From: an uncultured Clostridia bacterium
GTDB lineage: Bacteria > Bacillota > Clostridia > TANB77 > CAG-508
Length of the DNA: 64,000 nt
Direction: 5' to 3'
NCBI GenBank assembly: GCA_944386365.1
Contig: CALXAT010000001.1
Location: 339,028-403,027, forward strand
Position numbers and translations under genes: made by a program. Position 1 is the first letter of the stretch. Each line of letters starts with the position of its first letter. The notes under the pieces are model-generated. The model searched no databases. It had not been told where the DNA came from and saw nothing but the letters and a program-made list of their open reading frames with translations. Shown here piece after piece: positions 1-64,000 of this stretch.

Positions 1-375
1 ATTATATGTTATTGCTGGCTTTGTTGTATCTAATGTGGATAAAGAAAATTTAAATTTGTTATTTTTAGCTACAAATTCATCTTCACTACCCAATGTGAAT
101 TGTACATTTTCTATTCCCTGTGTTACATTTCCACTTACATATTCCAATTTACTAGTATCCCATGTAATTTCTCCACCTAATACTTTAACACCTGTATTAT
201 TAGAAAGATTTACATTTACTGTAACTTCGTCTCCTCTGTTTCCTGTTACATTTTGTACTGCTACTGTGATTTTTTCTGCTGCTATTATACTATTTATTGG
301 TAATAGACTTATTAATAGCACTAGTAATAATAATACCACAAGTATTTTTGTTGATATTTTTTTAGTAAAAACCAT
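1..375 (-). CDS. Secreted cohesin-domain protein, N-terminal part (cut by window edge)
   Basis: Reading leftwards from an ATG at 375, preceded by a GGGAGG ribosome site, gives 125 residues without a stop to the window edge. Residues 1-33 form a signal peptide (MVFTKK, a long hydrophobic run, then an AxA-like end). From residue 35 the sequence follows the cohesin fold start: VAVQNVTGNRGDEVTVNV, then GVKVLGGEITWD and SKLEYVSG. Cohesins are extracellular receptor modules that bind dockerins. The gene directly upstream on the same strand encodes a dockerin, so the pair may be partners; this is inference. The number of cohesins and the anchoring cannot be seen. Confidence 0.8.
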   Translation of the reverse strand, partial: MVFTKKISTKILVVLLLLVLLISLLPINSIIAAEKITVAVQNVTGNRGDEVTVNVNLSNNTGVKVLGGEITWDTSKLEYVSGNVTQGIENVQFTLGSEDEFVAKNNKFKFSLSTLDTTKPAITYN

Positions 376-447
376 TTTTAATCCTCCCTTTTTTTATTTT
401 ACTTTTCCTCTGTTTTTGCTAATTATTCCCTTTTTCCCTTGGTTTAA

Positions 448-476
448 ATTATATCAAAATCGTTGACGGTTGGTAA
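448..476 (-). promoter_or_regulatory. Candidate promoter of the cohesin gene
   Basis: On the minus strand a perfect TATAAT (448-453) lies 17 bp from TTACCA (471-476), a 4/6 match to the -35 consensus. It sits in the 128-bp gap between the dockerin and cohesin genes and would give a short leader. Confidence 0.4.
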
Positions 477-503
477 TGTCATTTTATGTCACACTTTATC
501 CAG

Positions 504-3371
504 TTATAGAACTTTTTCATTAACAAATGCATCATATATTAAGAATCCATCTGTCGCTGTTATCTCTCCATCTCTATTTACATCTGCTCTTATAAATATA
601 TCATTTGAAATTTCTCTTTCATTTATAAAATAATCATATGTTAAGAATCCATCTGTTGCAGTGATTTCTCCATCTAAATTTACATCTCCATATAATATAT
701 TTTCTGTGTCGCCTGTTATCGTTACGGTAAGTTCTTTTTCAAATCTTCCTGCTTTTGCTGTTATTACTGTTTTTCCACCTCTTAATACTGTAAATGAACC
801 ATTTCCATTATTTTGTATTATACTTGGATCTTTAACTATCCATTCCACATCTGGTGTTTTTTCTGTTGCATTATATGGATAAAAATTTACCTGTAATGAA
901 AAGTTCTTTGTTTGTACATTGTTATAATCTATTTCTGTTATAGGGTTACCTCCATTAGATGAAATAGTTATACCTTGACTTGCTGGAGCAATTGTTGCAG
1001 ATTCTATGGGAACTTCTACTGTTACATCACATGTTCCATAATTTGTTTCATTTACATATGCTATAATTTGATATTGATTATTATCGCTTTCTGTATCCAC
1101 TGCTCTTATACTGATTTCTTTATTATCACTTGTTGTTGTTACTGTTAAATATCTCATAATGGCTACATTATTTATGTCATATTCTTTTAATGGATTTGCC
1201 ATACTTTTTACCTTCCATACAATATCACTACTACTATCTGCACCAGATGTTATTTTTAATGTTGTTGTTTCTCCTTTATTTAATGTAATATTGGATTTAT
1301 CAAATTGTATTGTATTTAAGTTTTCTACTTTTACATTTATGGATACACTTTTTCCTGCTATTGTTGCTGTAATTGTTGTATTTCCATTTGCTTTTGCAGT
1401 CACTTCTCCATTTGCTGTTACCTCTGCAATACTTGTATTAGAAGATTTCCATGTTACTGGCTCTCCACTCCATATTGCTGGCGTAATATTCGTTTCTAAT
1501 GTTACTTTTTCATTTGGTTGTAATTCTATATTGCTAATATTTTCTTCTTTAGTGGTTACATTGTTTATGGTAATTTGTGCATTATTTATATTAAGTGTTG
1601 CATCTGATATATATTGAATTCCATTTTCATCTGCATATTTTGATGTTTGCGTTCCTGTTGGAATATATAAATTTACTTTGTCATTTCCTGTCATAACTTC
1701 AATATTGGCAGATTTTAGCCATACATCTGTTAAATTACCACAGTTCGTAAATGTATCTGCTGTATATACTTTTAAATTTTCTGGTAATATTGCAGCTTTT
1801 AATCCTAGCATGTAATTAAATGCATTTCCATCTAAATATTCAACACTTTCTGGTACTTTTACTATTGTTATGTTATGGTCTCCTGCAAACGCACTGTTTC
1901 CTATTCTTTTTATGCCATTTCCTAAATCGATTGCCGTTATTTTTGAGCAATCAGTAAAGCTTTGCTCACCAATCATTACCATTGAATCTGGTAATGTTAA
2001 TGTTCCTACTATTTCAGAACAATCTGCAAATGCTGAAATTCCTATATATTTCAATTTATGATTAAACTCTATTCCTTCAATTTTAGTGTTTTCAAATGCT
2101 TTATCCAAAATATATTTTACATTTTGAGGTACAGTTAATGTTCCTGTTAAGTTTACATCTTCAAAAGCTCCAATTCCAATACCAATTACAGGCATTCCAT
2201 CTATTGTATCTGGTATATAGATTTCACCTGTTGGTTCAGCACCATTTATTCCCACACACTTTGAAATTGTAATTCCTTTTGAACTTTTTATATATTCTAA
2301 TGTATATTTTTGTTTACTATTATTTACTGTATAACTCCCCGTAGTAACTGCATTTTGTAATCTTTTATATTGTACGTATTCATAATCTCTACTACTTTCT
2401 GACGCAGATGTTGCATAATACATATATCCATCAGATACATATACACCTGCTATTTGCTTTCCTGTATCTGTAATATCCAGTACTTTCTTGTTATCTGTTC
2501 CATCTGTCTTTATTTGATACAAAGACATAAAATCTTCACCTACATAGTAGATATAATCTCCATCTTTCACTATATTAGTATATCTACCACCATATGTATA
2601 AGAATGATTGACAAGACTTTCTTTAGCACCTGTAGAACGATTTTCTTTATATAAATGTCTTATATAAAAATTATTATCTTCACTACCTACATAATATTTA
2701 TAATTATCATCAAAATAGACTGTTGAGCAATAAGAATTTTCACCATTAATCGTTACTGTATCCATATATGGTAAGTCTGAATTATGATTTGTCATATAGG
2801 CATCAGAAAAATATTGTGACTCACCATTTTCAATAGCCTCCTGAGGTGCTGTACTTCCTTGATATAATGTTCCATTATATTTTATAAAATCAAAATCTAA
2901 TTGAGACTTAAATAATTTACTATCTGTAGATTGATGACGTGATCTCGTCATATTTTTAGTTGTATCAGAATATGTCCACTCACCATTTAAAAGTGAAATA
3001 TTCCAAGCATGATTTGCTTTGGGACTTGTTAATTCCTCTGTAGGTAAACCTGCTGCATTCATCAATAATCTATACGTATCTGCATAGCCTCCACATACTG
3101 CCACATGATCAACCAAAATTCCTTCAGCCGTCTGGCTATGTGGCGCTGAAAAGCTATACAAATTTCCCTCTTGCGTATATTGCGCAAGCACAACTGCTTT
3201 CTCATAATCTGTCATATTATCATCTAATAAACTCATTGCATAAGCCACACTTTCATTAATTTTTTGTGTAGCTTCATCTGATGAATATGCTTTAACCGTT
3301 GGAGTTATAAAAATAAAACTTAAAATTTCTAAAATCATAACAACTAGAATAGAAATACTTACTTTTTTCAC
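504..3371 (-). CDS. Secreted transglutaminase-like / BspA-type LRR / Ig-like protein with C-terminal dockerin
   Basis: A 955-residue exported protein. Order: signal peptide (1-28); transglutaminase-like domain with a Cys93, His121, Asp136 triad in AVCGGYADTYR, NHAW and YSDTT; a beta-propeller-like stretch with YYVG repeats (about 225-325); BspA-type leucine-rich repeats (about 375-580) with IGNSAF-like units; a bacterial Ig-like domain (about 598-683); further beta-rich sequence; and a type I dockerin (895-955) with two calcium loops, DVNLDGEITATD and DVNRDGEITATD. Dockerins bind cohesins, and the next gene downstream starts with a cohesin. The start is GTG at 3371, with AAGGAG 9 nt upstream. 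Likely a cell-surface or secreted-complex protein; the substrate of the transglutaminase-like domain is unknown. Confidence 0.88.
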   Translation of the reverse strand: MKKVSISILVVMILEILSFIFITPTVKAYSSDEATQKINESVAYAMSLLDDNMTDYEKAVVLAQYTQEGNLYSFSAPHSQTAEGILVDHVAVCGGYADTYRLLMNAAGLPTEELTSPKANHAWNISLLNGEWTYSDTTKNMTRSRHQSTDSKLFKSQLDFDFIKYNGTLYQGSTAPQEAIENGESQYFSDAYMTNHNSDLPYMDTVTINGENSYCSTVYFDDNYKYYVGSEDNNFYIRHLYKENRSTGAKESLVNHSYTYGGRYTNIVKDGDYIYYVGEDFMSLYQIKTDGTDNKKVLDITDTGKQIAGVYVSDGYMYYATSASESSRDYEYVQYKRLQNAVTTGSYTVNNSKQKYTLEYIKSSKGITISKCVGINGAEPTGEIYIPDTIDGMPVIGIGIGAFEDVNLTGTLTVPQNVKYILDKAFENTKIEGIEFNHKLKYIGISAFADCSEIVGTLTLPDSMVMIGEQSFTDCSKITAIDLGNGIKRIGNSAFAGDHNITIVKVPESVEYLDGNAFNYMLGLKAAILPENLKVYTADTFTNCGNLTDVWLKSANIEVMTGNDKVNLYIPTGTQTSKYADENGIQYISDATLNINNAQITINNVTTKEENISNIELQPNEKVTLETNITPAIWSGEPVTWKSSNTSIAEVTANGEVTAKANGNTTITATIAGKSVSINVKVENLNTIQFDKSNITLNKGETTTLKITSGADSSSDIVWKVKSMANPLKEYDINNVAIMRYLTVTTTSDNKEISIRAVDTESDNNQYQIIAYVNETNYGTCDVTVEVPIESATIAPASQGITISSNGGNPITEIDYNNVQTKNFSLQVNFYPYNATEKTPDVEWIVKDPSIIQNNGNGSFTVLRGGKTVITAKAGRFEKELTVTITGDTENILYGDVNLDGEITATDGFLTYDYFINEREISNDIFIRADVNRDGEITATDGFLIYDAFVNEKVL

Positions 3372-3395
3372 AAAATCATCTCCTTTTATGCTTGA

Positions 3396-3424
3396 ATTAT
3401 ATCAGATTAAAATTAGGAATATAA
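3396..3424 (-). promoter_or_regulatory. Candidate promoter of the dockerin gene
   Basis: TATAAT on the minus strand (3396-3401) is preceded after 17 bp by a weak TTATAT (3419-3424). Placement about 25 bp upstream of the GTG start is sensible; the -35 is poor. Confidence 0.3.
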
Positions 3425-3528
3425 TGCCTTTAAATGTCATGTTTTATTAACTTTTGACGAAATCATAGCATTATGCTTTATTGTGTATTTTTAAAATATT
3501 TAAATAATTTTTTATATAATTTTAAATA

Positions 3529-3572
3529 CAAAAAAAGAATCTTTAAAGTTTATTATTTACTTTAAAGATTCT
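3529..3572 (-). terminator. Rho-independent terminator
   Basis: A perfect 13-bp stem (3536-3548 with 3560-3572) is followed on the minus strand by a run of T. It lies just after the stop of the gene at 3599-3985 and separates it from the dockerin gene. Confidence 0.8.
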
Positions 3573-3598
3573 TCTATTTCTTAATTTTTCTCTTGACA

Positions 3599-3985
3599 TT
3601 ATCTATATTGCCCATATCGATTTCCTTGATTATACTTTTTAGCACTTTGCCAATTATTATATGATGATACTACTCTACCTTGTTTTGAACTATTACTTTC
3701 ATGAATATCATGAGATAATTTTCTATATGCTCCATCACCATTCACTTCATTCATAAACCTATTTCTTTTTTGAGTAAATGTAGGTGCTTCTCCTTTCGTT
3801 TTTAAGATAGCATTTGTTACTCCCATTTGTTGTTTAACTGTTTCCTCTTCTTTTATCCAGTATTTCGTATTTGAATCTCCTGGATTAACTGGTACAGGCA
3901 TATAAGATTCATATCCTTCTTTTGCTAAAATCTTCATAGCTTCACTCAATGTATATTGTTTTTCTTTTCTTCTAAATAACCCCAT
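3599..3985 (-). CDS. Unknown 128-residue protein ending in YGQYR
   Basis: I do not recognise this protein. It is hydrophilic and basic, starts MGLFRRKEKQYTLSEAMKIL and has no signal peptide or membrane segment. Its C-terminus, GNRYGQYR, resembles NRKYGQYKKTGEY near the end of the neighbouring gene product at 4099-4428, so the two may be related or bind the same partner. AAGGAG lies upstream of the ATG at 3985. No terminator separates it from the T-box-controlled gene 113 bp upstream, so they may share a transcript, although a TATAAT in the gap could be a separate promoter. Confidence 0.6.
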   Translation of the reverse strand: MGLFRRKEKQYTLSEAMKILAKEGYESYMPVPVNPGDSNTKYWIKEEETVKQQMGVTNAILKTKGEAPTFTQKRNRFMNEVNGDGAYRKLSHDIHESNSSKQGRVVSSYNNWQSAKKYNQGNRYGQYR

Positions 3986-4098
3986 TTTTTCATTTCTCCT
4001 TAATTAATTAAAATTTTAATCAATTTTTATATTTTTATTATATAGTTGTTTATAGAAATATTTCTTCAATTTTTCTATGCTTTCTATTTGTTTTTACT

Positions 4099-4428
4099 TT
4101 ATATCGGTTTATATTCTCCTGTTTTCTTGTATTGTCCATATTTTCTGTTTAATAAAGAAGTTCTTTTTTCACTAGCTTTCCTATTTTTTTCTGTAAGTAG
4201 TAATACTTTTTTATTTTTTCGTTTCTCCTTAAAATCACTTACATATTCTATTTTATCTTTAAAATTGATTTTTAAGATGTAAACTCCCCATTGATTTAAA
4301 AACAAGTTTGGTTCTACTTTTTTATTTGGAAATTCAGTTTTTGCGTCTTCTATACTTTTTACTAATTGGTCTTTTGTAAATGTTTTTGAATCAAAATAAT
4401 ATTCAATACATTTTCCTTCATTATTCAT
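4099..4428 (-). CDS. Unknown lysine-rich small protein under T-box control
   Basis: A 109-residue, lysine- and asparagine-rich protein that I do not recognise. An ATG at 4440 overlaps the AAAGGA ribosome site; the next in-frame ATG at 4428 has correct spacing and is taken as the start. Predicted beta/alpha segments (FDSKTFTKDQLVKSIEDA, WGVYILKINF) are followed by a strongly basic tail (EKRKNKKVLLLTEKNRKASEKR and NRKYGQYKKTGEY). It begins about 50 nt after the terminator of a complete T-box leader, so its expression should depend on uncharged tRNA. It does not resemble an aminoacyl-tRNA synthetase, amino-acid enzyme or transporter. Confidence 0.65.
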   Translation of the reverse strand: MNNEGKCIEYYFDSKTFTKDQLVKSIEDAKTEFPNKKVEPNLFLNQWGVYILKINFKDKIEYVSDFKEKRKNKKVLLLTEKNRKASEKRTSLLNRKYGQYKKTGEYKPI

Positions 4429-4480
4429 ATTTATCAACATCCTTTATTAAATTTTATTTAAAATTTAAAATCATTTCATC

Positions 4481-4750
4481 AAAAAACCACTTCTTCCTAT
4501 TCCATATTTTAGGACGAAATGGTTATTTATCCGTAATACCACCTAAATTTATTAGTATATTTTGTAATAATCTCATTATAGTTTTAACGATTTAACTGCC
4601 TCTTTTTACTATCGTTCAAAAAAAGATTTAAAAAGTGAAATTTCTATATACTATATATTTAATGGTTTCCAGCCAATGCCCATTTTCTCTTGTAAATATC
4701 AAAAAAATATATATACTTTGCTTTTTAATTCGTTTTGTTTTATTTATTAC
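4481..4750 (-). promoter_or_regulatory. T-box riboswitch leader
   Basis: Read on the minus strand, the canonical parts occur in order. A basal stem I helix (4721-4728) pairs with the strand just after the specifier region. The specifier-loop AGTA is at 4714-4717. AGAGA is at 4686-4690. The distal loop GGCTGGAAACC is at 4664-4674. The other side of the specifier loop reads GAAATTTCA (4636-4644). The T-box bulge GGTGGTATTACGG is at 4531-4543. The terminator stem AACCATTTCGTCCT (4511-4524) pairs with 4485-4498 and is followed by six T. The bulge TGGT would pair with a tRNA ending ACCA. The specifier is ambiguous: TTC/TTT (Phe) or ATT (Ile). Confidence 0.9.
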
Positions 4751-4757
4751 CTATAAT

Positions 4758-4786
4758 ATTTTATCACAAAATTGCTTGAAAAACAA
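4758..4786 (-). promoter_or_regulatory. Promoter of the T-box leader
   Basis: On the minus strand TTGTTT (4781-4786), a 17-bp spacer and TAAAAT (4758-4763) place the transcript start near 4750. This gives a leader of about 270 nt to the terminator, a normal T-box length. Confidence 0.6.
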
Positions 4787-4871
4787 GCCTTTTTATAAAT
4801 TACATATAATTATATGTATTATTATTTTATTTTTTACAATTTCATAACTCATTTTTCTAAAATTCTTTACC

Positions 4872-4919
4872 TAAAAAATTAAAATCATAACCACTCCTTT
4901 TAACAGTAGTTATGATTTT
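4872..4919 (-). terminator. Terminator of the cotJABC operon
   Basis: A 14-bp stem (4881-4894 with 4906-4919, one G-T pair) is followed by a T-run on the minus strand, immediately after the cotJC stop. The rest of the AT-rich stretch between here and the T-box promoter (about 4787-4871) shows nothing further. Confidence 0.8.
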
Positions 4920-4924
4920 GCATC

Positions 4925-5530
4925 TTAATTACATCCACAATTGTTATTATGATTCATATAATATTTTTTCTCTGCTAATTTGTCTTGAACACCTCTTAAT
5001 GCTTCTCCAAATCTTTGGAAGTGCACTACTTCTCTTTCTCTTAAATATCTTAATGGATCCAATACATCAGGATTATCTCTACACAAATCAATTAATTTTT
5101 CATATGTTGCTCTTGCTTTTTGTTCTGCTGCTAAGTCTTCTTGCAAGTTTGCGATTGGGTCTCCTTTACAAGCAAGTACGCCTGCATTAAATGGAAATCC
5201 TGCTGCTGCTTGTGGATAGACATCTACACCATGGTCTGTGTAATATGCACTCAATCCCGCTTTTTCAATTTCTTCAATACTTGCTCCTTTTGTTAATTGG
5301 TGTACGATTGTTCCTACCATTTCTAAGTGAGCTAATTCTTCAGTTCCAATATCATTTAAGATTGCTTTTGCATTTTGATCAGGCATTCCAAATCTTTGAG
5401 ATAAATATCTAAGTGATGCTGCCAATTCTCCATCTGGTCCACCATATTGTGATATGATTACTTTTGCAAGTCTTGGATCTGTACATTTGATATTAATTGG
5501 GTATTGTAACATTTTATTATATGTCCACAT
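4925..5530 (-). CDS. cotJC: Spore coat protein CotJC, Mn-catalase-like
   Basis: A 201-residue ferritin-like protein of the CotJC/manganese catalase family, part of the inner spore coat. Metal-ligand residues typical of the fold are visible: Glu35, Glu65 and His68 in GTEELAHLE, Glu136 in LAAEQKARATYE, and Glu167/His170 in REREVVHFQRFGEAL. A Cys/Asn-rich tail (NHNNNCGCN) ends the protein. It is the last gene of a tight cotJA-cotJB-cotJC operon; its ATG follows the cotJB stop directly and its AGGGGGAA ribosome site lies inside cotJB. Confidence 0.95.
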   Translation of the reverse strand: MWTYNKMLQYPINIKCTDPRLAKVIISQYGGPDGELAASLRYLSQRFGMPDQNAKAILNDIGTEELAHLEMVGTIVHQLTKGASIEEIEKAGLSAYYTDHGVDVYPQAAAGFPFNAGVLACKGDPIANLQEDLAAEQKARATYEKLIDLCRDNPDVLDPLRYLREREVVHFQRFGEALRGVQDKLAEKKYYMNHNNNCGCN

Positions 5531-5869
5531 CTAAAAATTCCCCCTTTCCCATGGCCATGGTTCTTCAAGCCATCTCCATTTATTGCAAGGATAATTAATG
5601 GTTAGTGGTCCATATACTTTTTGATATTTATCCTTTAATTCTTTTACTTCCTTACAATATTTTCTATGCAAACAAAGTGCTTTTTGATCATTTGGGTGTG
5701 TGTCTAAATATAAGGCTAACTCATTTATTGCAAATTCTAAACATCTGATGCGCTCAGCCATTTCTCTTCTTTCATCACAGTCTATGGTTCTTTCAACATC
5801 TTGCATTTGATTACAAGACATTGTATCATTGTCTTCACAACTACAATTTCTATTTTGATTTATTGACAT
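5531..5869 (-). CDS. cotJB: Spore coat protein CotJB
   Basis: A small soluble protein with the CotJB core: RIRCLEFAINELALYLDTHPND, HRKYCKEVKELKDKYQKVYGPL and the Trp/Pro-rich end WRWLEEPWPWE. CotJB is assembled in the spore coat with CotJA and CotJC. A GTG at 5878 lies inside the AAAGGGG ribosome site, so the ATG at 5869 (112 residues) is the better start. It overlaps the end of cotJA and touches the start of cotJC, so the three are translationally linked. Confidence 0.92.
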   Translation of the reverse strand: MSINQNRNCSCEDNDTMSCNQMQDVERTIDCDERREMAERIRCLEFAINELALYLDTHPNDQKALCLHRKYCKEVKELKDKYQKVYGPLTINYPCNKWRWLEEPWPWERGNF

Positions 5870-6219
5870 TTGTTGCACCCCTTTCCTATTGTATTGGTCA
5901 TTTCAATATACTTGATTTCTTCCATTGATTGACCTGGTGAATATGGGCTTACTAATTCTGGAAAGATCGTTCCCATTTTTAGTCCTACACATGGTTTAAA
6001 TGTTCTATCCATATATTGGATTGGAACATAACTTTGTGCTAACATTGGATTTTCTGGAAATACACTTTGTTCTTCATCAAAGCCACAATCACAACTATTT
6101 GAATTGTCTTCATAAGATACAACATTATTACATTTTGTCTCCATGATGTCATTTTGGATTTCACATGAATTATTTGAATAATTGTTGTTCATACAATAGC
6201 ATTTTCTTCTACTAAACAT
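5860..6219 (-). CDS. cotJA: Spore coat associated protein CotJA
   Basis: A 119-residue protein. The C-terminal half carries the CotJA core (MLAQSYVPIQYMDRTFKPCVG, then IFPELVSPYSPG). The N-terminal half is an unusual Cys/Asn/Ser-rich extension (residues 1-45, with CNNV and CDCGF), longer than I expect for CotJA. It is the first gene of the cotJ operon with an AAAGGAGG ribosome site and overlaps cotJB by 10 bp. Confidence 0.9.
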   Translation of the reverse strand: MFSRRKCYCMNNNYSNNSCEIQNDIMETKCNNVVSYEDNSNSCDCGFDEEQSVFPENPMLAQSYVPIQYMDRTFKPCVGLKMGTIFPELVSPYSPGQSMEEIKYIEMTNTIGKGCNKCQ

Positions 6220-6242
6220 ATTAAAATTCCTCCTTTTGTTAC

Positions 6243-6250
6243 ATTATATG
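6243..6250 (-). promoter_or_regulatory. Candidate sporulation -10 element of cotJABC
   Basis: On the minus strand CATATAAT, one base from the SigE-type -10 CATACAAT, lies about 25 bp upstream of cotJA. cotJ is SigE-controlled in Bacillus. No convincing -35 was found, so this is tentative. Confidence 0.3.
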
Positions 6251-6416
6251 TACAGTAACAAAAAAGGTTGACGTTTTTTATTATTAATTCCATATAATTT
6301 TCTGTATTGACTACATCATATGTATTATCTTTTGAGTTATAAATTATAACTTATAACTTTTTCCTACACAATTCTTTTATTTTATGATATAGTATTTTCA
6401 AAAGGAGGAATTACAT

Positions 6417-6803
6417 ATGGATATAAATCTATTAATAGAAACTGCCAAAAAAGTTAGAGAAAATGCATATACACCTTATTCAAATTACAAAGTAGGATGT
6501 GCTTTGCTTACCAAAAATGGAAAAATCTTTTCTGGGTGTAATATTGAAAATGATGGCATTATGTCTATTTGCGCTGAAAGAGTCGCTTTTAGTAAAGCTA
6601 TTTCTGAAGGTGAAAAAGATTTTGAATGTATTTTAGTATTAGGTGGAAAAGAAAAATTACAATATACTTCTCCCTGTGGCTATTGTAGACAATTTATGTC
6701 TGAATTTTGTAATAAAAATTTTGAAATTTATATGTATTATGATAATGATAAAATAGAGAAAAAAACATTAGCAGATTTATTACCTGATAGTTTTAATTTA
6801 TAA
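6417..6803 (+). CDS. cdd: Cytidine deaminase
   Basis: A 128-residue homotetrameric-type cytidine deaminase that converts (deoxy)cytidine to (deoxy)uridine in pyrimidine salvage. The zinc site is complete: Cys52-Ala-Glu54 in ICAERVAF and Cys87/Cys90 in PCGYCRQ. AYTPYSNYKVG and GCNIEN are the usual substrate-loop motifs. A perfect AAAGGAGG lies 8 nt upstream of the ATG, with a TATAGT -10 further up. It stands alone between the divergent cotJ operon and convergent pyk. Confidence 0.95.
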   Translation: MDINLLIETAKKVRENAYTPYSNYKVGCALLTKNGKIFSGCNIENDGIMSICAERVAFSKAISEGEKDFECILVLGGKEKLQYTSPCGYCRQFMSEFCNKNFEIYMYYDNDKIEKKTLADLLPDSFNL

Positions 6804-6811
6804 AAGTCAAA

Positions 6812-6839
6812 AAAAACTCATCAAATACGATGAGTTTTT
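6812..6839. terminator. Bidirectional terminator between cdd and pyk
   Basis: An 11-bp A/T-flanked stem (6812-6822 with 6829-6839, core ACTCATC/GATGAGT) with T-runs on both sides, placed between convergent cdd and pyk. Confidence 0.85.
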
Positions 6840-6853
6840 CTTATTTTTTTATC

Positions 6854-8299
6854 TTATACTCTAGCAACGCCACCAATAACTTTGTTTTCTGTTGCATCTG
6901 GTAATATTTTTGGTCCTCCTGCAAGAACAACTTTATCACCTTTTTCCAAGATACCATCTGCTTCTAATTTAGCAATTCCTTTTTGAATTGTATCTTCAAT
7001 TGTTTTTCCATCTTTGATTAATATTGGTGTTACATTCCATGTAATTGCTAATTGATAATATGTTTGTTCATTATCTGTTACAGCAAATATAGGGCAACCT
7101 GGTCCCATACCAGCAATCATTCTTACAGAATCACCTTTATGTGTATATGCAACAATTGCATCTGCTTCTACTTGATAAGCTGTTACACATGTTGTATAAG
7201 CAATATTTTTTTCTAAATCTTCTGAATCTATTTTTTTGAAATTCTTTTTGCTAAATCTCTTCCAGTAATTAACTGTTCCTTCAATAGATTTTGATATTTT
7301 AACCATTGCATTAACACATTCTACTGGATATTTACCCATAGCACATTCTCCAGAAAGCATGATACAACTTGTCATATCATATACAGCATTTGCAACATCA
7401 CTAACTTCTGCTCTTGTTGGTCTTGGATTAGAAGTCATTGATTCTAACATTTGTGTAGCTGTTACAACTGGTTTACCAACTTGATTACATCTTTTGATAA
7501 AGTGTTTTTGAACAATTGGAACTTGTTCCATTGGTATTTCAACACCCATATCTCCACGAGCTACCATGATACCATCTGATATTGCTAAAATTTCTTCAAA
7601 GTTATCAATACCTTCTTGGCTTTCAATTTTTGATATAATCTTGATGTGTTCTCCACCATTTGCTTTTAATAAATCTTTAATCTCTTGAACATCTGATGCT
7701 CTTCTTACAAATGAAGCAGCTATCATATCAAATCCAGCTTTGATTCCATTTGTGATATCATCAATATCTTTTTGTGCTAAAGCTGGTAAATTTAATTTCA
7801 ATCCTGGAACATTCATTGTTTTTCTGCTTCCTAGTCTTGCTGTATTTAAAGCTTTACATTTAATATCTTTTCCAACAATTTCTATAACTTCAAACTCTAA
7901 AGCTCCATCATCAACTAGGATTTTAGCTCCTGGTTTTACATCTTGATATAAGTTTTTATAACTAATTGTTGTTTTTGTTTCATTTCCTATAATATCATCA
8001 TGAACAAATGTAAATTCTTGTCCTTCATTGATGGTTACTTTTTCGTCTCCTGACTCTAATTTTCCTGTTCTAATTTCAGGTCCTTTTGTGTCTAATAATA
8101 AAGCAACTGGTTTATTTAATTTTTCTCTTACTTTCTTTATTGTTGCTATTTTTTCTGCGTTTTCTTCATATCCTCCGTGTGAAAAGTTGATTCTTGCAAC
8201 ATTTAGTCCTGCTTTAACTAAATTTGTAAACATCTCTTCACTTTCACTTGCTGGTCCTATTGTACCAATGATGTTTGTTTTTCTTAAAACTTCTTTCAT
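6854..8299 (-). CDS. pyk: Pyruvate kinase
   Basis: A 481-residue pyruvate kinase that converts phosphoenolpyruvate and ADP to pyruvate and ATP. Motifs seen: NFSHGGYEE, LLDTKGPEIRTG, the active-site IISKIESQEGI with the catalytic Lys, MVARGDMGVEIP and TATQMLESM. It lacks the extra C-terminal PEP-utilising-type domain found in Bacillus Pyk, as in many Clostridia. Start is the ATG at 8299 after GGGAGG. It is monocistronic with its own terminator. Confidence 0.97.
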   Translation of the reverse strand: MKEVLRKTNIIGTIGPASESEEMFTNLVKAGLNVARINFSHGGYEENAEKIATIKKVREKLNKPVALLLDTKGPEIRTGKLESGDEKVTINEGQEFTFVHDDIIGNETKTTISYKNLYQDVKPGAKILVDDGALEFEVIEIVGKDIKCKALNTARLGSRKTMNVPGLKLNLPALAQKDIDDITNGIKAGFDMIAASFVRRASDVQEIKDLLKANGGEHIKIISKIESQEGIDNFEEILAISDGIMVARGDMGVEIPMEQVPIVQKHFIKRCNQVGKPVVTATQMLESMTSNPRPTRAEVSDVANAVYDMTSCIMLSGECAMGKYPVECVNAMVKISKSIEGTVNYWKRFSKKNFKKIDSEDLEKNIAYTTCVTAYQVEADAIVAYTHKGDSVRMIAGMGPGCPIFAVTDNEQTYYQLAITWNVTPILIKDGKTIEDTIQKGIAKLEADGILEKGDKVVLAGGPKILPDATENKVIGGVARV

Positions 8300-8415
8300 T
8301 TTTTATTCCTCCCTTATTTCTTAAAAACCAGAGCTTATTATATCACACCATAAGAACGGTTTTCAATATCTTTTTATTATTTTTTACGATATTTTGAATA
8401 ATTATTACCGTTTTC

Positions 8416-9141
8416 TTAAAAAACTTTTATAATTGCATGCAATGTTTTGTCATCTTCACTTTTTATAACCACAATATTTTCTCCATTTTCTTTTGTATAT
8501 TTACATTTTACCGTTTCACCTAATTTTATTTGATTTTTATATTGTATTCTAACATGGTTGAAAGGTCTTTTTTTGTACACGTCTTCTGGCAAAGCTTCAT
8601 AAGCTAAATATAAATAATTTAAATTATGCATATGTCCAATAACATCTATATCTCTTCTTCTTGCTGTATAAGTCATTTCACTAATATACACTTCTGGCTC
8701 TTTTAATTTTTTTATTTTTTCTTCTTTAAAGACACATTTTCCTACTTCAGACTGGTATCTATCTGCTATCTCAGGTTCTACTCTTGCTATTTTTTCTGTT
8801 TTGCTATCTACTAATAGCCATTTTGAAGTTGCAATTGCACACAAATTGTTTTCTTCATCATAAACCTCAAAATCACGAAAAGCATAAAACTTTTCTATTC
8901 CCCTAGACCATGTATGAATTTCTAAAACTTGTCCATATTTAGGCCTTCTAACTACTTCTAACTCCCAATCCAATAATAGCCAATTTAAATGCGTTTCTTC
9001 AGTTGTATTGATGCCAATACCTACACTGTCAGAATGATATGCTGCAATATCTTCCAAGTATTCTAAAATAGCAATATTACTAACCTCATCTTTTGCCCAT
9101 ACATCTTTTAAACCTATTTTAAATTTTTCCTTATATATCAT
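8416..9141 (-). CDS. Acyl-ACP thioesterase
   Basis: A 241-residue double-hotdog thioesterase of the FatA/FatB-like family, which releases fatty acids from acyl carrier protein. Seen: the first hotdog with LEYLEDIAAYHSDSVG and NWLLLDWELEV, WSRGIEKFYAFRDFEV, and the second hotdog with RRRDIDVIGHMHNLNYLYLAYEALP, where the Asn/His active-site region lies. An in-frame ATG at 9162 overlaps the AAAGGAGAGG ribosome site and lies in a repeat; the ATG at 9141 has proper spacing and is taken as the start. Confidence 0.88.
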   Translation of the reverse strand: MIYKEKFKIGLKDVWAKDEVSNIAILEYLEDIAAYHSDSVGIGINTTEETHLNWLLLDWELEVVRRPKYGQVLEIHTWSRGIEKFYAFRDFEVYDEENNLCAIATSKWLLVDSKTEKIARVEPEIADRYQSEVGKCVFKEEKIKKLKEPEVYISEMTYTARRRDIDVIGHMHNLNYLYLAYEALPEDVYKKRPFNHVRIQYKNQIKLGETVKCKYTKENGENIVVIKSEDDKTLHAIIKVF

Positions 9142-9155
9142 TTTTCCTCTCCTTT

Positions 9156-9211
9156 TGAACATCTAGGGACGTGCCAAAATGGACATTTTTTGTCCAAAAG
9201 TGACATACCCA
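9156..9211 (+). repeat. Interspersed palindromic repeat, copy A
   Basis: Begins TGAACATCTAGGGACGTGCC, then a GGACA (9181-9185)/TGTCC (9191-9195) hairpin and a right end related to that of copies D and E. It lies between the thioesterase ribosome site and the pgi terminator. Confidence 0.75.
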
Positions 9212-9237
9212 TATACTCTCTGATTCTTTAAAACGAA

Positions 9238-9260
9238 GATTGAAGGATATCCCTTCAATC
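9238..9260 (-). terminator. Probable pgi terminator
   Basis: A 9-bp stem GATTGAAGG/CCTTCAATC (9238-9246 with 9252-9260), 8 nt past the pgi stop. The T-run is weak on the minus strand (TTCGTTTT) and better on the plus strand, so the direction is less certain. Confidence 0.55.
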
Positions 9261-9267
9261 TTTTCTT

Positions 9268-10575
9268 TTAATAACCAGGTTTTTTCAATAATTTAAACAT
9301 ATTCTTTTTATATTCTTCTACTCCAGGTTGATTAAATGGATTTACACCTAATATATTTCCAGACATTGCACATGCCTTCTCAAAGAAATAAATTAATTCT
9401 CCTATATTTTCTTCATCTAATTTTTCTAATTCTATTACAATATTGGGAACATCTCCTGATACATGTGCTTTTATCGTTCCTTCCATTGCTTTCTTATTAA
9501 CATAGTCTAATCCTTTTCCAGCTAAATAGTTTAAACCATCTAAATTGTCATCATCAGGATTAATAATAATGTCTGAGTTTGATGTTTTTATACTAATAAC
9601 TGTTTCAAATAGATTTCTTCTTCCTTCTTGAATATATTGTCCCATTGAGTGTAAATCTGTTGTAAAGTCAACCCCTGCTGGAAAAATCCCCATTTGATCT
9701 TTTCCTTCACTTTCCCCAAATAACTGCTTCCACCATTCTGTGAAATAATGCATTTTAGGTTCGTAATTTACTAAGATTTCCGTATTTTTGTATAATTTAT
9801 ATAAAATATTTCTGACAACTGCATATTTATAGCATTCATTATATTTTACATCTGGATCATTATATCTGTCTTGTGCTATTTTTGCTCCCATCATTAATTT
9901 ATCAATATCAATTCCTGCTGTTGCAATTGGTAATAAGCCAACAGCTGTTAATACAGAATATCTTCCACCTACATTATCAGGAACAACAAATTGTTCATAT
10001 CCTTCGTTTTCTGCTAATGTTTTTAAAGCACCTTTTGCTTTATCTGTTGTTGCATAAATCCTGCTTCTTGCTTCATCAATACCATATTTATTTTCCAATA
10101 TTTCTCTAAAAATTCTAAAGGCAATCGCTGGTTCTGTTGTTGTTCCAGATTTTGATATAACATTGACTGAAAAATCTTTATCGCCTATATATTCAATTAA
10201 TTCATTTATATAATTTGGACTTAAGTTGTTTCCGACATATAAGATTTGTGGATATTTTCTTTGTTTATTTGGTAACATATTATAAAATGAACTAGTTAAT
10301 GCTTCAATAACCGCTCTTGCTCCTAAGTAAGATCCTCCAATTCCAATAACAACCAATATATCAGATTCTTTTTTTATTTTTTTAGCTGCTTTTTTTATTC
10401 TTGCAAATTCTTCTTTATTATAATTCGTTGGTAATTCTAACCATCCTACAAAATCTTTTTCATCATTTGCTCTTCTATGCAAATCTTTATGTATATTTTC
10501 TACTTGTTCCTTGTATGTCAAAATTGTTTTTTGTGTAATTCCTGCATGTTTTAGGTTTAAACTAATATTTGCCAT
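9268..10575 (-). CDS. pgi: Glucose-6-phosphate isomerase
   Basis: A 435-residue phosphoglucose isomerase that interconverts glucose 6-phosphate and fructose 6-phosphate. Motifs: [63 protein letters not shown] with the catalytic Glu, TDLHSMGQ and [14 protein letters not shown] near the C-terminus. Length is normal for the short Gram-positive form. Start ATG at 10575 after AAGAGG. It is flanked on both sides by repeat copies A and B. Confidence 0.97.
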
Positions 10576-10658
10576 ATGATTACCTCTTTTCTTTTAATTT
10601 TATACCGACATTATATCTATATGTAAAAAAAAATTCAAGCATTTACTTAAATTTTTAT

Positions 10659-10714
10659 AGGGACGTACCAAATCATTTCATCTTGAAACAATTTAGTACA
10701 TCCCTATCGTTTCA
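10659..10714 (+). repeat. Interspersed palindromic repeat, copy B
   Basis: A near-perfect inverted repeat: AGGGACGTAC(C)AAAT, then TTTCA/TGAAA, then ATTTaGTACaTCCCT, ending ATCGTTTCA. Its right end overlaps the spoIIP stop codon (TGA at 10712-10714). Confidence 0.8.
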
Positions 10715-11869
10715 TTTCATAACTTCATCCATTACTTTTGCTAAATATTTCATGCTAGTTAAGCATTGTTCTAATGTATTTCCTGTTGCACCGACTTCAA
10801 TAATATTAGCATATTTTCCTGTATGTTGATTATATCTAGAAGTTGTAAGCATAATTGGTTTAAACAATCCTGGATATAATTCTTCTGCCTTTTCTTGTAC
10901 TTTAATAGCAAATTTTAAATTCTGATTCCAATTAGGATGCCATAAACCTCCTGCATTTGTTCCAATAACAAACATAATTTGCGCTGCTTCCTCATCTCCA
11001 ATTTTTACTGTTGGTGCATAATCACTTCTACTTCCTATCGCATCTCTATGTAAATCAATAATAATATCTGATGGATTGCTTTGTAATAAGCTTTCTACCG
11101 TTTTTAAAGAACTTGTATAAGAACCATTATAGGATGGATAATCGTGATAACTGGTATCGTGAATAACATTATATCCATATTGTTGTAATTGATTTGTAAG
11201 TTCTGTTCCTACTCTTGTAACTGTAAAATTCAAATCTGTCGTTCTAAAATTTCCTGTTGGCGTATATGGGTATAAATCACTGGATGTATAACTCTCACAA
11301 CTATGAGTATGAAATATAATAATATTTTTGTTTTCAATGGTAATATCTGGCGTTAACATTTCCTGTGTTAATTCATAATCTGTTTGATTTTTTATTTTCA
11401 CATTTCCATATTGCACATTATAATTTTCTGCTATTGGATTATTCGTAACCACTTCTGTCGCTAACTCTGTCTCGGCTAATTCTACATTTTGCTGTTCATC
11501 ATTTGTATTTGTGTTGTTATTCTTTTCATCTGTCACTTTTCCTGTCGTTTCTTCTATGTTTTGAATCCCTTTTATAGAACTTATTTGCGTTTCTAATATA
11601 GATTTTAATATCTCATTTTCACTTAACTTTTCTTTTTCTTCATTATGATTAATAGATGCTACAACTGGTAGTGTAGCATCTAAACAGGACAATAAACTAT
11701 TACTAGATATTTGATTTGTCACATTTTCTATCTTCTGTGTTACCTCTTTTGTATTTTGTTTTACACTAGAAAAATAATTTGTGATACTAAATATGAATAA
11801 TAGTAATACAAATGCACAAATAACATACTTTACAATATCTTTTAATCTTAATACTGTCACATTAAACAT
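10712..11869 (-). CDS. spoIIP: Stage II sporulation protein P (SpoIIP)
   Basis: A membrane-anchored SpoIIP-family amidase/endopeptidase that thins septal peptidoglycan during engulfment. One membrane segment (about residues 13-34) is followed by a low-complexity linker and the SpoIIP domain with IIIFHTHSCESYT, DLHRDAIG and IIEVGATGNTLEQC. Two upstream codons could start the frame (TTG at 11893, ATG at 11869); the ATG at 11869 lies 11 nt after AAAGGAG and is preferred (385 residues). The stop codon is the end of repeat copy B. Confidence 0.92.
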   Translation of the reverse strand: MFNVTVLRLKDIVKYVICAFVLLLFIFSITNYFSSVKQNTKEVTQKIENVTNQISSNSLLSCLDATLPVVASINHNEEKEKLSENEILKSILETQISSIKGIQNIEETTGKVTDEKNNNTNTNDEQQNVELAETELATEVVTNNPIAENYNVQYGNVKIKNQTDYELTQEMLTPDITIENKNIIIFHTHSCESYTSSDLYPYTPTGNFRTTDLNFTVTRVGTELTNQLQQYGYNVIHDTSYHDYPSYNGSYTSSLKTVESLLQSNPSDIIIDLHRDAIGSRSDYAPTVKIGDEEAAQIMFVIGTNAGGLWHPNWNQNLKFAIKVQEKAEELYPGLFKPIMLTTSRYNQHTGKYANIIEVGATGNTLEQCLTSMKYLAKVMDEVMK

Positions 11870-11956
11870 ATACCATTTTTCTCCTTTGTCCAAATTCCTA
11901 TATATATGTATATGCTATAATTTTAATAATATTATTAAAATTTTTATATTGGTTCA

Positions 11957-12394
11957 TTAATTATTTAAAAAGTATATGGAAATATTTAAATATGTTGCGA
12001 AAATAAGCCATAGAACGTATGGAATTAATAGGTATCCAGATAATTTGTTTTGTTTATAAAATTGATACGTCATACAAATAACCAATCCATCTAAAATAAT
12101 AATCCATAAAACAGATAATAGTCTAAGTTCAAAGACAAAAAATAGGAATGTCCATAAATAGTTAAATATCAATTGTCCATAATATAATTGTTTTGTTTCT
12201 TTTGATACCTCTCCCTTTTCTTTTAAAAGCATATAAGATATTCCTATTAATAAATAGATAATTGTCCATGCTATAGGAAATACAAATCCTGGTGGAGATA
12301 GTGTAGGTTTGATTAAGTCATTATAATCCATATAACCAGAAGTTATGAATCCAACAACACTTCCAATAATTAGTGGTAATATTGCATGAATCAC
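11957..12394 (-). CDS. tspO: TspO/MBR family tryptophan-rich sensory protein
   Basis: A five-helix membrane protein of the TspO family (porphyrin/cholesterol-binding in other organisms). Typical features: an N-terminal GSVVGFITSG, LIKPTLSPPGFVFPIAWTIIYLLIGISYML, then NYLWTFLFFVFELRL. The GTG at 12394 is the only usual start, but it lies 35 nt after a perfect GGAGG (12430-12434) and would cut the first helix short. The frame is open back to an ATA at 12419-12421 and an ATT at 12416-12418, 8 and 11 nt after GGAGG, directly after a stop codon. A rare start there, giving about 9 more residues, is plausible. Confidence 0.88.
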   Translation of the reverse strand: MIHAILPLIIGSVVGFITSGYMDYNDLIKPTLSPPGFVFPIAWTIIYLLIGISYMLLKEKGEVSKETKQLYYGQLIFNYLWTFLFFVFELRLLSVLWIIILDGLVICMTYQFYKQNKLSGYLLIPYVLWLIFATYLNISIYFLNN

Positions 12395-12543
12395 TTTTTT
12401 TATATTTTGATTGCTAATTATTTAAAAAACCTCCTTTCTTAATAAAACATATTTTCAAATTGTAAAATTTATGATATACTATATAGTAATTTCGTAACTA
12501 ATTAATCTTTGTATGTATAATAATAACAATGGAGGATTTTATT

Positions 12544-12909
12544 ATGATGGAATTACGGAGATTAAAGAAAACTGTTAAAAAGTATTTATATTATTTTCAA
12601 AATGAACCAGAAGAATTCAGAGATCATATAGACTTATACATTGACGATTTAAAAAATTTAATTAACTATACAAATGATTTCATTTCATCTACTCAAGAAG
12701 AATTGGAAAAGTTGTATACAGCCAATATAGACCTGTTTAGTCTTAACCCTGCTTTTGTTTTAAAACCATTTGTTTTTATCCTTATGAGAATTATGGAAAA
12801 AATGATGGATAACAGAAGTAAACATATTTTTATAGTAAGGCGTTATAACAAGTTTTTTAAAAATTCTCTGGAACGTTTAGAAAGTATGAAGTACTTGTGT
12901 GATTTATAA
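12544..12909 (+). CDS. Unknown 121-residue helical protein
   Basis: I do not recognise this protein. It is charged and helical, with possible amphipathic helices at LRRLKKTVKKYLYYF and FKNSLERLESMKY, and a hydrophobic stretch (NPAFVLKPFVFILMRIMEKMM) that could touch a membrane. The ATG at 12529 overlaps the GGAGG ribosome site; the ATG at 12544, 8 nt later, is the better start. It is divergent from tspO and convergent with dnaE. The intergenic region carries a TATACT -10. Confidence 0.6.
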   Translation: MMELRRLKKTVKKYLYYFQNEPEEFRDHIDLYIDDLKNLINYTNDFISSTQEELEKLYTANIDLFSLNPAFVLKPFVFILMRIMEKMMDNRSKHIFIVRRYNKFFKNSLERLESMKYLCDL

Positions 12910-12929
12910 ATCACATGTTAAAGAAAAGG

Positions 12930-12960
12930 ACCTATAGAGTTCACACTCTATAGGTTCTTT
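12930..12960. terminator. Bidirectional terminator before dnaE
   Basis: An 11-bp stem ACCTATAGAGT/ACTCTATAGGT (12930-12940 with 12945-12955) with T-rich flanks both ways, between the convergent 12544 gene and dnaE. Confidence 0.85.
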
Positions 12961-12962
12961 TT

Positions 12963-15900
12963 CTATTCTTCTTTTACCAATACATTCTCATTTCCAATAA
13001 TCCATCTAAAAATGTCTAATATTTCGTCTGTTACATACATCTGTCCACAACTTTTGTTTTCATTATCCACTTGAACAAAAACAGGCATATTATTTTTATC
13101 TCCATTAAAATATTTAATAGCACCTCTTAATTTCTTCTTTTCTTCTTCGTCAGCATTCGTAATGTTTAATACCAAAATCTTATGTTTTTGTTCTCCAAAG
13201 TCTTTGATGTCATTTGCAACAATTTTTGTGCTATCGTCTTCACGAATGCTTAATCTTCCTTCTACTAATACGATATTTTCTTCTGCTAAACTAGCACCTG
13301 CTTTCATATAAGCATTTTCAAATACAATGACTTCTGCTTGACCATATAAATCTTCAATTGTGACAAATGCCATAATTTTATTATTCTTTGTATATTTCTT
13401 TTTAATAGAAGTAATAATTCCTGCATATTTGACATGGTCTCCATCAGAAAATTTTGGTTTTTCTAAATTGATTTCTCCGCCATCATATTGCATTGATGAA
13501 TTTTGTTCATCAATTTCTTTTATTTGCATTGTATTAATATTTGTTTGCATTTCTATTTGATGTCTTAATTTTTCTAAAGGATGTCCTGATATATAGATTC
13601 CTAACATCTCTTTTTCTGAGGATAGTAAATCTTTCTCTGACATTTCTTCATGTTCTTCAAATACATATTTCTTTTCATTTAGTTCTTTTTTATCTTCTTC
13701 AGAGCCTAAATCAAACATAGAAACTTGTCCTGAAAAGCCTTTTTTCTTACTGCTTTGAATGGTATCTACAATGTTTTCAAAAGAAGCAAGTAATGTACTT
13801 CTGGTTTGTTCAAAACTATCAAATACACCTGCTTTTATTAAGCTCTCAATACATTTTTTGTTAACAGCATCATCTGCAATTCTTTCACAAAAATCTGTAA
13901 ATCCTTTATAATCTCCATGCTCATTTCTTTCTTTTACAATATTATCTACTGGAACTGTTCCTACATTTTTGATACTACCTAATCCAAATCGAATTTTTCC
14001 ATCTTCGACTGTAAATTTGGTACTACTTTTATTAATTTCTGGCTTTAAAATTTCGATTCCTAAGTTTTTACATTCATCAATGTATTGTGGAACTTTATCT
14101 AAATTTCCTAAATAACTATTCAATGTTGCTGCCATAAATTCTGCTGGGTAGTATGCTTTCAAATAGGCTGTCCTATATGCAACAACTGCATAACAAGCAG
14201 CATGAGATTTGTTAAATGCATATTTTGCAAATTCTGCCATTTCATCAAAGATTTTGTTAGCTGATTCTGCATCTATTCCATTTCTTACACATCCTGGAAC
14301 AATGACTTTTCCATTTTCATCTACTTGTCCATTAATAAAAACTTCTCTTTCTTTTGCCATAACGTCTAGCTTTTTCTTTCCCATAGCTCTTCTTACCAAG
14401 TCAGCTCTTCCTAAAGAATAACCTGCTAAGTTTCGTACAATTTGCATAACTTGCTCCTGATATACCATACAACCATAGGTTACATTTAAGATTGGCTCTA
14501 AGCTTGGATGGGTATATTCATTATGTCCTGGATGTTGTTTTCCTTTAATATATCTTGGAATTTGATCCATTGGTCCTGGTCTGTATAGAGAAACACCAGC
14601 AATTAAGTCTTCTAGGCAGTCTGGTTTTAATTCTTTCATGAAGTTTGTCATTCCTTGTGACTCAAATTGGAAAATACCGCAAGATTTTCCCTCTTGCCAT
14701 AATTTATATACTTTCGGGTCTGCCATTTCTTTATCAAATTCAACATCAATTCCTTTATCCTTCTTAACTAATTCAATCGTATCTTGAATAACGGTTAATG
14801 TTCTTAACCCTAAAAAATCCATTTTTAATAATCCTAATTCCTCTAGTGTTGTCATAATATATTGTGTAGAGATTTGTCCATCACGAACATATAAAGGAAC
14901 ATAAGTATCTACTGGATCTTTTGTAATAACAATTCCACATGCATGAGTAGATGCCTGTCTTGGCATTCCTTCTAATTCCATGGCAATATCTAATAGATTT
15001 TTTACTTGTGGATCATTTTCATATTTTTCACGTAATTCTATATTTTGTTCTAAGGCTTTTTTAATAGTTATATGTAATTCATTTGGTATCATTTTTGCTA
15101 ATGCATCTGCTTCTGCATAAGGAACATCTAATACTCTTGCTACATCTCGAATAACCATTCTTGCAGACATGGTTCCAAAAGTGATAATCTGCGAAACATG
15201 GTCATGTCCATATTTCTGAGATACATAATCAATAACCTCTTGTCTATGAGCATCACTAAAATCAACATCAAAGTCAGGCATACTAATTCTTTCAGGATTT
15301 AGAAATCTTTCAAATAGCAAATCATATTTCATTGGGTCGATATCTGTAATTTCAATAGCATATGCAATAATAGACCCTGCTCCAGAGCCTCTTCCTGGTC
15401 CTACTGCAATATCATGGGTTTTGGCATAATGAATAAAATCCCATACAATTAAGAAATAATCTACATATCCCATTTTTTTGATAACACCAATTTCATATTC
15501 TGCTCTATCTAGTATTTCTTTACTTGGATTTTCTCCATATCTTTTTTTGATACCATCATCACAAAGTTTTTTGAAATAGTCATAATGTGTTGGATACTCT
15601 GGTGGTACATCATAATTGGGTAATATGGTATGTCCAAACTCAAATTCCACATTACATTTATCTGCAATTTTTACTGTATTTTCTATGGCATCTGGAAATG
15701 CACTAAAATATTCTGACATTTCTTCTGGAGATTTGACATATAGCTCGTCTGTATCAAATCGCATTCTGTCAGGGTCACTCATTCGTTTTCCTGTTTGAAT
15801 ACATAATAAAACTTCATGATTATAAGCATCTTCTCTTTTTAAATAATGCGCATCATTTGTAGCAACTAGTGGTATATCTAGTTTTCTTGCTAGTTTTACT

Positions 15901-16466
15901 AATTTTTGATTAGCCAAAACTTGTTCTTTAATGCCATTATTTTGGATTTCTATATAATAATCTTCTCCAAAAACTTTTTTATGCCATAGTGCAACTTCTT
16001 CTGCTTTTTCTTCTTGTCCATTTAATAGAGCTTGGTTAACAGCACCTGCTAAACAGGCACTTAGACAAATTAAGCCTTCATGATATTTTTCTAATACTTC
16101 TAAATCAATACGTGGTTTATAATAATAGCCATCTACAAATCCAATAGACACCAATTTACTTAAGTTCTTATATCCTTGATTATTTTTGGCTAGCAAAATC
16201 AAATGATAATAATGATTATCAATATTGGGTTCTTTATCAAATCTGCTTCTAGGTGCTACATAAACCTCACAACCAATAATCGGCTTTATTCCTTCTTTTT
16301 TACATGCTTTATAAAAGTCAATCGCACCATACATAACCCCATGGTCTGTTATCGCCATTGCCTTCATTCCTAATTCTTTAGCTCTTACTGGCAGGTCTTT
16401 AATTCTATTTGCTCCATCTAATAAACTAAATTCACTATGTATATGTAAATGCACAAAATCTGACAT
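12963..16466 (-). CDS. dnaE: DNA polymerase III alpha subunit, DnaE
   Basis: A DnaE-type replicative polymerase of 1167 residues. From the N-terminus: PHP domain (VHLHIHSEFSLLDG, AITDHGVMYGA), polymerase core with GRGSGAGSIIAYA, the catalytic-aspartate motif ISMPDFDVDFSD, QASTHACGIVI and FNKSHAACYAVVAYRTAYLKA, then a helix-hairpin-helix region and a C-terminal OB-fold (VKYAGIITSIKKKYTKNNKIMAFVTIED). It is DnaE rather than PolC because no internal exonuclease is present. The frame is open upstream through repeat copy C, but the ATG at 16466, after AGAGGA, starts the conserved sequence. Confidence 0.97.
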   Translation of the reverse strand: MSDFVHLHIHSEFSLLDGANRIKDLPVRAKELGMKAMAITDHGVMYGAIDFYKACKKEGIKPIIGCEVYVAPRSRFDKEPNIDNHYYHLILLAKNNQGYKNLSKLVSIGFVDGYYYKPRIDLEVLEKYHEGLICLSACLAGAVNQALLNGQEEKAEEVALWHKKVFGEDYYIEIQNNGIKEQVLANQKLVKLARKLDIPLVATNDAHYLKREDAYNHEVLLCIQTGKRMSDPDRMRFDTDELYVKSPEEMSEYFSAFPDAIENTVKIADKCNVEFEFGHTILPNYDVPPEYPTHYDYFKKLCDDGIKKRYGENPSKEILDRAEYEIGVIKKMGYVDYFLIVWDFIHYAKTHDIAVGPGRGSGAGSIIAYAIEITDIDPMKYDLLFERFLNPERISMPDFDVDFSDAHRQEVIDYVSQKYGHDHVSQIITFGTMSARMVIRDVARVLDVPYAEADALAKMIPNELHITIKKALEQNIELREKYENDPQVKNLLDIAMELEGMPRQASTHACGIVITKDPVDTYVPLYVRDGQISTQYIMTTLEELGLLKMDFLGLRTLTVIQDTIELVKKDKGIDVEFDKEMADPKVYKLWQEGKSCGIFQFESQGMTNFMKELKPDCLEDLIAGVSLYRPGPMDQIPRYIKGKQHPGHNEYTHPSLEPILNVTYGCMVYQEQVMQIVRNLAGYSLGRADLVRRAMGKKKLDVMAKEREVFINGQVDENGKVIVPGCVRNGIDAESANKIFDEMAEFAKYAFNKSHAACYAVVAYRTAYLKAYYPAEFMAATLNSYLGNLDKVPQYIDECKNLGIEILKPEINKSSTKFTVEDGKIRFGLGSIKNVGTVPVDNIVKERNEHGDYKGFTDFCERIADDAVNKKCIESLIKAGVFDSFEQTRSTLLASFENIVDTIQSSKKKGFSGQVSMFDLGSEEDKKELNEKKYVFEEHEEMSEKDLLSSEKEMLGIYISGHPLEKLRHQIEMQTNINTMQIKEIDEQNSSMQYDGGEINLEKPKFSDGDHVKYAGIITSIKKKYTKNNKIMAFVTIEDLYGQAEVIVFENAYMKAGASLAEENIVLVEGRLSIREDDSTKIVANDIKDFGEQKHKILVLNITNADEEEKKKLRGAIKYFNGDKNNMPVFVQVDNENKSCGQMYVTDEILDIFRWIIGNENVLVKEE

Positions 16467-16551
16467 GTTTTTTCCTCTTTTCATATTTCTTTTTCTGTTA
16501 AAACTTCTTATTCTTTTTTGCATTATATCATAATTTTTATAAATGTCCAAT

Positions 16552-16616
16552 TGAAACGTTAGGGACGTGTCAAATTGTTTCAAAATGGAACGATTTGGCA
16601 CATCCCTAATATTTCA
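16552..16616 (+). repeat. Interspersed palindromic repeat, copy C
   Basis: The most symmetric copy: TGAAACGTTAGGGACGTGTC, a central GTTTCA/TGGAAC hairpin, then ATTTGGCACATCCCTAA and a TTTCA end (16612-16616). It lies between the dnaE start and the lytTR gene. Confidence 0.85.
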
Positions 16617-16710
16617 TATATCTTAAAAACATTACCATTTATCGTAAAAGTCTAAAAATTACTAGAAAGCGCTAGTCTATATGATATAATAAATAAAAGG
16701 GGGAAAATCT

Positions 16711-17178
16711 ATGGAAATTAAAATAACAACAAATATATCTAATGAATTTAAAGAAGCTTCTATTATCATAAATGCACCAGAATTATCTGATGAAATACAA
16801 AATGTCATTAACTATATTTCTAATATAAATACCGCTCCCCATCAGATTATGGCAAGCAAAAATAATGAAATTTATTTTATTGATTTAAATAAAATTATTT
16901 GTTTCTTTAGTAAAAATAAATATAACTATGTAAGAACACAAGATGGTATTTATAGAGTAAAATATAAATTATATGAATTAGAAGAATTATTGAAACAAAA
17001 AGATTTTATCAGAATTTCAAATTCTTGTATTATTAATATACAACAAGTAGCATGTTTTGATACTAGTATACTTGGTACCATTTTAGTAAAGCTAAAAGAC
17101 AATACGCAAGAATCCGTTTCTAAAAGAAATGTTTCACACATCATGAAACTATTAAAGGAAAGGGGGAATTTAAAATGA
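16711..17178 (+). CDS. LytTR-domain DNA-binding regulator
   Basis: A 155-residue single-domain response regulator-like protein. Residues about 50-150 form a LytTR DNA-binding domain (EIYFIDLNKIICFFSKNKYNYVRT, YKLYELEELL, FIRISNSCIINI, then VSKRNVSHIMKLLKER). There is no receiver domain. It overlaps the downstream membrane gene by 4 bp, a common pairing in which the membrane protein modulates the LytTR partner. The ribosome site GGGGGA is strong. Targets are unknown; autoregulation is likely but not shown. Confidence 0.88.
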   Translation: MEIKITTNISNEFKEASIIINAPELSDEIQNVINYISNINTAPHQIMASKNNEIYFIDLNKIICFFSKNKYNYVRTQDGIYRVKYKLYELEELLKQKDFIRISNSCIINIQQVACFDTSILGTILVKLKDNTQESVSKRNVSHIMKLLKERGNLK

Positions 17179-17855
17179 AAACTATTTTTAAAAAACTATT
17201 TAAAATTCTATTAATCTTTATACTTTGTTCACTTGTTCTTTATTGTACGCTTACTGCAATCACTTTTTATCGTTTATTTGACGCTATTGATATTCACTTG
17301 TTCAGTGATACGAGTCGTCTTCCTGATAGTGATAAAATACAAAGGATTGGAGATACTGTTGAACCTTATCTTAATGTGTTAGAGGAAGAACTTGCAAAAT
17401 CACCTTATCTAAATGATGGCCAAGAACATACTATAACAGATGGACATATGCATACTTTAGGTGAATTCTATGACCCATTAAGCTTTGCTATATGGGCACA
17501 TCTACAAAATGCTTTTCATTATATATTTACAAAATACATTCTAATATCTATCTTATCAGGTGCCGCCATTGCTATTGCTTATGCAGTGATTACAAGTAAA
17601 AAAATAAATGTCATTTTAAAAGTCGTGATAGGATATGTCGCTATTATATTACTGGTCCCTCAAATCATAACATTTAGTATTACGCATAACTTATCCTTTG
17701 CTACAAATATATCAGCCGTATACATTAACAGTGGTTTAACTTATTTTTATATCGGATACACTGTCTTATTCATATTGATGTATGTAATAAATTATATGAT
17801 TGGTAAAAAGATGACAAAAGAGTTAAATGAGACAATGCAAGAAACAAACAAATAA
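17175..17855 (+). CDS. LytTR-associated multi-pass membrane protein
   Basis: A 226-residue protein with an N-terminal membrane helix (about 8-33), a soluble outer segment of roughly 80 residues (LFSDTSRLPDSDK to LGEFYDP) and three further helices (about 120-210). The last three resemble the small DUF3021-type partners of LytTR regulators, but the outer loop is longer than usual. The start overlaps the lytTR stop (ATGA). Likely a membrane-bound modulator of that regulator; this is inferred from context. Confidence 0.65.
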   Translation: MKTIFKKLFKILLIFILCSLVLYCTLTAITFYRLFDAIDIHLFSDTSRLPDSDKIQRIGDTVEPYLNVLEEELAKSPYLNDGQEHTITDGHMHTLGEFYDPLSFAIWAHLQNAFHYIFTKYILISILSGAAIAIAYAVITSKKINVILKVVIGYVAIILLVPQIITFSITHNLSFATNISAVYINSGLTYFYIGYTVLFILMYVINYMIGKKMTKELNETMQETNK

Positions 17856-17862
17856 ATCAATC

Positions 17863-17899
17863 AATAGGTGAACTTTAGAAATAGGTTCACCTATTTTTA
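17863..17899 (+). terminator. Terminator of the lytTR operon
   Basis: An 11-bp stem AATAGGTGAAC/GTTCACCTATT (17863-17873 with 17885-17895) followed by TTTAA. Confidence 0.8.
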
Positions 17900-17915
17900 A
17901 TTTATTAGTTATACA

Positions 17916-17969
17916 GGTCTGTCCCTTTTGGACAGAAAATGTCCAATTTGACACGTCCCTAATGTTTCC
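17916..17969 (-). repeat. Interspersed palindromic repeat, copy D
   Basis: Minus strand: GGAAACATTAGGGACGTGTC, then an AATTGGACA/TGTCC hairpin and AAAAGGGACAGACC. It is closely related to copy A. It overlaps the 3' end of the sortase gene and supplies its TAG stop codon (17959-17961). Confidence 0.85.
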
Positions 17970-18825
17970 TCCCTACCACTGCAAACCTTCCATCCTGAAC
18001 ATGATAAGAACAAGTTGATAATGTAATTAATTGATCTCCATAACTTGCTGTTGCATTGATAGGATATAAGGAAGCATTTTTTGCATTTTTCACAAACTCT
18101 CTATATTCTTCTTCTGATTCATTATTAAGAAAAAAATAATATCGAAATACATTTTTCTCTGATTTATGATACACTCTTGATTTAAAAGCTGAAATAATTT
18201 CATACTTTGTATCTTCATCTGCTGTTGTAAAACGGATAACTGGATGCTCTTGATAAAAACTTTCTTTTTCATATTTTAATAATTCTTGAAACATCATTCC
18301 ATTTCCTAAATTATGTCCATAAATTAATAAATTATTACTTGGTATATTCCAGTTATACTTCGCATCTAAAAAGATTGATCCATTTTTACTATTTTCTTTT
18401 TTATAATTGTGTGTCATATAATAACGATTATCTGTTCCTTGTAATACTGGATAATTGATATTTGTATTTTCAATTTCTAGCCAGCCAACAATATCTGGAT
18501 TTTGTTCTTGCAACTGTTTTACTTGTAACATTCTTTCTGTCTCTTGTTTTTGTTCTTCATTTTCTGTTGATATTGTTTCTCCTTTTTCTTTTGATTCTGA
18601 CTCCACCTTTTCTTCCTCATCTTCTGAAATATTTTGTGCTACTTCTTTAGCACTTTCCTTTTCATATATATCTATTGTATTTAATAATTTACTTTGTTCT
18701 TTTGCTTCTTGTTTTAATGAAAAAAAGTTTATGATATAAATGAGAGATAAAATTATCAATACACTTAATAGAAAATAGATAATTACATGTATTCCTTTTC
18801 TTTTTACTTTTGTTTTTTCTTCCAT
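17959..18825 (-). CDS. srtB: Class B sortase
   Basis: A 288-residue sortase that links surface proteins to the cell wall. It has an N-terminal membrane anchor (about 13-36), a Glu/Lys-rich linker (about 50-100), and the catalytic domain with NPDIVGWLEIENTNINYPVLQG, the His in LLIYGHN, the Cys in TLSTCSY and the Arg in GRFAVVGRK. The spacing and the NPDIVGWL start fit class B. The next upstream gene encodes a TPKTG surface protein, its probable substrate. The stop codon lies in repeat copy D, so the last residue (His) comes from the repeat. Confidence 0.9.
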   Translation of the reverse strand: MEEKTKVKRKGIHVIIYFLLSVLIILSLIYIINFFSLKQEAKEQSKLLNTIDIYEKESAKEVAQNISEDEEEKVESESKEKGETISTENEEQKQETERMLQVKQLQEQNPDIVGWLEIENTNINYPVLQGTDNRYYMTHNYKKENSKNGSIFLDAKYNWNIPSNNLLIYGHNLGNGMMFQELLKYEKESFYQEHPVIRFTTADEDTKYEIISAFKSRVYHKSEKNVFRYYFFLNNESEEEYREFVKNAKNASLYPINATASYGDQLITLSTCSYHVQDGRFAVVGRKH

Positions 18826-18860
18826 AATAACTCCTTAATCTTACTATATATAGATAAAAT

Positions 18861-18887
18861 AAGGATAGACGTTTTTTGCCTATCCTT
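18861..18887 (-). terminator. Hairpin at the end of the surface-protein gene
   Basis: An 8-bp stem AAGGATAG/CTATCCTT (18861-18868 with 18880-18887) that overlaps the TAG stop and is followed on the minus strand by ATTTTATC. It could terminate or attenuate read-through into the sortase gene. Confidence 0.55.
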
Positions 18888-20004
18888 TAATATTTTTCTT
18901 CTTCATAGAAATCATGACAACTGATGAAAATACAATTGCTAATACTGCTAATCCTAAATAGTTTTCTACACCCGTTTTTGGTGTTTCATCTTTTTCTTCA
19001 GCTTCTGGTTTTGTCTCTTCTTCAGGTACTGTTGCTTCTACTATAGAAATTTTTGCATAAATCGTTGTATCTGCATTTAATGGGTCATTAAAATTAAATT
19101 CTGTTGTGTAATCAGCACTTGTATAGAATCCATCAATTCGTTCATTCTCTTCTAATACAATATGTGATTTTACTAAATCAGCAGTAATCATAGTCCCTTC
19201 ATTGGCTGTAAATCTAATTTCTTCTTCATTAACAATAACTGTCACAATTACCTTTTTCTCATCTGCATTTCCTGTTACCTTATCTGGTACAGCTGTTTCG
19301 GCAATAACATTATTGTATTCATCTGTTAAAACAATACTATCTCCTGTTAAAACCACTTTGTTTGTTGTATTAGGTGTATTCGTAATTGTAAATTCTGTTA
19401 AACTATCATTTTCAGCAACTCTTACAACATTTTCTGTTGAATCTGATGTTAAAGTACCATTCATGGTTAATGTTGGATTATTGGTTGCAGATGCTCCTTT
19501 TGCAATTTCAATACCATTATTGGCTCCAGTTCCATTATATCCTAAATGTAAATCTATAATTTCAACATTACCACCATTGGCAAGAACACCACCATATTTA
19601 AATCCTGTTATAGAAACATTATTTAATATAACAGTTGCTCCATCATAAGATTGTACACCATATTTAGGACCATTTTGTAAATTAATATTTTTTAATGTTA
19701 ATTTACCTGCAGAAAATTGTGCTGTAAACATTGTTTGATTTCCTGATGTTGATATCCAATCACTAGAACCTGTAATGGTATATCCATTACCATCAATTGT
19801 AACTTGTTTTTGTATAACAATTGGTGCTGTTACTGTTATATTATTTTGTAATGTAATCGTTTCTCCATCACTTACACTAGATATAGCACTAAGTAAAGAA
19901 CTTTCATCTGTAACTGGTGTTGCAGCCTTAGCGAAATTTGGTACAAAAAAACTAATTGCAAAAATTGCTATAAAAAATATAATGAATTTTATTGTTTTAT
20001 TCAT
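18880..20004 (-). CDS. LPXTG-type surface protein with beta-helix domain
   Basis: A 374-residue exported protein. Signal peptide (1-27, ending FAKA), a right-handed beta-helix (about 40-200: ITLQNNITVTAPIVIQKQVTIDGNG, LTLKNINLQNG, VILNNVSITGF), two beta-rich repeats (about 255-325), a Glu-rich spacer, and a sorting signal: TPKTG at 341-345, a hydrophobic helix and KKKNIKG. The adjacent class B sortase probably anchors it; TPKTG resembles the S/PPKTG signals of clostridial sortase B. The start follows GGAGG. Function at the surface is unknown; beta-helices often bind or process polysaccharide. Confidence 0.88.
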   Translation of the reverse strand: MNKTIKFIIFFIAIFAISFFVPNFAKAATPVTDESSLLSAISSVSDGETITLQNNITVTAPIVIQKQVTIDGNGYTITGSSDWISTSGNQTMFTAQFSAGKLTLKNINLQNGPKYGVQSYDGATVILNNVSITGFKYGGVLANGGNVEIIDLHLGYNGTGANNGIEIAKGASATNNPTLTMNGTLTSDSTENVVRVAENDSLTEFTITNTPNTTNKVVLTGDSIVLTDEYNNVIAETAVPDKVTGNADEKKVIVTVIVNEEEIRFTANEGTMITADLVKSHIVLEENERIDGFYTSADYTTEFNFNDPLNADTTIYAKISIVEATVPEEETKPEAEEKDETPKTGVENYLGLAVLAIVFSSVVMISMKKKNIKG

Positions 20005-20087
20005 TTTTTCACCTCCACTAAAATGTATTTTTTCCTATTTTTCTTTAATTATTTACAATTTTTCTAATTAAATTTTTCCAAATAGAC

Positions 20088-20128
20088 AAAAAAATAAGAC
20101 AAGAAAACATTGTTATGTTTCTCGCCTT
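20088..20128 (-). terminator. Terminator of the hsp20 gene
   Basis: A stem of about 14 bp (20096-20110 with 20115-20128, loop of 4, two G-T pairs and one bulge) followed by seven T on the minus strand. Confidence 0.85.
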
Positions 20129-20158
20129 TAAGTTAAACATTTTTTTAATTTATATAAA

Positions 20159-20578
20159 TTATTCAATTGGAATATATTTTTTATCTGGTAATTCTTTTTT
20201 ATCATCTTTTTTAGGAACTTCAATGGTTAATGTTCCGTTTTTAAATTTTGCTTTAATTTCATCTTCACTTACATTTTCTCCTACATAGAAGCTTCTTGAA
20301 CATTCTCCTACATATCTTTCTTTACGTACATATTTACCCTTTTCTTTTTCGTCATCTACTTCTTTATTAACACTTGCATGTACTGTTAAATATCCATCTG
20401 ATATTTCCATTTTGATATCTTCTTTTTCATATCCAGGTAAATCAATATCAATTATATATTTATCTTTTTTCTCCTTTATATCTGTTTTCATTACCTTACT
20501 TTCTGATCCCTCAAAAAATGGATCTCTAAACATTTCATCAAATAAATCAAAATGATTTCTTCTTGGTATCATCATCAT
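20159..20578 (-). CDS. hsp18: Small heat-shock protein, Hsp20 family
   Basis: A 139-residue alpha-crystallin-type chaperone that holds unfolding proteins. Residues about 35-130 form the crystallin domain (VMKTDIKEKKDKYIIDIDLPGYEKEDIKMEI, FYVGENVSEDEIKAKFKNGTLTIEVPK). The N-terminus IPRRNHFDLFDEMFRDPFF is the usual amphipathic arm. An ATG at 20596 overlaps AAGGAG; the ATG at 20578 is spaced correctly. Expression is probably controlled by HrcA through the CIRCE-like element upstream. Confidence 0.93.
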   Translation of the reverse strand: MMMIPRRNHFDLFDEMFRDPFFEGSESKVMKTDIKEKKDKYIIDIDLPGYEKEDIKMEISDGYLTVHASVNKEVDDEKEKGKYVRKERYVGECSRSFYVGENVSEDEIKAKFKNGTLTIEVPKKDDKKELPDKKYIPIE

Positions 20579-20608
20579 AATAATCAACTCCTTCATTAAT
20601 TATATATT

Positions 20609-20640
20609 TATGTGTTGACACCTTTTTTCGGTAGCACATA
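20609..20640. promoter_or_regulatory. Interrupted inverted repeat in the hsp20 leader
   Basis: TATGTG (20609-20614)/CACATA (20635-20640) with an inner ACC/GGT pair flanks a run of T. It lies in the transcribed leader of hsp20. It may be an RNA hairpin or second operator; no known box matches. Confidence 0.3.
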
Positions 20641-20677
20641 TTTAGATTAAAAGTACTTTTATCTTTTTTCATTTATT

Positions 20678-20719
20678 ATTATATACTTATTTTTAGCAAA
20701 GTCAATAGAAGAGTGCTAA
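20678..20719 (-). promoter_or_regulatory. hsp20 promoter with embedded CIRCE element
   Basis: On the minus strand TTGACT (20700-20705), 16 bp and TATAAT (20678-20683) form a strong promoter. A CIRCE element lies over the -35: TTAGCACTC is perfect on one side (20711-20719), the spacer is exactly 9 bp, and the other half matches 6/9 (20693-20701). CIRCE is the HrcA repressor site. Confidence 0.8.
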
Positions 20720-20822
20720 AATTCACAAAGATTTCACATTTCTCTTAAAACCCGCTAATTTCTTAACTTTTCTTTTCTTATCATTCTCGATTTTTTGATT
20801 TTTATTCAATTTTTTTCTATTT

Positions 20823-21350
20823 TTATAATTTAGGAACAAAAAAATTTTCCATATTGACATTTTCAATTTCTAATAATGTTATCTTTTTATCCATTCCTCC
20901 TGCATAACCAGTTAAATTACCATTTTTTCCAACTACTCTATGACAAGGGATAATAATCGAAATCGGATTATGTCCAACTGCATTTCCCACTGCTTGTGCA
21001 GACATAGATGGTTTATTTAATTTTTGTGCTACTTTTTTAGCAAGTTCTCCATAAGTTATGGTTTCTCCATAAGGTATCTCACACAAAAATTTCCACACAC
21101 ATTTCCTAAACGTATTTCCTTCTGGCGCTAATGATAATTCAGATATTTTGGGTTTTTGTTGTTTAAAATATCGATCTAGCCAATTTCTAGTTTTATCAAA
21201 TATTTCTAAATTATCTTTTTCAATACCTTCTTGTTCTATTTTGTCTAAATAATATTTTTGTCCTTCTATACATAATCCAATGATATTTTCTCCATCACTT
21301 GCCATCAATAACTTTCCTACTGGTGAATCATAATATGTTTTATATATCAT
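20823..21350 (-). CDS. ogt: Methylated-DNA--protein-cysteine methyltransferase
   Basis: A 175-residue O6-alkylguanine-DNA alkyltransferase that removes alkyl groups from guanine by transfer to its own cysteine. The acceptor is Cys136 in IIPCHRVVG; YGETITYGELAKK and AVGNAVGHNPISI form the DNA-binding helix-turn-helix. An ATG at 21365 overlaps the AAAGGA ribosome site, so the ATG at 21350 is chosen. It appears monocistronic. Confidence 0.95.
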   Translation of the reverse strand: MIYKTYYDSPVGKLLMASDGENIIGLCIEGQKYYLDKIEQEGIEKDNLEIFDKTRNWLDRYFKQQKPKISELSLAPEGNTFRKCVWKFLCEIPYGETITYGELAKKVAQKLNKPSMSAQAVGNAVGHNPISIIIPCHRVVGKNGNLTGYAGGMDKKITLLEIENVNMENFFVPKL

Positions 21351-21476
21351 GCTATTTCCTTTCATATTATCCTAAAATTTATTTTCTATATTTTTATTAA
21401 AATCTTATAAATCTTTATTTTATTATATATTAAAAAAATTATATGAAGTCAAGTAAATTTTCTATTACAAATACAA

Positions 21477-21504
21477 AAAGGCAAGAATTTTACTTCTTGC
21501 CTTT
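21477..21504 (-). terminator. Terminator of the perR-rbr operon
   Basis: An 11-bp stem AAAGGCAAGAA/TTCTTGCCTTT (21477-21487 with 21494-21504) followed by T on the minus strand. Confidence 0.85.
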
Positions 21505-21511
21505 GTATATA

Positions 21512-22060
21512 TTAATAATTTTCAGCTTTGATTTCGAAATATGCTTTTGGATGGCTACATACTGGACAAATTTCTGGAGCTGATTTTCCAATAACAATAT
21601 GTCCACAGTTTCTACATTTCCAAATTCTATCTCCATCACGGCTAAATACTAATCCGCCTTCAACATTTTCGATTAATTTTTTGTATCTAGCTTCATGCTC
21701 TTTTTCAATTTTTCCTACTTCTTCAAATAAATATGCAATATGGTTAAATCCTTCTTCTTTAGCTTCTTTAGCCATTCTGTCATACATATCTGTCCATTCA
21801 TAGTTTTCTCCATCTGCTGCTGCTTTTAAGTTTTCTACTGTAGATTTAATATCTCCACCTTGTAATAATTTGAACCACATTTTTGCATGTTCTTTTTCGT
21901 TTTGAGCTGTTTCTTCAAATATAGCTGCGATTTGCTCATATCCTTCTTTTCTAGCTTTAGATGCAAAATATGTATATTTATTTCTAGCTTGTGATTCTCC
22001 TGCAAAAGCCTCCATTAAATTTTTCTCAGTTTTTGTTCCTGCTAAATTAATTTCTTCCAT
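21512..22060 (-). CDS. rbr: Rubrerythrin
   Basis: A 182-residue non-heme di-iron peroxidase that detoxifies H2O2 in anaerobes. The ferritin-like four-helix domain carries the Glu/His ligands ([39 protein letters not shown]). The C-terminal rubredoxin domain has two CxxC motifs ([21 protein letters not shown]). It lies 12 bp downstream of the perR-type gene, so both are under the same peroxide-responsive operator. Confidence 0.97.
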
Positions 22061-22072
22061 TTTAATTCCTCC

Positions 22073-22465
22073 CTATTTTTTATTATTTGATTTACAATCT
22101 TCACATATTCCATAAATTGTAATACTATTTATATCCATATTGTTTCCTATTTGTTTTAATAACTCTTTTGATATTTCATCTTTATTAAAATTATAATAGA
22201 AATCAAATATGTTCCCACATTTCTCACAGATTGCATGAGAATGTTCTTTATATAAATAGTCATATCTGTCTGGTCCTATTGTCATATTTAATTTTTTGAT
22301 TTCTCCTAATTCTACTAAGATGTTAATATTCCTATATACTGTACTTTTACTTATCTGAGGTTCTTTTTCTAACACTAACTGATAAATTTCCTCAGCCGTT
22401 GGATGTACTAGGTTTTCTTTCATAACATCTAGTATGGCTTCTCTTTGTTTGGAATAGTTGTTCAT
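22073..22465 (-). CDS. perR: Fur-family peroxide regulator, PerR-like
   Basis: A 130-residue metalloregulator. The winged helix has KSTVYRNINILVELGEI; metal-site residues lie in DRYDYLYKEHSHAIC; the structural zinc site has CEKC and CEDC. Its partner rubrerythrin and the operator at 22479-22501 favour PerR over Fur or Zur. The frame is open up to 22537, but that extension covers the promoter and operator; the ATG at 22465 follows AAGGAGAG and starts the conserved sequence. Confidence 0.9.
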   Translation of the reverse strand: MNNYSKQREAILDVMKENLVHPTAEEIYQLVLEKEPQISKSTVYRNINILVELGEIKKLNMTIGPDRYDYLYKEHSHAICEKCGNIFDFYYNFNKDEISKELLKQIGNNMDINSITIYGICEDCKSNNKK

Positions 22466-22478
22466 AAATCTCTCCTTA

Positions 22479-22501
22479 AAATTAGGAACCATTCCTAATT
22501 T
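22479..22501. promoter_or_regulatory. Palindromic operator of the perR-rbr operon
   Basis: A perfect 10-bp inverted repeat, AAATTAGGAA and TTCCTAATTT around a 3-bp centre, placed at the predicted transcript start. Its symmetry and AT-rich TTAGGAA half-sites resemble Fur/PerR boxes. PerR autoregulation with co-control of rbr is the simplest reading. Confidence 0.75.
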
Positions 22502-22508
22502 CGGTTTT

Positions 22509-22537
22509 ATCATATATCTTTTTTTTGTGTTTGTCAA
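22509..22537 (-). promoter_or_regulatory. Promoter of the perR-rbr operon
   Basis: Minus strand: perfect TTGACA (22532-22537), 17-bp spacer, TATGAT (22509-22514). The palindrome at 22479-22501 covers the start site. Confidence 0.8.
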
Positions 22538-22667
22538 GAAAATTTTGTGAAGATTTTATGAATTTAATTTTATCATTTAATTTCTTCACTGATTATAACT
22601 CAAACTTATATTTATTTTTATATTATACTTTATATTCTTTTACATTCAAAGGCTCACTTTTAGATAA

Positions 22668-22698
22668 AAAAGAAAAGGTCATCATGACCCTTTCTTTA
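22668..22698 (-). terminator. Terminator of the GC-rich orphan gene
   Basis: A stem AAAGAAA(G)GGTCA/TGACC(T)TTTCTTT with a 3-nt loop, followed by T on the minus strand. It overlaps the last codons of the gene. The 22538-22667 stretch upstream of perR holds nothing else recognisable. Confidence 0.7.
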
Positions 22699-23167
22699 AT
22701 TTTAGCAAGCAGACAAACGTTGTTGTCATCTGCTCCTTCATTTTGAATTTGAGAGTATCGGCAGTTAACGCCTTTTTCAGTGCCGGATTAAACCATTCCC
22801 GACCATCCCGTAACAGGATGTACTTCAGGAATTCCACCCTGGTGACCTCCATGGCGAGACTTTCCGTCTCATAGTAGAAGTCTTTTCTCACGTTCATTGG
22901 ACTTATCCTATGAGTCCAACTATTTCCTTTCCTTTCGAAAGTAACCAGGTCTTCCACAGCCATCGACATGATAGCGTGGAAGTCTTTTACGTGACCTTTG
23001 CATCCACACGCTTTCCGGAACATTTCGTCCGAGACAGCAAGTCCTGAATCCGACAGATTAGGAATAATGCAAACAACTGCTTCCGTATCATCATCATAGA
23101 TTTCCTCCACATAGTAACCTGACTCTTTGTTCAGCCGCATTAACTCTTCTTTTTCTTTGTTCATCAT
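22682..23167 (-). CDS. GC-rich orphan protein, 161 residues
   Basis: I do not recognise this protein. It has no membrane segment or signal. Visible pieces: ELMRLNKESGYYVEEIYDDD, FRKACGCKGHVKDFHAIMSMAVEDL, and a basic C-terminus. The coding DNA is much richer in G+C than anything around it (about half G+C in places) and uses codons such as CTG, GCC and CGG that neighbours avoid, which suggests recent transfer. The flanking promoter, leader and terminator are AT-rich like the host. Start is the ATG at 23167, 9 nt after GGAGG; the open frame up to 23338 covers the promoter. Confidence 0.75.
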   Translation of the reverse strand: MMNKEKEELMRLNKESGYYVEEIYDDDTEAVVCIIPNLSDSGLAVSDEMFRKACGCKGHVKDFHAIMSMAVEDLVTFERKGNSWTHRISPMNVRKDFYYETESLAMEVTRVEFLKYILLRDGREWFNPALKKALTADTLKFKMKEQMTTTFVCLLKLKKGS

Positions 23168-23252
23168 TTTTCCAATCCTCCAAAAAATTTTTTTTATATT
23201 ACTGTTACCGCATTTGATGCAAACACGAGGTTTACTACTCAAATGTACTTTA

Positions 23253-23281
23253 ATTATACCACAAAATGCTGAAAAGTTCAA
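23253..23281 (-). promoter_or_regulatory. Promoter of the GC-rich orphan gene
   Basis: Minus strand: TTGAAC (23276-23281), 17 bp, TATAAT (23253-23258), giving a leader of about 80 nt. Confidence 0.75.
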
Positions 23282-23416
23282 ATTTACCAACAAATACAAG
23301 TCTTTTTTCTTTCTATTTTTGAGTATAGATAAATGCATTTAATTGATTATTTTTATGTATACTTCCCATTATACGGATAATAAAAATAAAATCCATAATA
23401 CAAATTTCCATTAATC

Positions 23417-23446
23417 TTGTCAAAATTCGACATCTTATGATATAAT
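23417..23446 (+). promoter_or_regulatory. Promoter of xpt
   Basis: TTGTCA (23417-23422), 18 bp, TATAAT (23441-23446). The leader of about 30 nt is too short for a purine riboswitch. Confidence 0.7.
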
Positions 23447-23481
23447 AGTTTTCATAAATATATAATAGGAGCTGATCTTGT

Positions 23482-24057
23482 ATGGATTTATTAAAAGAAA
23501 AAATTAAAAATGATGGTATTGTTATCAATGAAAATGTTTTAAAAGTTGATAATTTTTTAAATCATCAAGTAGATACAAAATTAATGGATTTAATCGGAAA
23601 AGAATTTGCTGATTACTTTAAAGAAAAAAACATTACAAAAGTAGTTACGATTGAATCATCTGGAATAGCACCTGCTTATGCAACTGCACTGAAATTAGAT
23701 GTTCCTTTGGTTATCTTCAAAAAACAATCTTCTGCTATTTTAGATACAGAAACAACCATTCAAACGCCTGTGCATTCTTTTACCAAAAACACTGATTACA
23801 TGCTAATGGCTTCAAAAAAATATTTATCTGAAAATGACAACATTTTAATTATTGATGATTTTCTTGCAAATGGGCAAGCTGCAATGGGTGCTTACCGAAT
23901 TTTAAAAGAAGCCGGTTCTTCTGTTGCAGGTATTGGAATTGTGATTGAAAAATCTTTTCAAGATGGAAGAAAAAAATTAGAAGATTTAAATTTAGATGTT
24001 TACTCTTTAGCAAGAGTTTCTAAAATTTCATCTAATGGTATTGAGTTTTTAGATTAA
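23482..24057 (+). CDS. xpt: Xanthine phosphoribosyltransferase
   Basis: A 191-residue salvage enzyme that makes XMP from xanthine and PRPP. Seen: MDLLKEKIKNDGIVI, SGIAPAYATALKLDVPLVIFKKQ, and the PRPP-binding motif NILIIDDFLANGQAAMGA. Length matches Bacillus Xpt. It is single, with its own promoter and terminator and no xanthine permease beside it. Confidence 0.95.
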   Translation: MDLLKEKIKNDGIVINENVLKVDNFLNHQVDTKLMDLIGKEFADYFKEKNITKVVTIESSGIAPAYATALKLDVPLVIFKKQSSAILDTETTIQTPVHSFTKNTDYMLMASKKYLSENDNILIIDDFLANGQAAMGAYRILKEAGSSVAGIGIVIEKSFQDGRKKLEDLNLDVYSLARVSKISSNGIEFLD

Positions 24058-24079
24058 ATAAAAATCTTTTAGTTAAAAC

Positions 24080-24113
24080 AAAAAACATAGCTAATATAAA
24101 CAGCTATGTTTTT
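24080..24113. terminator. Bidirectional terminator between xpt and the XRE gene
   Basis: AAAAAACATAGCT/AGCTATGTTTTTT stem with A/T runs on both sides, between convergent genes. Confidence 0.85.
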
Positions 24114-24127
24114 TATTTGTTAAATTT

Positions 24128-24568
24128 TTATATCCCTGATTTTTTCACTTGTGCACCGATAAATGCAAAAGCGCCGAATGCTAAGAAAAGCATTATAACA
24201 TAAAATAAAACCAATAATACCATCGCAACTTTAATAGAAACATCCAAAAGATAACATATCCACTTTGTTAACAGCATATTAATAGAACCTAACCCTTTTA
24301 CATAACTATTGTTTTTTGCTTCCACAAATTTTTCACTTGGTACTTGATAAATTGCTGATAATTCGTATATCATGTCTAAATCCGGATATTCTAGTCCAAT
24401 TTCCCACTTTTTAATATCTTTTTCCTTTATAGTTTTATCTGATAGTTTTGACATTAATTCTACTCGTGACCAACCTTTTTCACTTCTTAACCTAATTAGT
24501 AATTCTTCTATTCCTTCTCCTACCTCTTTTTTATCTATCCTCTTTTTATTATCTGGCTTTACTTTCAT
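24128..24568 (-). CDS. XRE-family regulator with C-terminal membrane helix
   Basis: A 146-residue protein. Residues about 19-80 form a Cro/C1 helix-turn-helix (EELLIRLRSEKGWSRVELMSKL, IKKWEIGLEYPDLDMIYELSAIY). A single long hydrophobic segment (about 108-140) would anchor it to the membrane. Such fusions are common in Clostridia and their targets are mostly unknown. The ribosome site GGGGA is weaker than those of neighbours. Confidence 0.8.
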   Translation of the reverse strand: MKVKPDNKKRIDKKEVGEGIEELLIRLRSEKGWSRVELMSKLSDKTIKEKDIKKWEIGLEYPDLDMIYELSAIYQVPSEKFVEAKNNSYVKGLGSINMLLTKWICYLLDVSIKVAMVLLVLFYVIMLFLAFGAFAFIGAQVKKSGI

Positions 24569-24681
24569 TTTTAATTCCCCATTTTATTTTCTTATTTTTT
24601 TCCAATCTCTATCAAGTTCGTTTCTATATTATACTTTTTTATGTTTTTTGTCAAAAAATATTTACTCTACCTCTTATTGTA

Positions 24682-24735
24682 TGTCTGTCCCTTTTGGTTT
24701 CATTTTGAAACGATTTGGCACGTCCCTAATGTTCC
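24682..24735 (-). repeat. Interspersed palindromic repeat, copy E
   Basis: Minus strand: TGGAACATTAGGGACGTGCC, a GTTTCA/TGAAAC hairpin and AAAAGGGACAGAC. The left half is like copy C and the right half like copy D. It supplies the TAG stop of the acyl-CoA synthetase gene (24726-24728). Confidence 0.85.
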
Positions 24736-26447
24736 AAAACTTTTTTCAATTCTTCATTTCTCTTGGTTTTATGTGTTGTTGTTTTAATTAATGGTTCCTC
24801 TGTTAAAATCATATGCATAATGTATTTATATTTTGGTAAGGTTTTATTGACTTCTTTTATTTTATTCCAGATAATTTTATATAAATCTTCTTTTGAAATA
24901 TCTCCATATTTTTCTTTTACAATTTCTTTGTTATATACAACTTCTACTGCCACTTTTATCTTGCTTTTATCTACTTTGTCTGGCATTCCATATACAAAGG
25001 ATTCTTCTATTTCTTCATTTCGATTAATTAAAGTTTCTAATTCTTCTGGAAATACTTTTTTGCCATTTTTCAAAACAATCATATCTTTTTTTCTACCTGT
25101 AATAAATAAAAAACCATCTTTGTCTATATATCCTAAATCTCCTGTATGGAACCATCCATTCTTTAATACTTCTTTTGTTGCTTCTTCATTTTCATAATAT
25201 CCCAACATCACATTTGGACCTTTTACGGTAATTTCTCCTATTCCTTTTTCATCTTTATCTGCAATCTTTACTTCTGTATGTTTCATAGGAATTCCTACTG
25301 ACCCATATTTAGCATATTGATCATTTTCAGCCGCAATAACTGGTGATGTTTCTGTTAATCCATATCCTTGTACCATATGGATTCCAAACTCATTGAATTT
25401 TCTCTCTGTTCTACTGTCAAATGGTGCGCCTCCTGCAACAACAAATCGCATTTTACCACCTAGTCCATCAATAATTTGTTTAAATAATTTTCTTCTGATA
25501 TCAATATGGAATTTTAATAAGAAATTACTAATTTTTACTGCCACTTTGATTAATTTTGTTTTTCCTTGTTTCTCAATTTCTTTTTCAATATTGGCATACA
25601 TTTTATCTACTAATAAAGGAACACCTACAAATACAGACACTTGATATTCCAATAAATTTTGTTTAATATATCGTAAGCCATCTGGAAATACAGTTTTTAC
25701 ACCACATGCTAACATAACTACCATAGCAGTTGAACCAAATATATGGTGATATGGTAGAAAGGCAATATTGACATCTGTTGGTAAAAAGGTTTCTACAATT
25801 TGCATATCATAGACATTTGTTGCAATTCCATATTGTGATAACATAACCGCTTTTGATTTAGAAGTTGTTCCAGATGTAAATAATAAGATGCTCATTCCTT
25901 TTGAATCAACTTCATGATTGATAAAGTCTTGATTTCCTGTTTTTAAAATTTCTTTTCCATTTTTAAGTAATTGCTCAACATCTTCAAAACCATCTATATG
26001 ACTCATGCAAATATATTCATGGATATTTGTTTTTTGATTTTTTTTAATCACTTGTATTTTATCTGTTAATTTTTCATCAAAGATAATACCATCTACTTTG
26101 CTTCTCATTAGGGATTCTTCTAACTCATTAATTTGTAAATCTTTATCTAATGGAACAGAAACAATGCCACCTAATAAACAAGCTAAATGTGAAATTGTCC
26201 AATGATATTGATTTTTTCCAATAATCGCAATTCTTTTTCCTTTTAAACCTTTTTCATATAATGCTGTTCCTAGTGCATTTATATCTTCTAATAATTGTGT
26301 ATATGTAATATTTTTATATTCTACTTTATTTTCTTCTTTTTTCTCTTTGATAGTAAAAGCTATATTCTCTGGATATAACTTTACAGAATTATAAATAATT
26401 TCTTTTATGTTCTCAAATTTTGGAACTTCTCTTAATTGATTTTTCAT
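24726..26447 (-). CDS. Long-chain acyl-CoA synthetase (AMP-forming)
   Basis: A 573-residue adenylate-forming enzyme. Motifs: LLFTSGTTSKSKAVMLSQ (ATP loop), LPYHHIFGSTAMV, GYGLTETSPVIA, GWFHTGDLGYIDKDGFLFITGRKKDM and the C-terminal IKTTTHKTKRNEEL with the catalytic Lys region. It probably activates fatty acids. A paralogue sits at 49108-50814. The frame is open to 26489, but the ATG at 26447 follows GGAGAG. The stop comes from repeat copy E, so the protein ends in a repeat-derived His. Confidence 0.92.
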   Translation of the reverse strand: MKNQLREVPKFENIKEIIYNSVKLYPENIAFTIKEKKEENKVEYKNITYTQLLEDINALGTALYEKGLKGKRIAIIGKNQYHWTISHLACLLGGIVSVPLDKDLQINELEESLMRSKVDGIIFDEKLTDKIQVIKKNQKTNIHEYICMSHIDGFEDVEQLLKNGKEILKTGNQDFINHEVDSKGMSILLFTSGTTSKSKAVMLSQYGIATNVYDMQIVETFLPTDVNIAFLPYHHIFGSTAMVVMLACGVKTVFPDGLRYIKQNLLEYQVSVFVGVPLLVDKMYANIEKEIEKQGKTKLIKVAVKISNFLLKFHIDIRRKLFKQIIDGLGGKMRFVVAGGAPFDSRTERKFNEFGIHMVQGYGLTETSPVIAAENDQYAKYGSVGIPMKHTEVKIADKDEKGIGEITVKGPNVMLGYYENEEATKEVLKNGWFHTGDLGYIDKDGFLFITGRKKDMIVLKNGKKVFPEELETLINRNEEIEESFVYGMPDKVDKSKIKVAVEVVYNKEIVKEKYGDISKEDLYKIIWNKIKEVNKTLPKYKYIMHMILTEEPLIKTTTHKTKRNEELKKVLEH

Positions 26448-26644
26448 ATTTAAAACTCTCCAATCTAGTTTTCTAAACCAGATTAACACATAGCTATAAC
26501 TTTGTCAATATTGACTATCTGTTTTAAGCATGATAATATATATGTATATATATTATTTTAGGGATTTTTTGAAGATTGTGAAAATTTTATGAAATATTAT
26601 AAATGTTTTATAAAATAAAAATTAAAATAAAGGACTGAAAAAAT

Positions 26645-27142
26645 ATGAGTAAGGAAATAATAAAATTACATATTCCTAGATGGAAAGAATTACCTAATGT
26701 GGATTTATATTTAGATCAAGTCGTTACCTTGGTAAATGAAACATTATCTTCTTTCTTATCGAATTCAAATTCTGAGGAAGATGCACTTATCTTAACCAAA
26801 AATATGATTAATAATTATGTTAAAAATAAGATTATAGAACCACCTATCAAGAAAAAATACAACAAAAATCATTTGGCTCAATTTTTTGTCATTTGCGTTT
26901 TAAAAGAAGTTTATAAAATGAATGATATAAAAATATTAATTAGATTGGCCTTAGAAAGTGCGCCAATTGAAATTGCATATGATAATTTTTGTAAGTTATT
27001 TGAAAAGGCTTTAGATTGTGTATTTAATAAAACAGACTTCATTGATAACTATTCTACAAATGATCGTAAATATTTGTTAAAATCCGTTTTACTTTCTTGT
27101 GCTTATGCCATTTATATCAAAAAAGAAATAAGTGAAAATTAA
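26645..27142 (+). CDS. DUF1836 family protein
   Basis: A 165-residue soluble protein that fits the DUF1836 family of Firmicutes, with an N-terminal HTH-like part (LDQVVTLVNETLSSF, MINNYVKNKIIEPP) and helical C-terminal half. Function is unknown; the N-terminus looks like a MerR-type winged helix, suggesting DNA binding. AAAGGA lies upstream of the ATG. It is divergent from the acyl-CoA synthetase gene. Confidence 0.75.
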   Translation: MSKEIIKLHIPRWKELPNVDLYLDQVVTLVNETLSSFLSNSNSEEDALILTKNMINNYVKNKIIEPPIKKKYNKNHLAQFFVICVLKEVYKMNDIKILIRLALESAPIEIAYDNFCKLFEKALDCVFNKTDFIDNYSTNDRKYLLKSVLLSCAYAIYIKKEISEN

Positions 27143-27177
27143 TTCATTTATTTCTTTTTTTTGCTAATTTAAAATTT

Positions 27178-27369
27178 TTATTTTAAAACTAATGCTTGCT
27201 TTGGACAAAAGTCTGAACATTTTCCGCAGCTAATGCATTTTTCGTAATCAATCTTTGGTGCTTGGAAATCTTCTTGGCTTAATGCACCAACTGGACAGAC
27301 TTTTACTGCTGGACATGTATGATTTTGTGGACATTTTTCTACAACAATATTTAATTTCTTCTTTTCCAT
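27178..27369 (-). CDS. Small ferredoxin-like 4Fe-4S protein
   Basis: A 63-residue electron carrier. The second half has a complete CISCGKCSDFCP motif (Cys45, 48, 51, 55). The first half has only Cys13, Cys19 and Cys25-Pro with wider spacing, so a second cluster may be absent or altered. A strong AGGAGG precedes the ATG. Partner enzymes are not adjacent. Confidence 0.9.
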   Translation of the reverse strand: MEKKKLNIVVEKCPQNHTCPAVKVCPVGALSQEDFQAPKIDYEKCISCGKCSDFCPKQALVLK

Positions 27370-27415
27370 ATTAGATTCCTCCTAAATTCATTATATTCTA
27401 TTTATTTATACTTTA

Positions 27416-27775
27416 TTACTGCCAACTCCACATTGAATAATACCCATTTACTGTATAATTTATTTTCTCTACTGTATTATCTTTGCAATATATTAATGTA
27501 CTTCCCATTTGCATGCTTTCTAATTCCTCGAATCCTCTTTTTTTCATATAATTATCTAACGCATCTTGAGAACCTTCTGGATTAGCAAATACAACACGAT
27601 ATGGAAAACGTTGAACAACCACATAATCCGTATTAGTAACTAACACTCTTAACATACCAATACCAGAAGAAATAGGATTAATAACACCAAATTTATAAAT
27701 TGAAAACATCATTGCTACCATAAATATTAAAATGCAAACAACTATGCCTATTTTGATACCCTTCTTTTTTTTCAT
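27416..27775 (-). CDS. Unknown single-pass membrane protein
   Basis: A 119-residue protein with an N-terminal lysine patch and one membrane helix (about 6-29) followed by an outer domain of about 85 residues. I do not recognise the domain. The ATG at 27802 lacks a ribosome site; the ATG at 27775 follows AAAGGAGAG. The gene overlaps the 3' end of the GNAT gene's ribosomal region and is the last member of the nadD-nadE-csaA run. Confidence 0.65.
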   Translation of the reverse strand: MKKKKGIKIGIVVCILIFMVAMMFSIYKFGVINPISSGIGMLRVLVTNTDYVVVQRFPYRVVFANPEGSQDALDNYMKKRGFEELESMQMGSTLIYCKDNTVEKINYTVNGYYSMWSWQ

Positions 27776-27789
27776 ATAACTCTCTCCTT

Positions 27790-28212
27790 TTATTTTTTCC
27801 ATGCCATTACATATTCTTTTTCATTTGTTTTTTCGTCTATTTCCTTTTTTATAACTTTAAATTCTTTTCTTTCATAAAATGCCACTGCTCTTTTATTTTT
27901 CACATATACTTTTAACATTAGTTCTGAATATTTTGATTTACAATACTCTATTAATTTACTTCCTATTCCCATAGATTGTTTTTCTTTTTTAACAAATATT
28001 CCCGCAATATATGTACGAGATAATCCTATAAATCCACATATTTCTTCTTTTTCCTTATAAACATAAATTTCTGCCTTTAGAATTTCTTTTTTCACACCTT
28101 CAAAATTGCTTTCCCAGTATTCTTCAGAAATATAGTTATGTGTTCTTTTATTTTCTTTTAACCAAATATCCATAATTTGATTTATATCTTTCTCGTTCAA
28201 TTGTTCAATCAT
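27790..28212 (-). CDS. GNAT family N-acetyltransferase
   Basis: A 140-residue acetyl-CoA-dependent acetyltransferase. Seen: DINQIMDIWLKENKRTHNYI, EICGFIGLS, the acetyl-CoA loop VKKEKQSMGIGSKLIEYCK and a C-terminal NKRAVAFYERKEFKV. The closest type is the RimI/YjaB-like group. The substrate is unknown. It is 14 bp downstream of csaA in the same operon. Confidence 0.85.
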   Translation of the reverse strand: MIEQLNEKDINQIMDIWLKENKRTHNYISEEYWESNFEGVKKEILKAEIYVYKEKEEICGFIGLSRTYIAGIFVKKEKQSMGIGSKLIEYCKSKYSELMLKVYVKNKRAVAFYERKEFKVIKKEIDEKTNEKEYVMAWKK

Positions 28213-28226
28213 TATTTTCCCTGCTC

Positions 28227-28556
28227 CTACCCAAGTTTATCTCCATTTGTCGCTTTTCTATCTGGTGTAATTAATATAACTCCTTTTTTACTATATGTTC
28301 CTAAAACTAATACCTCTGATAAAAAATCTGCAATTTGTTTTTTGGGAAAGTTAACGACTGCCAGTATTTGTTTTCCTATTAATTCCTCTGGAGTATATAG
28401 GTTCGTAATTTGTGCTGATGATTTCTTAATTCCAATTTCTTCTCCAAAATCAATTTCTAATTTATATGCTGGTTTTTTTGCTTTTTTAAATTCTTCTGCT
28501 TTTAAAATTGTTCCTACCCTAATATCCAATTTCATAAAATCTTCAAAAGTTGCCAT
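28227..28556 (-). CDS. csaA: CsaA-type tRNA-binding domain protein
   Basis: A 109-residue OB-fold protein of the CsaA/Trbp111 family, which binds tRNA and has been proposed as an export chaperone. Seen: FMKLDIRVGTILKAEEF, AYKLEIDFG, SSAQIT, QILAVVNFPKKQIA and the end VLILGTYSKKGVILITPD-like. Its ATG follows the nadE stop with no gap. Confidence 0.92.
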   Translation of the reverse strand: MATFEDFMKLDIRVGTILKAEEFKKAKKPAYKLEIDFGEEIGIKKSSAQITNLYTPEELIGKQILAVVNFPKKQIADFLSEVLVLGTYSKKGVILITPDRKATNGDKLG

Positions 28557-29339
28557 TTACTTATTCTCCTTATTTTCTACATCTTTTAAATAATTTTTTC
28601 TTTTAAAAGTATAAACAGGAACCAACTTCCTTTTATGTTTTGACGCATTGTATCTTTTTAAAATTTCTTTTTTTGCATTTTCATCTGTATTACCTGTTTC
28701 TATCATTTCTGCAATTTGGCTATATTGGATTCCCATTTTTTCTTCGTCTGTTTTTCCACCTAATCCATCATTTGGCGCCTTTTTTAATATTTTCTCTGGA
28801 ACACCTAAATATTTTCCAATGGCTAAAACTTCATCAACTGTAAAGTTTCCAATTGGATTAAAGTCTGAACTATTATCTCCCCATTTCGTTGTATATCCTA
28901 CCATTGCTTCACAAAGATTTCCTGTTCCAATTACTAAGTAACCTAAACTTTGTGCTATTCCATATAATGTGGTCATTCTTAATCTTGGTTTCATATTAAT
29001 TGTTGCTTCTTTTGATAAGTTTTTTCCCATTGCAGATTGTATTTCTTTTTCCATTTCATTATATGTATTACTTAAGTCTACTTTCAAAAATTTCACGTCA
29101 AAGGTATCTGCTACCAATTTTGCATCTTCAAAATCATGAGAAATGGAATGACATGGCATAGATACAGCAATTACATTCTCTTTTCCCAATGCTTTTGTTG
29201 CCATAGCAATAACTGTCGCGGAATCTTTTCCTCCACTATTTCCAACAACAACCCCTTTTGCTCCAATTCGTTTTACATATTCCTTAATCCATGTAACAGC
29301 ATTTTGGGCTTGTTTTTCTAATTCTTCTTTCTCTAACAT
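28557..29339 (-). CDS. nadE: NH3-dependent NAD+ synthetase
   Basis: A 260-residue NAD synthetase that amidates nicotinate adenine dinucleotide using ammonia. The PP-loop SGGKDSATV is clear, with GTGNLCEAMVGYTTKWGDNSSDFNPIGNFTVDEV and PNDGLGGKTDEEKMG. No glutaminase domain is present. The frame is open to 29480, but the ATG at 29339, 9 nt after AAGGAG, starts the conserved part. The previous gene is nadD. Confidence 0.96.
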   Translation of the reverse strand: MLEKEELEKQAQNAVTWIKEYVKRIGAKGVVVGNSGGKDSATVIAMATKALGKENVIAVSMPCHSISHDFEDAKLVADTFDVKFLKVDLSNTYNEMEKEIQSAMGKNLSKEATINMKPRLRMTTLYGIAQSLGYLVIGTGNLCEAMVGYTTKWGDNSSDFNPIGNFTVDEVLAIGKYLGVPEKILKKAPNDGLGGKTDEEKMGIQYSQIAEMIETGNTDENAKKEILKRYNASKHKRKLVPVYTFKRKNYLKDVENKENK

Positions 29340-29489
29340 AACATTCTTCTCCTTCATTTTTTTCAATTTAAAATACATAAATAGCTTGCATATTTTATAA
29401 ATTATCTTCAAAAAATATTTACCAAGCCAAACTTTGTTTGCATAAAAATATCTTAAAAAGAAACATTCCCAATTGGACACAATTAAACA

Positions 29490-30104
29490 TTATCTATACA
29501 ACTGATGTTCTTGTATATATAAGATAACTTCATCTGGTGTTAAATATCGAATGCTTTTGCCCGCCTTAATTTTTTCCCTTACAAATGTTGAACTTAAATT
29601 ACTTTTTATTGTCTCTTTTGCTTTTATAAAAGCTTGTTTATGATTTTTTAAAAATATATTATTTTCAATAATTTCTTCCATATTGTCATTTTCTCTTTCT
29701 AAGATATATATTTTAAAATTTCTAGTAAGCTCATCTGCTTTTTTCCATGTATTCAAGGTTTTTAGATTATCACTCCCTGTTAAAAAAGCCACTTCATAAT
29801 CTGTATATTTTTCTTGTAATTGCTGTAATGTTTCGACTGTATACAATTGTCTTTTACTATCTATTTCAATTCTAGATACTTCGAATTTTTCATTTCTATC
29901 GCAAACTGTTTTTAGCATCTGATAACGATGCTCATTTTCAATCAAGTCTATTTTTTCATATTGGCTGTTTACGGGAACAAATATGATTTTTTCAATTTCT
30001 GGATATTCTACTACCATTTGCTCTGCAAGTGAAAAGTGTGAGTTTAATGGTGGATTAAAGCATCCTCCAAAGACAATTATCTGCTTTTTATTTTTCTTTT
30101 CCAT
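29490..30104 (-). CDS. nadD: Nicotinate-nucleotide adenylyltransferase
   Basis: A 204-residue nucleotidyltransferase that makes nicotinate adenine dinucleotide. Seen: IVFGGCFNPPLNSHF, FVPVNSQYEKIDLI, AFLTGSDNLKTLNTWKKADEL and LSSTFVREKI. The usual (H/T)xGH motif is LNSH here, so its first His and its Gly are replaced. Its place before nadE supports the call. An ATG at 30116 overlaps the GGAGA ribosome site; the ATG at 30104 is preferred. Confidence 0.85.
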   Translation of the reverse strand: MEKKNKKQIIVFGGCFNPPLNSHFSLAEQMVVEYPEIEKIIFVPVNSQYEKIDLIENEHRYQMLKTVCDRNEKFEVSRIEIDSKRQLYTVETLQQLQEKYTDYEVAFLTGSDNLKTLNTWKKADELTRNFKIYILERENDNMEEIIENNIFLKNHKQAFIKAKETIKSNLSSTFVREKIKAGKSIRYLTPDEVILYIQEHQLYR

Positions 30105-30141
30105 ATGCTTCTCCATTATTTTATTTTTTATTATCTATCAA

Positions 30142-30468
30142 TTATTGTTCTGGAACTACATCAAATATTATTAAATCTTCCTCTCCTATATTTTCAATAG
30201 AATGTGTACTCCCTTTAGGACAATAATGACATTCTCCTTTTTTTACAATTTCTTCTTTTCCATCTAATGTGCATTTTGCAATTCCTGTAAAACATATATT
30301 ACTTCACAACTTGTATTATGTGTGTAAATACCAATTGAACGCCCCTTTTTCTAAAGTAGATTTCATAATTTTGATAGTATTGTCCATAAACATGTTTGCT
30401 TTCGTTGTTCCTTTTCCATTATTTAAATTAGGTATTTCAACTTCTTTAATTTCTTCAAAATTTATCAT
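30142..30468 (-). pseudogene. Cupin-domain gene with two compensating frameshifts
   Basis: Minus strand, ATG at 30468 after GGAGAG. The frame reads MINFEEIKEVEIPNLNNG to KSTLEKG, then must shift at a GGGG run (30342-30345; one G too many) to read GRSIGIYTHNTSCEVIYVL, then shift back at a GG run (30284-30285; one G too few) to read IAKCTLDGKEEIVKK and HYCPKGSTHSIENIGEEDL. The joined protein of about 108 residues is a small cupin. As written, translation stops at codon 52. Confidence 0.8.
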
Positions 30469-30599
30469 ACTTTTTCTCTCCATTTATCTCTATAAATTCT
30501 TATTCTTTTTATTCCAGTACAATATATCATATTTTTTTAAGTTTCACAATTATTTTTATAAGAATTATACACAAACTAAGTTCTTATTTTTATATTACT

Positions 30600-30640
30600 A
30601 AAAAAGAATTATTCTATACTAAATGTATAAAATAATTCTT
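30600..30640 (-). terminator. Terminator, shares its sequence with 52273-52307
   Basis: A 10-bp stem AAGAATTATT/AATAATTCTT (30604-30613 with 30631-30640) with an inner TATAC/GTATA helix and six T on the minus strand. 33 of 35 bases match the terminator at 52273-52307. Confidence 0.8.
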
Positions 30641-30713
30641 CTAAGATGTTATTTTCTGCTAATACTTGTTAAACAAGCCATTCATAGTATATTTGATCGT
30701 ATAAAGCATTTTT

Positions 30714-31700
30714 TTATCTTAAATTTTCTTTAAAGAATTCTTCTATTTTATCAAAAGGAATGATATCTACTTTGTCATATAAGTCTGTATGAACGGCATT
30801 TGGAATAATCATTAATTCTTTATTATCTGTATATTTGCTGTTTTCAGTCATATTTTTAAATGCATCTTTACTAAAATAGCAAGAATGTGCTTTTTCTCCA
30901 TGTATCATTAAAACAGCATTTCGAATTTCATGACTATATTGTAATATTGGCATATTGATAAAAGATAATGAAGATGTCATATTCCATCCATCATTTGAAT
31001 TTAATGATCTTTTATGATATCCACGTTCTGTTTTATAATAATCATAATAATCTTTCACAAAAAATGGTGCATCTTCTGGAAGTGGATCTACTACACCACC
31101 TGCTCTTTTATAGCTTCCATTTTTATAATCTTCTATTCTTTGTGCATTTAAACTTTTCTTTAATTCATAACGTGCATCTTCATCCACACTATCAAAATAT
31201 CCATTTGCATTTACACGACTCATGTCATACATGGTTGATGTAACAGTTGCTTTGATTCTTGTATCCATCGCAGCTACATTTAAAGCCATTCCACCCCAAC
31301 CACAAATTCCTATAATTCCAATTCTTTCTGGATCAACATTTTCTTGTACAGATAAAAAGTCTACTGCTGCTGAAAAATCTTCTGTATTGATATCTGGAGA
31401 TGCCACATAACGAACTGTTCCTCCACTTTCTCCTGTAAAAGATGGGTCAAATGCGATTGTTAAAAATCCCCTTTCTGCCATCTCTTGGGCATATAATCCT
31501 GATGCTTGTTCTTTAACTGCTCCAAAAGGTCCACATACAGCAATTGCTGGTAATTTTCCTTGTGCATCTTTTGGCTCATATAAATCTGCTGCTAATGTGA
31601 TTCCATAACGATTATGAAATGTTACCTTTCTATGATTTACTTTTTCACTTTTTGGGAATGTTTTATCCCATTCTTGCGTTAAATTTAATGTTTCTTCCAT
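30714..31700 (-). CDS. Alpha/beta hydrolase with Cys nucleophile
   Basis: A 328-residue alpha/beta hydrolase of the dienelactone-hydrolase-like group common in gut Clostridia. Seen: RYGITLAADLYEP, CGPFGAVKEQASGLYAQEMAERGF, FDPSFTGESGG, and a nucleophile elbow GICGWGG in which Cys replaces Ser. The late His is probably in PNAVHTDLYD. It is the last gene of the cluster with DUF3737, cyclophilin-like and aldo/keto reductase genes. The substrate is unknown. Confidence 0.88.
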   Translation of the reverse strand: MEETLNLTQEWDKTFPKSEKVNHRKVTFHNRYGITLAADLYEPKDAQGKLPAIAVCGPFGAVKEQASGLYAQEMAERGFLTIAFDPSFTGESGGTVRYVASPDINTEDFSAAVDFLSVQENVDPERIGIIGICGWGGMALNVAAMDTRIKATVTSTMYDMSRVNANGYFDSVDEDARYELKKSLNAQRIEDYKNGSYKRAGGVVDPLPEDAPFFVKDYYDYYKTERGYHKRSLNSNDGWNMTSSLSFINMPILQYSHEIRNAVLMIHGEKAHSCYFSKDAFKNMTENSKYTDNKELMIIPNAVHTDLYDKVDIIPFDKIEEFFKENLR

Positions 31701-31763
31701 AATATTTTCCTTCCTTTCTATTTTTTATAAATTTTACTATATTATTAATTATTTTAAACAACT

Positions 31764-32624
31764 TTATTTATTATTATTTCTTATAACGACTTTTCCATTA
31801 ACTTCCATAATAGAATCTTCATTTATAATTTCTCCCACAGAATCCACCGTAATAATTCCTGATTTTGGATTTTTTATCGATATGACATTACCTTTGATAT
31901 CTGCTTCTACTTCTGAATATTCAAATGCTAAGTCTGTATCTTCCATTGTACAATTGATTAATTTTAAATTTTTACAATAGCAAAGTGGTTGCGTACCGAT
32001 TATTTTACAGTTTATAAGTGTTAAACCATCTGAAAACCATGCTAAATATTCGCCTTTAACAATAGAATCTTTTACAGTTACATTTTTACTATGCCAGAAA
32101 GCATCCTTGGTATCTAATTTACAATTTTCTATTTCTAAATTTTCCATATATTGAAAAGAATATTTTCCTTGAAATTCTACATTTTTTAATTTAACATTTT
32201 GACTATCTAGAAAAATATATTCTGATTGGATTTTTGTATCTTCCATATAAATATCATTACATTTCCACCCAAACTCTGGAGAAATAATATTTGAATTTTT
32301 AATCTGAGTATGATTACATTCTCTTAATAATTTTATTCCTTCTAAATCGCAATTATCTATTACGCCATTATCAGAATACCATATTGGTGCTCTTGTTTTT
32401 TCATCAAAAGTAGAATGAATTAATTCGTATTTTTTAGCATGCCATAATGGATATCTTAAAGAAAAAGTACAATCTTTTACAGATATATTTCTTGTTTCTT
32501 TTAATACAGATTCTCCATCTTGTTTACCTGCAAATGTACAGTTGATAACTTCTGTATCTTTTAAATTATATAAGGCTCTTTCTTCATCAAATGTTTTATT
32601 TTCTATTATATTTTTTGTTTCCAC
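31764..32624 (-). CDS. DUF3737 family beta-helix protein
   Basis: A 286-residue cytosolic protein built of repeated short beta strands (VINCTFAG, ISVKDCTFS, LKNVEFQGKYSF, LEIENCKL, LTLINCKIIG), typical of DUF3737, a right-handed beta-helix family of unknown function. Start is GTG at 32624 behind AAAGGATG. It lies between the hydrolase and cyclophilin-like genes, an arrangement I have seen repeatedly for this family in Clostridia. Confidence 0.85.
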   Translation of the reverse strand: METKNIIENKTFDEERALYNLKDTEVINCTFAGKQDGESVLKETRNISVKDCTFSLRYPLWHAKKYELIHSTFDEKTRAPIWYSDNGVIDNCDLEGIKLLRECNHTQIKNSNIISPEFGWKCNDIYMEDTKIQSEYIFLDSQNVKLKNVEFQGKYSFQYMENLEIENCKLDTKDAFWHSKNVTVKDSIVKGEYLAWFSDGLTLINCKIIGTQPLCYCKNLKLINCTMEDTDLAFEYSEVEADIKGNVISIKNPKSGIITVDSVGEIINEDSIMEVNGKVVIRNNNK

Positions 32625-32672
32625 ATCAACTCATCCTTTCATATATAATTTTTTTGATTATAAAATTTCAAT

Positions 32673-33302
32673 TTAATTAGCAAGTTCAAATGTGATGGTG
32701 ACATCTCCTCTACCTAATTCAGAAATAAACCCATTCCCATTATCTACTTTTCCTAAATCTGTATAACTATATGATGTGTTAAAACTATCATAAAATACAA
32801 CTAAACAATTACTTCCATATAATTTTATATCTCCTGCATTGATTCTTCTTGGGTTACTGCTATTGGTTACTAGGCTTGAATCCAAATAATGATATTTTTC
32901 ATTTGCATTTAAATCACTCATATGTAATGTCATTGGAAACATTGAAATGAGCTCTTTTACTGTTTCATTGTTATTTAAAGTTGCACTAAATGTTTTATTA
33001 TTTACAATTAGATTTATCTTAATATCTTCACTTTGATTATTCATATTTTCACTTCCTTCCATCAAATTTTCTTCATTACTTATTATGAGATTTTCTAAAT
33101 TATTTTGTTCTATACTCTCTGAATTTTGACTTTCATTCGTAATTATATCATTAGTATTATTGATATTTGTAAAATTTTGTGTGTTTATTTCGTTTGAATT
33201 TTTATTCTCATTTGAGTTCCTTATTCTTAAAATTATCAATATTACTAGTAAAAGTAAAATTACAAGAAACATAAATATGGCTACCATTTTTTTCTTTTTC
33301 AT
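32673..33302 (-). CDS. Membrane-anchored cyclophilin-like fold protein
   Basis: A 209-residue protein. An N-terminal membrane helix or lipoprotein-like anchor (about 5-27), an Asn-rich linker (28-95), then a cyclophilin-like beta-barrel (about 96-209: INLIVNNKTFSATLNNNETVKELISMFPMTL, LYGSNCLVVFYDSF, LGKVDNG). No peptidyl-prolyl isomerase activity is implied for this fold. A second copy is at 58747-59274. Confidence 0.82.
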   Translation of the reverse strand: MKKKKMVAIFMFLVILLLLVILIILRIRNSNENKNSNEINTQNFTNINNTNDIITNESQNSESIEQNNLENLIISNEENLMEGSENMNNQSEDIKINLIVNNKTFSATLNNNETVKELISMFPMTLHMSDLNANEKYHYLDSSLVTNSSNPRRINAGDIKLYGSNCLVVFYDSFNTSYSYTDLGKVDNGNGFISELGRGDVTITFELAN

Positions 33303-33354
33303 ATTTTTGTTATTCCTTTCTTTATTATTATCAATTTAACTAAAAATATCTTTT

Positions 33355-34356
33355 TTAATACCAGTCATGTTTCTCATCACGATTTAAACTTTCCATTAAT
33401 TGCATTTCTTCATCTGTTAGTTTGAAATCATATATTTTCGTATTTTCTTTTATATGTTCTGGATTACTTGAACCTGGGATAACAACAACACCTCTTTGTA
33501 AATTCCATCTTAAAATTACTTGTGCTGGTGTTACATTATGATTTTGGGCAATCTTTACTATTGTTTCATCATTTAATAATTCACTGGTATGTCCTCTTCC
33601 TCCAAACGGATACCATCCTTCTACAACAATTCCTTTATCTTGAATATATGGAACAACATCTAATTCCTGATAATATGGGTGAATTTCATTTTGTACGACA
33701 GCTGGCATAATTGTAATCTGTGGTAAAAATTCTTCTAGTTCCTCTATATACCAATTTGATAATCCAATAGAACGCACTTTTCCCTCTTGAACAGCTTGTT
33801 CCATCGCTTTATATGCTTTTACATCATTTTCTCCTGGATGATGTAGCAATAATAAATCAATATACCCTACATCTAGTGTATCTAATGCTAGCTCAATTGC
33901 TGATTCTGGGGCATCATATTGGTTTGGATATAATTTGGTTGTAATAAAAATTTCCTCTCTTGGAATATTAGAATCTCTAACTGCTCTTCCTATTTCTTCT
34001 TCATTATGATACATATATGCTGTATCAATTAATCTAACACCTGAATTTAAAGCACTTATTATAGAATTATAACATTCCTCTCCTGTTAAGCTATATGTTC
34101 CAATACCATTTAAAGGCATTTCATATCCACTATTTAAAGTAACTGTTTTGGAGTCAAAGTTAAATGTTTTCATATCCTTCATGTCATATTCTTTATTTTG
34201 TAAATTCTCATTATTCTCGTTCATATTTGTCACCTCCTGATTTATTTCTTCTTCACTATCCTTGTTTGCTGTGGTAAAAAATAAATATCCTGTAATACTA
34301 AGTAAGATACATACAATGATGATAATCGTAACCATTCCCCATTTTTTCCTTGTCAT
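33355..34356 (-). CDS. Membrane-anchored aldo/keto reductase
   Basis: A 333-residue NADPH-dependent aldo/keto reductase with an extra N-terminal membrane helix (about 7-28) and acidic linker. The catalytic tetrad is visible: Asp and Tyr in RLIDTAYMYHNEEEIG, Lys in ITTKLYPNQ and His in LLLHHPG. IPGSSNPEHIKEN near the end binds the cofactor. The membrane anchor is unusual for this family, and may place the enzyme outside the cell; that would leave its NADPH source unclear. Start follows AGGAGG. Confidence 0.88.
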   Translation of the reverse strand: MTRKKWGMVTIIIIVCILLSITGYLFFTTANKDSEEEINQEVTNMNENNENLQNKEYDMKDMKTFNFDSKTVTLNSGYEMPLNGIGTYSLTGEECYNSIISALNSGVRLIDTAYMYHNEEEIGRAVRDSNIPREEIFITTKLYPNQYDAPESAIELALDTLDVGYIDLLLLHHPGENDVKAYKAMEQAVQEGKVRSIGLSNWYIEELEEFLPQITIMPAVVQNEIHPYYQELDVVPYIQDKGIVVEGWYPFGGRGHTSELLNDETIVKIAQNHNVTPAQVILRWNLQRGVVVIPGSSNPEHIKENTKIYDFKLTDEEMQLMESLNRDEKHDWY

Positions 34357-34367
34357 ATGTTCCTCCT

Positions 34368-34604
34368 TTATAAATTTTCTTTTTTTAAGTTTATAACAAG
34401 ATAATCTAATATATCAATCTCCTTTTGTTGTTTATGTATATTGTTTAATAATGTATTTCTATATTTTCTAAGTAAGATAAAAATTTGATCAAATTGTTTT
34501 TTATCTAATAAATCGAAAAATTTATCTATGATTTTTTGATTACAACCTGCATCCTGCAAATTTTGAGTCAATGCCTCTTTTTTATCTTCATCTCCATTTA
34601 TCAT
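34368..34604 (-). CDS. Conserved small helical protein
   Basis: A 78-residue, fully helical protein (ALTQNLQDAGCNQKIIDKFFDLL, LLRKYRNTLLNNIHKQQKEIDILDYLVINL). This type occurs widely beside oxidoreductase clusters and regulators in Clostridia; I know no function. It is the first gene of the leftward cluster and lies 12 bp before the aldo/keto reductase gene. AAAGGG precedes the ATG. Confidence 0.7.
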   Translation of the reverse strand: MINGDEDKKEALTQNLQDAGCNQKIIDKFFDLLDKKQFDQIFILLRKYRNTLLNNIHKQQKEIDILDYLVINLKKENL

Positions 34605-34758
34605 ATTAATAACCCTTTCTTATCATTCAAATTCTTATTTTCATATAACAATTGTGAAACAAAATGACACATATAGCAATGTTATTTTCTTATTTCATAT
34701 TAATTATACTCGATCATTTTAAAAATAGCCAATACTTATTTTGCATGGTCTATCATAG

Positions 34759-34787
34759 TTGACAGGAATGATAAAAAAAATTATAAT
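34759..34787 (+). promoter_or_regulatory. Consensus promoter of the LysR gene
   Basis: Perfect TTGACA (34759-34764), 17-bp spacer and perfect TATAAT (34782-34787). Confidence 0.85.
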
Positions 34788-34793
34788 TATTAT

Positions 34794-34830
34794 GAACTTT
34801 AGGTAACACACTTCAAAGTTCCCTGGAAGT
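34794..34830. promoter_or_regulatory. Overlapping inverted repeats at the lysR transcript start
   Basis: GAACTTT/AAAGTTC (34794-34800 with 34815-34821) overlaps ACTTC/GAAGT (34810-34814 with 34826-34830). They begin at the predicted +1 of the LysR gene. An operator for autorepression or for the divergent cluster is likely. Confidence 0.45.
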
Positions 34831-34883
34831 TAGATATTTAAAATATATCTATATAAAGATAAATCTTATAGGAGGTATCTGTT

Positions 34884-35767
34884 GTGGAATTAAGAGTTTT
34901 ACGATATTTTTTAGAGGTTGCTAGAGAAGAAAATATTACAGCAGCTGCTGAATCTTTGCATATAACTCAACCTACACTTTCTAAACAATTAATGGAATTG
35001 GAAGATGAAATTGGAAAAAAATTATTTATCAGAGGTAAAAGACGAATCACTTTAACAGAAGATGGCATTCTTCTTCGTAAAAGAGCTAGCGAAATTATTG
35101 AATTAGTCGAAAAAACAGAATCTGAATTAAAAAAATCTGATGAAATTATCGTTGGAGATGTCTATATTGGTGCTGCTGAAACAGATGCTATGAAAGATAT
35201 TGCCAAAATATGTACAAATTTACAAAAAAATATCCTCATATCCATTATCATTTATTTAGTGGAAATAGTGAAGATGTTATAGAAAAATTAGATAAAGGTC
35301 TTATTGATTTTGGTATCCTTTTCGAACCTTCTGATATTAAAAAATATAATTATATCAAATTACCTGCCTACAATACTTGGGGACTTTTAATGAGAAAAGA
35401 TAGTCCATTAGCAACACTTACTAATATAACACCTGATACACTTTTAAATGTTCCTTTAATTTGTTCTAAACAAGCTCTTGATAATAACGAGCTTGCTGGT
35501 TGGTTTGGTCACAACATAGAAAAATTAAATATTGTTGCAACATATAATTTGATTTACAATGCTTCTTTTTTTGTTGAAGAAGGATTTGGAAGTGCTTTAA
35601 CTCTTGATAAATTAGTTAGTATGACAGAAGATAATAACTTATGCTTTAAACCTCTTACCCCTAATTTAAAAACAAACTTGATTATGGTTTGGAAAAAATA
35701 TCAGGTATTTTCTAAGGCTTCTGAAACATTTTTAAATGAATTGCAAAAAGAATTTCAAAATAAATAA
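34884..35767 (+). pseudogene. LysR-family regulator split by a -1 frameshift
   Basis: The N-terminal part (GTG at 34884 after GGAGG) holds the winged helix (LRVLRYFLEVAREENITAAAESLHITQPTLSKQL) and start of the effector domain. It runs into an A7 tract (35224-35230) where adding one A joins DIAKICTNLQK to KYPHIHYHLFSGNSEDV in the next frame, which continues to 35767. The joined protein would be about 294 residues, normal for a LysR. As given it stops at 35282. It is divergent from the aldo/keto reductase cluster, its likely target. Real mutation, transcriptional slippage or sequence error are all possible. Confidence 0.85.
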
Positions 35768-35779
35768 TATCTATAAATA

Positions 35780-36343
35780 TTAGATCATTTTACTTAATCT
35801 TATATATACTTGATTGGTTAATACACAATCATTTAATGCTCTATGTTCATTTCTTTTCGTTAAATGAAAATAGGTAATTAAATCATCTAATTTATGATGC
35901 ATTAAATTTGGAAGCACTTTTCTTGCAATTCTTAAAGTATCAACATAGTCATTTGATAAATAAGTATCTATATGTTCTTCCATATTATCATAAAGAAAAT
36001 TAATATCAAAATTAACATTATGCCCAACAATGATGTCATTTCCTAAAAATGTTTTAAAGTTTTGTAAAACCTCTTCTAATTCTTTTCCTTCTTTCAACAT
36101 CATTTCATTGGTAATTCCTGTTAAGTTTGTTGTAAAATATCCAAGTTCCTCATTCGTTCTAATAAGCTCAGAAAAATTGTCTACCTCTTCTTTATTTCTA
36201 ACTTTAATCGCACTAATTTCAAGAATCTCTCCATGAAAAGAATCCAAACTGGTTGTTTCTATGTCTACTACTGTATAATCTCCTACATCTTCAACTAAAC
36301 TATGTCCTTTATATATTCTACGATTTTTATTTAGATTTCTCAT
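35780..36343 (-). CDS. DEDDh 3'-5' exonuclease
   Basis: A 187-residue exonuclease of the DnaQ/PolC-epsilon type. The three Exo motifs are present: TVVDIETTSLDSFHGEILEISAIKV (Exo I), VGHNVNFDINFLYD (Exo II) and HRALNDCVLTNQVYIRL (Exo III with the catalytic His). It is a stand-alone domain, probably in DNA repair or proofreading. It lies 4 bp after the esterase gene. Confidence 0.9.
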   Translation of the reverse strand: MRNLNKNRRIYKGHSLVEDVGDYTVVDIETTSLDSFHGEILEISAIKVRNKEEVDNFSELIRTNEELGYFTTNLTGITNEMMLKEGKELEEVLQNFKTFLGNDIIVGHNVNFDINFLYDNMEEHIDTYLSNDYVDTLRIARKVLPNLMHHKLDDLITYFHLTKRNEHRALNDCVLTNQVYIRLSKMI

Positions 36344-36347
36344 ACGT

Positions 36348-37049
36348 TTACTCCTCTTTTAATATCCATTTAATTCCTTTAGCCATTCTTAAATCTGGCT
36401 CGTAAAAATGATTTCCTTCATTTTCTTCATATATGGTTTTTATTCCTTGAGAATGATATATGTTTTCTATTTCTTTTGTATGTTCTTCTACTGTTGCTAA
36501 GACTTGATTTCTAACTTTACTTTCTTTATTTCCTAGTGAAAAATACATACTTTGAATTTTAGATTTCATTTTATTTTTCTTAATATATTCTACAAAATCA
36601 GGAAACCAAAAAGAACCTGAAGCAGATGCAACTTTCTTAAATATGTCTGTTTTATATGTAGCATATACAGCAAATAATCCACCTAATGAATAGCCAGCAA
36701 TAGCATAATAGGCTATTATTTTTTGTAAATCCTTTTTTATGTAATTTTCTACCTTAGGTATAATTTCCTTGGTTAATTCCTCTATATATTCATCTGCTTT
36801 TCCTAAACAATCTTCATCATGCTTATTTAGTTTTGGAGCAAACCATGGTGTCATCTCATCATTCCAATCTAAATGAGAGATGGAAATTAGTATAAAATCA
36901 GGACAATGCAATTTTTCACACTTTTCAAAAACAGCTCTTCCTTCTTCCTCATTATATGCATGTAATATGACAACTGGTAATTCCTTTATATCTGTTTTCG
37001 GATATTGTATACTTACCTGTTTATGGTTGAGGTTTAATTCTTTTATCAT
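36348..37049 (-). CDS. Esterase-family alpha/beta hydrolase
   Basis: A 233-residue hydrolase related to the esterase D/enterochelin esterase group. Nucleophile elbow AIAGYSLGGLFAVYA (Ser), SASGSFWFPDFVEYI, and a C-terminal His in EGNHFYEPDLRMAKGIKWIL. The start overlaps the stop of the MmcQ-type gene by 4 bp. The substrate is unknown. Confidence 0.85.
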   Translation of the reverse strand: MIKELNLNHKQVSIQYPKTDIKELPVVILHAYNEEEGRAVFEKCEKLHCPDFILISISHLDWNDEMTPWFAPKLNKHDEDCLGKADEYIEELTKEIIPKVENYIKKDLQKIIAYYAIAGYSLGGLFAVYATYKTDIFKKVASASGSFWFPDFVEYIKKNKMKSKIQSMYFSLGNKESKVRNQVLATVEEHTKEIENIYHSQGIKTIYEENEGNHFYEPDLRMAKGIKWILKEE

Positions 37050-38071
37050 TTCTTATTTAACTCCTTACTCAATTTACTTGTAATACTTCTTGGTCCTCTA
37101 ATAGCATTTACACCATACTTTTTTAATGTTTCAAATGAATATTCTTCTTTATCATATCGTTTTAATAATTTTAGTTTCATAATCTGTGTGATAGATAAAT
37201 TTTCATCTTGATATGTATACGGTATATCTGTTTCTACAGCCATACATTTGAATAAAATAGCAGAATATGGTTGTGCTACATATAAATATACTGTATCTCC
37301 TTTTTGTATATGATTCGATTGTTTCCATGTAATGGTATCTGTATTATCAAAAGCATGTACCACATCATAATATCTAGGATTTGCTGGAACAATCCATTCT
37401 CCTTTTACATTTGATGCTCCATAACTGATATCTACTAATTTCATAATTTTCTCGTCTGACAAGGTATCATCTAATATAATACTTACCCAGCTTTTTTTAC
37501 TTAAATGATAAGCTGGATAAATCCCTTTTTGCTCTAGATATTTGGGTACCTCATCATCCAATTTTACATTTAATACTTCAATTTCTCCTTTTTCTTTTGA
37601 AATGATCTTACTCTTATCAATATTCATAATAATACCAAACCATTTCTGACTCCTTGCATTTCTAAAAACACCATCGTTCGGAAACTTTTTCCATAAAAAT
37701 TCAGGTTCTACCTGATATGTTTCTTTTATCAATTTTGTTATTCGGTTTGATTGCTTATAAATAAAATATTCTTTTTCAAAGCAATGATTGGCTATATCTT
37801 TTAAAATCTTTATATATTCTTCTTTTACCGTATTGACAAATTCTCCTACAGAATCTTCTACACGAAAATTGGTATATTCTTCTTCTATATCTAAATCATA
37901 TACCTTTCCTTGCGCATTGCCATTTAAATCTATGTAAATATCTGCTCTAAATGTGTCTTTCATAAATTTTTTGCTATAATGATATCCCTCTTTTTCTTTT
38001 ATAAATCCATAAGAAATTAATTTTTCTTTATTTAATTTCATCCTTCTAAAGATTTTTTCTTCTATATTCAA
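37046..38071 (-). CDS. MmcQ/YjbR protein with C-terminal PUA-like domain
   Basis: A 341-residue protein. The N-terminal half (about 10-210) is of MmcQ/YjbR type (FMKDTFRADIYIDLNG, EPEFLWKKFPNDGVFRN, WFGIIMNI, KSWVSIILDD). The C-terminal half (about 230-330) resembles an EVE/PUA-like domain (WIVPANPRYYDVVHAF, GDTVYLYVAQPYSAILFKCMAVE). The GTG at 38080 is too close to the AAGGA ribosome site; the TTG at 38071 gives MNIEEKIF and good spacing. DNA or modified-base binding is possible; function is unknown. Confidence 0.8.
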   Translation of the reverse strand: MNIEEKIFRRMKLNKEKLISYGFIKEKEGYHYSKKFMKDTFRADIYIDLNGNAQGKVYDLDIEEEYTNFRVEDSVGEFVNTVKEEYIKILKDIANHCFEKEYFIYKQSNRITKLIKETYQVEPEFLWKKFPNDGVFRNARSQKWFGIIMNIDKSKIISKEKGEIEVLNVKLDDEVPKYLEQKGIYPAYHLSKKSWVSIILDDTLSDEKIMKLVDISYGASNVKGEWIVPANPRYYDVVHAFDNTDTITWKQSNHIQKGDTVYLYVAQPYSAILFKCMAVETDIPYTYQDENLSITQIMKLKLLKRYDKEEYSFETLKKYGVNAIRGPRSITSKLSKELNKK

Positions 38072-38108
38072 TGCTAACACTTCCTTGAAAATTATGATTT
38101 ACAACCTT

Positions 38109-38149
38109 ATATTAGCACAAATGAGAGTAACTCTCAATAGAGTTACTCT
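38109..38149 (-). promoter_or_regulatory. Promoter with perfect 10-bp palindrome
   Basis: Minus strand TTGAGA (38132-38137), 17 bp, TAATAT (38109-38114). A perfect inverted repeat AGAGTAACTC/GAGTTACTCT (38124-38133 with 38140-38149) covers the -35. The promoter core matches the one at 46993-47021 in 24 of 29 bases. Confidence 0.65.
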
Positions 38150-38239
38150 TATTTAATGTATCATCTATTCTATATCTTTAATCAGTATTTAAAAAATTCA
38201 TAACTAAATCAATTAATACTTCCTTCTCTTTTGGATTGA

Positions 38240-39041
38240 TTAGATTCGGCTATTAACAATAGTTAAGGCTGTTAATGTATTATTGTCAATTGTTTGTTTT
38301 CCATCTTTATATAAAATCCCGTAAAAGTTTAAAAAATATATAAATAATGTGGCTGCTATTCTTTTATTTCCATCTGCAAAGACATGGTTTTTAACTGTTA
38401 GATATAAGAAATTGGCTGCTTTTTCTTCTATACTTTTATATATGTCTTGCCCTGAAAAACTTTGATATATATTTCCAATAATAGATTCTAGTCCTTTATC
38501 TCTTTCTACTGCAAATAATGTACTTTCTTCATTAAATCTAAGTTTATTTATAATATCAATACAATCACGATATTGGATTCTTCTTTCATCTATATTTCCT
38601 TTAATTTTCTTAAGTGTTCTATGGTCATAATCATCTAGCAAATCTAATGCTTTTGAATAGTCACCAATGACTTTTAAGATTTCTTTTGCATCATTGTTTT
38701 CTAATCTGTCTTCCATACGATTTGCTATATCAATTAGTTTTATTGTTTTTTCTAGATATTCTAATCTTTTTTGATTTACGGCATATCCTTTTAACATGTA
38801 GTCTTTTAAAATTTTTGTTGCCCATTTTCTAAAAGCAATTCCTCGCTTACTGTTCACTCTGTATCCTACCGAAATAATCATATCTAAATTGTAATATTAT
38901 ATTTTTTTCCGTCTTCTGCAGTATGCTCAAAAAATGAGCATACTGCGTTTTCTTCTAATTCTTCATCTTTGTATATGCCTTGTAATTGTTCTCCTATCTT
39001 TATCAAATAATTCTGCCATTTGTTTCTGTGTAAGCCACACA
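38240..39041 (-). pseudogene. Decayed RhuM-Fic family gene
   Basis: The C-terminal 213 codons are intact (RVNSKRGIAFRKWATKILKDYMLKGYAVN, typical of RhuM, then a Doc-like Fic motif HVFADGNKRIAATLF). Upstream remnants lie in different frames: SVWLTQKQMAELFDKDRRTI (to about 39041), then YKDEELEENAVCSFFEHT and EDGKKYNITI, separated by small deletions and stops. The Fic motif has Lys where AMP-transferases have Gly-Arg. The product is a virulence/phage-resistance-type protein of unclear role; here it is broken. Confidence 0.85.
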
Positions 39042-39079
39042 GATGTTTTACCTATAAGTTTTAGCAAACTGTTGTTTGT

Positions 39080-39108
39080 ATTATATGATATATTTATGGC
39101 TTTGTCAA
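39080..39108 (-). promoter_or_regulatory. Perfect consensus promoter upstream of the RhuM-Fic remnant
   Basis: Minus strand TTGACA (39103-39108), exactly 17 bp, TATAAT (39080-39085). It would transcribe the broken gene. Confidence 0.75.
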
Positions 39109-39144
39109 TCATTTTATTAAAATTCATTTAATTTTATTGATAAG

Positions 39145-39405
39145 TTAAAATTCCTTGCATTTTTCAAGCACTTTTTTTGCATAAGAACATTCTGCAATAA
39201 GCTTTTTATTCTCTTTTTTGGCATTCTCTATAATACATTCTACTAATTTTCTTGCAATTCCTTGTCCTTGATAATGATTATCCACTTCTGTATGTGTTAT
39301 ATTCCAATACTCTTCTGTTTCTAAAAAATCACATTCTCCTATTTGTGTTGTGCCATCAAGTGCTATTGCTCTATTTTTCTCTTTTTCAAATATAATTTCA
39401 ATCAT
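39145..39405 (-). CDS. YjdJ-type GNAT acetyltransferase
   Basis: An 86-residue minimal acetyltransferase domain: NRAIALDG, NITHTEVDNHYQGQGIARKLVECII (acetyl-CoA loop) and KKLIAECSYAKKVLEKC. These short GNATs occur throughout Bacillota; the substrate is unknown. AAAGGAG precedes the ATG. Confidence 0.85.
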   Translation of the reverse strand: MIEIIFEKEKNRAIALDGTTQIGECDFLETEEYWNITHTEVDNHYQGQGIARKLVECIIENAKKENKKLIAECSYAKKVLEKCKEF

Positions 39406-39433
39406 AAAAATCTCCTTTCCCCTTTCTTATATA

Positions 39434-40138
39434 TTAAATTTCCATTCCTTTTTCTATACTTGGGTTGACTATTGGCAGCTGTTGCTGTTTTAATCTTTCT
39501 ATTAATTTGTCAAAATAGCTTTCTACATCTATTACCGTAGTTTCATTATGGATTGGCATTCTTAAAAATACAACCTTTTTAGGATATCTATCACTATTAT
39601 ATTTTAGAACAAATGCGTGTTCTTCAAATTTCTTATCCAAATTACTTTTTATCTCATTATTTTGTCCTTTATTCAAAATGTCCATAAATGTTTTCCCCTC
39701 TACAAACCATACAATTCTTTCTCCTATATTATCTCCTTCATCATTTTTGGTTTTTTCCAATGAAAATAGTACTTCTTTGTTCTCGTCTGATAAATTAGCA
39801 AAATTAATCATAATCCAGGCATATCCCCTACCTGCACTCTCATAAGTAGGCGCATCTAGAAACATTTCTTTTCCTTTTACATCTTCTTTTTCTAATACTT
39901 TTTCTCCTTCTTTTAATAAATTATTTTTATTCGCACTACTCATGACTGTTTCAATGCCTTTCTTTTTCAATTCTTTGCATGCTTTTCTTAATGGTTCTTC
40001 TACAATTTGATCTATCATTTCACTAGCACTACTCTCTTTAATTAAATTTATACCAAACTCTTTGATAGGTTCTATTTCACTAATTTTTCTATTGGGTCTT
40101 TTTACAAGTTTAATTGTTTCCATGAATTCATTTTCCAT
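39434..40138 (-). CDS. Unknown 234-residue soluble protein
   Basis: I do not recognise this protein. It is acidic and helical at the start (ETIKLVKRPNRKISEIEPIKEFG) with a mixed alpha/beta C-terminal half (GYAWIMINFANLSDENKEVLF, KKVVFLRMPIHNETTVIDVESYFDKL). No signal or membrane segment. The ATG at 40150 overlaps the GGAGG site; the ATG at 40138 is preferred. It sits between the GNAT gene and a degraded stretch. Confidence 0.6.
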   Translation of the reverse strand: MENEFMETIKLVKRPNRKISEIEPIKEFGINLIKESSASEMIDQIVEEPLRKACKELKKKGIETVMSSANKNNLLKEGEKVLEKEDVKGKEMFLDAPTYESAGRGYAWIMINFANLSDENKEVLFSLEKTKNDEGDNIGERIVWFVEGKTFMDILNKGQNNEIKSNLDKKFEEHAFVLKYNSDRYPKKVVFLRMPIHNETTVIDVESYFDKLIERLKQQQLPIVNPSIEKGMEI

Positions 40139-40326
40139 ATTTGCCTCCATAAATTATAGTTATCATCAGAATGTTATCATAAATCATGATGATTATCAAC
40201 TCATTAATATGACAGTACTTAAAGTAAAAAATTATAAGAAAGGCATTTTGCTAAGTAATTCTTCTGAGCAACTGCAAAGCACATGTCACTCGCTTCGCTC
40301 GGACGAATATAAGAAGCCTAACCTTG

Positions 40327-40383
40327 TTGTATACGGAAAAATCTTATATGTGGTCAAGATAAAGGTCGATTTTTCCTATACAA
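40327..40383. repeat. Long-armed inverted repeat
   Basis: TTGTATACGGAAAAATC (40327-40343) pairs with GATTTTTCCTATACAA (40368-40383), one bulge, 24-nt loop. The surrounding 40139-40383 stretch has no gene; it includes a short GC-rich piece (about 40280-40320, with CACTCGCTTCGCTCG) unlike its flanks, which could be a relic of imported DNA. Confidence 0.6.
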
Positions 40384-40408
40384 TAAAAAGAGCCACTCTG
40401 GTAGCTCT
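40384..40408 (-). terminator. Terminator hairpin
   Basis: An 8-bp stem AGAGCTAC/GTGGCTCT (40401-40408 with 40389-40396) followed by five T on the minus strand. It would end transcripts of the transglycosylase gene. Confidence 0.65.
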
Positions 40409-40435
40409 CTATCAAAAATAAAAGGAGGATTTTAT

Positions 40436-40461
40436 ACTAATTGTGTTCATCCACAATTAGT
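40436..40461 (+). terminator. Hairpin with plus-strand T-run
   Basis: A 10-bp stem ACTAATTGTG/CACAATTAGT (40436-40445 with 40452-40461) followed by CTTTTTA on the plus strand. No plus-strand gene precedes it, though AAAGGAGG (40421-40428) hints at a lost start. Confidence 0.5.
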
Positions 40462-40466
40462 ACTTT

Positions 40467-41166
40467 TTATTCTGTTTGTTGTAAAATTTCATCTGCTTCT
40501 TTTTGTGTCAAATACCCATTTTCTATCATCTTTTCCATTACCTGCCTCTGTCTTTGTCTTGCAAGTCTTGGATTTTTGGTTGGTGCATATACAGATGGCG
40601 CATTGGGTATTCCTGCAAGTAATATACATTCGTAATCTGTCATTTCATCTAATTCTTTATGAAAATATCCGCTTACATGCCTCTTTTACTGTATAATATC
40701 CATCACCAAAGAAAATGCTATTAACATATAATGCAAATATTTCTTCTTTTGAATAATGGTCTTCTATTTGCCAAGACATAAAAACTTCTGCAATTTTTCT
40801 TTCCATTTTCTTTTCTTGTGTAAAGTACATATTTTTTGCTAATTGTTGCGTTATGGTACTTCCACCTTCTACGTATGCCATTTTCTTTATATCATTTATA
40901 GCTGCTCTTCCGATTGCTAGTATGTCTATTCCATGATGTTTATAAAATCTTTTATCTTCTACACTAATGACGGCATTTACATACATTTGTGGTAATTCTG
41001 AAAACGTTGTATAATTTTCTTTAGCTTGTATTTGCGCTACTTTTTCTTCAAGAGATATATCCTCTATTGCATCTTTGTACATATTGTAACCATTACCTAT
41101 GAATAATAAGGCGATACTTAATCCAATTAATACTAAGAAAAATACAACTTTAAAAATCTTTTTCAC
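40467..41166 (-). pseudogene. Monofunctional peptidoglycan transglycosylase, frameshifted
   Basis: Start GTG at 41166 after GAGGTGG. N-terminal membrane anchor (about 3-24), then the glycosyltransferase-51 domain with the catalytic Glu in AVISVEDKRFYKHHGID, EGGSTITQQLAKNMYF and MERKIAEVFMSWQIEDHYSKEEI. After DGYYTVKEAC the frame breaks near 40673 (one extra A); the next frame continues SGYFHKELDEM, LLAGIPNAPSVYAPTKNPRLA and ends at 40467. As written it stops at 40657, losing about 65 residues of a conserved region. Confidence 0.85.
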
Positions 41167-41248
41167 TTTACCACCTCATTTCTTTTTTCATATCTTGGTA
41201 TTTTATTTTTTCTATGTATGATTAAACTTTTTAACTTATAACTTTTTA

Positions 41249-41602
41249 TTATTTTATATTCATTGCTGTTTTAACATCATCTGGTAATTCTTCTTGCTGT
41301 ACTTCTTTCCAATTAACAACACCTCTCATTTGCATTACATCTAATTCCAAATAAGCTCCTTCTCTTAACTCTCTACTTGTTTTAAATTGAATTTCTTTTT
41401 CCTTTCCATTTTTGTTATATGCAGTTAATGTATATTGATATCTCATATCCTCATCACCAGATAATTCCTCTATTTTTGTATTATCTATTTTTGTATAATA
41501 TACTGTTTTATGGACAAATAAAAAGTAATATGTGCCTATCATTAAGGCTATAACAATGATTACTGCAATAATCATTGGAATTTTTTCTTTAAAATCTTCC
41601 AT
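41249..41602 (-). CDS. yxeA: YxeA family (DUF1093) protein
   Basis: A 117-residue protein with an N-terminal membrane helix or uncleaved signal (about 9-30) and a small OB-like domain (VYYTKIDN, YQYTLTAYNKNGKEKEIQFKTSRELREGAYLELDV). In Bacillus subtilis yxeA follows yxdJKLM, a peptide-sensing system and ABC transporter; the arrangement here is the same kind. The exact role is unknown. Confidence 0.85.
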   Translation of the reverse strand: MEDFKEKIPMIIAVIIVIALMIGTYYFLFVHKTVYYTKIDNTKIEELSGDEDMRYQYTLTAYNKNGKEKEIQFKTSRELREGAYLELDVMQMRGVVNWKEVQQEELPDDVKTAMNIK

Positions 41603-41614
41603 TTTCTTATCCTC

Positions 41615-42106
41615 CTATTCTGCTACTATTTCGACATTTCCAGTAAAATTTGTAACTTTAACTTTTAAATAATAGCTCATTTCTTTAACATCAACTGTCT
41701 TTTCAGTCTCTCCAGTATCCTTTATTAAAACTTCACTTTCAGTTCCTTCGTTACTAATAATTTCGATATTACCACTTTGTTTTTCTAGTTTTATTTTTAA
41801 TTTTATTGTATTTCCATTTTTTCTATCCAAAGTTGTTCCTCCAAATATTGTTTCTTCTTTTGTTTTATCATTGTAATTCGCCTTGTATGAACCTACATAT
41901 TCATCAATTCCGTATTCTCTTTTTCCTTCTAATTTGTTATCTTTTGTAAGCCCATTAGGTGAAGTATCTTGCAAAAAGTTGCTATAACTATTTACTAGAT
42001 CATCCTTTGAAATAGTTTGATTATTAAAAATATTAGAGAAAAACACACCTCCTGCAATTATAATTCCTACAATGGCTAGTAAAATTAATTTAAAGAATCC
42101 AAACAT
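41615..42106 (-). CDS. Unknown single-pass membrane protein of the ABC operon
   Basis: A 163-residue protein with one membrane helix (about 5-26) and an outer beta-rich domain (NTIKLKIKLEKQSGNIEIIS, YYLKVKVTNFTGNVEIVAE). I do not recognise it. Its ribosome site GAGGAGG lies in the last codons of the permease gene, so it is translated with it. It may be an accessory factor of the transporter. Confidence 0.7.
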   Translation of the reverse strand: MFGFFKLILLAIVGIIIAGGVFFSNIFNNQTISKDDLVNSYSNFLQDTSPNGLTKDNKLEGKREYGIDEYVGSYKANYNDKTKEETIFGGTTLDRKNGNTIKLKIKLEKQSGNIEIISNEGTESEVLIKDTGETEKTVDVKEMSYYLKVKVTNFTGNVEIVAE

Positions 42107-42109
42107 TAT

Positions 42110-44206
42110 TTATTCCTCCTCTTTTATAATGTTCTTACTTCCTATATACGTCGCTAAGAAATACAATCCATATATCACACCAATAATTACCGCTGTTACA
42201 ATAACAGAAGGTAACAATTCATTTGGAGATGCTAATGTAGCAAGCATTGATAATACAAATTTAATTCCAAATATAGAATGTATAATAGCTAAGGCTAGTG
42301 GTAACATGAAAAATATGAATATTTGCCTAAATAGAGCCTGATTTATCATTTTTTCATCACAACCAATTTTTCTTAATATCATATATCTTTGCTTGTTGTC
42401 AGAGCTTTCTGTTAATTGTTTTAATGCTAAAATAGCAGAACTTGCAATTAAGAAAATAATACCTAAGTAAATTGCAATAAATATGATAATGGTTGCTAAT
42501 CCTTTACTTGCTTCTATTAGGCTAATCTTTGTCATGCCTTCTAATTCTATGTCTTTTTCATTTAAATTCTTTTCCAATGTACTACCATTTTCTCCTGTAA
42601 GTACTTTTTCTATTTTTTCTTTTTCTTCATCTGTTTCGGCATTATAATTTGCTGCTAAAAATTGTTCTTCTTTCCATTCTTCTTTTAATTCAAAACTATC
42701 TGGAACTAATATAATTCCTGTGTTTACATGGCTTGCAGACATTTCTATAAAGCCACTTTTGCATTCATCATATTTGGCATGTAAGGTTTTTCCATCAATT
42801 TTTATGGTTTCATTTTCTTTTAACGCTTGATTTCTTAATTCTGTCATATTATCAAAATCACAAAGTACAATATATTCATCATCATTTAAGCTATATTGTT
42901 CTTCCCCATATAATTTTGCAATTTTATTATAATCAGATACTTTTATAACTTCTTCTGGTGTATCATACATAAGCATTGAAAATTGTGCTTTTGCTGTTTC
43001 ATAATAATTTCCTAGACTATATTTTAAAGTCCATTCTGGAATTGCATATATCGGAATTTCTACAATATCTTTTAATTGATTCATATCATAACCATTGGTT
43101 TCTAATGTATAAGTAACTGAATGTTTGGAATCTTCAATTTGTTCTTCCGTAGGATATATCATCTTGCCTGTATAAGAATCTTCATAGCTTTCTGGTAAAT
43201 TAGCTGTCTTATATAAATTCACATCTACTGGTGTCATTTCTTGCAATTCTGAATCCATTGTTGTTTGGATAGATAAACTACTAGATAAGACACTTATGGT
43301 CATAAATAGCATTAAGCAAATTACAGACATACTAATAACGGTTGTATTAATCTTATTATTCAATTGTCTTAATACAAACATATTGGTCCCTTTTAGATAT
43401 ATCTTTTTTCTAGTTTGGATAATTCTTAATATAAATCCTGATAAAGACCAAAATACACCTATCGTTCCTACAATTCCCATTAGAATAGGTACTAGCATTT
43501 TTTCTTCTGTATTTAGTTCATAAATGCCTCCTGTAACAATATAATATGCATATCCTAATAATACTGCTGAAATTAGAAATACCAATATAGATATAATTGG
43601 ATTTTTAATTTTAACTTTCTCATTTTTTCTAACAGCTGTTAGCAAATTAATTAATTTATATCTTGAAATGGTAAATGTGTTAAATATCATAACGGCTAGA
43701 TACATAACTGCAAAATAAATACATGTTTTGATACAAGCATCTTTTGAAAATACAAAGGTAAATTCACTCATATCTGCTTCAAAAAGTTTAGCCACTAATA
43801 TAGACATAAATTGAGAGCCAAACACACCTATAAAAATACCAACAATTAAGGAAATAATCCCTACTAGTATGGTCTCTATTAATATAATTTGTGATATTTG
43901 TCTTCTTCCCATGCCTAATGTCATATAAATTCCAAATTCTCTTTTTCTTCTATTTATCAAGAAGTTATTTGCATAGACAATTAAAAATCCAAGAATAATG
44001 GCAATAAATACAGACACCATCCCAAGCATACTAATCATGAGTTTTATCATATCTCTTGTAGACTGTGAAACTTCAAGCATTGCCTGCTGGCTATCTAAAG
44101 AGTTAAACATATAAAAGATGGCAACGCCTAATACCAATGTTAAAAAATATATGGCATAATCTTTAAAACTCTTTTTCATATTTTTAATAGATAATTTAAA
44201 TAACAT
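42110..44206 (-). CDS. BceB-like ABC transporter permease
   Basis: A 698-residue FtsX-type permease. About ten membrane helices flank a large outer domain (about residues 310-560), the layout of BceB/YxdM peptide-resistance permeases. NRRKREFGIYMTLGMGRRQISQ (about 92-113) and KQRYMILRKIGCDEKMIN (late) are the paired FtsX cytoplasmic motifs. The start overlaps the ATPase stop by 11 bp. Likely senses or removes antimicrobial peptides together with the histidine kinase. Confidence 0.9.
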   Translation of the reverse strand: MLFKLSIKNMKKSFKDYAIYFLTLVLGVAIFYMFNSLDSQQAMLEVSQSTRDMIKLMISMLGMVSVFIAIILGFLIVYANNFLINRRKREFGIYMTLGMGRRQISQIILIETILVGIISLIVGIFIGVFGSQFMSILVAKLFEADMSEFTFVFSKDACIKTCIYFAVMYLAVMIFNTFTISRYKLINLLTAVRKNEKVKIKNPIISILVFLISAVLLGYAYYIVTGGIYELNTEEKMLVPILMGIVGTIGVFWSLSGFILRIIQTRKKIYLKGTNMFVLRQLNNKINTTVISMSVICLMLFMTISVLSSSLSIQTTMDSELQEMTPVDVNLYKTANLPESYEDSYTGKMIYPTEEQIEDSKHSVTYTLETNGYDMNQLKDIVEIPIYAIPEWTLKYSLGNYYETAKAQFSMLMYDTPEEVIKVSDYNKIAKLYGEEQYSLNDDEYIVLCDFDNMTELRNQALKENETIKIDGKTLHAKYDECKSGFIEMSASHVNTGIILVPDSFELKEEWKEEQFLAANYNAETDEEKEKIEKVLTGENGSTLEKNLNEKDIELEGMTKISLIEASKGLATIIIFIAIYLGIIFLIASSAILALKQLTESSDNKQRYMILRKIGCDEKMINQALFRQIFIFFMLPLALAIIHSIFGIKFVLSMLATLASPNELLPSVIVTAVIIGVIYGLYFLATYIGSKNIIKEEE

Positions 44207-44963
44207 CGTTCAAATCACCTCCAAGAAGTGTTTGTACTTCGATGATTTTTTCAAAGAATTGTTTTCTTGTATCTTCTCCTTTTACCAGCTCATTAAAGAT
44301 TTTTCCGTCTTTAATAAAGATAATTCTATCTGCATAACTTGCTGTAAAGGCATCATGTGTAACCATTAAAATCGTTGCTCCTAAATTTTGATTTAAATGC
44401 TCAAAAGTTTCTAGTAATTGTCTTGCAGATTTTGAATCTAGGGCTCCTGTTGGTTCGTCTGCAAGTACCATCTTAGGATTTGTAATAATGGCTCTTGCTG
44501 ATGCCACTCTTTGCTTTTGTCCTCCAGATATTTGATATGGATATTTATTTAAAATTTCTGATATTTCTAATTTTTCAGCTACTTCTTTTACTCTTTTATC
44601 AATTTCATGTGCATTTACTTTTTGAATGGTAAGTGCTAATGCGATATTTTCATAAGCTGTTAGCGTATCAAGCAAGTTAAAGTCTTGGAAGATAAAACCT
44701 AATTCTTCTCTTCTAAATTTATTTAGCCTATTTCCTTTTAATTTAGTAATATCTTGATTATTAATCATAATCTTTCCTGCAGTGACTCTATCAATTGTTG
44801 AAATGCAATTTAATAATGTCGTTTTTCCAGAGCCTGAGGCTCCCATAATTCCAACAAATTCTCCTTCCTCTATGTTAAAGCTAATTCCTGCAATAGCTTT
44901 TGTTAAGTTGGATTTGTTTCCATAGTATTTTTCTATGTTTTTGACTTCTAATACATGACTCAT
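44196..44963 (-). CDS. BceA-like ABC transporter ATPase
   Basis: A 255-residue ATP-binding subunit. Walker A GASGSGKTTLLN, Q-loop FQDFNLL, signature SGGQKQRVASARA, Walker B MVLADEPTGALD and the H-loop VTHD. It closely fits the BceA/LolD group. The ATG at 44990 has no ribosome site; the ATG at 44963 lies after GAAAGGA. Confidence 0.93.
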   Translation of the reverse strand: MSHVLEVKNIEKYYGNKSNLTKAIAGISFNIEEGEFVGIMGASGSGKTTLLNCISTIDRVTAGKIMINNQDITKLKGNRLNKFRREELGFIFQDFNLLDTLTAYENIALALTIQKVNAHEIDKRVKEVAEKLEISEILNKYPYQISGGQKQRVASARAIITNPKMVLADEPTGALDSKSARQLLETFEHLNQNLGATILMVTHDAFTASYADRIIFIKDGKIFNELVKGEDTRKQFFEKIIEVQTLLGGDLNDVI

Positions 44964-45055
44964 TTTAGTTTCATTCCTTTCTTTAGGCACAAGCTAGTTG
45001 GAAAAGAATTATTTCTCAACCTTGTAAACCTCCATTTATCTTTTATTCTATTTTG

Positions 45056-45084
45056 ATTATAGACCTTATACTTTCTTTTTTCCA
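45056..45084 (-). promoter_or_regulatory. Promoter of the ABC transporter operon
   Basis: Minus strand TGGAAA (45079-45084), 17 bp, perfect TATAAT (45056-45061). The weak -35 fits a promoter that needs an activator. Confidence 0.6.
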
Positions 45085-45105
45085 TTGATTAATCTTACAT
45101 TTACA

Positions 45106-45119
45106 TTACATTTTTGTAA
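45106..45119. promoter_or_regulatory. BceR-type operator
   Basis: TTACATTTTTGTAA, that is TTACA-N4-TGTAA, matches the inverted repeat bound by BceR-like regulators. It lies 21 bp upstream of the weak -35 of the transporter promoter. Confidence 0.75.
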
Positions 45120-45181
45120 GGTAAATTGTGCATAAGCAAAATCAAAGCTTTATATGCCACGTTGCTTTCCTACTCAATAAG

Positions 45182-45213
45182 AAAAGGCAAGATGTTTTTA
45201 TATCTTACCTTTT
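45182..45213 (-). terminator. Terminator of the two-component operon
   Basis: A 12-bp stem AAAAGGTAAGAT/ATCTTGCCTTTT (one G-T pair) on the minus strand after the kinase stop. It separates the regulator pair from the transporter operon. Confidence 0.75.
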
Positions 45214-45244
45214 AAACATATATAATTTAAAATTCATTTTTCAA

Positions 45245-46261
45245 CTACTTCAAATTTGTATAACTATTTTTAGGAAAAATAATTCTTACCTCTGTTCCTT
45301 CATCTTTTTTAGAATTTAGTTCTATGCCAAGGCGTAATTTATCACATAACTTCTTACATAAATATAAACCAATACCTGTTGACTTTTGTCCTATTTTTCT
45401 TCCATTTTCTCCTGTAAATCCTCTTTCAAATACTCTTGTAATTTCTCCATTTTTAATCCCAATTCCATTATCTTTTATATATAAAATGACTTTATCATTT
45501 TTTGCTTTTGCAAATATTTCTATCCTTTTACCCTCTTCTTTTGAATACTTAATTGCATTTTGTATAATTTGGTTAATAATAAATGTTGCCCATTTGCTAT
45601 CTGTATAAACTTCTTGCTCTAAATCTTTTAATTCTAAGGTAACTCTTTCATTTAATAATGTACTTTTATTTTTCAATATGGCTCCATTTACAATCTCTTT
45701 TAAGTTGGTTTTTGTGATGATATAATCTTTTTCTACTGCATTGCTTCTTGCATAATACAATGCTTGTTCTGTATAGTTTTCTACTTTATCTAATTCTTCA
45801 TCTATACTTTTTGTTATCTCATTTTTGTGATTTTCAATAATCATTTTACTTGCTGCAATTGGTATTTTTACTTCATGAATCCATAGTTCTATATATTCTT
45901 TATATTCTTCTTGAATCTTTTTATAGTAATTTACATTTTCCAGCATAGATTTTCCAGTATCTTGTATAAGTTCTTTTAAGATTTTACCTTCCATAAAGCT
46001 AGGTGTTTTGATAATCTCAGAAATTAGATATTTTTCTTTTAACTCGTCCATATTAGCTTTTAATTGCTTATAAAAATGTTGTTTTCTTTTATATTCTAAT
46101 AATAGAGAAATCGCTATAACCATAACAATAATAGCTGCGACATATATTCTTACAATCATTCCAATGTTATATGCCAATAATAATATTTCTATACTGATTA
46201 ATGCTAATATAATGCTTACAATTAATATAACTTTATCTTTTATAAAATCCCCAAATTTCAT
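45245..46261 (-). CDS. BceS-like sensor histidine kinase
   Basis: A 338-residue intramembrane-sensing kinase: two membrane helices (about 11-31 and 35-56) with almost no outer loop, a dimerisation motif with His129 in ELWIHEVKIPIAASK, then N-box (INQIIQNAIKYS), G1 (DNGIGIK) and G2 (GIGLYLCKKLC). The short loop means sensing depends on the BceAB-like transporter. The ATG overlaps the response regulator stop. Confidence 0.92.
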   Translation of the reverse strand: MKFGDFIKDKVILIVSIILALISIEILLLAYNIGMIVRIYVAAIIVMVIAISLLLEYKRKQHFYKQLKANMDELKEKYLISEIIKTPSFMEGKILKELIQDTGKSMLENVNYYKKIQEEYKEYIELWIHEVKIPIAASKMIIENHKNEITKSIDEELDKVENYTEQALYYARSNAVEKDYIITKTNLKEIVNGAILKNKSTLLNERVTLELKDLEQEVYTDSKWATFIINQIIQNAIKYSKEEGKRIEIFAKAKNDKVILYIKDNGIGIKNGEITRVFERGFTGENGRKIGQKSTGIGLYLCKKLCDKLRLGIELNSKKDEGTEVRIIFPKNSYTNLK

Positions 46262-46929
46262 TTTAACAAATACCCCTGTCCTCTTTTGGTTTCTATTCTA
46301 TCTTTTAAACCTAATTCTTCTAACTTTGTTCTTAATCTTTTTATATTAACATTTAGCGTATTGTCATCAATAAATTCTTCACTTTCCCATAAATAGTCCA
46401 TGATTTCATCTCTTGATACCACTTTTTCTTTATGGGTACTTAAATAATATAAAATACTATATTCATTTTTTGTTAAATCTATTTTTTGATTATCTTTTTC
46501 TATAACTCTTTCTGCTATATTTAATACAAATCCATTACAGTCAATTTTTTCTGGGTTTCTACCTGAATTTTGATTTCTTTTTAGCAATCCTGTTATTTTT
46601 GCAAGTAATATTTGTAAATTATATGGTTTTGTCACATACTGGTCTGCACCATAATTTAAACTCATTAATTCATCTATTTCATTATCTCTACTTGTTACCA
46701 TAATAATTGGTACATTGGATAATTTTCTTACCTCTTTACATACAAATTCTCCGTCCATATATGGTAAATTAATATCTAGTAATACCAAATCCGCCTTTTC
46801 ATTTATGATGTCGTAAATGGTATTATCAAATTTTTCTAATCCTTTTGCCATAAATCCATTTTTATTTAAAAACGTTTCTAATTCTTGTCTTAATTTTTTA
46901 TCATCTTCAACAATTAAAATTTTTTGCAT
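46258..46929 (-). CDS. BceR-like OmpR-family response regulator
   Basis: A 223-residue regulator. The receiver has Asp52 (Asp54 from the upstream ATG at 46935) in LVLLDINLPYMDG and the conserved Lys in VTKPYN. The C-terminal winged helix has LTKNEYSILYYLSTHKEKVVSRDEIMDYLW. The ATG at 46929 has better spacing to AAAGGG than the ATG at 46935. Its probable target is the TTACA-N4-TGTAA box upstream of the transporter genes. Confidence 0.93.
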   Translation of the reverse strand: MQKILIVEDDKKLRQELETFLNKNGFMAKGLEKFDNTIYDIINEKADLVLLDINLPYMDGEFVCKEVRKLSNVPIIMVTSRDNEIDELMSLNYGADQYVTKPYNLQILLAKITGLLKRNQNSGRNPEKIDCNGFVLNIAERVIEKDNQKIDLTKNEYSILYYLSTHKEKVVSRDEIMDYLWESEEFIDDNTLNVNIKRLRTKLEELGLKDRIETKRGQGYLLK

Positions 46930-46992
46930 ATACATTTATCCCTTTCTTATTTTTAACAAATAAGCCTTCTTTTCATCCTATTTTACAGTTTT

Positions 46993-47021
46993 ATAGTAAC
47001 ACAAATAAGAGTAATTATCAA
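46993..47021 (-). promoter_or_regulatory. Promoter of the two-component operon
   Basis: Minus strand TTGATA (47016-47021), 17 bp, TACTAT (46993-46998). The spacer contains TTACTCTTATTTGTG, nearly identical to the promoter at 38109-38137. Confidence 0.6.
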
Positions 47022-47075
47022 TATAACTACCCTGTATTCATTTTATTTTATCTAGTTTTTAGCATTATTGCAATA

Positions 47076-47690
47076 TTATTTACTTATTATCTTTTTACTA
47101 TTTTTTAACATAACGATTCCGGTTATAAAAATAATCACACTAAACATTATGGCAGATATTCCATTTCCAACTGCATAATTTTCCTCTGGTTGCAGAGCTG
47201 TTAAAACCACTTGTGTTAAGACAAATGAAGTACATATGGATGAAAAGTTAATATATGCAAGTGCTTTACTAATAGGGCTATGAATTTTACTTACTCTTAT
47301 TAACTCTTTTATACTAAATCCAAACTCAAAAAACGTAAAAGCTGCAATTCCAATAGCAATATATAAATGATATGTTGTTGTTTTTCCTGAAAATAGTTCT
47401 ATGGAATTATATACTCCATACACAATACTTGCTAGTATTAAAAGTATCGCTACTTTTACATATGTCTTACATTGTTTTTTATGGTTTGATTTTAAATTTG
47501 CGATACACAAATGTCTTGCAATTCCTAAAAAGTAACTATATAAGGCATTTATCCACATAAAAGAAGAATGGGATATAATACCTAAAACTATTTTTTCTAA
47601 AACTAGAAAATAATCTTTGCCAATAGTTATTTTTTTGATCCATATTTTCAATTCTTGAAAATTCTGATTTTTTAAATTTATCCTTTTCAT
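47076..47690 (-). CDS. Unknown multi-pass membrane protein
   Basis: A 204-residue protein with about five hydrophobic segments (roughly 35-55, 80-98, 108-126, 140-160 and 172-195). I do not recognise the family. TAGGAA precedes the ATG. It is the last of three genes leftward from the TetR-controlled promoter; the 38-bp gap to the previous gene has no clear terminator. Confidence 0.7.
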   Translation of the reverse strand: MKRINLKNQNFQELKIWIKKITIGKDYFLVLEKIVLGIISHSSFMWINALYSYFLGIARHLCIANLKSNHKKQCKTYVKVAILLILASIVYGVYNSIELFSGKTTTYHLYIAIGIAAFTFFEFGFSIKELIRVSKIHSPISKALAYINFSSICTSFVLTQVVLTALQPEENYAVGNGISAIMFSVIIFITGIVMLKNSKKIISK

Positions 47691-47728
47691 ATTATATTCC
47701 TAAGTTTTAAAATTTCCTAATTACTATA

Positions 47729-48124
47729 TTATTCTTTATTTTTATTTAGATATGAATATATTGGATAATTTAAAACACATATCAATAATCCTATAACACC
47801 ACAAATCATTCCCACTATCATATCTGTTTGAGTTGGTACTCCATTCATGATTCTACTCATTCCAAATCCCATTAATAATGCTCCAACAATTCCAATAATC
47901 CAAGTAAATACAATCCCCCACTGAATAGGTGTATGTTCTTTTTTTGGATGATGACTTCTATATATTGGTATAATACATAACAATATGATAAACCCAATAA
48001 TACTCACTATAATTCCTGTTTGAAGCATATTCCATTCTGGGATTAAACACATACACATTCCTATTGCAAATACTAGTCCTCCAATGGTTCCAAATATAAT
48101 TTCTAATAATGTTTCTTTTTTCAT
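47729..48124 (-). CDS. Unknown four-helix membrane protein
   Basis: A 131-residue protein with four membrane helices in two similar pairs (IIFGTIGGLVFAIGMCMCLI and TGIIVSIIGFIILLCIIPIY; then WIIGIVGALLMGFGMSRIM and GMICGVIGLLICVLNYPIY), suggesting an internal duplication. The ATG at 48157 has no proper site; the ATG at 48124 lies 8 nt after GGAGG, overlapping the previous gene's stop. Function is unknown. Confidence 0.75.
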   Translation of the reverse strand: MKKETLLEIIFGTIGGLVFAIGMCMCLIPEWNMLQTGIIVSIIGFIILLCIIPIYRSHHPKKEHTPIQWGIVFTWIIGIVGALLMGFGMSRIMNGVPTQTDMIVGMICGVIGLLICVLNYPIYSYLNKNKE

Positions 48125-48125
48125 C

Positions 48126-48389
48126 TTATTTTCCTCCATTTTTTCTTGCTTCTTCATTCTTTTTTACTAATTCTTCTTGTTCTTTTTTTAATCTTTCTTT
48201 GGCTTCTTCAATTGTTTCTCCATCTTTCCTCAAAAATTTATCTACAAATTTGTCTTCAATCTTTTTGTATCCTGATACAGTTGCGTCTTCAATTTTTTTG
48301 TAACCTGAAACAACTCCATTTTCTATTTTTTTATAACCTGATACAACTGTCTCCTCAATTTTTTTATTCGCATCTTTTAAATTTGACAT
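48126..48389 (-). CDS. SGYKKIE-repeat protein
   Basis: An 87-residue protein that is a chain of three 11-residue repeats (VVSGYKKIENG, VVSGYKKIEDA, TVSGYKKIEDK; residues about 15-47), then a charged helix with EEAKERLKKEQEELVKKNEEA. The repeat is an amphipathic helix in the manner of membrane-surface or apolipoprotein-like segments. It is the first gene behind the TetR-controlled promoter; the two downstream genes are membrane proteins. GGAGGAGG precedes the ATG. No function is known to me. Confidence 0.8.
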   Translation of the reverse strand: MSNLKDANKKIEETVVSGYKKIENGVVSGYKKIEDATVSGYKKIEDKFVDKFLRKDGETIEEAKERLKKEQEELVKKNEEARKNGGK

Positions 48390-48412
48390 AGAACCTCCTC
48401 CTTTCTTTATTC

Positions 48413-48492
48413 CAACACTTGTTGTCTATCTTTATTTATAGTATAATGTAGAAAATATAAGAAAACAATCATCAATTTCGCAACATCTGTTG
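48413..48492. promoter_or_regulatory. Twin TetR-type operators on divergent promoters
   Basis: CAACACTTGTTG (48413-48424) and CAACATCTGTTG (48481-48492) share the palindrome CAACA-N2-TGTTG. Between them a plus-strand promoter (TTGTTG at 48419-48424, 17 bp, TATAAT at 48442-48447) drives the TetR gene, with its -35 inside the first operator. A weaker minus-strand promoter near the second site drives the membrane operon. Confidence 0.8.
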
Positions 48493-48510
48493 GAATAATA
48501 GGAGGAATTT

Positions 48511-49038
48511 ATGAATACGGCTAATAATAAAAGAAGAAAACAATCACAAGAAAAAATTGAAAAAGTCTTTATTGAATTATTGCAAACAAAAGAATTAAAT
48601 CAAATATCTGTTACAGATATTTGTCAGATTTCCCATTTAAATCGTTCTACATTTTATGCGAATTATATGGATATATATGATTTAGCTGATAAAGTAAAAG
48701 AAAAATTAGAATCAGAAGTTCAAACTTTATATAAAGATGAAACAACTTATAAATATAATAGTAATGATTTTTTGAAATTATTTTATCATATCAAAGATAA
48801 TCAATTATTTTACAAAACATATTTTAAATTAGGTTTTGATAATAAACATTCTATTTTTCGTTATGACACAAACTTATCAAAAGAATTTTTTGATGATCAA
48901 TTTATAGAATATCATATTGAATTTTTTAAAAATGGTTTAAATAGTATTATTAAATTATGGCTCAAAAATGGTTGCAAAGAATCTCCAGAGGAAATTGACT
49001 CTATCATAAAAAGTGAATATGCCCATAGAAAAAAATAG
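48511..49038 (+). CDS. TetR/AcrR family repressor
   Basis: A 175-residue regulator. The N-terminal helix-turn-helix reads KIEKVFIELLQTKELNQISVTDICQISHLNRSTFYANY; the C-terminal ligand domain is helical and not characteristic. The ribosome site AGGAGG is 7 nt from the ATG. It probably represses itself and the divergent SGYKKIE/membrane operon through the twin operators. Confidence 0.92.
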   Translation: MNTANNKRRKQSQEKIEKVFIELLQTKELNQISVTDICQISHLNRSTFYANYMDIYDLADKVKEKLESEVQTLYKDETTYKYNSNDFLKLFYHIKDNQLFYKTYFKLGFDNKHSIFRYDTNLSKEFFDDQFIEYHIEFFKNGLNSIIKLWLKNGCKESPEEIDSIIKSEYAHRKK

Positions 49039-49058
49039 GAACTATAAAATAGTTCCTA
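49029..49058 (-). terminator. Terminator of the second acyl-CoA synthetase gene
   Basis: A perfect 10-bp stem TAGGAACTAT/ATAGTTCCTA (49036-49045 with 49049-49058) followed on the minus strand by ATTTTTTTC. It overlaps the end of the TetR gene. Confidence 0.7.
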
Positions 49059-49107
49059 AAAATTTAATTATACAATCTGTTAATAAAAGCTACATATTTA
49101 CAAAAAG

Positions 49108-50814
49108 CTAAAACACATTTTCTATCATTTCCAAATTCGCTTGTCTTTTGATTTTATTCGTTGTTGTTTTAATTAATGGTTCCTCTGAGATAATAATTCC
49201 CCTGATTGCCTTATATTTTGGCATAACGCTATTTACTTCTTTTATTTTCTCAGCTAATACTCGATAAATTTCTTCTGTACTTTCTACTTTATATGCTTCT
49301 TTCATAATATCTTTATCAAATACAATTTTTACATGTATTTTTATATTATCTTTATCATCTGTTTGTTGTTTTCCAAAGATAAAAGATTCTTTTACCCCTT
49401 CAATTTTATTAACCAATCCTTCCATTTCTTCTGGGTATATATTTTTTCCATTTTTTAAAACAATCACACTTTTTCTTCTTCCACAAATAAATATGTAACC
49501 ATCTTCATCAATCTTTGCTAAATCTCCTGTATGGAACCATCCATCTTCCATTACACTTTCTGTTGCCTTTTTATCATTATAATATCCCAGCATGACATTT
49601 GGACCTTTTACAACAAGTTCGCCTACACCATCCTCATCAGCCTCATCAATTCTTGCCTGAACATGTGGAATTGGTTTTCCAATAGAACCTACTCTATGAT
49701 ATTTGTTTGTTTCTATTCCAATGATTGGTGATGTTTCCGTTAATCCATAAGCTTGACATAAATTTAATCCCCAATTTCTAAATGATTCAATAACTTCTTT
49801 ATCTAATGCTGCAGCTCCAGTAATAAATAACTTAATACATCCTCCATACATATCATGAATGTCTTTAAACACTTCTTTTTTCTCTTGCATAGATTTATCT
49901 TTATATTCTTGCATCAATTCTTTTGTTTCTTCTACTTTTCCTTTTTTCTCAAGCATTTTCCATATGTTTTTATACATTAATTCATATATGGCAGGAACAA
50001 ATGCTGCATAGGTTATTTTATATTCGTTTAAATTTTCTACAATATGTCTAATCCCATCACAAAAAGCCCTTTCTGCACCTACATATAATGAAACTAACAT
50101 ACCAACTGTACATTCATATACGTGATGCAATGGTAAAAATGATAATATTCTATCATTTGAATCTACATCTACAACAGATGCATAATCCATGACATTTGAA
50201 ATTAAATTTTTATGTGAAAGTGCAACTACTTTTGATCTTGATGTTGTTCCTGAAGTAAATAACATGATACGCATTTCTTCTGGATTAATTTTAGCTTCTA
50301 TAAACTCTCTATTTCCTGCCTCTACTAATTCCTTTCCCTTTTCTATTAGCTCTTTCTCTGAATAAATACCTTCGTCATGAATATCTATGTCCATAGAAAT
50401 TAGATGTTTTAATTTATTTTTCTCACTATATTTTATTTTCTTGATTGTTTCTTCATATTTCTTAGAATAAAATATAGCTTCAACTCCTGATCGTTCGATT
50501 ACTTCTTCTAATTCATTGGCTGGTAATGATTTATCCATTGGAACAACAATTCCTACACCACATACTACTGATAAATAGGCAAGTTCCCATTCATATCGAT
50601 TTTCTCCAATGACTGCAATTCTTTTATTTTTTAATCCTAGACTAATTAAAGCTGTTCCAAGATAGTCAATCATATCTCTTATTTCTCTATGTGTATATGT
50701 TTTATATATTCCTTTTTCTATTTTTATTTTGTATCCTATTTTATCTCCATATAAATCTCTTGTTTTATTTAACATATCTTTTAAATCTGTTACTTTTAAC
50801 ATCTGTTTATTCAT
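49108..50814 (-). CDS. Long-chain acyl-CoA synthetase (AMP-forming), second copy
   Basis: A 568-residue adenylate-forming enzyme, paralogous to 24726-26447. Motifs: MLFTSGTTSRSKVVALSHK, LPLHHVYECTVGM, AYGLTETSPIIG, GWFHTGDLAKIDEDGYIFICGRRKSV and IKTTTNKIKRQANL. A helical insertion (about 285-320) carries KGKVEETKELMQEYKDKSMQEKKEVF. It may activate fatty acids together with the acyl-ACP thioesterase product. Confidence 0.92.
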   Translation of the reverse strand: MNKQMLKVTDLKDMLNKTRDLYGDKIGYKIKIEKGIYKTYTHREIRDMIDYLGTALISLGLKNKRIAVIGENRYEWELAYLSVVCGVGIVVPMDKSLPANELEEVIERSGVEAIFYSKKYEETIKKIKYSEKNKLKHLISMDIDIHDEGIYSEKELIEKGKELVEAGNREFIEAKINPEEMRIMLFTSGTTSRSKVVALSHKNLISNVMDYASVVDVDSNDRILSFLPLHHVYECTVGMLVSLYVGAERAFCDGIRHIVENLNEYKITYAAFVPAIYELMYKNIWKMLEKKGKVEETKELMQEYKDKSMQEKKEVFKDIHDMYGGCIKLFITGAAALDKEVIESFRNWGLNLCQAYGLTETSPIIGIETNKYHRVGSIGKPIPHVQARIDEADEDGVGELVVKGPNVMLGYYNDKKATESVMEDGWFHTGDLAKIDEDGYIFICGRRKSVIVLKNGKNIYPEEMEGLVNKIEGVKESFIFGKQQTDDKDNIKIHVKIVFDKDIMKEAYKVESTEEIYRVLAEKIKEVNSVMPKYKAIRGIIISEEPLIKTTTNKIKRQANLEMIENVF

Positions 50815-50912
50815 CTTTCTATTTCCTCTATTCTATGTATTTTTTATATTTATTAACTATAATAGAGTAATATAAATATGAGAAAATGTCAAATATTATT
50901 ATTAAATTTTAG

Positions 50913-50945
50913 AAAAAAAAGATTTGTTATCTTTTAAACAAATCT
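50913..50945 (-). terminator. Terminator after the antiporter gene
   Basis: An 8-bp stem AGATTTGT/ACAAATCT (50920-50928 and 50938-50945) followed by eight T on the minus strand. Confidence 0.75.
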
Positions 50946-50950
50946 TAACT

Positions 50951-51920
50951 TCATATCATAATAAAAATATAAATAAAATATATAATGATTAAGATACTAC
51001 CTATTCTCTTATCTAGTTCACTTTTTTTATTCACTGTTGCAATTAATTGTAAAAGTATTGTTACAATAATTAAAAATAAAATCGCATTATTAAAATCTGT
51101 AGTAAATGTTAAAGGATTAACAACTGCACCAATTCCTATTAATAAACATAAATTTATGATATTAGAACCAGATATATTTCCTAATAATAAATCCGTTTCA
51201 TCTTTTTTAGCTGCTATAATGCTTGTTATAATCTCTGGTAAAGCTGTTCCAATTGCTACAATTGTCATCCCTATAAATTGTTCAGATAACCCTAAATTAT
51301 TTGCAATCATTACAGAATTATCTACAACAAAATCTGCCCCAAATTTTAATCCTAAAATTCCTAATAGTATATATAAAATGATCATTCCTATAGGGTAATT
51401 CTCTTTTGCCTCTACTTCTTTTATGATTTCTTCATCTATTTTTTCGTTATGCATCTTCTTTTCTTCATAGATAGAATAGATAATATAAGCGACTGTACAC
51501 AAAAGTAATATGAATCCTTGTCCTTTTGTAATGGTTTGTATATTTCCGAAGTTTTCCTATATTTCCTAGAAATAAGATTAAAATCATAGCTCCCATTCCA
51601 ATAGGAAGATGTCTTTTTACAATTCGTTTGTCAAATTTCACAGTTCTTACGAAACTGGCAATTCCAATAACAAATAAAAAATTACAAATGCAACTACCAA
51701 TTGCATTTCCTATAATTAAGTCAGCGTGACCCTCTATTGCAGAAGTTATTGTAATAAAAATTTCTGGAAGAGATGTTCCAACTGCAAGTATTGTTAATCC
51801 TATGAGCATTTCAGATAAACCAAATCTTTTTGCTATACTAATAGCTGCTTTTACCAATAAATCTGCACCTTTTATTAAGAATATAAATCCTATGATGATT
51901 CGTAATATCGCTAATATCAA
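50951..51920 (-). pseudogene. Ca2+/Na+ antiporter (CaCA, YrbG-like), frameshifted
   Basis: Two halves of a cation exchanger in different frames. The first (51920 to about 51552) has the repeat motif GTSLPEIFIT; the second (about 51552 to 50951) has GTALPEIITS. The frame breaks at an A4 tract (51552-51555); correcting one base joins LFLGNIGK to NFGNIQTITKGQGFILLLCTV. The joined product of about 320 residues with ten helices is normal for the family. As written the first half stops at 51465. Confidence 0.88.
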
Positions 51921-51990
51921 ATTATCCCTCCTCTCTACTATATTAAGTGATTGATAATGTAATAAATATCCTTTCTTAATTTTAAAAAGT

Positions 51991-52077
51991 CTAATTGGAT
52001 ATATATAAAATATAGACCATTAACAAAAAAATTATACTTACTATAATCCCTAAAATGATAAATATTTTCTTTTTCAT
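51991..52077 (-). CDS. Putative 28-residue single-helix membrane peptide
   Basis: ATG at 52077, stop TAG at 51991-51993: MKKKIFIILG followed by a hydrophobic run ending YILYISN. It has the lysine-rich start and single helix of small membrane proteins. The ribosome site (AAGAGAAT) is weak. It could be a real peptide or chance; nothing else is evident in the gene-free 51921-52272 stretch. Confidence 0.35.
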   Translation of the reverse strand: MKKKIFIILGIIVSIIFLLMVYILYISN

Positions 52078-52267
52078 AAATTCTCTTAATTAACAAATTA
52101 TCTCACTAATTCATACAATTCTATATAAAATTTAGCATATTTTATTGACTTTTTACTCATCCGCCTTTCCTACGAAGGATCGTAAAATTTGTCTACAAAA
52201 TTATTAAATTTATAGATATAATTTAAACCTCCAAGACAAATTACTATTTGTTGTAATCATATCATAA

Positions 52268-52307
52268 GAAAAAGAATTATTCTATACTATATGCATAAAA
52301 TAATTCT
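52268..52307 (-). terminator. Terminator, twin of 30605-30639
   Basis: A 9-bp stem AGAATTATT/AATAATTCT (52273-52281 with 52299-52307) followed by T on the minus strand. Sequence matches the terminator at 30605-30639 in 33 of 35 bases. Confidence 0.75.
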
Positions 52308-52346
52308 CCAGAATTTTATATTTTTTATTTTATTTCAAAAAAAATT

Positions 52347-52997
52347 TTATCTTTTACTCTTATATTTTACAATTTTCATTATCATAAGACTTACCATTAC
52401 TACTAAAATAATTGAACATCCTATTACAATTCCATTACGCATTTTTTCTATTTTCTGGTTTGCTAATTGGTTATCTGTCTCTTTTCCTTGTATTTGTGTG
52501 TTTTCAACCTCTTCTTGCGGATGTGTTTTCTTATATTCTTCAAATCTCTTAGAAAATTCATCATAGCCTTCTGGTGTTTCCCCAATATATTCTACCTGAT
52601 ATTCTCCATTCACATTTTTCATTTGTATATAACAAATGTTACTTGCTTGAAATACTACATATTCCTGCCCATTTATCATATCTGTTTCTGGCTCTCCATA
52701 ATTCCATATTGTATTTTCTTTTGATACAGGTGTTACTACAAATTCAACACTTGCTTTAATTTCATTTTCATTTACGTTTCGCATGGTTGTCACACCTAGT
52801 TGATAATCTGTAATTCTTTGATTTTCAGGTGTAGTTTCACTTTTAAAACTATCTATCCATTCAGAAAAAGCTTTTTCAATAGCTTTTGTTTTATCTTCAG
52901 AATTAGTTTTATCATATTCTGCTGCAAAAACACTATTGGATACTATAAAGGTACATATGAAAATCATCATCATACATAAAAATCTTGTTATTTTCAT
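52347..52997 (-). CDS. Exported protein with C-terminal membrane anchor
   Basis: A 216-residue protein: signal peptide (1-25, ending VFA), an outer domain (about 26-185) that I do not recognise, and a C-terminal helix (about 188-208) followed by KYKSKR. Its ATG lies one base past the DUF4179 gene stop region, with GGAGGT in that gene's end, so it is co-translated with the sigma/anti-sigma pair and may be a target or modulator of it. Confidence 0.7.
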   Translation of the reverse strand: MKITRFLCMMMIFICTFIVSNSVFAAEYDKTNSEDKTKAIEKAFSEWIDSFKSETTPENQRITDYQLGVTTMRNVNENEIKASVEFVVTPVSKENTIWNYGEPETDMINGQEYVVFQASNICYIQMKNVNGEYQVEYIGETPEGYDEFSKRFEEYKKTHPQEEVENTQIQGKETDNQLANQKIEKMRNGIVIGCSIILVVMVSLMIMKIVKYKSKR

Positions 52998-52998
52998 A

Positions 52999-54288
52999 TT
53001 ATTCTACCTCCTTTTTCTGTAAAGTTATTGCTTCTGTTTGTCCATTATAATCTAAATGGATTGTTACACTTTCTGCTTGGTTATATTTGGTTAAGTCAAA
53101 CATTCCTGTATATGTCATGATTCCTTCGTCATCAATTCGTTTTGAACCATTTGCATTTGGACCTTGTGTTAAATCAAATCTTTCATTATTCTCATTTGTT
53201 AAATATGCTGATATATTAAACAATTCATTGATTTTTTTAGAATATTCTTTATATGCTTCTGTTTGGCGCTCTTTCCAACTGATATATCCTAAAATATCTG
53301 CATTTTTAAGTGGATCATCATCTGATAAACTATCATAGAAATCATGTTCTAAAAATGCTGGATGTTCTGGTTGTTTCTCTGTTTTAATTTTTACTGCTAT
53401 CTCCATTCCTGTATCATATAATACTGCTGATTCTAGTTGATAGTTTTCACTGGTTGTATCTGTTTGTACATATACAATCGATTGCCTGTTATACATTTTT
53501 TCCGGAACCTCTACATCAAAATTCCAATCTCCTGTAAGGGTAATTTCTTCTTCTCCCATAGTTGTTTTTTCATTTTTAGATATGTTAATTTTGGTCATAT
53601 CAATGCTTAATTTCTTACTCTTTGGAAAACTACTTTCTCCCCCTGTATAAATATTATATACAACCTTTACATGATTTCCTTCTCTTTGAATAGGAATAAT
53701 ATTTACTCCACTTCCAATACATAACCCTTTATCCAATGCCTCTTCAAAATCCATTCCTAAATTATGTTCTTGACTAAATTCATTATATCTATCACCTGAT
53801 GGACAATATAGAACAATATTGTTTTCATCTGCTATTACTAGATCTGGAAAATTGAACTCCCATATTTCATCTGCCGTTACTATCTCCTTTGCTTTTTCAG
53901 ATAATTCCACATCAAAGGTAATACTTAAATTAAAATCATCCATTACAAATTCTGATACTTTTACTTTTGTTTCAATATCTTCTATTACTTCTCCCGTTTT
54001 TGTATTTTCAATAGTGGTATTGGCATTTTCATAATCCATATTCGTATTTTCAATATAGCCTTCATTCATTGCTGTTTCCATTCCTTTACCTGTCATAAAA
54101 AAATTATCATATATTTTTGTAGAAATATCTTTCGCAAAAACAATTCCTGTTACAGATAAACAACAAATCATGACTGTTAATGTACTTTGTAATATTTTTT
54201 TAATTGTTTCATGCTTCTTATGGATTGTCCTAAAATTTTCAATGGCAATATTTTCTTGAATATTATTTAAGATATTCTCTTTATCCAT
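52999..54288 (-). CDS. DUF4179 anti-sigma-type membrane protein
   Basis: A 429-residue protein with a short cytoplasmic part (1-32), one membrane helix (about 33-53) and a large outer domain with FAKDISTKIYDNFFMTGKGMETAMNEGYIE, the mark of DUF4179. Such proteins sit behind ECF sigma genes and probably hold the sigma factor at the membrane. It starts 4 bp after the sigma gene stop. GGAGG precedes the ATG. Confidence 0.85.
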   Translation of the reverse strand: MDKENILNNIQENIAIENFRTIHKKHETIKKILQSTLTVMICCLSVTGIVFAKDISTKIYDNFFMTGKGMETAMNEGYIENTNMDYENANTTIENTKTGEVIEDIETKVKVSEFVMDDFNLSITFDVELSEKAKEIVTADEIWEFNFPDLVIADENNIVLYCPSGDRYNEFSQEHNLGMDFEEALDKGLCIGSGVNIIPIQREGNHVKVVYNIYTGGESSFPKSKKLSIDMTKINISKNEKTTMGEEEITLTGDWNFDVEVPEKMYNRQSIVYVQTDTTSENYQLESAVLYDTGMEIAVKIKTEKQPEHPAFLEHDFYDSLSDDDPLKNADILGYISWKERQTEAYKEYSKKINELFNISAYLTNENNERFDLTQGPNANGSKRIDDEGIMTYTGMFDLTKYNQAESVTIHLDYNGQTEAITLQKKEVE

Positions 54289-54292
54289 TTTA

Positions 54293-54829
54293 TTAAAAAC
54301 CTCCTACTTTTAAAATTTCTTTAATTTTCTTTCTTGTTCTATGTAATTTTGTTTTTACATTGCTATTGGTCATATGCATCTCTTTTGCAATTTGCTTTAC
54401 CTTTTTTCCTTCGTAATAAAACTTTTTAAATATCTCATATTCCACCTTTCCCATTGCCTTTAAATTTTTAGTGATACAATCATTCATTTCTTTTTGCTCC
54501 ACGATTTTATCTACATTAAAATTACTTATAAGATCAACTTCATTGTGCGAAAATTCTATATTTTTACTATGCTCTCTATACTTTCTGTATATTACCCTTT
54601 TAGTAATTCCTGCTATATATGGACTAAAAACTGCTTTTCTATCTAATCTATCTTTATTTTTCCATAAAATTAAAAATACATCTGCTATCATTTCCTCTTC
54701 ATCTTCTATATTGATATTCTGTTTATTTTTTATAATGGTACTTACATAATGATAATAATCATTAAAAATTCTTGGCATATCTAAATGATTTTCTATTATG
54801 TAATCTTCTATTGTATTTTCTTTTTTCAT
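54293..54829 (-). CDS. ECF-type RNA polymerase sigma factor
   Basis: A 178-residue sigma-70-family factor. Region 2: FNDYYHYVSTIIKNKQNINIEDEEEMIADVFLILWKNKDRL; region 4: AMGKVEYEIFKKFYYEGKKVKQIAKEMHMTNSNVKTKLHRTRKKIKEIL. It is followed by its DUF4179 partner. An ATG at 54865 is further from AAAGGAG than the ATG at 54829, which is preferred. Upstream TGTAACC could be a self-recognised -35. Confidence 0.9.
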   Translation of the reverse strand: MKKENTIEDYIIENHLDMPRIFNDYYHYVSTIIKNKQNINIEDEEEMIADVFLILWKNKDRLDRKAVFSPYIAGITKRVIYRKYREHSKNIEFSHNEVDLISNFNVDKIVEQKEMNDCITKNLKAMGKVEYEIFKKFYYEGKKVKQIAKEMHMTNSNVKTKLHRTRKKIKEILKVGGF

Positions 54830-54918
54830 CTTTTTCTCCTTTGATATAAGATACTTTACATCCATATATTCATTATTTTAACAAAAAGGTTACAATCTAT
54901 AAATAGAAATTTTTCTTT

Positions 54919-55000
54919 CAAAAAAAAATTACTTTATACTCATACTAAGCTTCCAAATATTTCATATTGGAATCATCTCAATACTCTTATAAAGTAATTT
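54919..55000 (-). terminator. Terminator of the flavodoxin/SDR operon
   Basis: A 12-bp stem AAATTACTTTAT/ATAAAGTAATTT (54926-54937 with 54989-55000) enclosing a second helix TTCCAA/TTGGAA, followed by T on the minus strand. Confidence 0.7.
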
Positions 55001-55040
55001 TTAAATATTTTCTAAATTAAAAACCTTCTAATCCTATTTT

Positions 55041-55571
55041 CTACTTTATCCAATCTTGTACTCTGCCTTTTGATTCATGTACCATACTTCCTTGAATTGC
55101 TAAACTATCTAATACATTTGCACCTTTACATATCTTTTTTACATCCGATACGACTGTACCTAATCCTGAGCCTTCATGTGTCGTAAATACTTTAATTGTT
55201 TTTCCTGTAAAATCTAATTTTTCTAATTGGGTAAACATGCTCATAGGCATCGTTCCCCAATAGATAGGTGAACCGATATATATCACTTCATAATCTGATA
55301 TATCTACTAAATATTTTTTTAATTCTGGTCTTGCATTCTGCCTTTTTTCTTCCAAAGCTTCATCACAACAAACTTTATAGCTTTTAGAATATGGTTTTAG
55401 TGGCTCTACTTTAAATAAATCAGCTCCTGTAATTTGTTGAATATATTCAGCAATAACCTCTGTGTTTCCTTTTTCAATATTTCCAACCGCATAATTTTCA
55501 TCTGCTCTTGAAAAATAAATCACTATACTTTTCTTTCCTTTTACACTTTCCTTATTTCCAAACAATCCCAT
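55041..55571 (-). CDS. Flavodoxin
   Basis: A 176-residue FMN-binding electron carrier. The phosphate loop is altered but recognisable (IVIYFSRADENYAVGNIEKGNTEVIAEYI); YIGSPIYWGTMPMSMFTQL and FTTHEGSGLG are the flavin-binding loops. It is 15 bp after the SDR gene and in the same LysR-controlled operon. AAAGGAG precedes the ATG. Confidence 0.9.
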   Translation of the reverse strand: MGLFGNKESVKGKKSIVIYFSRADENYAVGNIEKGNTEVIAEYIQQITGADLFKVEPLKPYSKSYKVCCDEALEEKRQNARPELKKYLVDISDYEVIYIGSPIYWGTMPMSMFTQLEKLDFTGKTIKVFTTHEGSGLGTVVSDVKKICKGANVLDSLAIQGSMVHESKGRVQDWIK

Positions 55572-55586
55572 ACTATCGTCTCCTTT

Positions 55587-56417
55587 TTAATTTTCTGGTT
55601 TTAATGGTCCATAGAAATATGATGCTGTTGCTCCACCATCGATTAAGAAATCAGATCCTGTTATAAATGCTCCTTTTTCTGTCATTAATAGTTCTGCAAC
55701 ATTTGCTACTTCATCTGCTGTTCCTGGTCTACCTGCTGGACATTTTGCAAACATATTCTTATAGAAATCTCCACGAATTCCATTAAACTCATCAATAGCA
55801 AGTGGTGTTACAATAATTCCTGGTGATATAGAATTTACTCTTGCTCCTCTTTCTCCCCATTTTACTGATTCTGCCATAACTCTTTTTTCATTACATCTTT
55901 TTGCTAATTGATAAGCATGTAACGTATCTTTTATATTTTCTGGTTGTAATACATCTAGTTTTAATAATTCCTCTGTAGGTGTTGTTGCTAGTTGTTCATC
56001 AATTACTGCTCCTAATTGCTCCATTCTATGTCCTGATTGGGATGAAATTGTTACACCTGTTCCACCCCTCTTTATTACTTTTCCTACTTCTTCAAGTAAT
56101 ACAGCTGTTCCATATAAGTCAACATGTAATATTCTTTCAATTGGTGCTTGTGAAGGTGATACACCTGCACTATTAATAAGCATTGCAATTTCTCCATATT
56201 CTTGACCTTTTTTTATTAAATTTAAGATAGATTCTCTTGAAGAAATATCACATTCCATAGCTTCTACATCAAATCCTGCATCATTCATGATTTTGGCTAT
56301 GCTATTAGCATTTTCTATGTTTTTATCTCCTACTATTATTTTCTTTCCATATCCTATTCTTCTGACAATTGCCATTCCTATTTGACCTGCTCCTGTCCAT
56401 AAAATAACATCTTTCAA
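55587..56417 (-). CDS. Short-chain dehydrogenase/reductase
   Basis: A 276-residue NAD(P)-dependent oxidoreductase. The cofactor motif is TGAGQIGMAIVRRIG, followed by INSAGVSP, the Ser in TISSQSGHRM, a YxxxK in AYQLAKR and SPGIIVTP. A longer helical insertion follows the Ser region. Start is TTG at 56417, 9 nt after GGGAGG. Promoter and LysR-type box upstream. Confidence 0.9.
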   Translation of the reverse strand: MKDVILWTGAGQIGMAIVRRIGYGKKIIVGDKNIENANSIAKIMNDAGFDVEAMECDISSRESILNLIKKGQEYGEIAMLINSAGVSPSQAPIERILHVDLYGTAVLLEEVGKVIKRGGTGVTISSQSGHRMEQLGAVIDEQLATTPTEELLKLDVLQPENIKDTLHAYQLAKRCNEKRVMAESVKWGERGARVNSISPGIIVTPLAIDEFNGIRGDFYKNMFAKCPAGRPGTADEVANVAELLMTEKGAFITGSDFLIDGGATASYFYGPLKPEN

Positions 56418-56457
56418 TTTTATTACCTCCCTATTTCATATTTTTTTACTTAATAAC

Positions 56458-56512
56458 ATTATACGCTTTCTATTTTTTTAGAACAATTCCGATTTCTTAT
56501 TTGTCAAATAAG
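56458..56512 (-). promoter_or_regulatory. SDR promoter with palindromic LysR-type box
   Basis: Minus strand TTGTTC (56481-56486), 17 bp, TATAAT (56458-56463). Just upstream, CTTATTTG/CAAATAAG (56496-56503 with 56505-56512) is a perfect palindrome around one base. The block also appears upstream of the flavodoxin at 56609-57292. Confidence 0.75.
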
Positions 56513-56555
56513 TTATACTTATTCAAAAATAGGTACAACAATTTTCTTATTCTAT

Positions 56556-56587
56556 AAAAAAAGAGTTCCTAATTTCAGAAACTCTTT
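56556..56587 (-). terminator. Terminator of the anchored flavodoxin gene
   Basis: AAAGAGTT(c)CT/AG(a)AACTCTTT stem (56560-56587) followed by T on the minus strand. Confidence 0.75.
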
Positions 56588-56608
56588 ACTATTCCATCGT
56601 ATTTTTTA

Positions 56609-57292
56609 TTATTGTATACTATCTGTCCATTCTTGAATGTCAGAATCTGATGGATTAGATCTAAAACGATGTCCTTCTAACCAATTTCCACCATTTGCTT
56701 CTTCAGCCAATAATTCTCCACTTTGTCCTAGACCAGATGAAGATGATGTACAAAATGGTATGACTGTTTTTCCATTAAAATCATTTGCTTTTACAAAAGT
56801 ATCTACAGGCCATGCGGCAATTCCCCACCAAATAGGATATCCAATGAATACTGTATCATAGCTATCCCAGTTTTCAACCGTTGTAGATTCTAATTCTACA
56901 TTTCTTAAAGATTCATCTTCATGTTCTTTTGATACTCTTGAGTTATCATCATTCCAATTTAAGTCATCTGATGTGTATTCATCTACTGGTACAAGTTCAA
57001 ATATGTCAGCTCCTAAGTTTTGTGCTATTTTCTCTGCAACAGCTTCTGTATGATTTTGTGCTGAAAAATATACAACTAATGTTTTACTATTTCCCGTTTC
57101 TGTATTTTCTCCATCTAACGTATTAGTCGTCTCTCTTGTTTGCGTTTCATTTGTTTCTACTATGTTTTCTTCATTACTGTTAGCAATTTGTTCTTCATTT
57201 TCTTGTGAATTATTATTTATGAAATAGATAGCAGCTGCTATCACAATACATACTATAACTATAATAATCCCTATTATTACTTTTTTATTCAT
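56609..57292 (-). CDS. Membrane-anchored or exported flavodoxin
   Basis: A 227-residue protein with an N-terminal membrane helix (about 4-26), an Asn/Glu/Thr linker and a flavodoxin domain (about 68-227: TLVVYFSAQNHTEAVAEKIA, FIGYPIWWGIAAWPVDTF, PFCTSSSSGLGQSGELL). The anchor places the domain outside the cell, unusual for an FMN carrier. It is the first gene downstream of the LysR gene and has its own LysR-type box. Confidence 0.88.
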   Translation of the reverse strand: MNKKVIIGIIIVIVCIVIAAAIYFINNNSQENEEQIANSNEENIVETNETQTRETTNTLDGENTETGNSKTLVVYFSAQNHTEAVAEKIAQNLGADIFELVPVDEYTSDDLNWNDDNSRVSKEHEDESLRNVELESTTVENWDSYDTVFIGYPIWWGIAAWPVDTFVKANDFNGKTVIPFCTSSSSGLGQSGELLAEEANGGNWLEGHRFRSNPSDSDIQEWTDSIQ

Positions 57293-57325
57293 TTATATCT
57301 TCCTTTCTTTATTAATATTATTTGT

Positions 57326-57380
57326 ATTATATCTAATCCCTTTTGAAAAAACAATTTTAATTTCTTATTTGACAAATCCG
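57326..57380 (-). promoter_or_regulatory. Anchored-flavodoxin promoter with LysR-type box
   Basis: Minus strand TTGTTT (57349-57354), 17 bp, TATAAT (57326-57331). Upstream, CTTATTTG (57364-57371) and CAAAT (57373-57377) repeat the box of the SDR gene at the same distance from the -35. Confidence 0.75.
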
Positions 57381-57420
57381 TTATACTTATATAAAAAGTA
57401 TAAAATGGATGGTTTTAGGT

Positions 57421-58314
57421 TTAATCATTACATCTAAACTCATTTTCTAAAATACCTGCAAATTCTTCTTTTAAAATATTCGTTGCAAGCTTATTCCAAA
57501 AGGCATAATAATTTTTTTCTACCCTTTCTCCATTTCTTACAAGTAGAATTCTTGAAATGCCTTCTATGGTTTGTTTTTGACTTGGTACATTTTCAATTGG
57601 CAAAAATCCTTTATTTGCTGCTACTAACATTCTTGCTTCATCTAAGTTTTCTGCAAAAATAAATTCTCCTTTAAATCCTAGTGTATTTTCATAATATTCT
57701 AATTCAATATTTTGTTGTTTTTTAGATGAAACAATAATACAAGGAATTTGTTTTAAATCTTCAAAGCTGATTTCTTTTAGTTCATGTAATACAGATTTGT
57801 TAGAAATTTCAATATAGCAAGTACTTTTGTATAAAAAATGATTTACATATTCTTCTGATAAAGCTCTTCTTTGGTCATTTATAATAACATCTAGTTTATC
57901 ATTTTTCATCCATTCATACAATTCTTCATGATTTCCTGTTTGTATTTGTATATCAATATTAGGATATATCTCTGAAAATTGCATAATAGCTCTATGAATT
58001 TCTAATCCACAATAATTATTAATATAGCCAATTCTAAATACATCATTTTTTTGTGTAGATATTCTTATGAGGGTTTGTTTGATTCTATCTACTTCATCTA
58101 CCATAATTAGACTTTGTTTATAAAAATATTCTCCTGCATTTGTTAAGTTAAAGCCTCTATTTTTTCTTTGTAATAAGGTTACACCTAATTCATCCTCTAA
58201 AGATTTTATTGCTTGTGAAATTGCTGATTGTGATATATAGTTTTCTTCTGCTGCTTCTGTAAAACTATTATTTTTTACAATTGATATAAAATATTGCATT
58301 TGTTTAAAAAGCAT
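57421..58314 (-). CDS. LysR-family transcriptional regulator
   Basis: A 297-residue LysR protein. Winged helix: MQYFISIVKNNSFTEAAEENYISQSAISQAIKSLEDELG; effector domain with FRIGYINNYCGLEIHRAIMQFSEIYPNIDIQIQTGNHEELYEW. GTG at 58323 is 1 nt from AGGAG; the ATG at 58314 is preferred. It probably activates the flavodoxin and SDR operons through the shared CTTATTTG/CAAATAAG boxes. Confidence 0.92.
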   Translation of the reverse strand: MLFKQMQYFISIVKNNSFTEAAEENYISQSAISQAIKSLEDELGVTLLQRKNRGFNLTNAGEYFYKQSLIMVDEVDRIKQTLIRISTQKNDVFRIGYINNYCGLEIHRAIMQFSEIYPNIDIQIQTGNHEELYEWMKNDKLDVIINDQRRALSEEYVNHFLYKSTCYIEISNKSVLHELKEISFEDLKQIPCIIVSSKKQQNIELEYYENTLGFKGEFIFAENLDEARMLVAANKGFLPIENVPSQKQTIEGISRILLVRNGERVEKNYYAFWNKLATNILKEEFAGILENEFRCND

Positions 58315-58430
58315 CCTCTTCACACTCCTATATAATAATTATTCCTGGCAAGCATTTACAATCATTGCCAATAAATACTAGAACTACTTTCATAATGACT
58401 TATAAATAAAAATTATACTGTTGAAACACT

Positions 58431-58727
58431 CTATATTTTTCTTTCTATAAATTGTTCTACTTTCATGTGAAGATGATATTTATCTCTTAATTCTGCTATT
58501 TCTTTCATCATTGGAGATTTATGGTGTACATCTAATGCTTCTTGACTTTCCCATCTATCAATTAATAAAACAGTTTCTTTATCATCCATTGGGAAAAAGT
58601 ATTCATATTTTTTATTTCCCTCTTCTGCTCTTACTCTATCTACAACTCCTTTTTCTACCATTTCTTCTGCAAATTTTCTAGCACTTCCATCTTTTCCTGT
58701 ATAATAAATATTAATTGTTAAACTCAT
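58431..58727 (-). CDS. Antibiotic biosynthesis monooxygenase (ABM) domain protein
   Basis: A 98-residue dimeric alpha/beta-barrel protein of the putative quinol monooxygenase group: LTINIYYTGKDGSARKFAEEM, VLLIDRWESQEALDVHHKSPMMKEIAEL. Such proteins often protect against quinones or handle heme-like compounds. Last gene of the TetR operon; AAGGAGG precedes the ATG. Confidence 0.88.
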   Translation of the reverse strand: MSLTINIYYTGKDGSARKFAEEMVEKGVVDRVRAEEGNKKYEYFFPMDDKETVLLIDRWESQEALDVHHKSPMMKEIAELRDKYHLHMKVEQFIERKI

Positions 58728-58746
58728 AATAACCCCTCCTTAAATT

Positions 58747-59274
58747 TTAATTAACTCTTTCAATAGTAACTTCAAAATCACTATTCATATTTCCTAATAT
58801 TTCAGTTCCAGATTCTATTGTTCCCAATTTATATAATAAATTAGAATATCTAAAATTTTTGTAAAATACTGACACATTCCCCCATGGCGCATAATATGAA
58901 AAATCTCCTATTTGAGGTGTATATCCAGAAGGTAATCCATCTGTTGATAAATTGCTTGGCAATGTTGCAATTTTTTCTGTATTATTAAAATCTTCAAATG
59001 TTAATGTTAGTGGCAACATTTCTAAAAAATCTCTACTCGCCTGATTATCATCTAGTTTTACAAATACTTCATTTCCATTGACTGTTAATTTTATTCTTGC
59101 GTTTTCCATATCTACTTTTTCTCCTTCACTTTGTGAATTTTGAGTTTCATTTACATTAGTAGTAGTATTATCACTTTCTATATTTGCATTCTCATTAGAA
59201 TTGAAATATGCAACCCCTGATATAATACCAATCACTATAATCAATAAACTTATAATCAAAACAACTTTTTTCAT
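58747..59274 (-). CDS. Cyclophilin-like fold lipoprotein or membrane-anchored protein
   Basis: A 175-residue protein: N-terminal hydrophobic anchor (about 4-23), Asn/Glu linker and a cyclophilin-like barrel (about 58-175: ARIKLTVNGNEVFVKLDDNQASRDFLEMLPLTLTFEDF, YAPWGNVSVFYKNF). It is a relative of 32673-33302. It lies in the TetR operon after the flavin reductase. Confidence 0.82.
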   Translation of the reverse strand: MKKVVLIISLLIIVIGIISGVAYFNSNENANIESDNTTTNVNETQNSQSEGEKVDMENARIKLTVNGNEVFVKLDDNQASRDFLEMLPLTLTFEDFNNTEKIATLPSNLSTDGLPSGYTPQIGDFSYYAPWGNVSVFYKNFRYSNLLYKLGTIESGTEILGNMNSDFEVTIERVN

Positions 59275-59322
59275 TTATCTTCTCCTTATCAGATAACGAT
59301 TCATTTTCATAATTTTTTCTTT

Positions 59323-59868
59323 TTATTCTTTATCTAATCTCAAACAAGTTCCAAGAGTCTCTCCTGTTTTTAAATATGTGTAGTTTGGAAATTCAAATAA
59401 TACCGGGCTAAATTTTCTATAATCTATTTTTCCTTTTTCATCTAAATTTTCTTCTTGAACATAAGTATTGGAAATAGCCATAATAAAGTTATCAAAATTA
59501 TCCGTTTCATAATTATCTTCTACTTTACATTCCATAACAACTGGGGCATCATTTATTATTGGTGCTCCTGCTTCTCCTATATGATATTCAAAAACATCTG
59601 ATTTATCTTGCTTACTTCCACTTACACTACCTACATAATCTGCTTTTTTAAGCATTTCTTCACTAACTATATTAATAGATAATATTTTTGTATCTTTGAT
59701 TCCTTTGTTTGTATAATGTGTTTTAACTAAACTTATCATTACTCTGTCATGACCAATTATTCCACTATGTCCTGCCAAAAGCCAATTTACCCTTCCATCT
59801 ACCACTGTTCCAATTACTAATAATGGCATTGGATATAATGCTAATTTTGAACCAATATTTTTTTGCAT
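59323..59868 (-). CDS. Flavin reductase family protein
   Basis: A 181-residue flavoprotein-like domain: YPMPLLVIGTVVDGRVNWLLAGHSGIIGHD, VSIVKTHYTNKGIKDT-like segment, ILSINIVSEEMLKKADYVGSVSG and APVVMECKVE. The family reduces FMN or FAD with NAD(P)H. Third enzyme in the TetR operon, next to an FMN reductase and a b-type membrane protein. Confidence 0.9.
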   Translation of the reverse strand: MQKNIGSKLALYPMPLLVIGTVVDGRVNWLLAGHSGIIGHDRVMISLVKTHYTNKGIKDTKILSINIVSEEMLKKADYVGSVSGSKQDKSDVFEYHIGEAGAPIINDAPVVMECKVEDNYETDNFDNFIMAISNTYVQEENLDEKGKIDYRKFSPVLFEFPNYTYLKTGETLGTCLRLDKE

Positions 59869-59884
59869 TTTTATTTCCTCCTTT

Positions 59885-60553
59885 TTAATTTTTAATTTTT
59901 TTATTTTTTACTTTTCTTACTAGAGAAAAGATATCATAAATAATAAGTGCTATTGCAATCAATACTAATAAATATTTTAAGTAAAATAATATTGGACTTT
60001 GTTCATAATCAAAAAATTTAAAGTCATTTACTAAAAACATATCTTCCCACACTTTTAAATTTATAAATGCGTATATTCCTATTCCTGTTAAAAGAACGAA
60101 TATAAAGTAATATACATATTCAAATGTACTATTCTTCATCTTTGCATTTAAATTGCTCATCAAACCTGTTATATGAAGTCCCACATGAATTGCCATTAAA
60201 ACAAATCCCCATGAAGTTGATAGCATATGCAATCTTCTTGCAAACATAGTTGTGGGAATATCTAAAAATGCAAATACATTCGCTGAAATCATCATTCCAC
60301 TTACCATCATTCCTACCATTGCTATAAAAAGTAATAAATTTAATATGATATAAAATGTTCGTTGAAAATGGTGTGTTCCTTTAAAGATTGATTTATACCA
60401 TTTTATATTGAATATGTGATGAATTATAAACAATATAAATGTAATTGTTCCTAATATTTCATGTACTTCATTTTCTGTTACATAATATCCCATTAATAAG
60501 ATAAATAAAATTGTCATGATTATATCTATTAATGTTTTAATTTTCTTTTTCAT
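59885..60553 (-). CDS. DUF4405-like membrane protein, possible heme b subunit
   Basis: A 222-residue protein with about five membrane helices. Paired histidines in adjacent helices (IHHIFNIKWYKSIF, HHFQRTF, RRLHMLSTSWGFVLMAIHVGLHITGL) are placed like heme b ligands of DUF4405 and cytochrome b-type proteins. It may move electrons across the membrane between the flavoproteins of its operon and a partner. Heme binding is inferred. Confidence 0.78.
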   Translation of the reverse strand: MKKKIKTLIDIIMTILFILLMGYYVTENEVHEILGTITFILFIIHHIFNIKWYKSIFKGTHHFQRTFYIILNLLLFIAMVGMMVSGMMISANVFAFLDIPTTMFARRLHMLSTSWGFVLMAIHVGLHITGLMSNLNAKMKNSTFEYVYYFIFVLLTGIGIYAFINLKVWEDMFLVNDFKFFDYEQSPILFYLKYLLVLIAIALIIYDIFSLVRKVKNKKIKN

Positions 60554-60568
60554 GATTCTTCTCCAATT

Positions 60569-61102
60569 TTACTTGATTTTTCTACCTAATTCATAACTAT
60601 CTTTATAAAAGTGATCTGGTATCATTCCAACAGTCCCACAACCTTTTCCAACAATCATGCCTTCATCCTTATAATGCATATAGCTAACTAATTTTTTATA
60701 ATGTACAATTAAAGGCTCTACTGTGGAATCATCTGTATTCCAACAAGTCATAATAAATGCTGTTCTTAATCTTTTATTGCTGATTCTTCCTGTTCTTGAA
60801 TAAAATCTATCCATTGTAGCCTTAAGTGGAGCAGTCATTGCAAAATAGTAAACTGGTGTTGCAAAAACTAACATATCTGCCTCTTCTATGCTATCTAATA
60901 TTTTAACCATATCATCTTTAAATACACAATCCCCATCCATTCCACAATGGTTACAACCTATGCAAGGATGTATATTTAAATGTGCTGTATCAAATCTTAT
61001 AATTTCATTACTATTTTCTTCTGCTCCTTTTATAAATTCATCTACTAAAGTATTGGATGTTCCGTGTAAATTATAGCTTCCTGTTAATATTACGATTTTC
61101 AT
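60569..61102 (-). CDS. NADPH-dependent FMN reductase family protein
   Basis: A 177-residue flavodoxin-like reductase: VILTGSYNLHGTSNTLVDEFIKG (phosphate loop), a CIGCNHCGMDGDCVF cysteine cluster (CxxCxxC) typical of the iron-sulfur flavoprotein-like branch, and FATPVYYFAMTAPLKATMDRFYSR. The GTG at 61111 overlaps the ribosome site GAGGAG; the ATG at 61102 is preferred. It directly follows the TetR gene. Confidence 0.88.
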   Translation of the reverse strand: MKIVILTGSYNLHGTSNTLVDEFIKGAEENSNEIIRFDTAHLNIHPCIGCNHCGMDGDCVFKDDMVKILDSIEEADMLVFATPVYYFAMTAPLKATMDRFYSRTGRISNKRLRTAFIMTCWNTDDSTVEPLIVHYKKLVSYMHYKDEGMIVGKGCGTVGMIPDHFYKDSYELGRKIK

Positions 61103-61118
61103 AAAATTCACTCCTCTC

Positions 61119-61730
61119 CTAATTTAATAACTTTAAAATTCCTTTATAGGTAATGTCATAGATAGATAAATATTTAAATGGTACATCTGCCACTTCCATT
61201 GCTTGCATCTGTTTTTCTGTTACCTCAGCATAAGGATAAATACCATACATAAGTGGGAAAAATAGAAATATGAATTCATCCTTTTCTTCTTCATTCATTT
61301 TTTCAAAGAATTTATCAACACATTTTCTTACCATTTTTATTGCATTTCCATAAGCTTTTTTAAATTCTATTAATTCTTCCATTCTACTATTTTCTTCCAT
61401 ATCATACATATTCATTGAAAGTAATTTTAATAAATTTTTTCTTTTTGCGACTGTATGTGCTAATTTGTCTGCAAACAACTCTTTTGTCAAATCCGTATTT
61501 TGCTCATACATTTCATTTAAATCGTCTATCCATCTTTCATATTCTCTTTTTAACAATGCAAGAAATATCTCTTCCTTTGTTTGAAAATAATTATATATGG
61601 AAGTACGAGAAAATGTTGTTTCTTCTCCAATACTTTTTATAGTTATATCTTTAAAGCTATTCTTTTCATAAAGTTTTTCACAAGCGTTAATAATTTCTTC
61701 TTTTCGTATATCCACGATTTCTCTCGCCAT
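61119..61730 (-). CDS. TetR-family repressor of the redox operon
   Basis: A 203-residue regulator. Helix-turn-helix: ITIKSIGEETTFSRTSIYNYFQTKEEIFLALL; helical ligand domain follows. First gene of the six-gene leftward operon and downstream of twin operators, so it represses its own operon. The inducer is unknown; the cargo suggests quinones, flavins or another redox-active compound. Confidence 0.92.
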   Translation of the reverse strand: MAREIVDIRKEEIINACEKLYEKNSFKDITIKSIGEETTFSRTSIYNYFQTKEEIFLALLKREYERWIDDLNEMYEQNTDLTKELFADKLAHTVAKRKNLLKLLSMNMYDMEENSRMEELIEFKKAYGNAIKMVRKCVDKFFEKMNEEEKDEFIFLFFPLMYGIYPYAEVTEKQMQAMEVADVPFKYLSIYDITYKGILKLLN

Positions 61731-61765
61731 CTTTTTTCTCCCCTTTATTTAATATTTTTATTTTC

Positions 61766-61817
61766 TGACACCATGTCAACATATTTAGTATATATCATTT
61801 TTCTGACACTGTGTCAA
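61766..61817 (-). promoter_or_regulatory. TetR operon promoter with two 13-bp operators
   Basis: TGACACTGTGTCA (61804-61816) is a perfect 13-bp palindrome; TGACACCATGTCA (61766-61778) is the imperfect twin. Minus strand TTGACA (61812-61817), 17 bp, TATATA (61789-61794); the -35 lies inside the first operator and the second operator is just downstream of +1. Confidence 0.85.
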
Positions 61818-61870
61818 TAGTTTTTTTGATATTTTTTTATTTTTATATAAGTATATAAAAAAATATTCTA

Positions 61871-61919
61871 TAAAAAAATAAACCCAAATTATTAAACTTT
61901 TTATTTAATAACTTGGATT
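61871..61919 (-). terminator. Terminator of the second sigma/anti-sigma operon
   Basis: AACCCAAATTATT/AATAACTTGGATT stem (61881-61893 with 61907-61919, G-T pairs) followed by TATTTTTTT on the minus strand. Confidence 0.75.
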
Positions 61920-61947
61920 CACTTTATTTATTTTTTCAACTTTTATT

Positions 61948-62829
61948 TTAATAATTTACGATTTCATACGCTGCTGCATCTGGTTCTTGCATATCTTCAT
62001 CTGTAACTATTCCAAAAGAATATTCATATATCATAGAACTTGTATGTTGAGTTTGTTCATTCATTCCCGTTTTTTGTTTTATTTGTAAAATTAATCCTGT
62101 ATCTTTTTCTACATATAATTGCACTTCTGATCCTGCTTCTTTATTTGTTCTTGTAAAAATATAGCATTCTTTTCCATTAAAAATTTCCGTTGTTATTTTG
62201 TATTCCATACTTATTCTAAAAGATTCTTTTAATGAATCATAATATAAAATATTGATTAATGGTGTTGCTTGTATATTATCTCTAGATTCAATTGTTAATG
62301 TTTTTCCTTCAGGCCCCTCTACAAATGATTTACTTTCATCCGGATATAAATACTGAGTAACTTTCGAATTTTGTTCTGGACTTGTCATTATATATTTTAT
62401 CTTATCACCTTTGTAATAATATTCATGTGTTGCAGATAATGAAGATGAATCATAATATGAAAATTTTATATATACATTATCACTTTTTTGCTCATATTCT
62501 TTAAAATTATCTTGTAATTCTGCTATAATCATCATTTTTCTTCCCGGAAAAGCAACAAATACTATAACAATGATTGCTACAATAGATAATAAACTTATTT
62601 TTAGCATTCTTAATTTATGATTATATTTTTTAATATATTTAATTTTCTTTTTCTCTATTTTTTTATTTTCTTCTGGAATATCTTTTTGCATAGTATCTAA
62701 GATTCCTTTGCATTCCTTACAATTATTAATATGTTCTTCAATATATGTATTGGTTTCTTTGCTTGTTAGTTTATCAATATAGCTTGGTAATAAATCTTGA
62801 ACAATTTTACAATCTTTTTTCTCTTTCAT
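61948..62829 (-). CDS. Zinc-finger anti-sigma factor
   Basis: A 293-residue membrane protein. The N-terminal zf-HC2/ZAS motif is HINNCKECKG (His-x3-Cys-x2-Cys) after QDLLPSYIDKL. A membrane helix (about 78-97) follows, then an outer beta-rich domain (about 105-290) with YIKFSYYDSSSLSATHEYYYKGDKIKYI, resembling lipoprotein-carrier folds such as LolA. Of three possible starts, the ATG at 62829 is best spaced to GGAGG. It overlaps the sigma gene by 23 bp. Confidence 0.87.
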   Translation of the reverse strand: MKEKKDCKIVQDLLPSYIDKLTSKETNTYIEEHINNCKECKGILDTMQKDIPEENKKIEKKKIKYIKKYNHKLRMLKISLLSIVAIIVIVFVAFPGRKMMIIAELQDNFKEYEQKSDNVYIKFSYYDSSSLSATHEYYYKGDKIKYIMTSPEQNSKVTQYLYPDESKSFVEGPEGKTLTIESRDNIQATPLINILYYDSLKESFRISMEYKITTEIFNGKECYIFTRTNKEAGSEVQLYVEKDTGLILQIKQKTGMNEQTQHTSSMIYEYSFGIVTDEDMQEPDAAAYEIVNY

Positions 62830-63310
62830 TTTCATCACCCTCCTTCATTTTTTGTTTTCCTCTATAAAAAGTTACTCTCGCCCAGTTTTCTGTTTGATTT
62901 AAAATGGTTCCTATTTCTTTAAAAGATAACTCGCCCGTAATTCTTAAATAGATGACTTCTCTTGTTTTTTCATCTAACTTTTGTAACTTTTTATATAAGG
63001 TCATTTTTTCTTCATTTTTAATTACTTTTTCTTCTGTATTATCTGGATCTTGTATGTCTAAAAAATTATCTTCACTTGTTTTTATTGCTTTCTTATTTTT
63101 TCTACATTCATCATACCATAGATTTTTAGCAATTTGGCATAACCATACAGATATTTTACATTCTCCCTTAAAACTATGTATTTTTTTAACCGCCCTATAA
63201 AAGGTCTCTTGTGTTAGTTCTTCAGAGATATCACTATTATGTGTTAAACAGAATAAGTATTTATATACCGTTTCAAAATATTCTTCATATATTTGCTCCA
63301 TATCCTGCAT
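62807..63310 (-). CDS. ECF-type RNA polymerase sigma factor
   Basis: A 167-residue sigma factor. Region 2: YEEYFETVYKYLFCLTHNSDISEELTQETFYRAVKKI, VWLCQIAKNLWYDECRK; region 4: LQKLDEKTREVIYLRITGELSFKEIGTILNQTENWARVTFYRGKQKMKE. GGGGG precedes the ATG. It is held by the zinc-finger anti-sigma encoded by the overlapping next gene. The trigger is unknown. Confidence 0.93.
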   Translation of the reverse strand: MQDMEQIYEEYFETVYKYLFCLTHNSDISEELTQETFYRAVKKIHSFKGECKISVWLCQIAKNLWYDECRKNKKAIKTSEDNFLDIQDPDNTEEKVIKNEEKMTLYKKLQKLDEKTREVIYLRITGELSFKEIGTILNQTENWARVTFYRGKQKMKEGDENEREKRL

Positions 63311-63470
63311 AACTTTATCCCCCTTTGTAAATATGACGTATGAATTTTGTTTTTGTTACAATTTTATGATTTTTTCTTTTATATTTTATATCATATAATT
63401 TTTAAATTAACAATTTATCTGCTACAAAAAATACCACATTTATACTTTTAATAATATTATCTTAATCATA

Positions 63471-63498
63471 ACCACCTGTAAAACGGGTGGTTTTCTTT
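63471..63498 (+). terminator. Hairpin with plus-strand T-run and no plus-strand gene
   Basis: ACCACCTG/CGGGTGGT (63471-63478 with 63484-63491) followed by TTTTCTTT on the plus strand. It lies upstream of the sigma gene on the opposite strand. The 63311-63470 stretch holds only AT-rich, promoter-like DNA. Confidence 0.5.
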
Positions 63499-63502
63499 AT
63501 CC

Positions 63503-63537
63503 AAAAAACAAAAATAGCAGATAATTTCTGCTATTTT
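63503..63537 (-). terminator. Terminator of the patatin-like gene
   Basis: AAAATAGCAGA/TCTGCTATTTT (63511-63521 with 63527-63537) followed by TTTTTGTTTTTT on the minus strand; it overlaps the stop codon. Confidence 0.8.
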
Positions 63538-64000
63538 ATTTATGTTTAATAAATTGGTTTAATTCCATCCATAATTTTTGAATATCTTCTTTTCCTAAAT
63601 CATACATTTCTTGAAATTTATCCTCATCCTTTTCTATTCTCTTTATATGTATTAATTTAGAAGGTCTTATGATAAATATCTTTCCTTCTTTTTCTAACTC
63701 AGATACCTTATCAAGTTCTTCATTATACATTTGATATCTATGGTTAATTGCTTCTGCAAATTTTGGATATTTTCTATAATATAATTTTGGTAATAATTGA
63801 TTTGATTTTTTCTTTCTATACTCTTTTGGTCTTGTTAGAACAACAATGACCTTATCATAATTCATGCTCATGATTTTATCAATAGGAATACTATCTGCAA
63901 TTCCTCCATCTAAATATTTATTGTTATGTATCTTTACTGGCTTGGATACAAATGGCATAGAACCAGACGCTCTTAGATATTCCAAATTATCTTTATCTTT
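63536..64000 (-). CDS. Patatin-like phospholipase, C-terminal part (cut by window edge)
   Basis: The frame is open from the right edge to a TAA at 63536, about 154 residues. LRASGSMPFVSKPVKI and YLDGGIADSIPIDK are typical of bacterial patatins; DGG carries the Asp of the Ser-Asp dyad. The Ser motif and N-terminus lie beyond the window. The C-terminus (LGKEDIQKLWMELNQFIK) is helical. Probably a lipid acyl hydrolase. Confidence 0.85.
   Translation of the reverse strand, partial: KDKDNLEYLRASGSMPFVSKPVKIHNNKYLDGGIADSIPIDKIMSMNYDKVIVVLTRPKEYRKKKSNQLLPKLYYRKYPKFAEAINHRYQMYNEELDKVSELEKEGKIFIIRPSKLIHIKRIEKDEDKFQEMYDLGKEDIQKLWMELNQFIKHK

Follow-up and report, generated by a model that had tools for sequence, protein, structure and literature searches.

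The window analysed here, a stretch of 64,000 nucleotides from an uncultured Clostridia bacterium (genome G000), quite probably carries what is left of a T-box operon for phenylalanine, whose pheS and pheT genes were likely displaced by a divergent (X-type) PheRS pair encoded elsewhere in the genome, leaving behind a leader that is probably losing its function as a switch. Downstream of this leader lie two small genes, referred to here as SMALL, which encodes a basic protein of 109 amino acids, and c3. Related loci and genomes are designated by L- and G-numbers, respectively.

The initial annotation described a complete T-box with promoter, stem I landmarks, bulge and competing terminator in order, ending about 50 nt before a 109-residue gene, and this description was confirmed. 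A covariance search with cmscan, which the annotation had suggested for fixing the specifier, matched the full length of Rfam family RF00230 (model positions 1-219) on the minus strand at 4507-4738, with 54.6 bits and an E-value of 3e-11. This falls under the Rfam gathering score of 93, as do the scores of 5 of the 7 T-boxes found in G000, and a scan of the whole window at the gathering score reported nothing. The landmarks all lie on the minus strand in the expected order. A promoter-like element (4753..4786) consists of TTGTTT (-35, 4786-4781) and TAAAAT (-10, 4763-4758) separated by 17 nt; this stretch is largely kept in 12 aligned relatives, with TTG present in all and other -35 bases varying in some. 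Stem I contains AGTA (4717-4714), AGAGA (4690-4686) and GGCTGGAAACC (4674-4664), has the distal AGAGA/GGCTG motif, and carries the specifier codon within the loop GAAAUUUCAC (4644-4635). Farther along are the F-box of stem IIA/B (4585..4590) and the T-box bulge (4535..4541), both altered as described below, and an intact intrinsic terminator (4481..4524) that has six U and folds with -15.1 kcal/mol, versus -15.3 to -16.4 kcal/mol in four relatives. The distance from the end of the terminator to the ATG of SMALL at 4428 is 52 nt.

The specifier had been read as either Phe or Ile, and only the former reading stood. UUC (4637..4639) is invariant in all 31 aligned leaders, the window counted, while the preceding base is A in 14 of them and U in 17. 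Because UUC is constant and its neighbor varies, the codon is best read as UUC (Phe); AUU (Ile) was rejected, since its A varies to U. In addition, the pattern GAA-N(1-3)-UUC occurs ahead of the lower stem in all 49 loci that were found to have a T-box before SMALL.

Those loci were collected by scanning a collection of species genomes with a single peptide pattern, which yielded 64 loci and would miss members lacking the pattern; all 64 carry titles of uncultured or metagenome-assembled Clostridia, Clostridium or Eubacteriales. In 49 loci the T-box core precedes SMALL, in nine it is located between SMALL and pheS, and in six it was found in neither place (L061, truncated at a contig end, L090, L111, L114, L116 and L119). 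With cmscan, a T-box was found in 11 of the 20 loci of one set, where L010 and L013 are among the nine others and are cut near SMALL, and in all seven loci of a second set; L020, present in both sets, carries its T-box downstream of SMALL. No T-box was found by cmscan in L026, L114, L116, L119, L090 or L111. Among the 49 loci with a T-box before SMALL, the next gene is pheS in 45, and pheT is present in 40 and a c3-type gene in 33, the pheS and pheT counts being limited in part by contig ends; the c3-type gene usually sits between pheS and pheT. Of the four loci without pheS, two (L123 and L124) run into the edge of their contig, and in L074 and L075 SMALL is followed by c3 and then by other genes. 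From these comparisons, the usual gene order is T-box, SMALL, pheS, c3, pheT, and because pheS is the next gene in 45 of 49 loci, the window leader is by origin an ordinary T-box of a pheST operon. The proposal of the initial annotation that the leader would represent a new kind of T-box output was not supported by this comparison. The pairing of leader and small gene is indeed conserved. Of the pattern that the annotation had named as refuting its proposal, one half was observed: the same leader does precede a synthetase gene in relatives, but the small gene is not absent there; it is kept as the first gene of the operon.

At the corresponding place the window lacks pheS and pheT and retains the T-box, SMALL and c3, a short form held in common with L074 and L075. 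Alignment with relatives places a deletion scar at the former pheS site (4059..4098, minus strand): in most rows, SMALL of the window matches its counterparts as far as 4094-4099, and at 4058 a match to the pheS-c3 spacer and c3 of L061 sets in, a pattern that supports a deletion in place. The second small gene, c3 (3599..3985, minus strand), encodes 128 amino acids ending in YGQYR. It is no longer followed by pheT; where relatives have that gene, a candidate terminator, recognized from its sequence as a hairpin with a T run, is located (3530..3573, minus strand). The alternative offered by the initial annotation, a leader left over after a rearrangement, therefore came nearest to the truth, the event being the loss of the synthetase genes, and its suggestion that the downstream neighbor goes with the first small protein agrees with the position of c3 in relatives. 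The c3 gene evolves fast (dN/dS 0.33-0.85 in 11 pairs), and the predicted structure of its product is mostly of low confidence (pLDDT 64). Separately, the c3 tails, in the window and in the c3 genes of L061-L118, look as though they had been exchanged between species. Homology between SMALL and c3 was considered and rejected, with a BLASTP E-value of 0.084 and a shared YGQY end that is short. The idea of YGQY as a genome-wide tag was likewise rejected: G000 contains three matches to a YGQY[KR]-like DNA pattern, two of these being SMALL and c3, and the backwards control yielded three as well.

The six other T-boxes found in G000 precede valS, ileS, glyS, thrS, pheS-pheT and aspS (names assigned by reading the proteins, except for PheS, which was identified by TIGR00468). 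The sole PheS found in this genome (C8:26138-27172) is of the X-type, is 41% identical to the operon type, and follows its own T-box (C8:27299-27498; loop GAAUUUCA, specifier UUC). The distribution of X-type PheS is patchy: it occurs in 6 of 35 genomes of the same genus, in G038 and G050 from another family, and in G058 (the genome of L074), G059 (L075, as a fragment) and G061 (L114). No PheS was found in two of the 35, G005 and G031. Judged by coordinates, G060, G062 and G063 look identical to assemblies G017, G001 and G008. In a PheS tree the X-type and operon type form separate groups, with support of 100/100 and 100/99, though the tool warned that long branches meet between the groups.

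Several observations bear on how the X-type pair arrived. The T-box core lies upstream of X-type pheS in 9 of 11 loci, L130 and L158 being the exceptions. In BLASTN comparisons with the X locus of G000, similarity starts just before the T-box in L127, L128, L129, L155 and L163. It begins inside the leader in L126 and, in four loci at a greater distance, close to where pheS starts; the genes flanking the X loci differ, except for flanks common to L155 and L163. X-type PheS is 95% identical between G000 and G011, versus 84% for DnaE, and the nearest relatives of G000 by DnaE (97-98%) carry the operon-type PheS. Taken together, horizontal displacement of the operon PheRS by an X-type pair seems likely, and we infer that the X-type PheRS has spread horizontally, often together with its T-box. 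Two displacements are likely, because the X-type copies of the window genome and of the L074 and L075 genomes sit in different places.

In G011 (L020:1501-2069 / L126, G011:C25), an X-type pheS stands directly after SMALL and behind a leader that is of the operon type up to the T-box core. There the swap appears to have taken place under the old leader, and since this X-type pheS has an operon-type leader, the X-type pair does not always travel with its own T-box. Pyruvate kinase was tried as a host marker and dropped, its identities conflicting with those of DnaE: the enzymes of G027 and G025 are only 56-57% identical to that of G000, though DnaE is 97% identical, and the pyruvate kinase gene seems to have been swapped too. 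As these identities do not follow DnaE, gene transfer in the genus is broad and host relationships are approximate.

The leader stranded in the window has diverged from those of its relatives. In contrast to its 54.6 bits, seven close-group leaders before pheST score 112.8-120 bits (four at 116.9-120, three at 112.8-119.6), seven more distant ones 86.7-109 bits, and the two other stranded leaders 100 (L074) and 107.2 bits (L075). The window leader has 13 changes at columns that are invariant among 20 other leaders; the runner-up, L123, has 9, although this more distant sequence strays further from the consensus overall (51 versus 45). In relative-rate tests against L124, the window leader carried the excess of changes at 22:1 with outgroup L062 (p = 5.7e-6), and likewise 22:1 with L076 and L077, 23:0 with L068 and 21:3 with L069, whereas SMALL third codon positions gave 11:10 (L062), 12:10 (L076 and L077), 13:11 (L068) and 7:14 (L069). 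With outgroups L074, L075 and L067 the leader gave 19:6, 18:7 and 18:5, which does not differ significantly from SMALL. Over 24 test combinations, the leader excess of the window had p < 0.05 in 22. It was smaller where L074, L075 or L067 served as the outgroup (17:7 to 18:3, p 0.0015 to 0.064), and leader and SMALL third positions showed no significant difference in 9 of 9 tests with these three outgroups, versus a significant difference in 14 of 15 tests with the other five. For the stranded leaders of L074 and L075 the corresponding ratios were 6:4 to 9:2 (12 tests), with SMALL third positions at 6:16 to 17:11; these two leaders have changed only mildly.

The changes in the window leader affect particular elements of the RNA. 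It retains one of three basal stem I pairs, all of which are kept in 30 of 30 relatives, three of four stem IIA pairs (fully paired in 27 of 30), and four of five distal stem pairs (28 of 30). Stem III has five of seven pairs, a loss that is not telling because full pairing of this stem is seen in just 15 of 30 relatives; helix A1 has all five (fully paired in 27 of 30). The T-box bulge reads UGGUAUU in place of the UGGUACC found in 30 of 30 aligned relatives, and the F-box reads UCGUUA in place of CCGUUA (29 of 30; ACGUUA in the other). According to a review, the 3' ACC of the bulge stabilizes the discriminator, and a role of the F-box is described there as well (PMC7583486). Given the altered ACC, basal stem I pairs and F-box, the response to tRNA would be weakened or lost. 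UGGU, the specifier, AGTA, AGAGA, the distal loop, stem II (which retained its six aligned pairs despite sequence change), A1, A2, the terminator, and the lower and middle parts of stem I are intact, so that the leader may still function as a switch. On balance, the window leader is probably a switch in decay.

SMALL (4099..4428, minus strand), in contrast, changes at an ordinary rate and is well preserved. Its dN/dS is 0.06-0.09 in five pairs involving the window, 0.04 for L074-L075, where changes are few (1 against 5), and 0.14 for L116-L119; some of the branch leading to the window may predate the swap. The gene starts with ATG at 4428, though the open frame could begin at 4440, and its product has a pI of 9.7 and 22 lysines among 109 residues. 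A single predicted structure shows a beta-alpha-beta-beta head, a long lysine-rich helix (59-93) and a YGQYK tail (pLDDT 80, pTM 0.47), and profile and fold searches found no Pfam, NCBIfam, PDB or convincing fold relative. The tail YG[QKEV]Y is present in 50 of 61 SMALL open reading frames. Using both a single-sequence search and a 62-row profile, SMALL was detected in 22 of 35 genomes of the same genus and in 0 of 20 others of the order, and was thus found in this genus alone among the 55 genomes searched.

The fate of SMALL after the synthetase swap could be followed in X-type genomes. In the sample of 35 genomes, which was not chosen by SMALL, the gene is kept in 5 of 6 X-type genomes (not in G014) versus 17 of 29 others; G058, G059 and G061 carry it as well but were reached through SMALL loci. 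Among the eight X-type genomes with SMALL, the upstream T-box remains in G000, G058 and G059, none was found by cmscan in G001 (L116), G008 (L119), G021 or G061, and in G011 SMALL sits before the T-box. Reading of the surrounding proteins gave the order c6, SMALL, YlxM-like, Ffh for L119, with L116 alike except for other genes in between, and c6, T-box, SMALL, pheS, c3, pheT, YlxM-like, Ffh for L089. Because relatives such as L089 hold both in that place, leader and pheST alike seem to be gone from L116 and L119. In these two loci, with neither T-box nor pheST at that place, SMALL was also seen to end in a c3-type tail, YGDWQQAKKY. The motif occurs in 24 of 696 open reading frames, namely the SMALL genes of L116 and L119, 21 c3-type genes, and one frame between pheS and pheT in L108; it was absent from 13,920 shuffles and from 127 database proteins, the pattern having been written after the sequences were seen, and a c3-tail profile failed to pick up the ends of SMALL in L116 and L119. 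We read this tail as a putative fusion with that of c3, which would link the two small genes.

These observations can be accommodated by the following history. In the ancestor, following the established T-box mechanism, which we assume to apply here, uncharged tRNA-Phe would have paired with the specifier UUC and with UGGU of the bulge, the antiterminator would have formed, and SMALL-pheS-c3-pheT would have been transcribed; charged tRNA would have left the terminator in place. An incoming, T-box-headed X-type pheS-pheT would then have taken over, and the operon copies of both genes would have been lost from the window, so that the stranded leader would now precede only SMALL and c3, with expression that is presumably low or unregulated.

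Three rival explanations were weighed. As the initial annotation proposed, the T-box might still work, with SMALL and c3 as its true remaining output, a module for Phe starvation that has become independent of the synthetase. We regard this as unlikely. The specifier, UGGU, A1, A2, terminator, promoter and stem II pairs all speak in its favor, as do the survival of the high-scoring leaders of L074 and L075 without pheST and the low dN/dS of SMALL, but the window leader changes fast, including at positions constant in relatives, and its basal stem I pairs are broken. Moreover, X-type genomes keep SMALL without an upstream T-box (no match in L116, L119, L026 or L114, and a T-box after SMALL in L020), and in nine loci with operon-type pheS, SMALL is upstream of the T-box; SMALL therefore does not need the switch. 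An extended version, in which SMALL and c3 form a module that answers a shortage of charged tRNA-Phe, born in the pheST operon and turned into a stand-alone T-box regulon after the pheST takeover, with pheST loss elsewhere appending the c3 tail to SMALL, is a still less probable conjecture.

Somewhat better placed, though doubtful, is the possibility that SMALL acts together with c3 as an accessory factor for PheRS or tRNA-Phe, such as a helper that binds tRNA, and was retained because it serves the imported PheRS as well. In most loci SMALL is found close to pheS, either within the T-box unit or immediately beyond it, and c3 tends to sit between pheS and pheT. SMALL is also basic and rich in lysine, and in the sample of 35 genomes it is retained more often in X-type genomes than in others. 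However, SMALL is undetectable in 13 of the 35 genomes of the genus, of which 12 gave a PheS match (interrupted or fragmented in G002 and G010) and G005 is the exception; in G017 it lies on a different contig from pheS and has an internal stop; and it outlasts the change to a PheRS of 41% identity and is without a fold or family match. Finally, the leader could have been brought to SMALL by rearrangement or copied from one of the six other T-boxes of G000, one of which is itself specific for Phe, but 49 of the 64 related loci show the same pairing of leader and gene and the promoter is largely kept, and this conserved order refutes the idea, leaving it next to no probability. We therefore return to the displaced operon as the preferred explanation, under which SMALL most likely serves an independent function that is not tied to one PheRS. 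From its charge and neighborhood, one might guess that it binds RNA or a component of translation together with c3.

The valS and thrS T-box operons of G000 also open with an unassigned protein, of 98 amino acids (L001:1145-1438, minus strand) and 257 amino acids (L004:703-1473, minus strand), respectively, neither with a Pfam match up to an E-value of 1. Uncharacterized first genes between T-box and synthetase may be a habit of the genus. Judged by eye, the T-box before aspS (L006:1501-1698, plus strand) seems to have AAC (Asn) as its specifier, consistent with an AspRS that would charge tRNA-Asn as well.

The pheST operon is a usual T-box target in Firmicutes. The window leader resembles the pheST T-boxes of that phylum in RNA family (RF00230), in its UUC specifier, in its antiterminator/terminator pair, apart from the altered bulge, and in heading pheS and pheT in relatives. 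It differs in that an uncharacterized gene lies between leader and pheS in those relatives, and in that the window lacks the synthetase genes and its RNA is eroding. Wels et al. (2008) reported that 8% of T-boxes precede genes of unknown function or without an apparent link to amino acid metabolism, and distinguished four modes of T-box evolution, namely co-evolution, co-evolution with new specificity, duplication with insertion, and duplication with divergence; in the parts of that study consulted, loss of the target with stranding of the leader, as in the window, is not among the four (PMC2494555). A literature search, with most subscription papers outside its scope, returned nothing direct on the SMALL family, on pheST T-boxes associated with hypothetical genes, on small proteins in pheST T-box operons, or on stranded T-boxes. 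The loci described here form a natural riboswitch series, from leaders with their target (45 loci) through stranded but little changed (L074, L075) and stranded and eroding (the window) to absent beside a retained first gene (L116, L119), which lets one ask how fast a riboswitch decays after target loss and which parts of the RNA fail first. They also point to a conserved, uncharacterized protein family that opens a pheST operon in one group of uncultured Clostridia and persists through a swap of the synthetase. Displacement of aminoacyl-tRNA synthetases by divergent, xenologous ones is known in kind, and the probable replacement of PheRS by a divergent PheRS conforms to it. The present case differs in that a separate T-box heads the incoming pair, and in that a leader and two small genes stayed behind from the outgoing operon; what is new here is a conserved first gene of the pheST operon that survives the PheRS swap.
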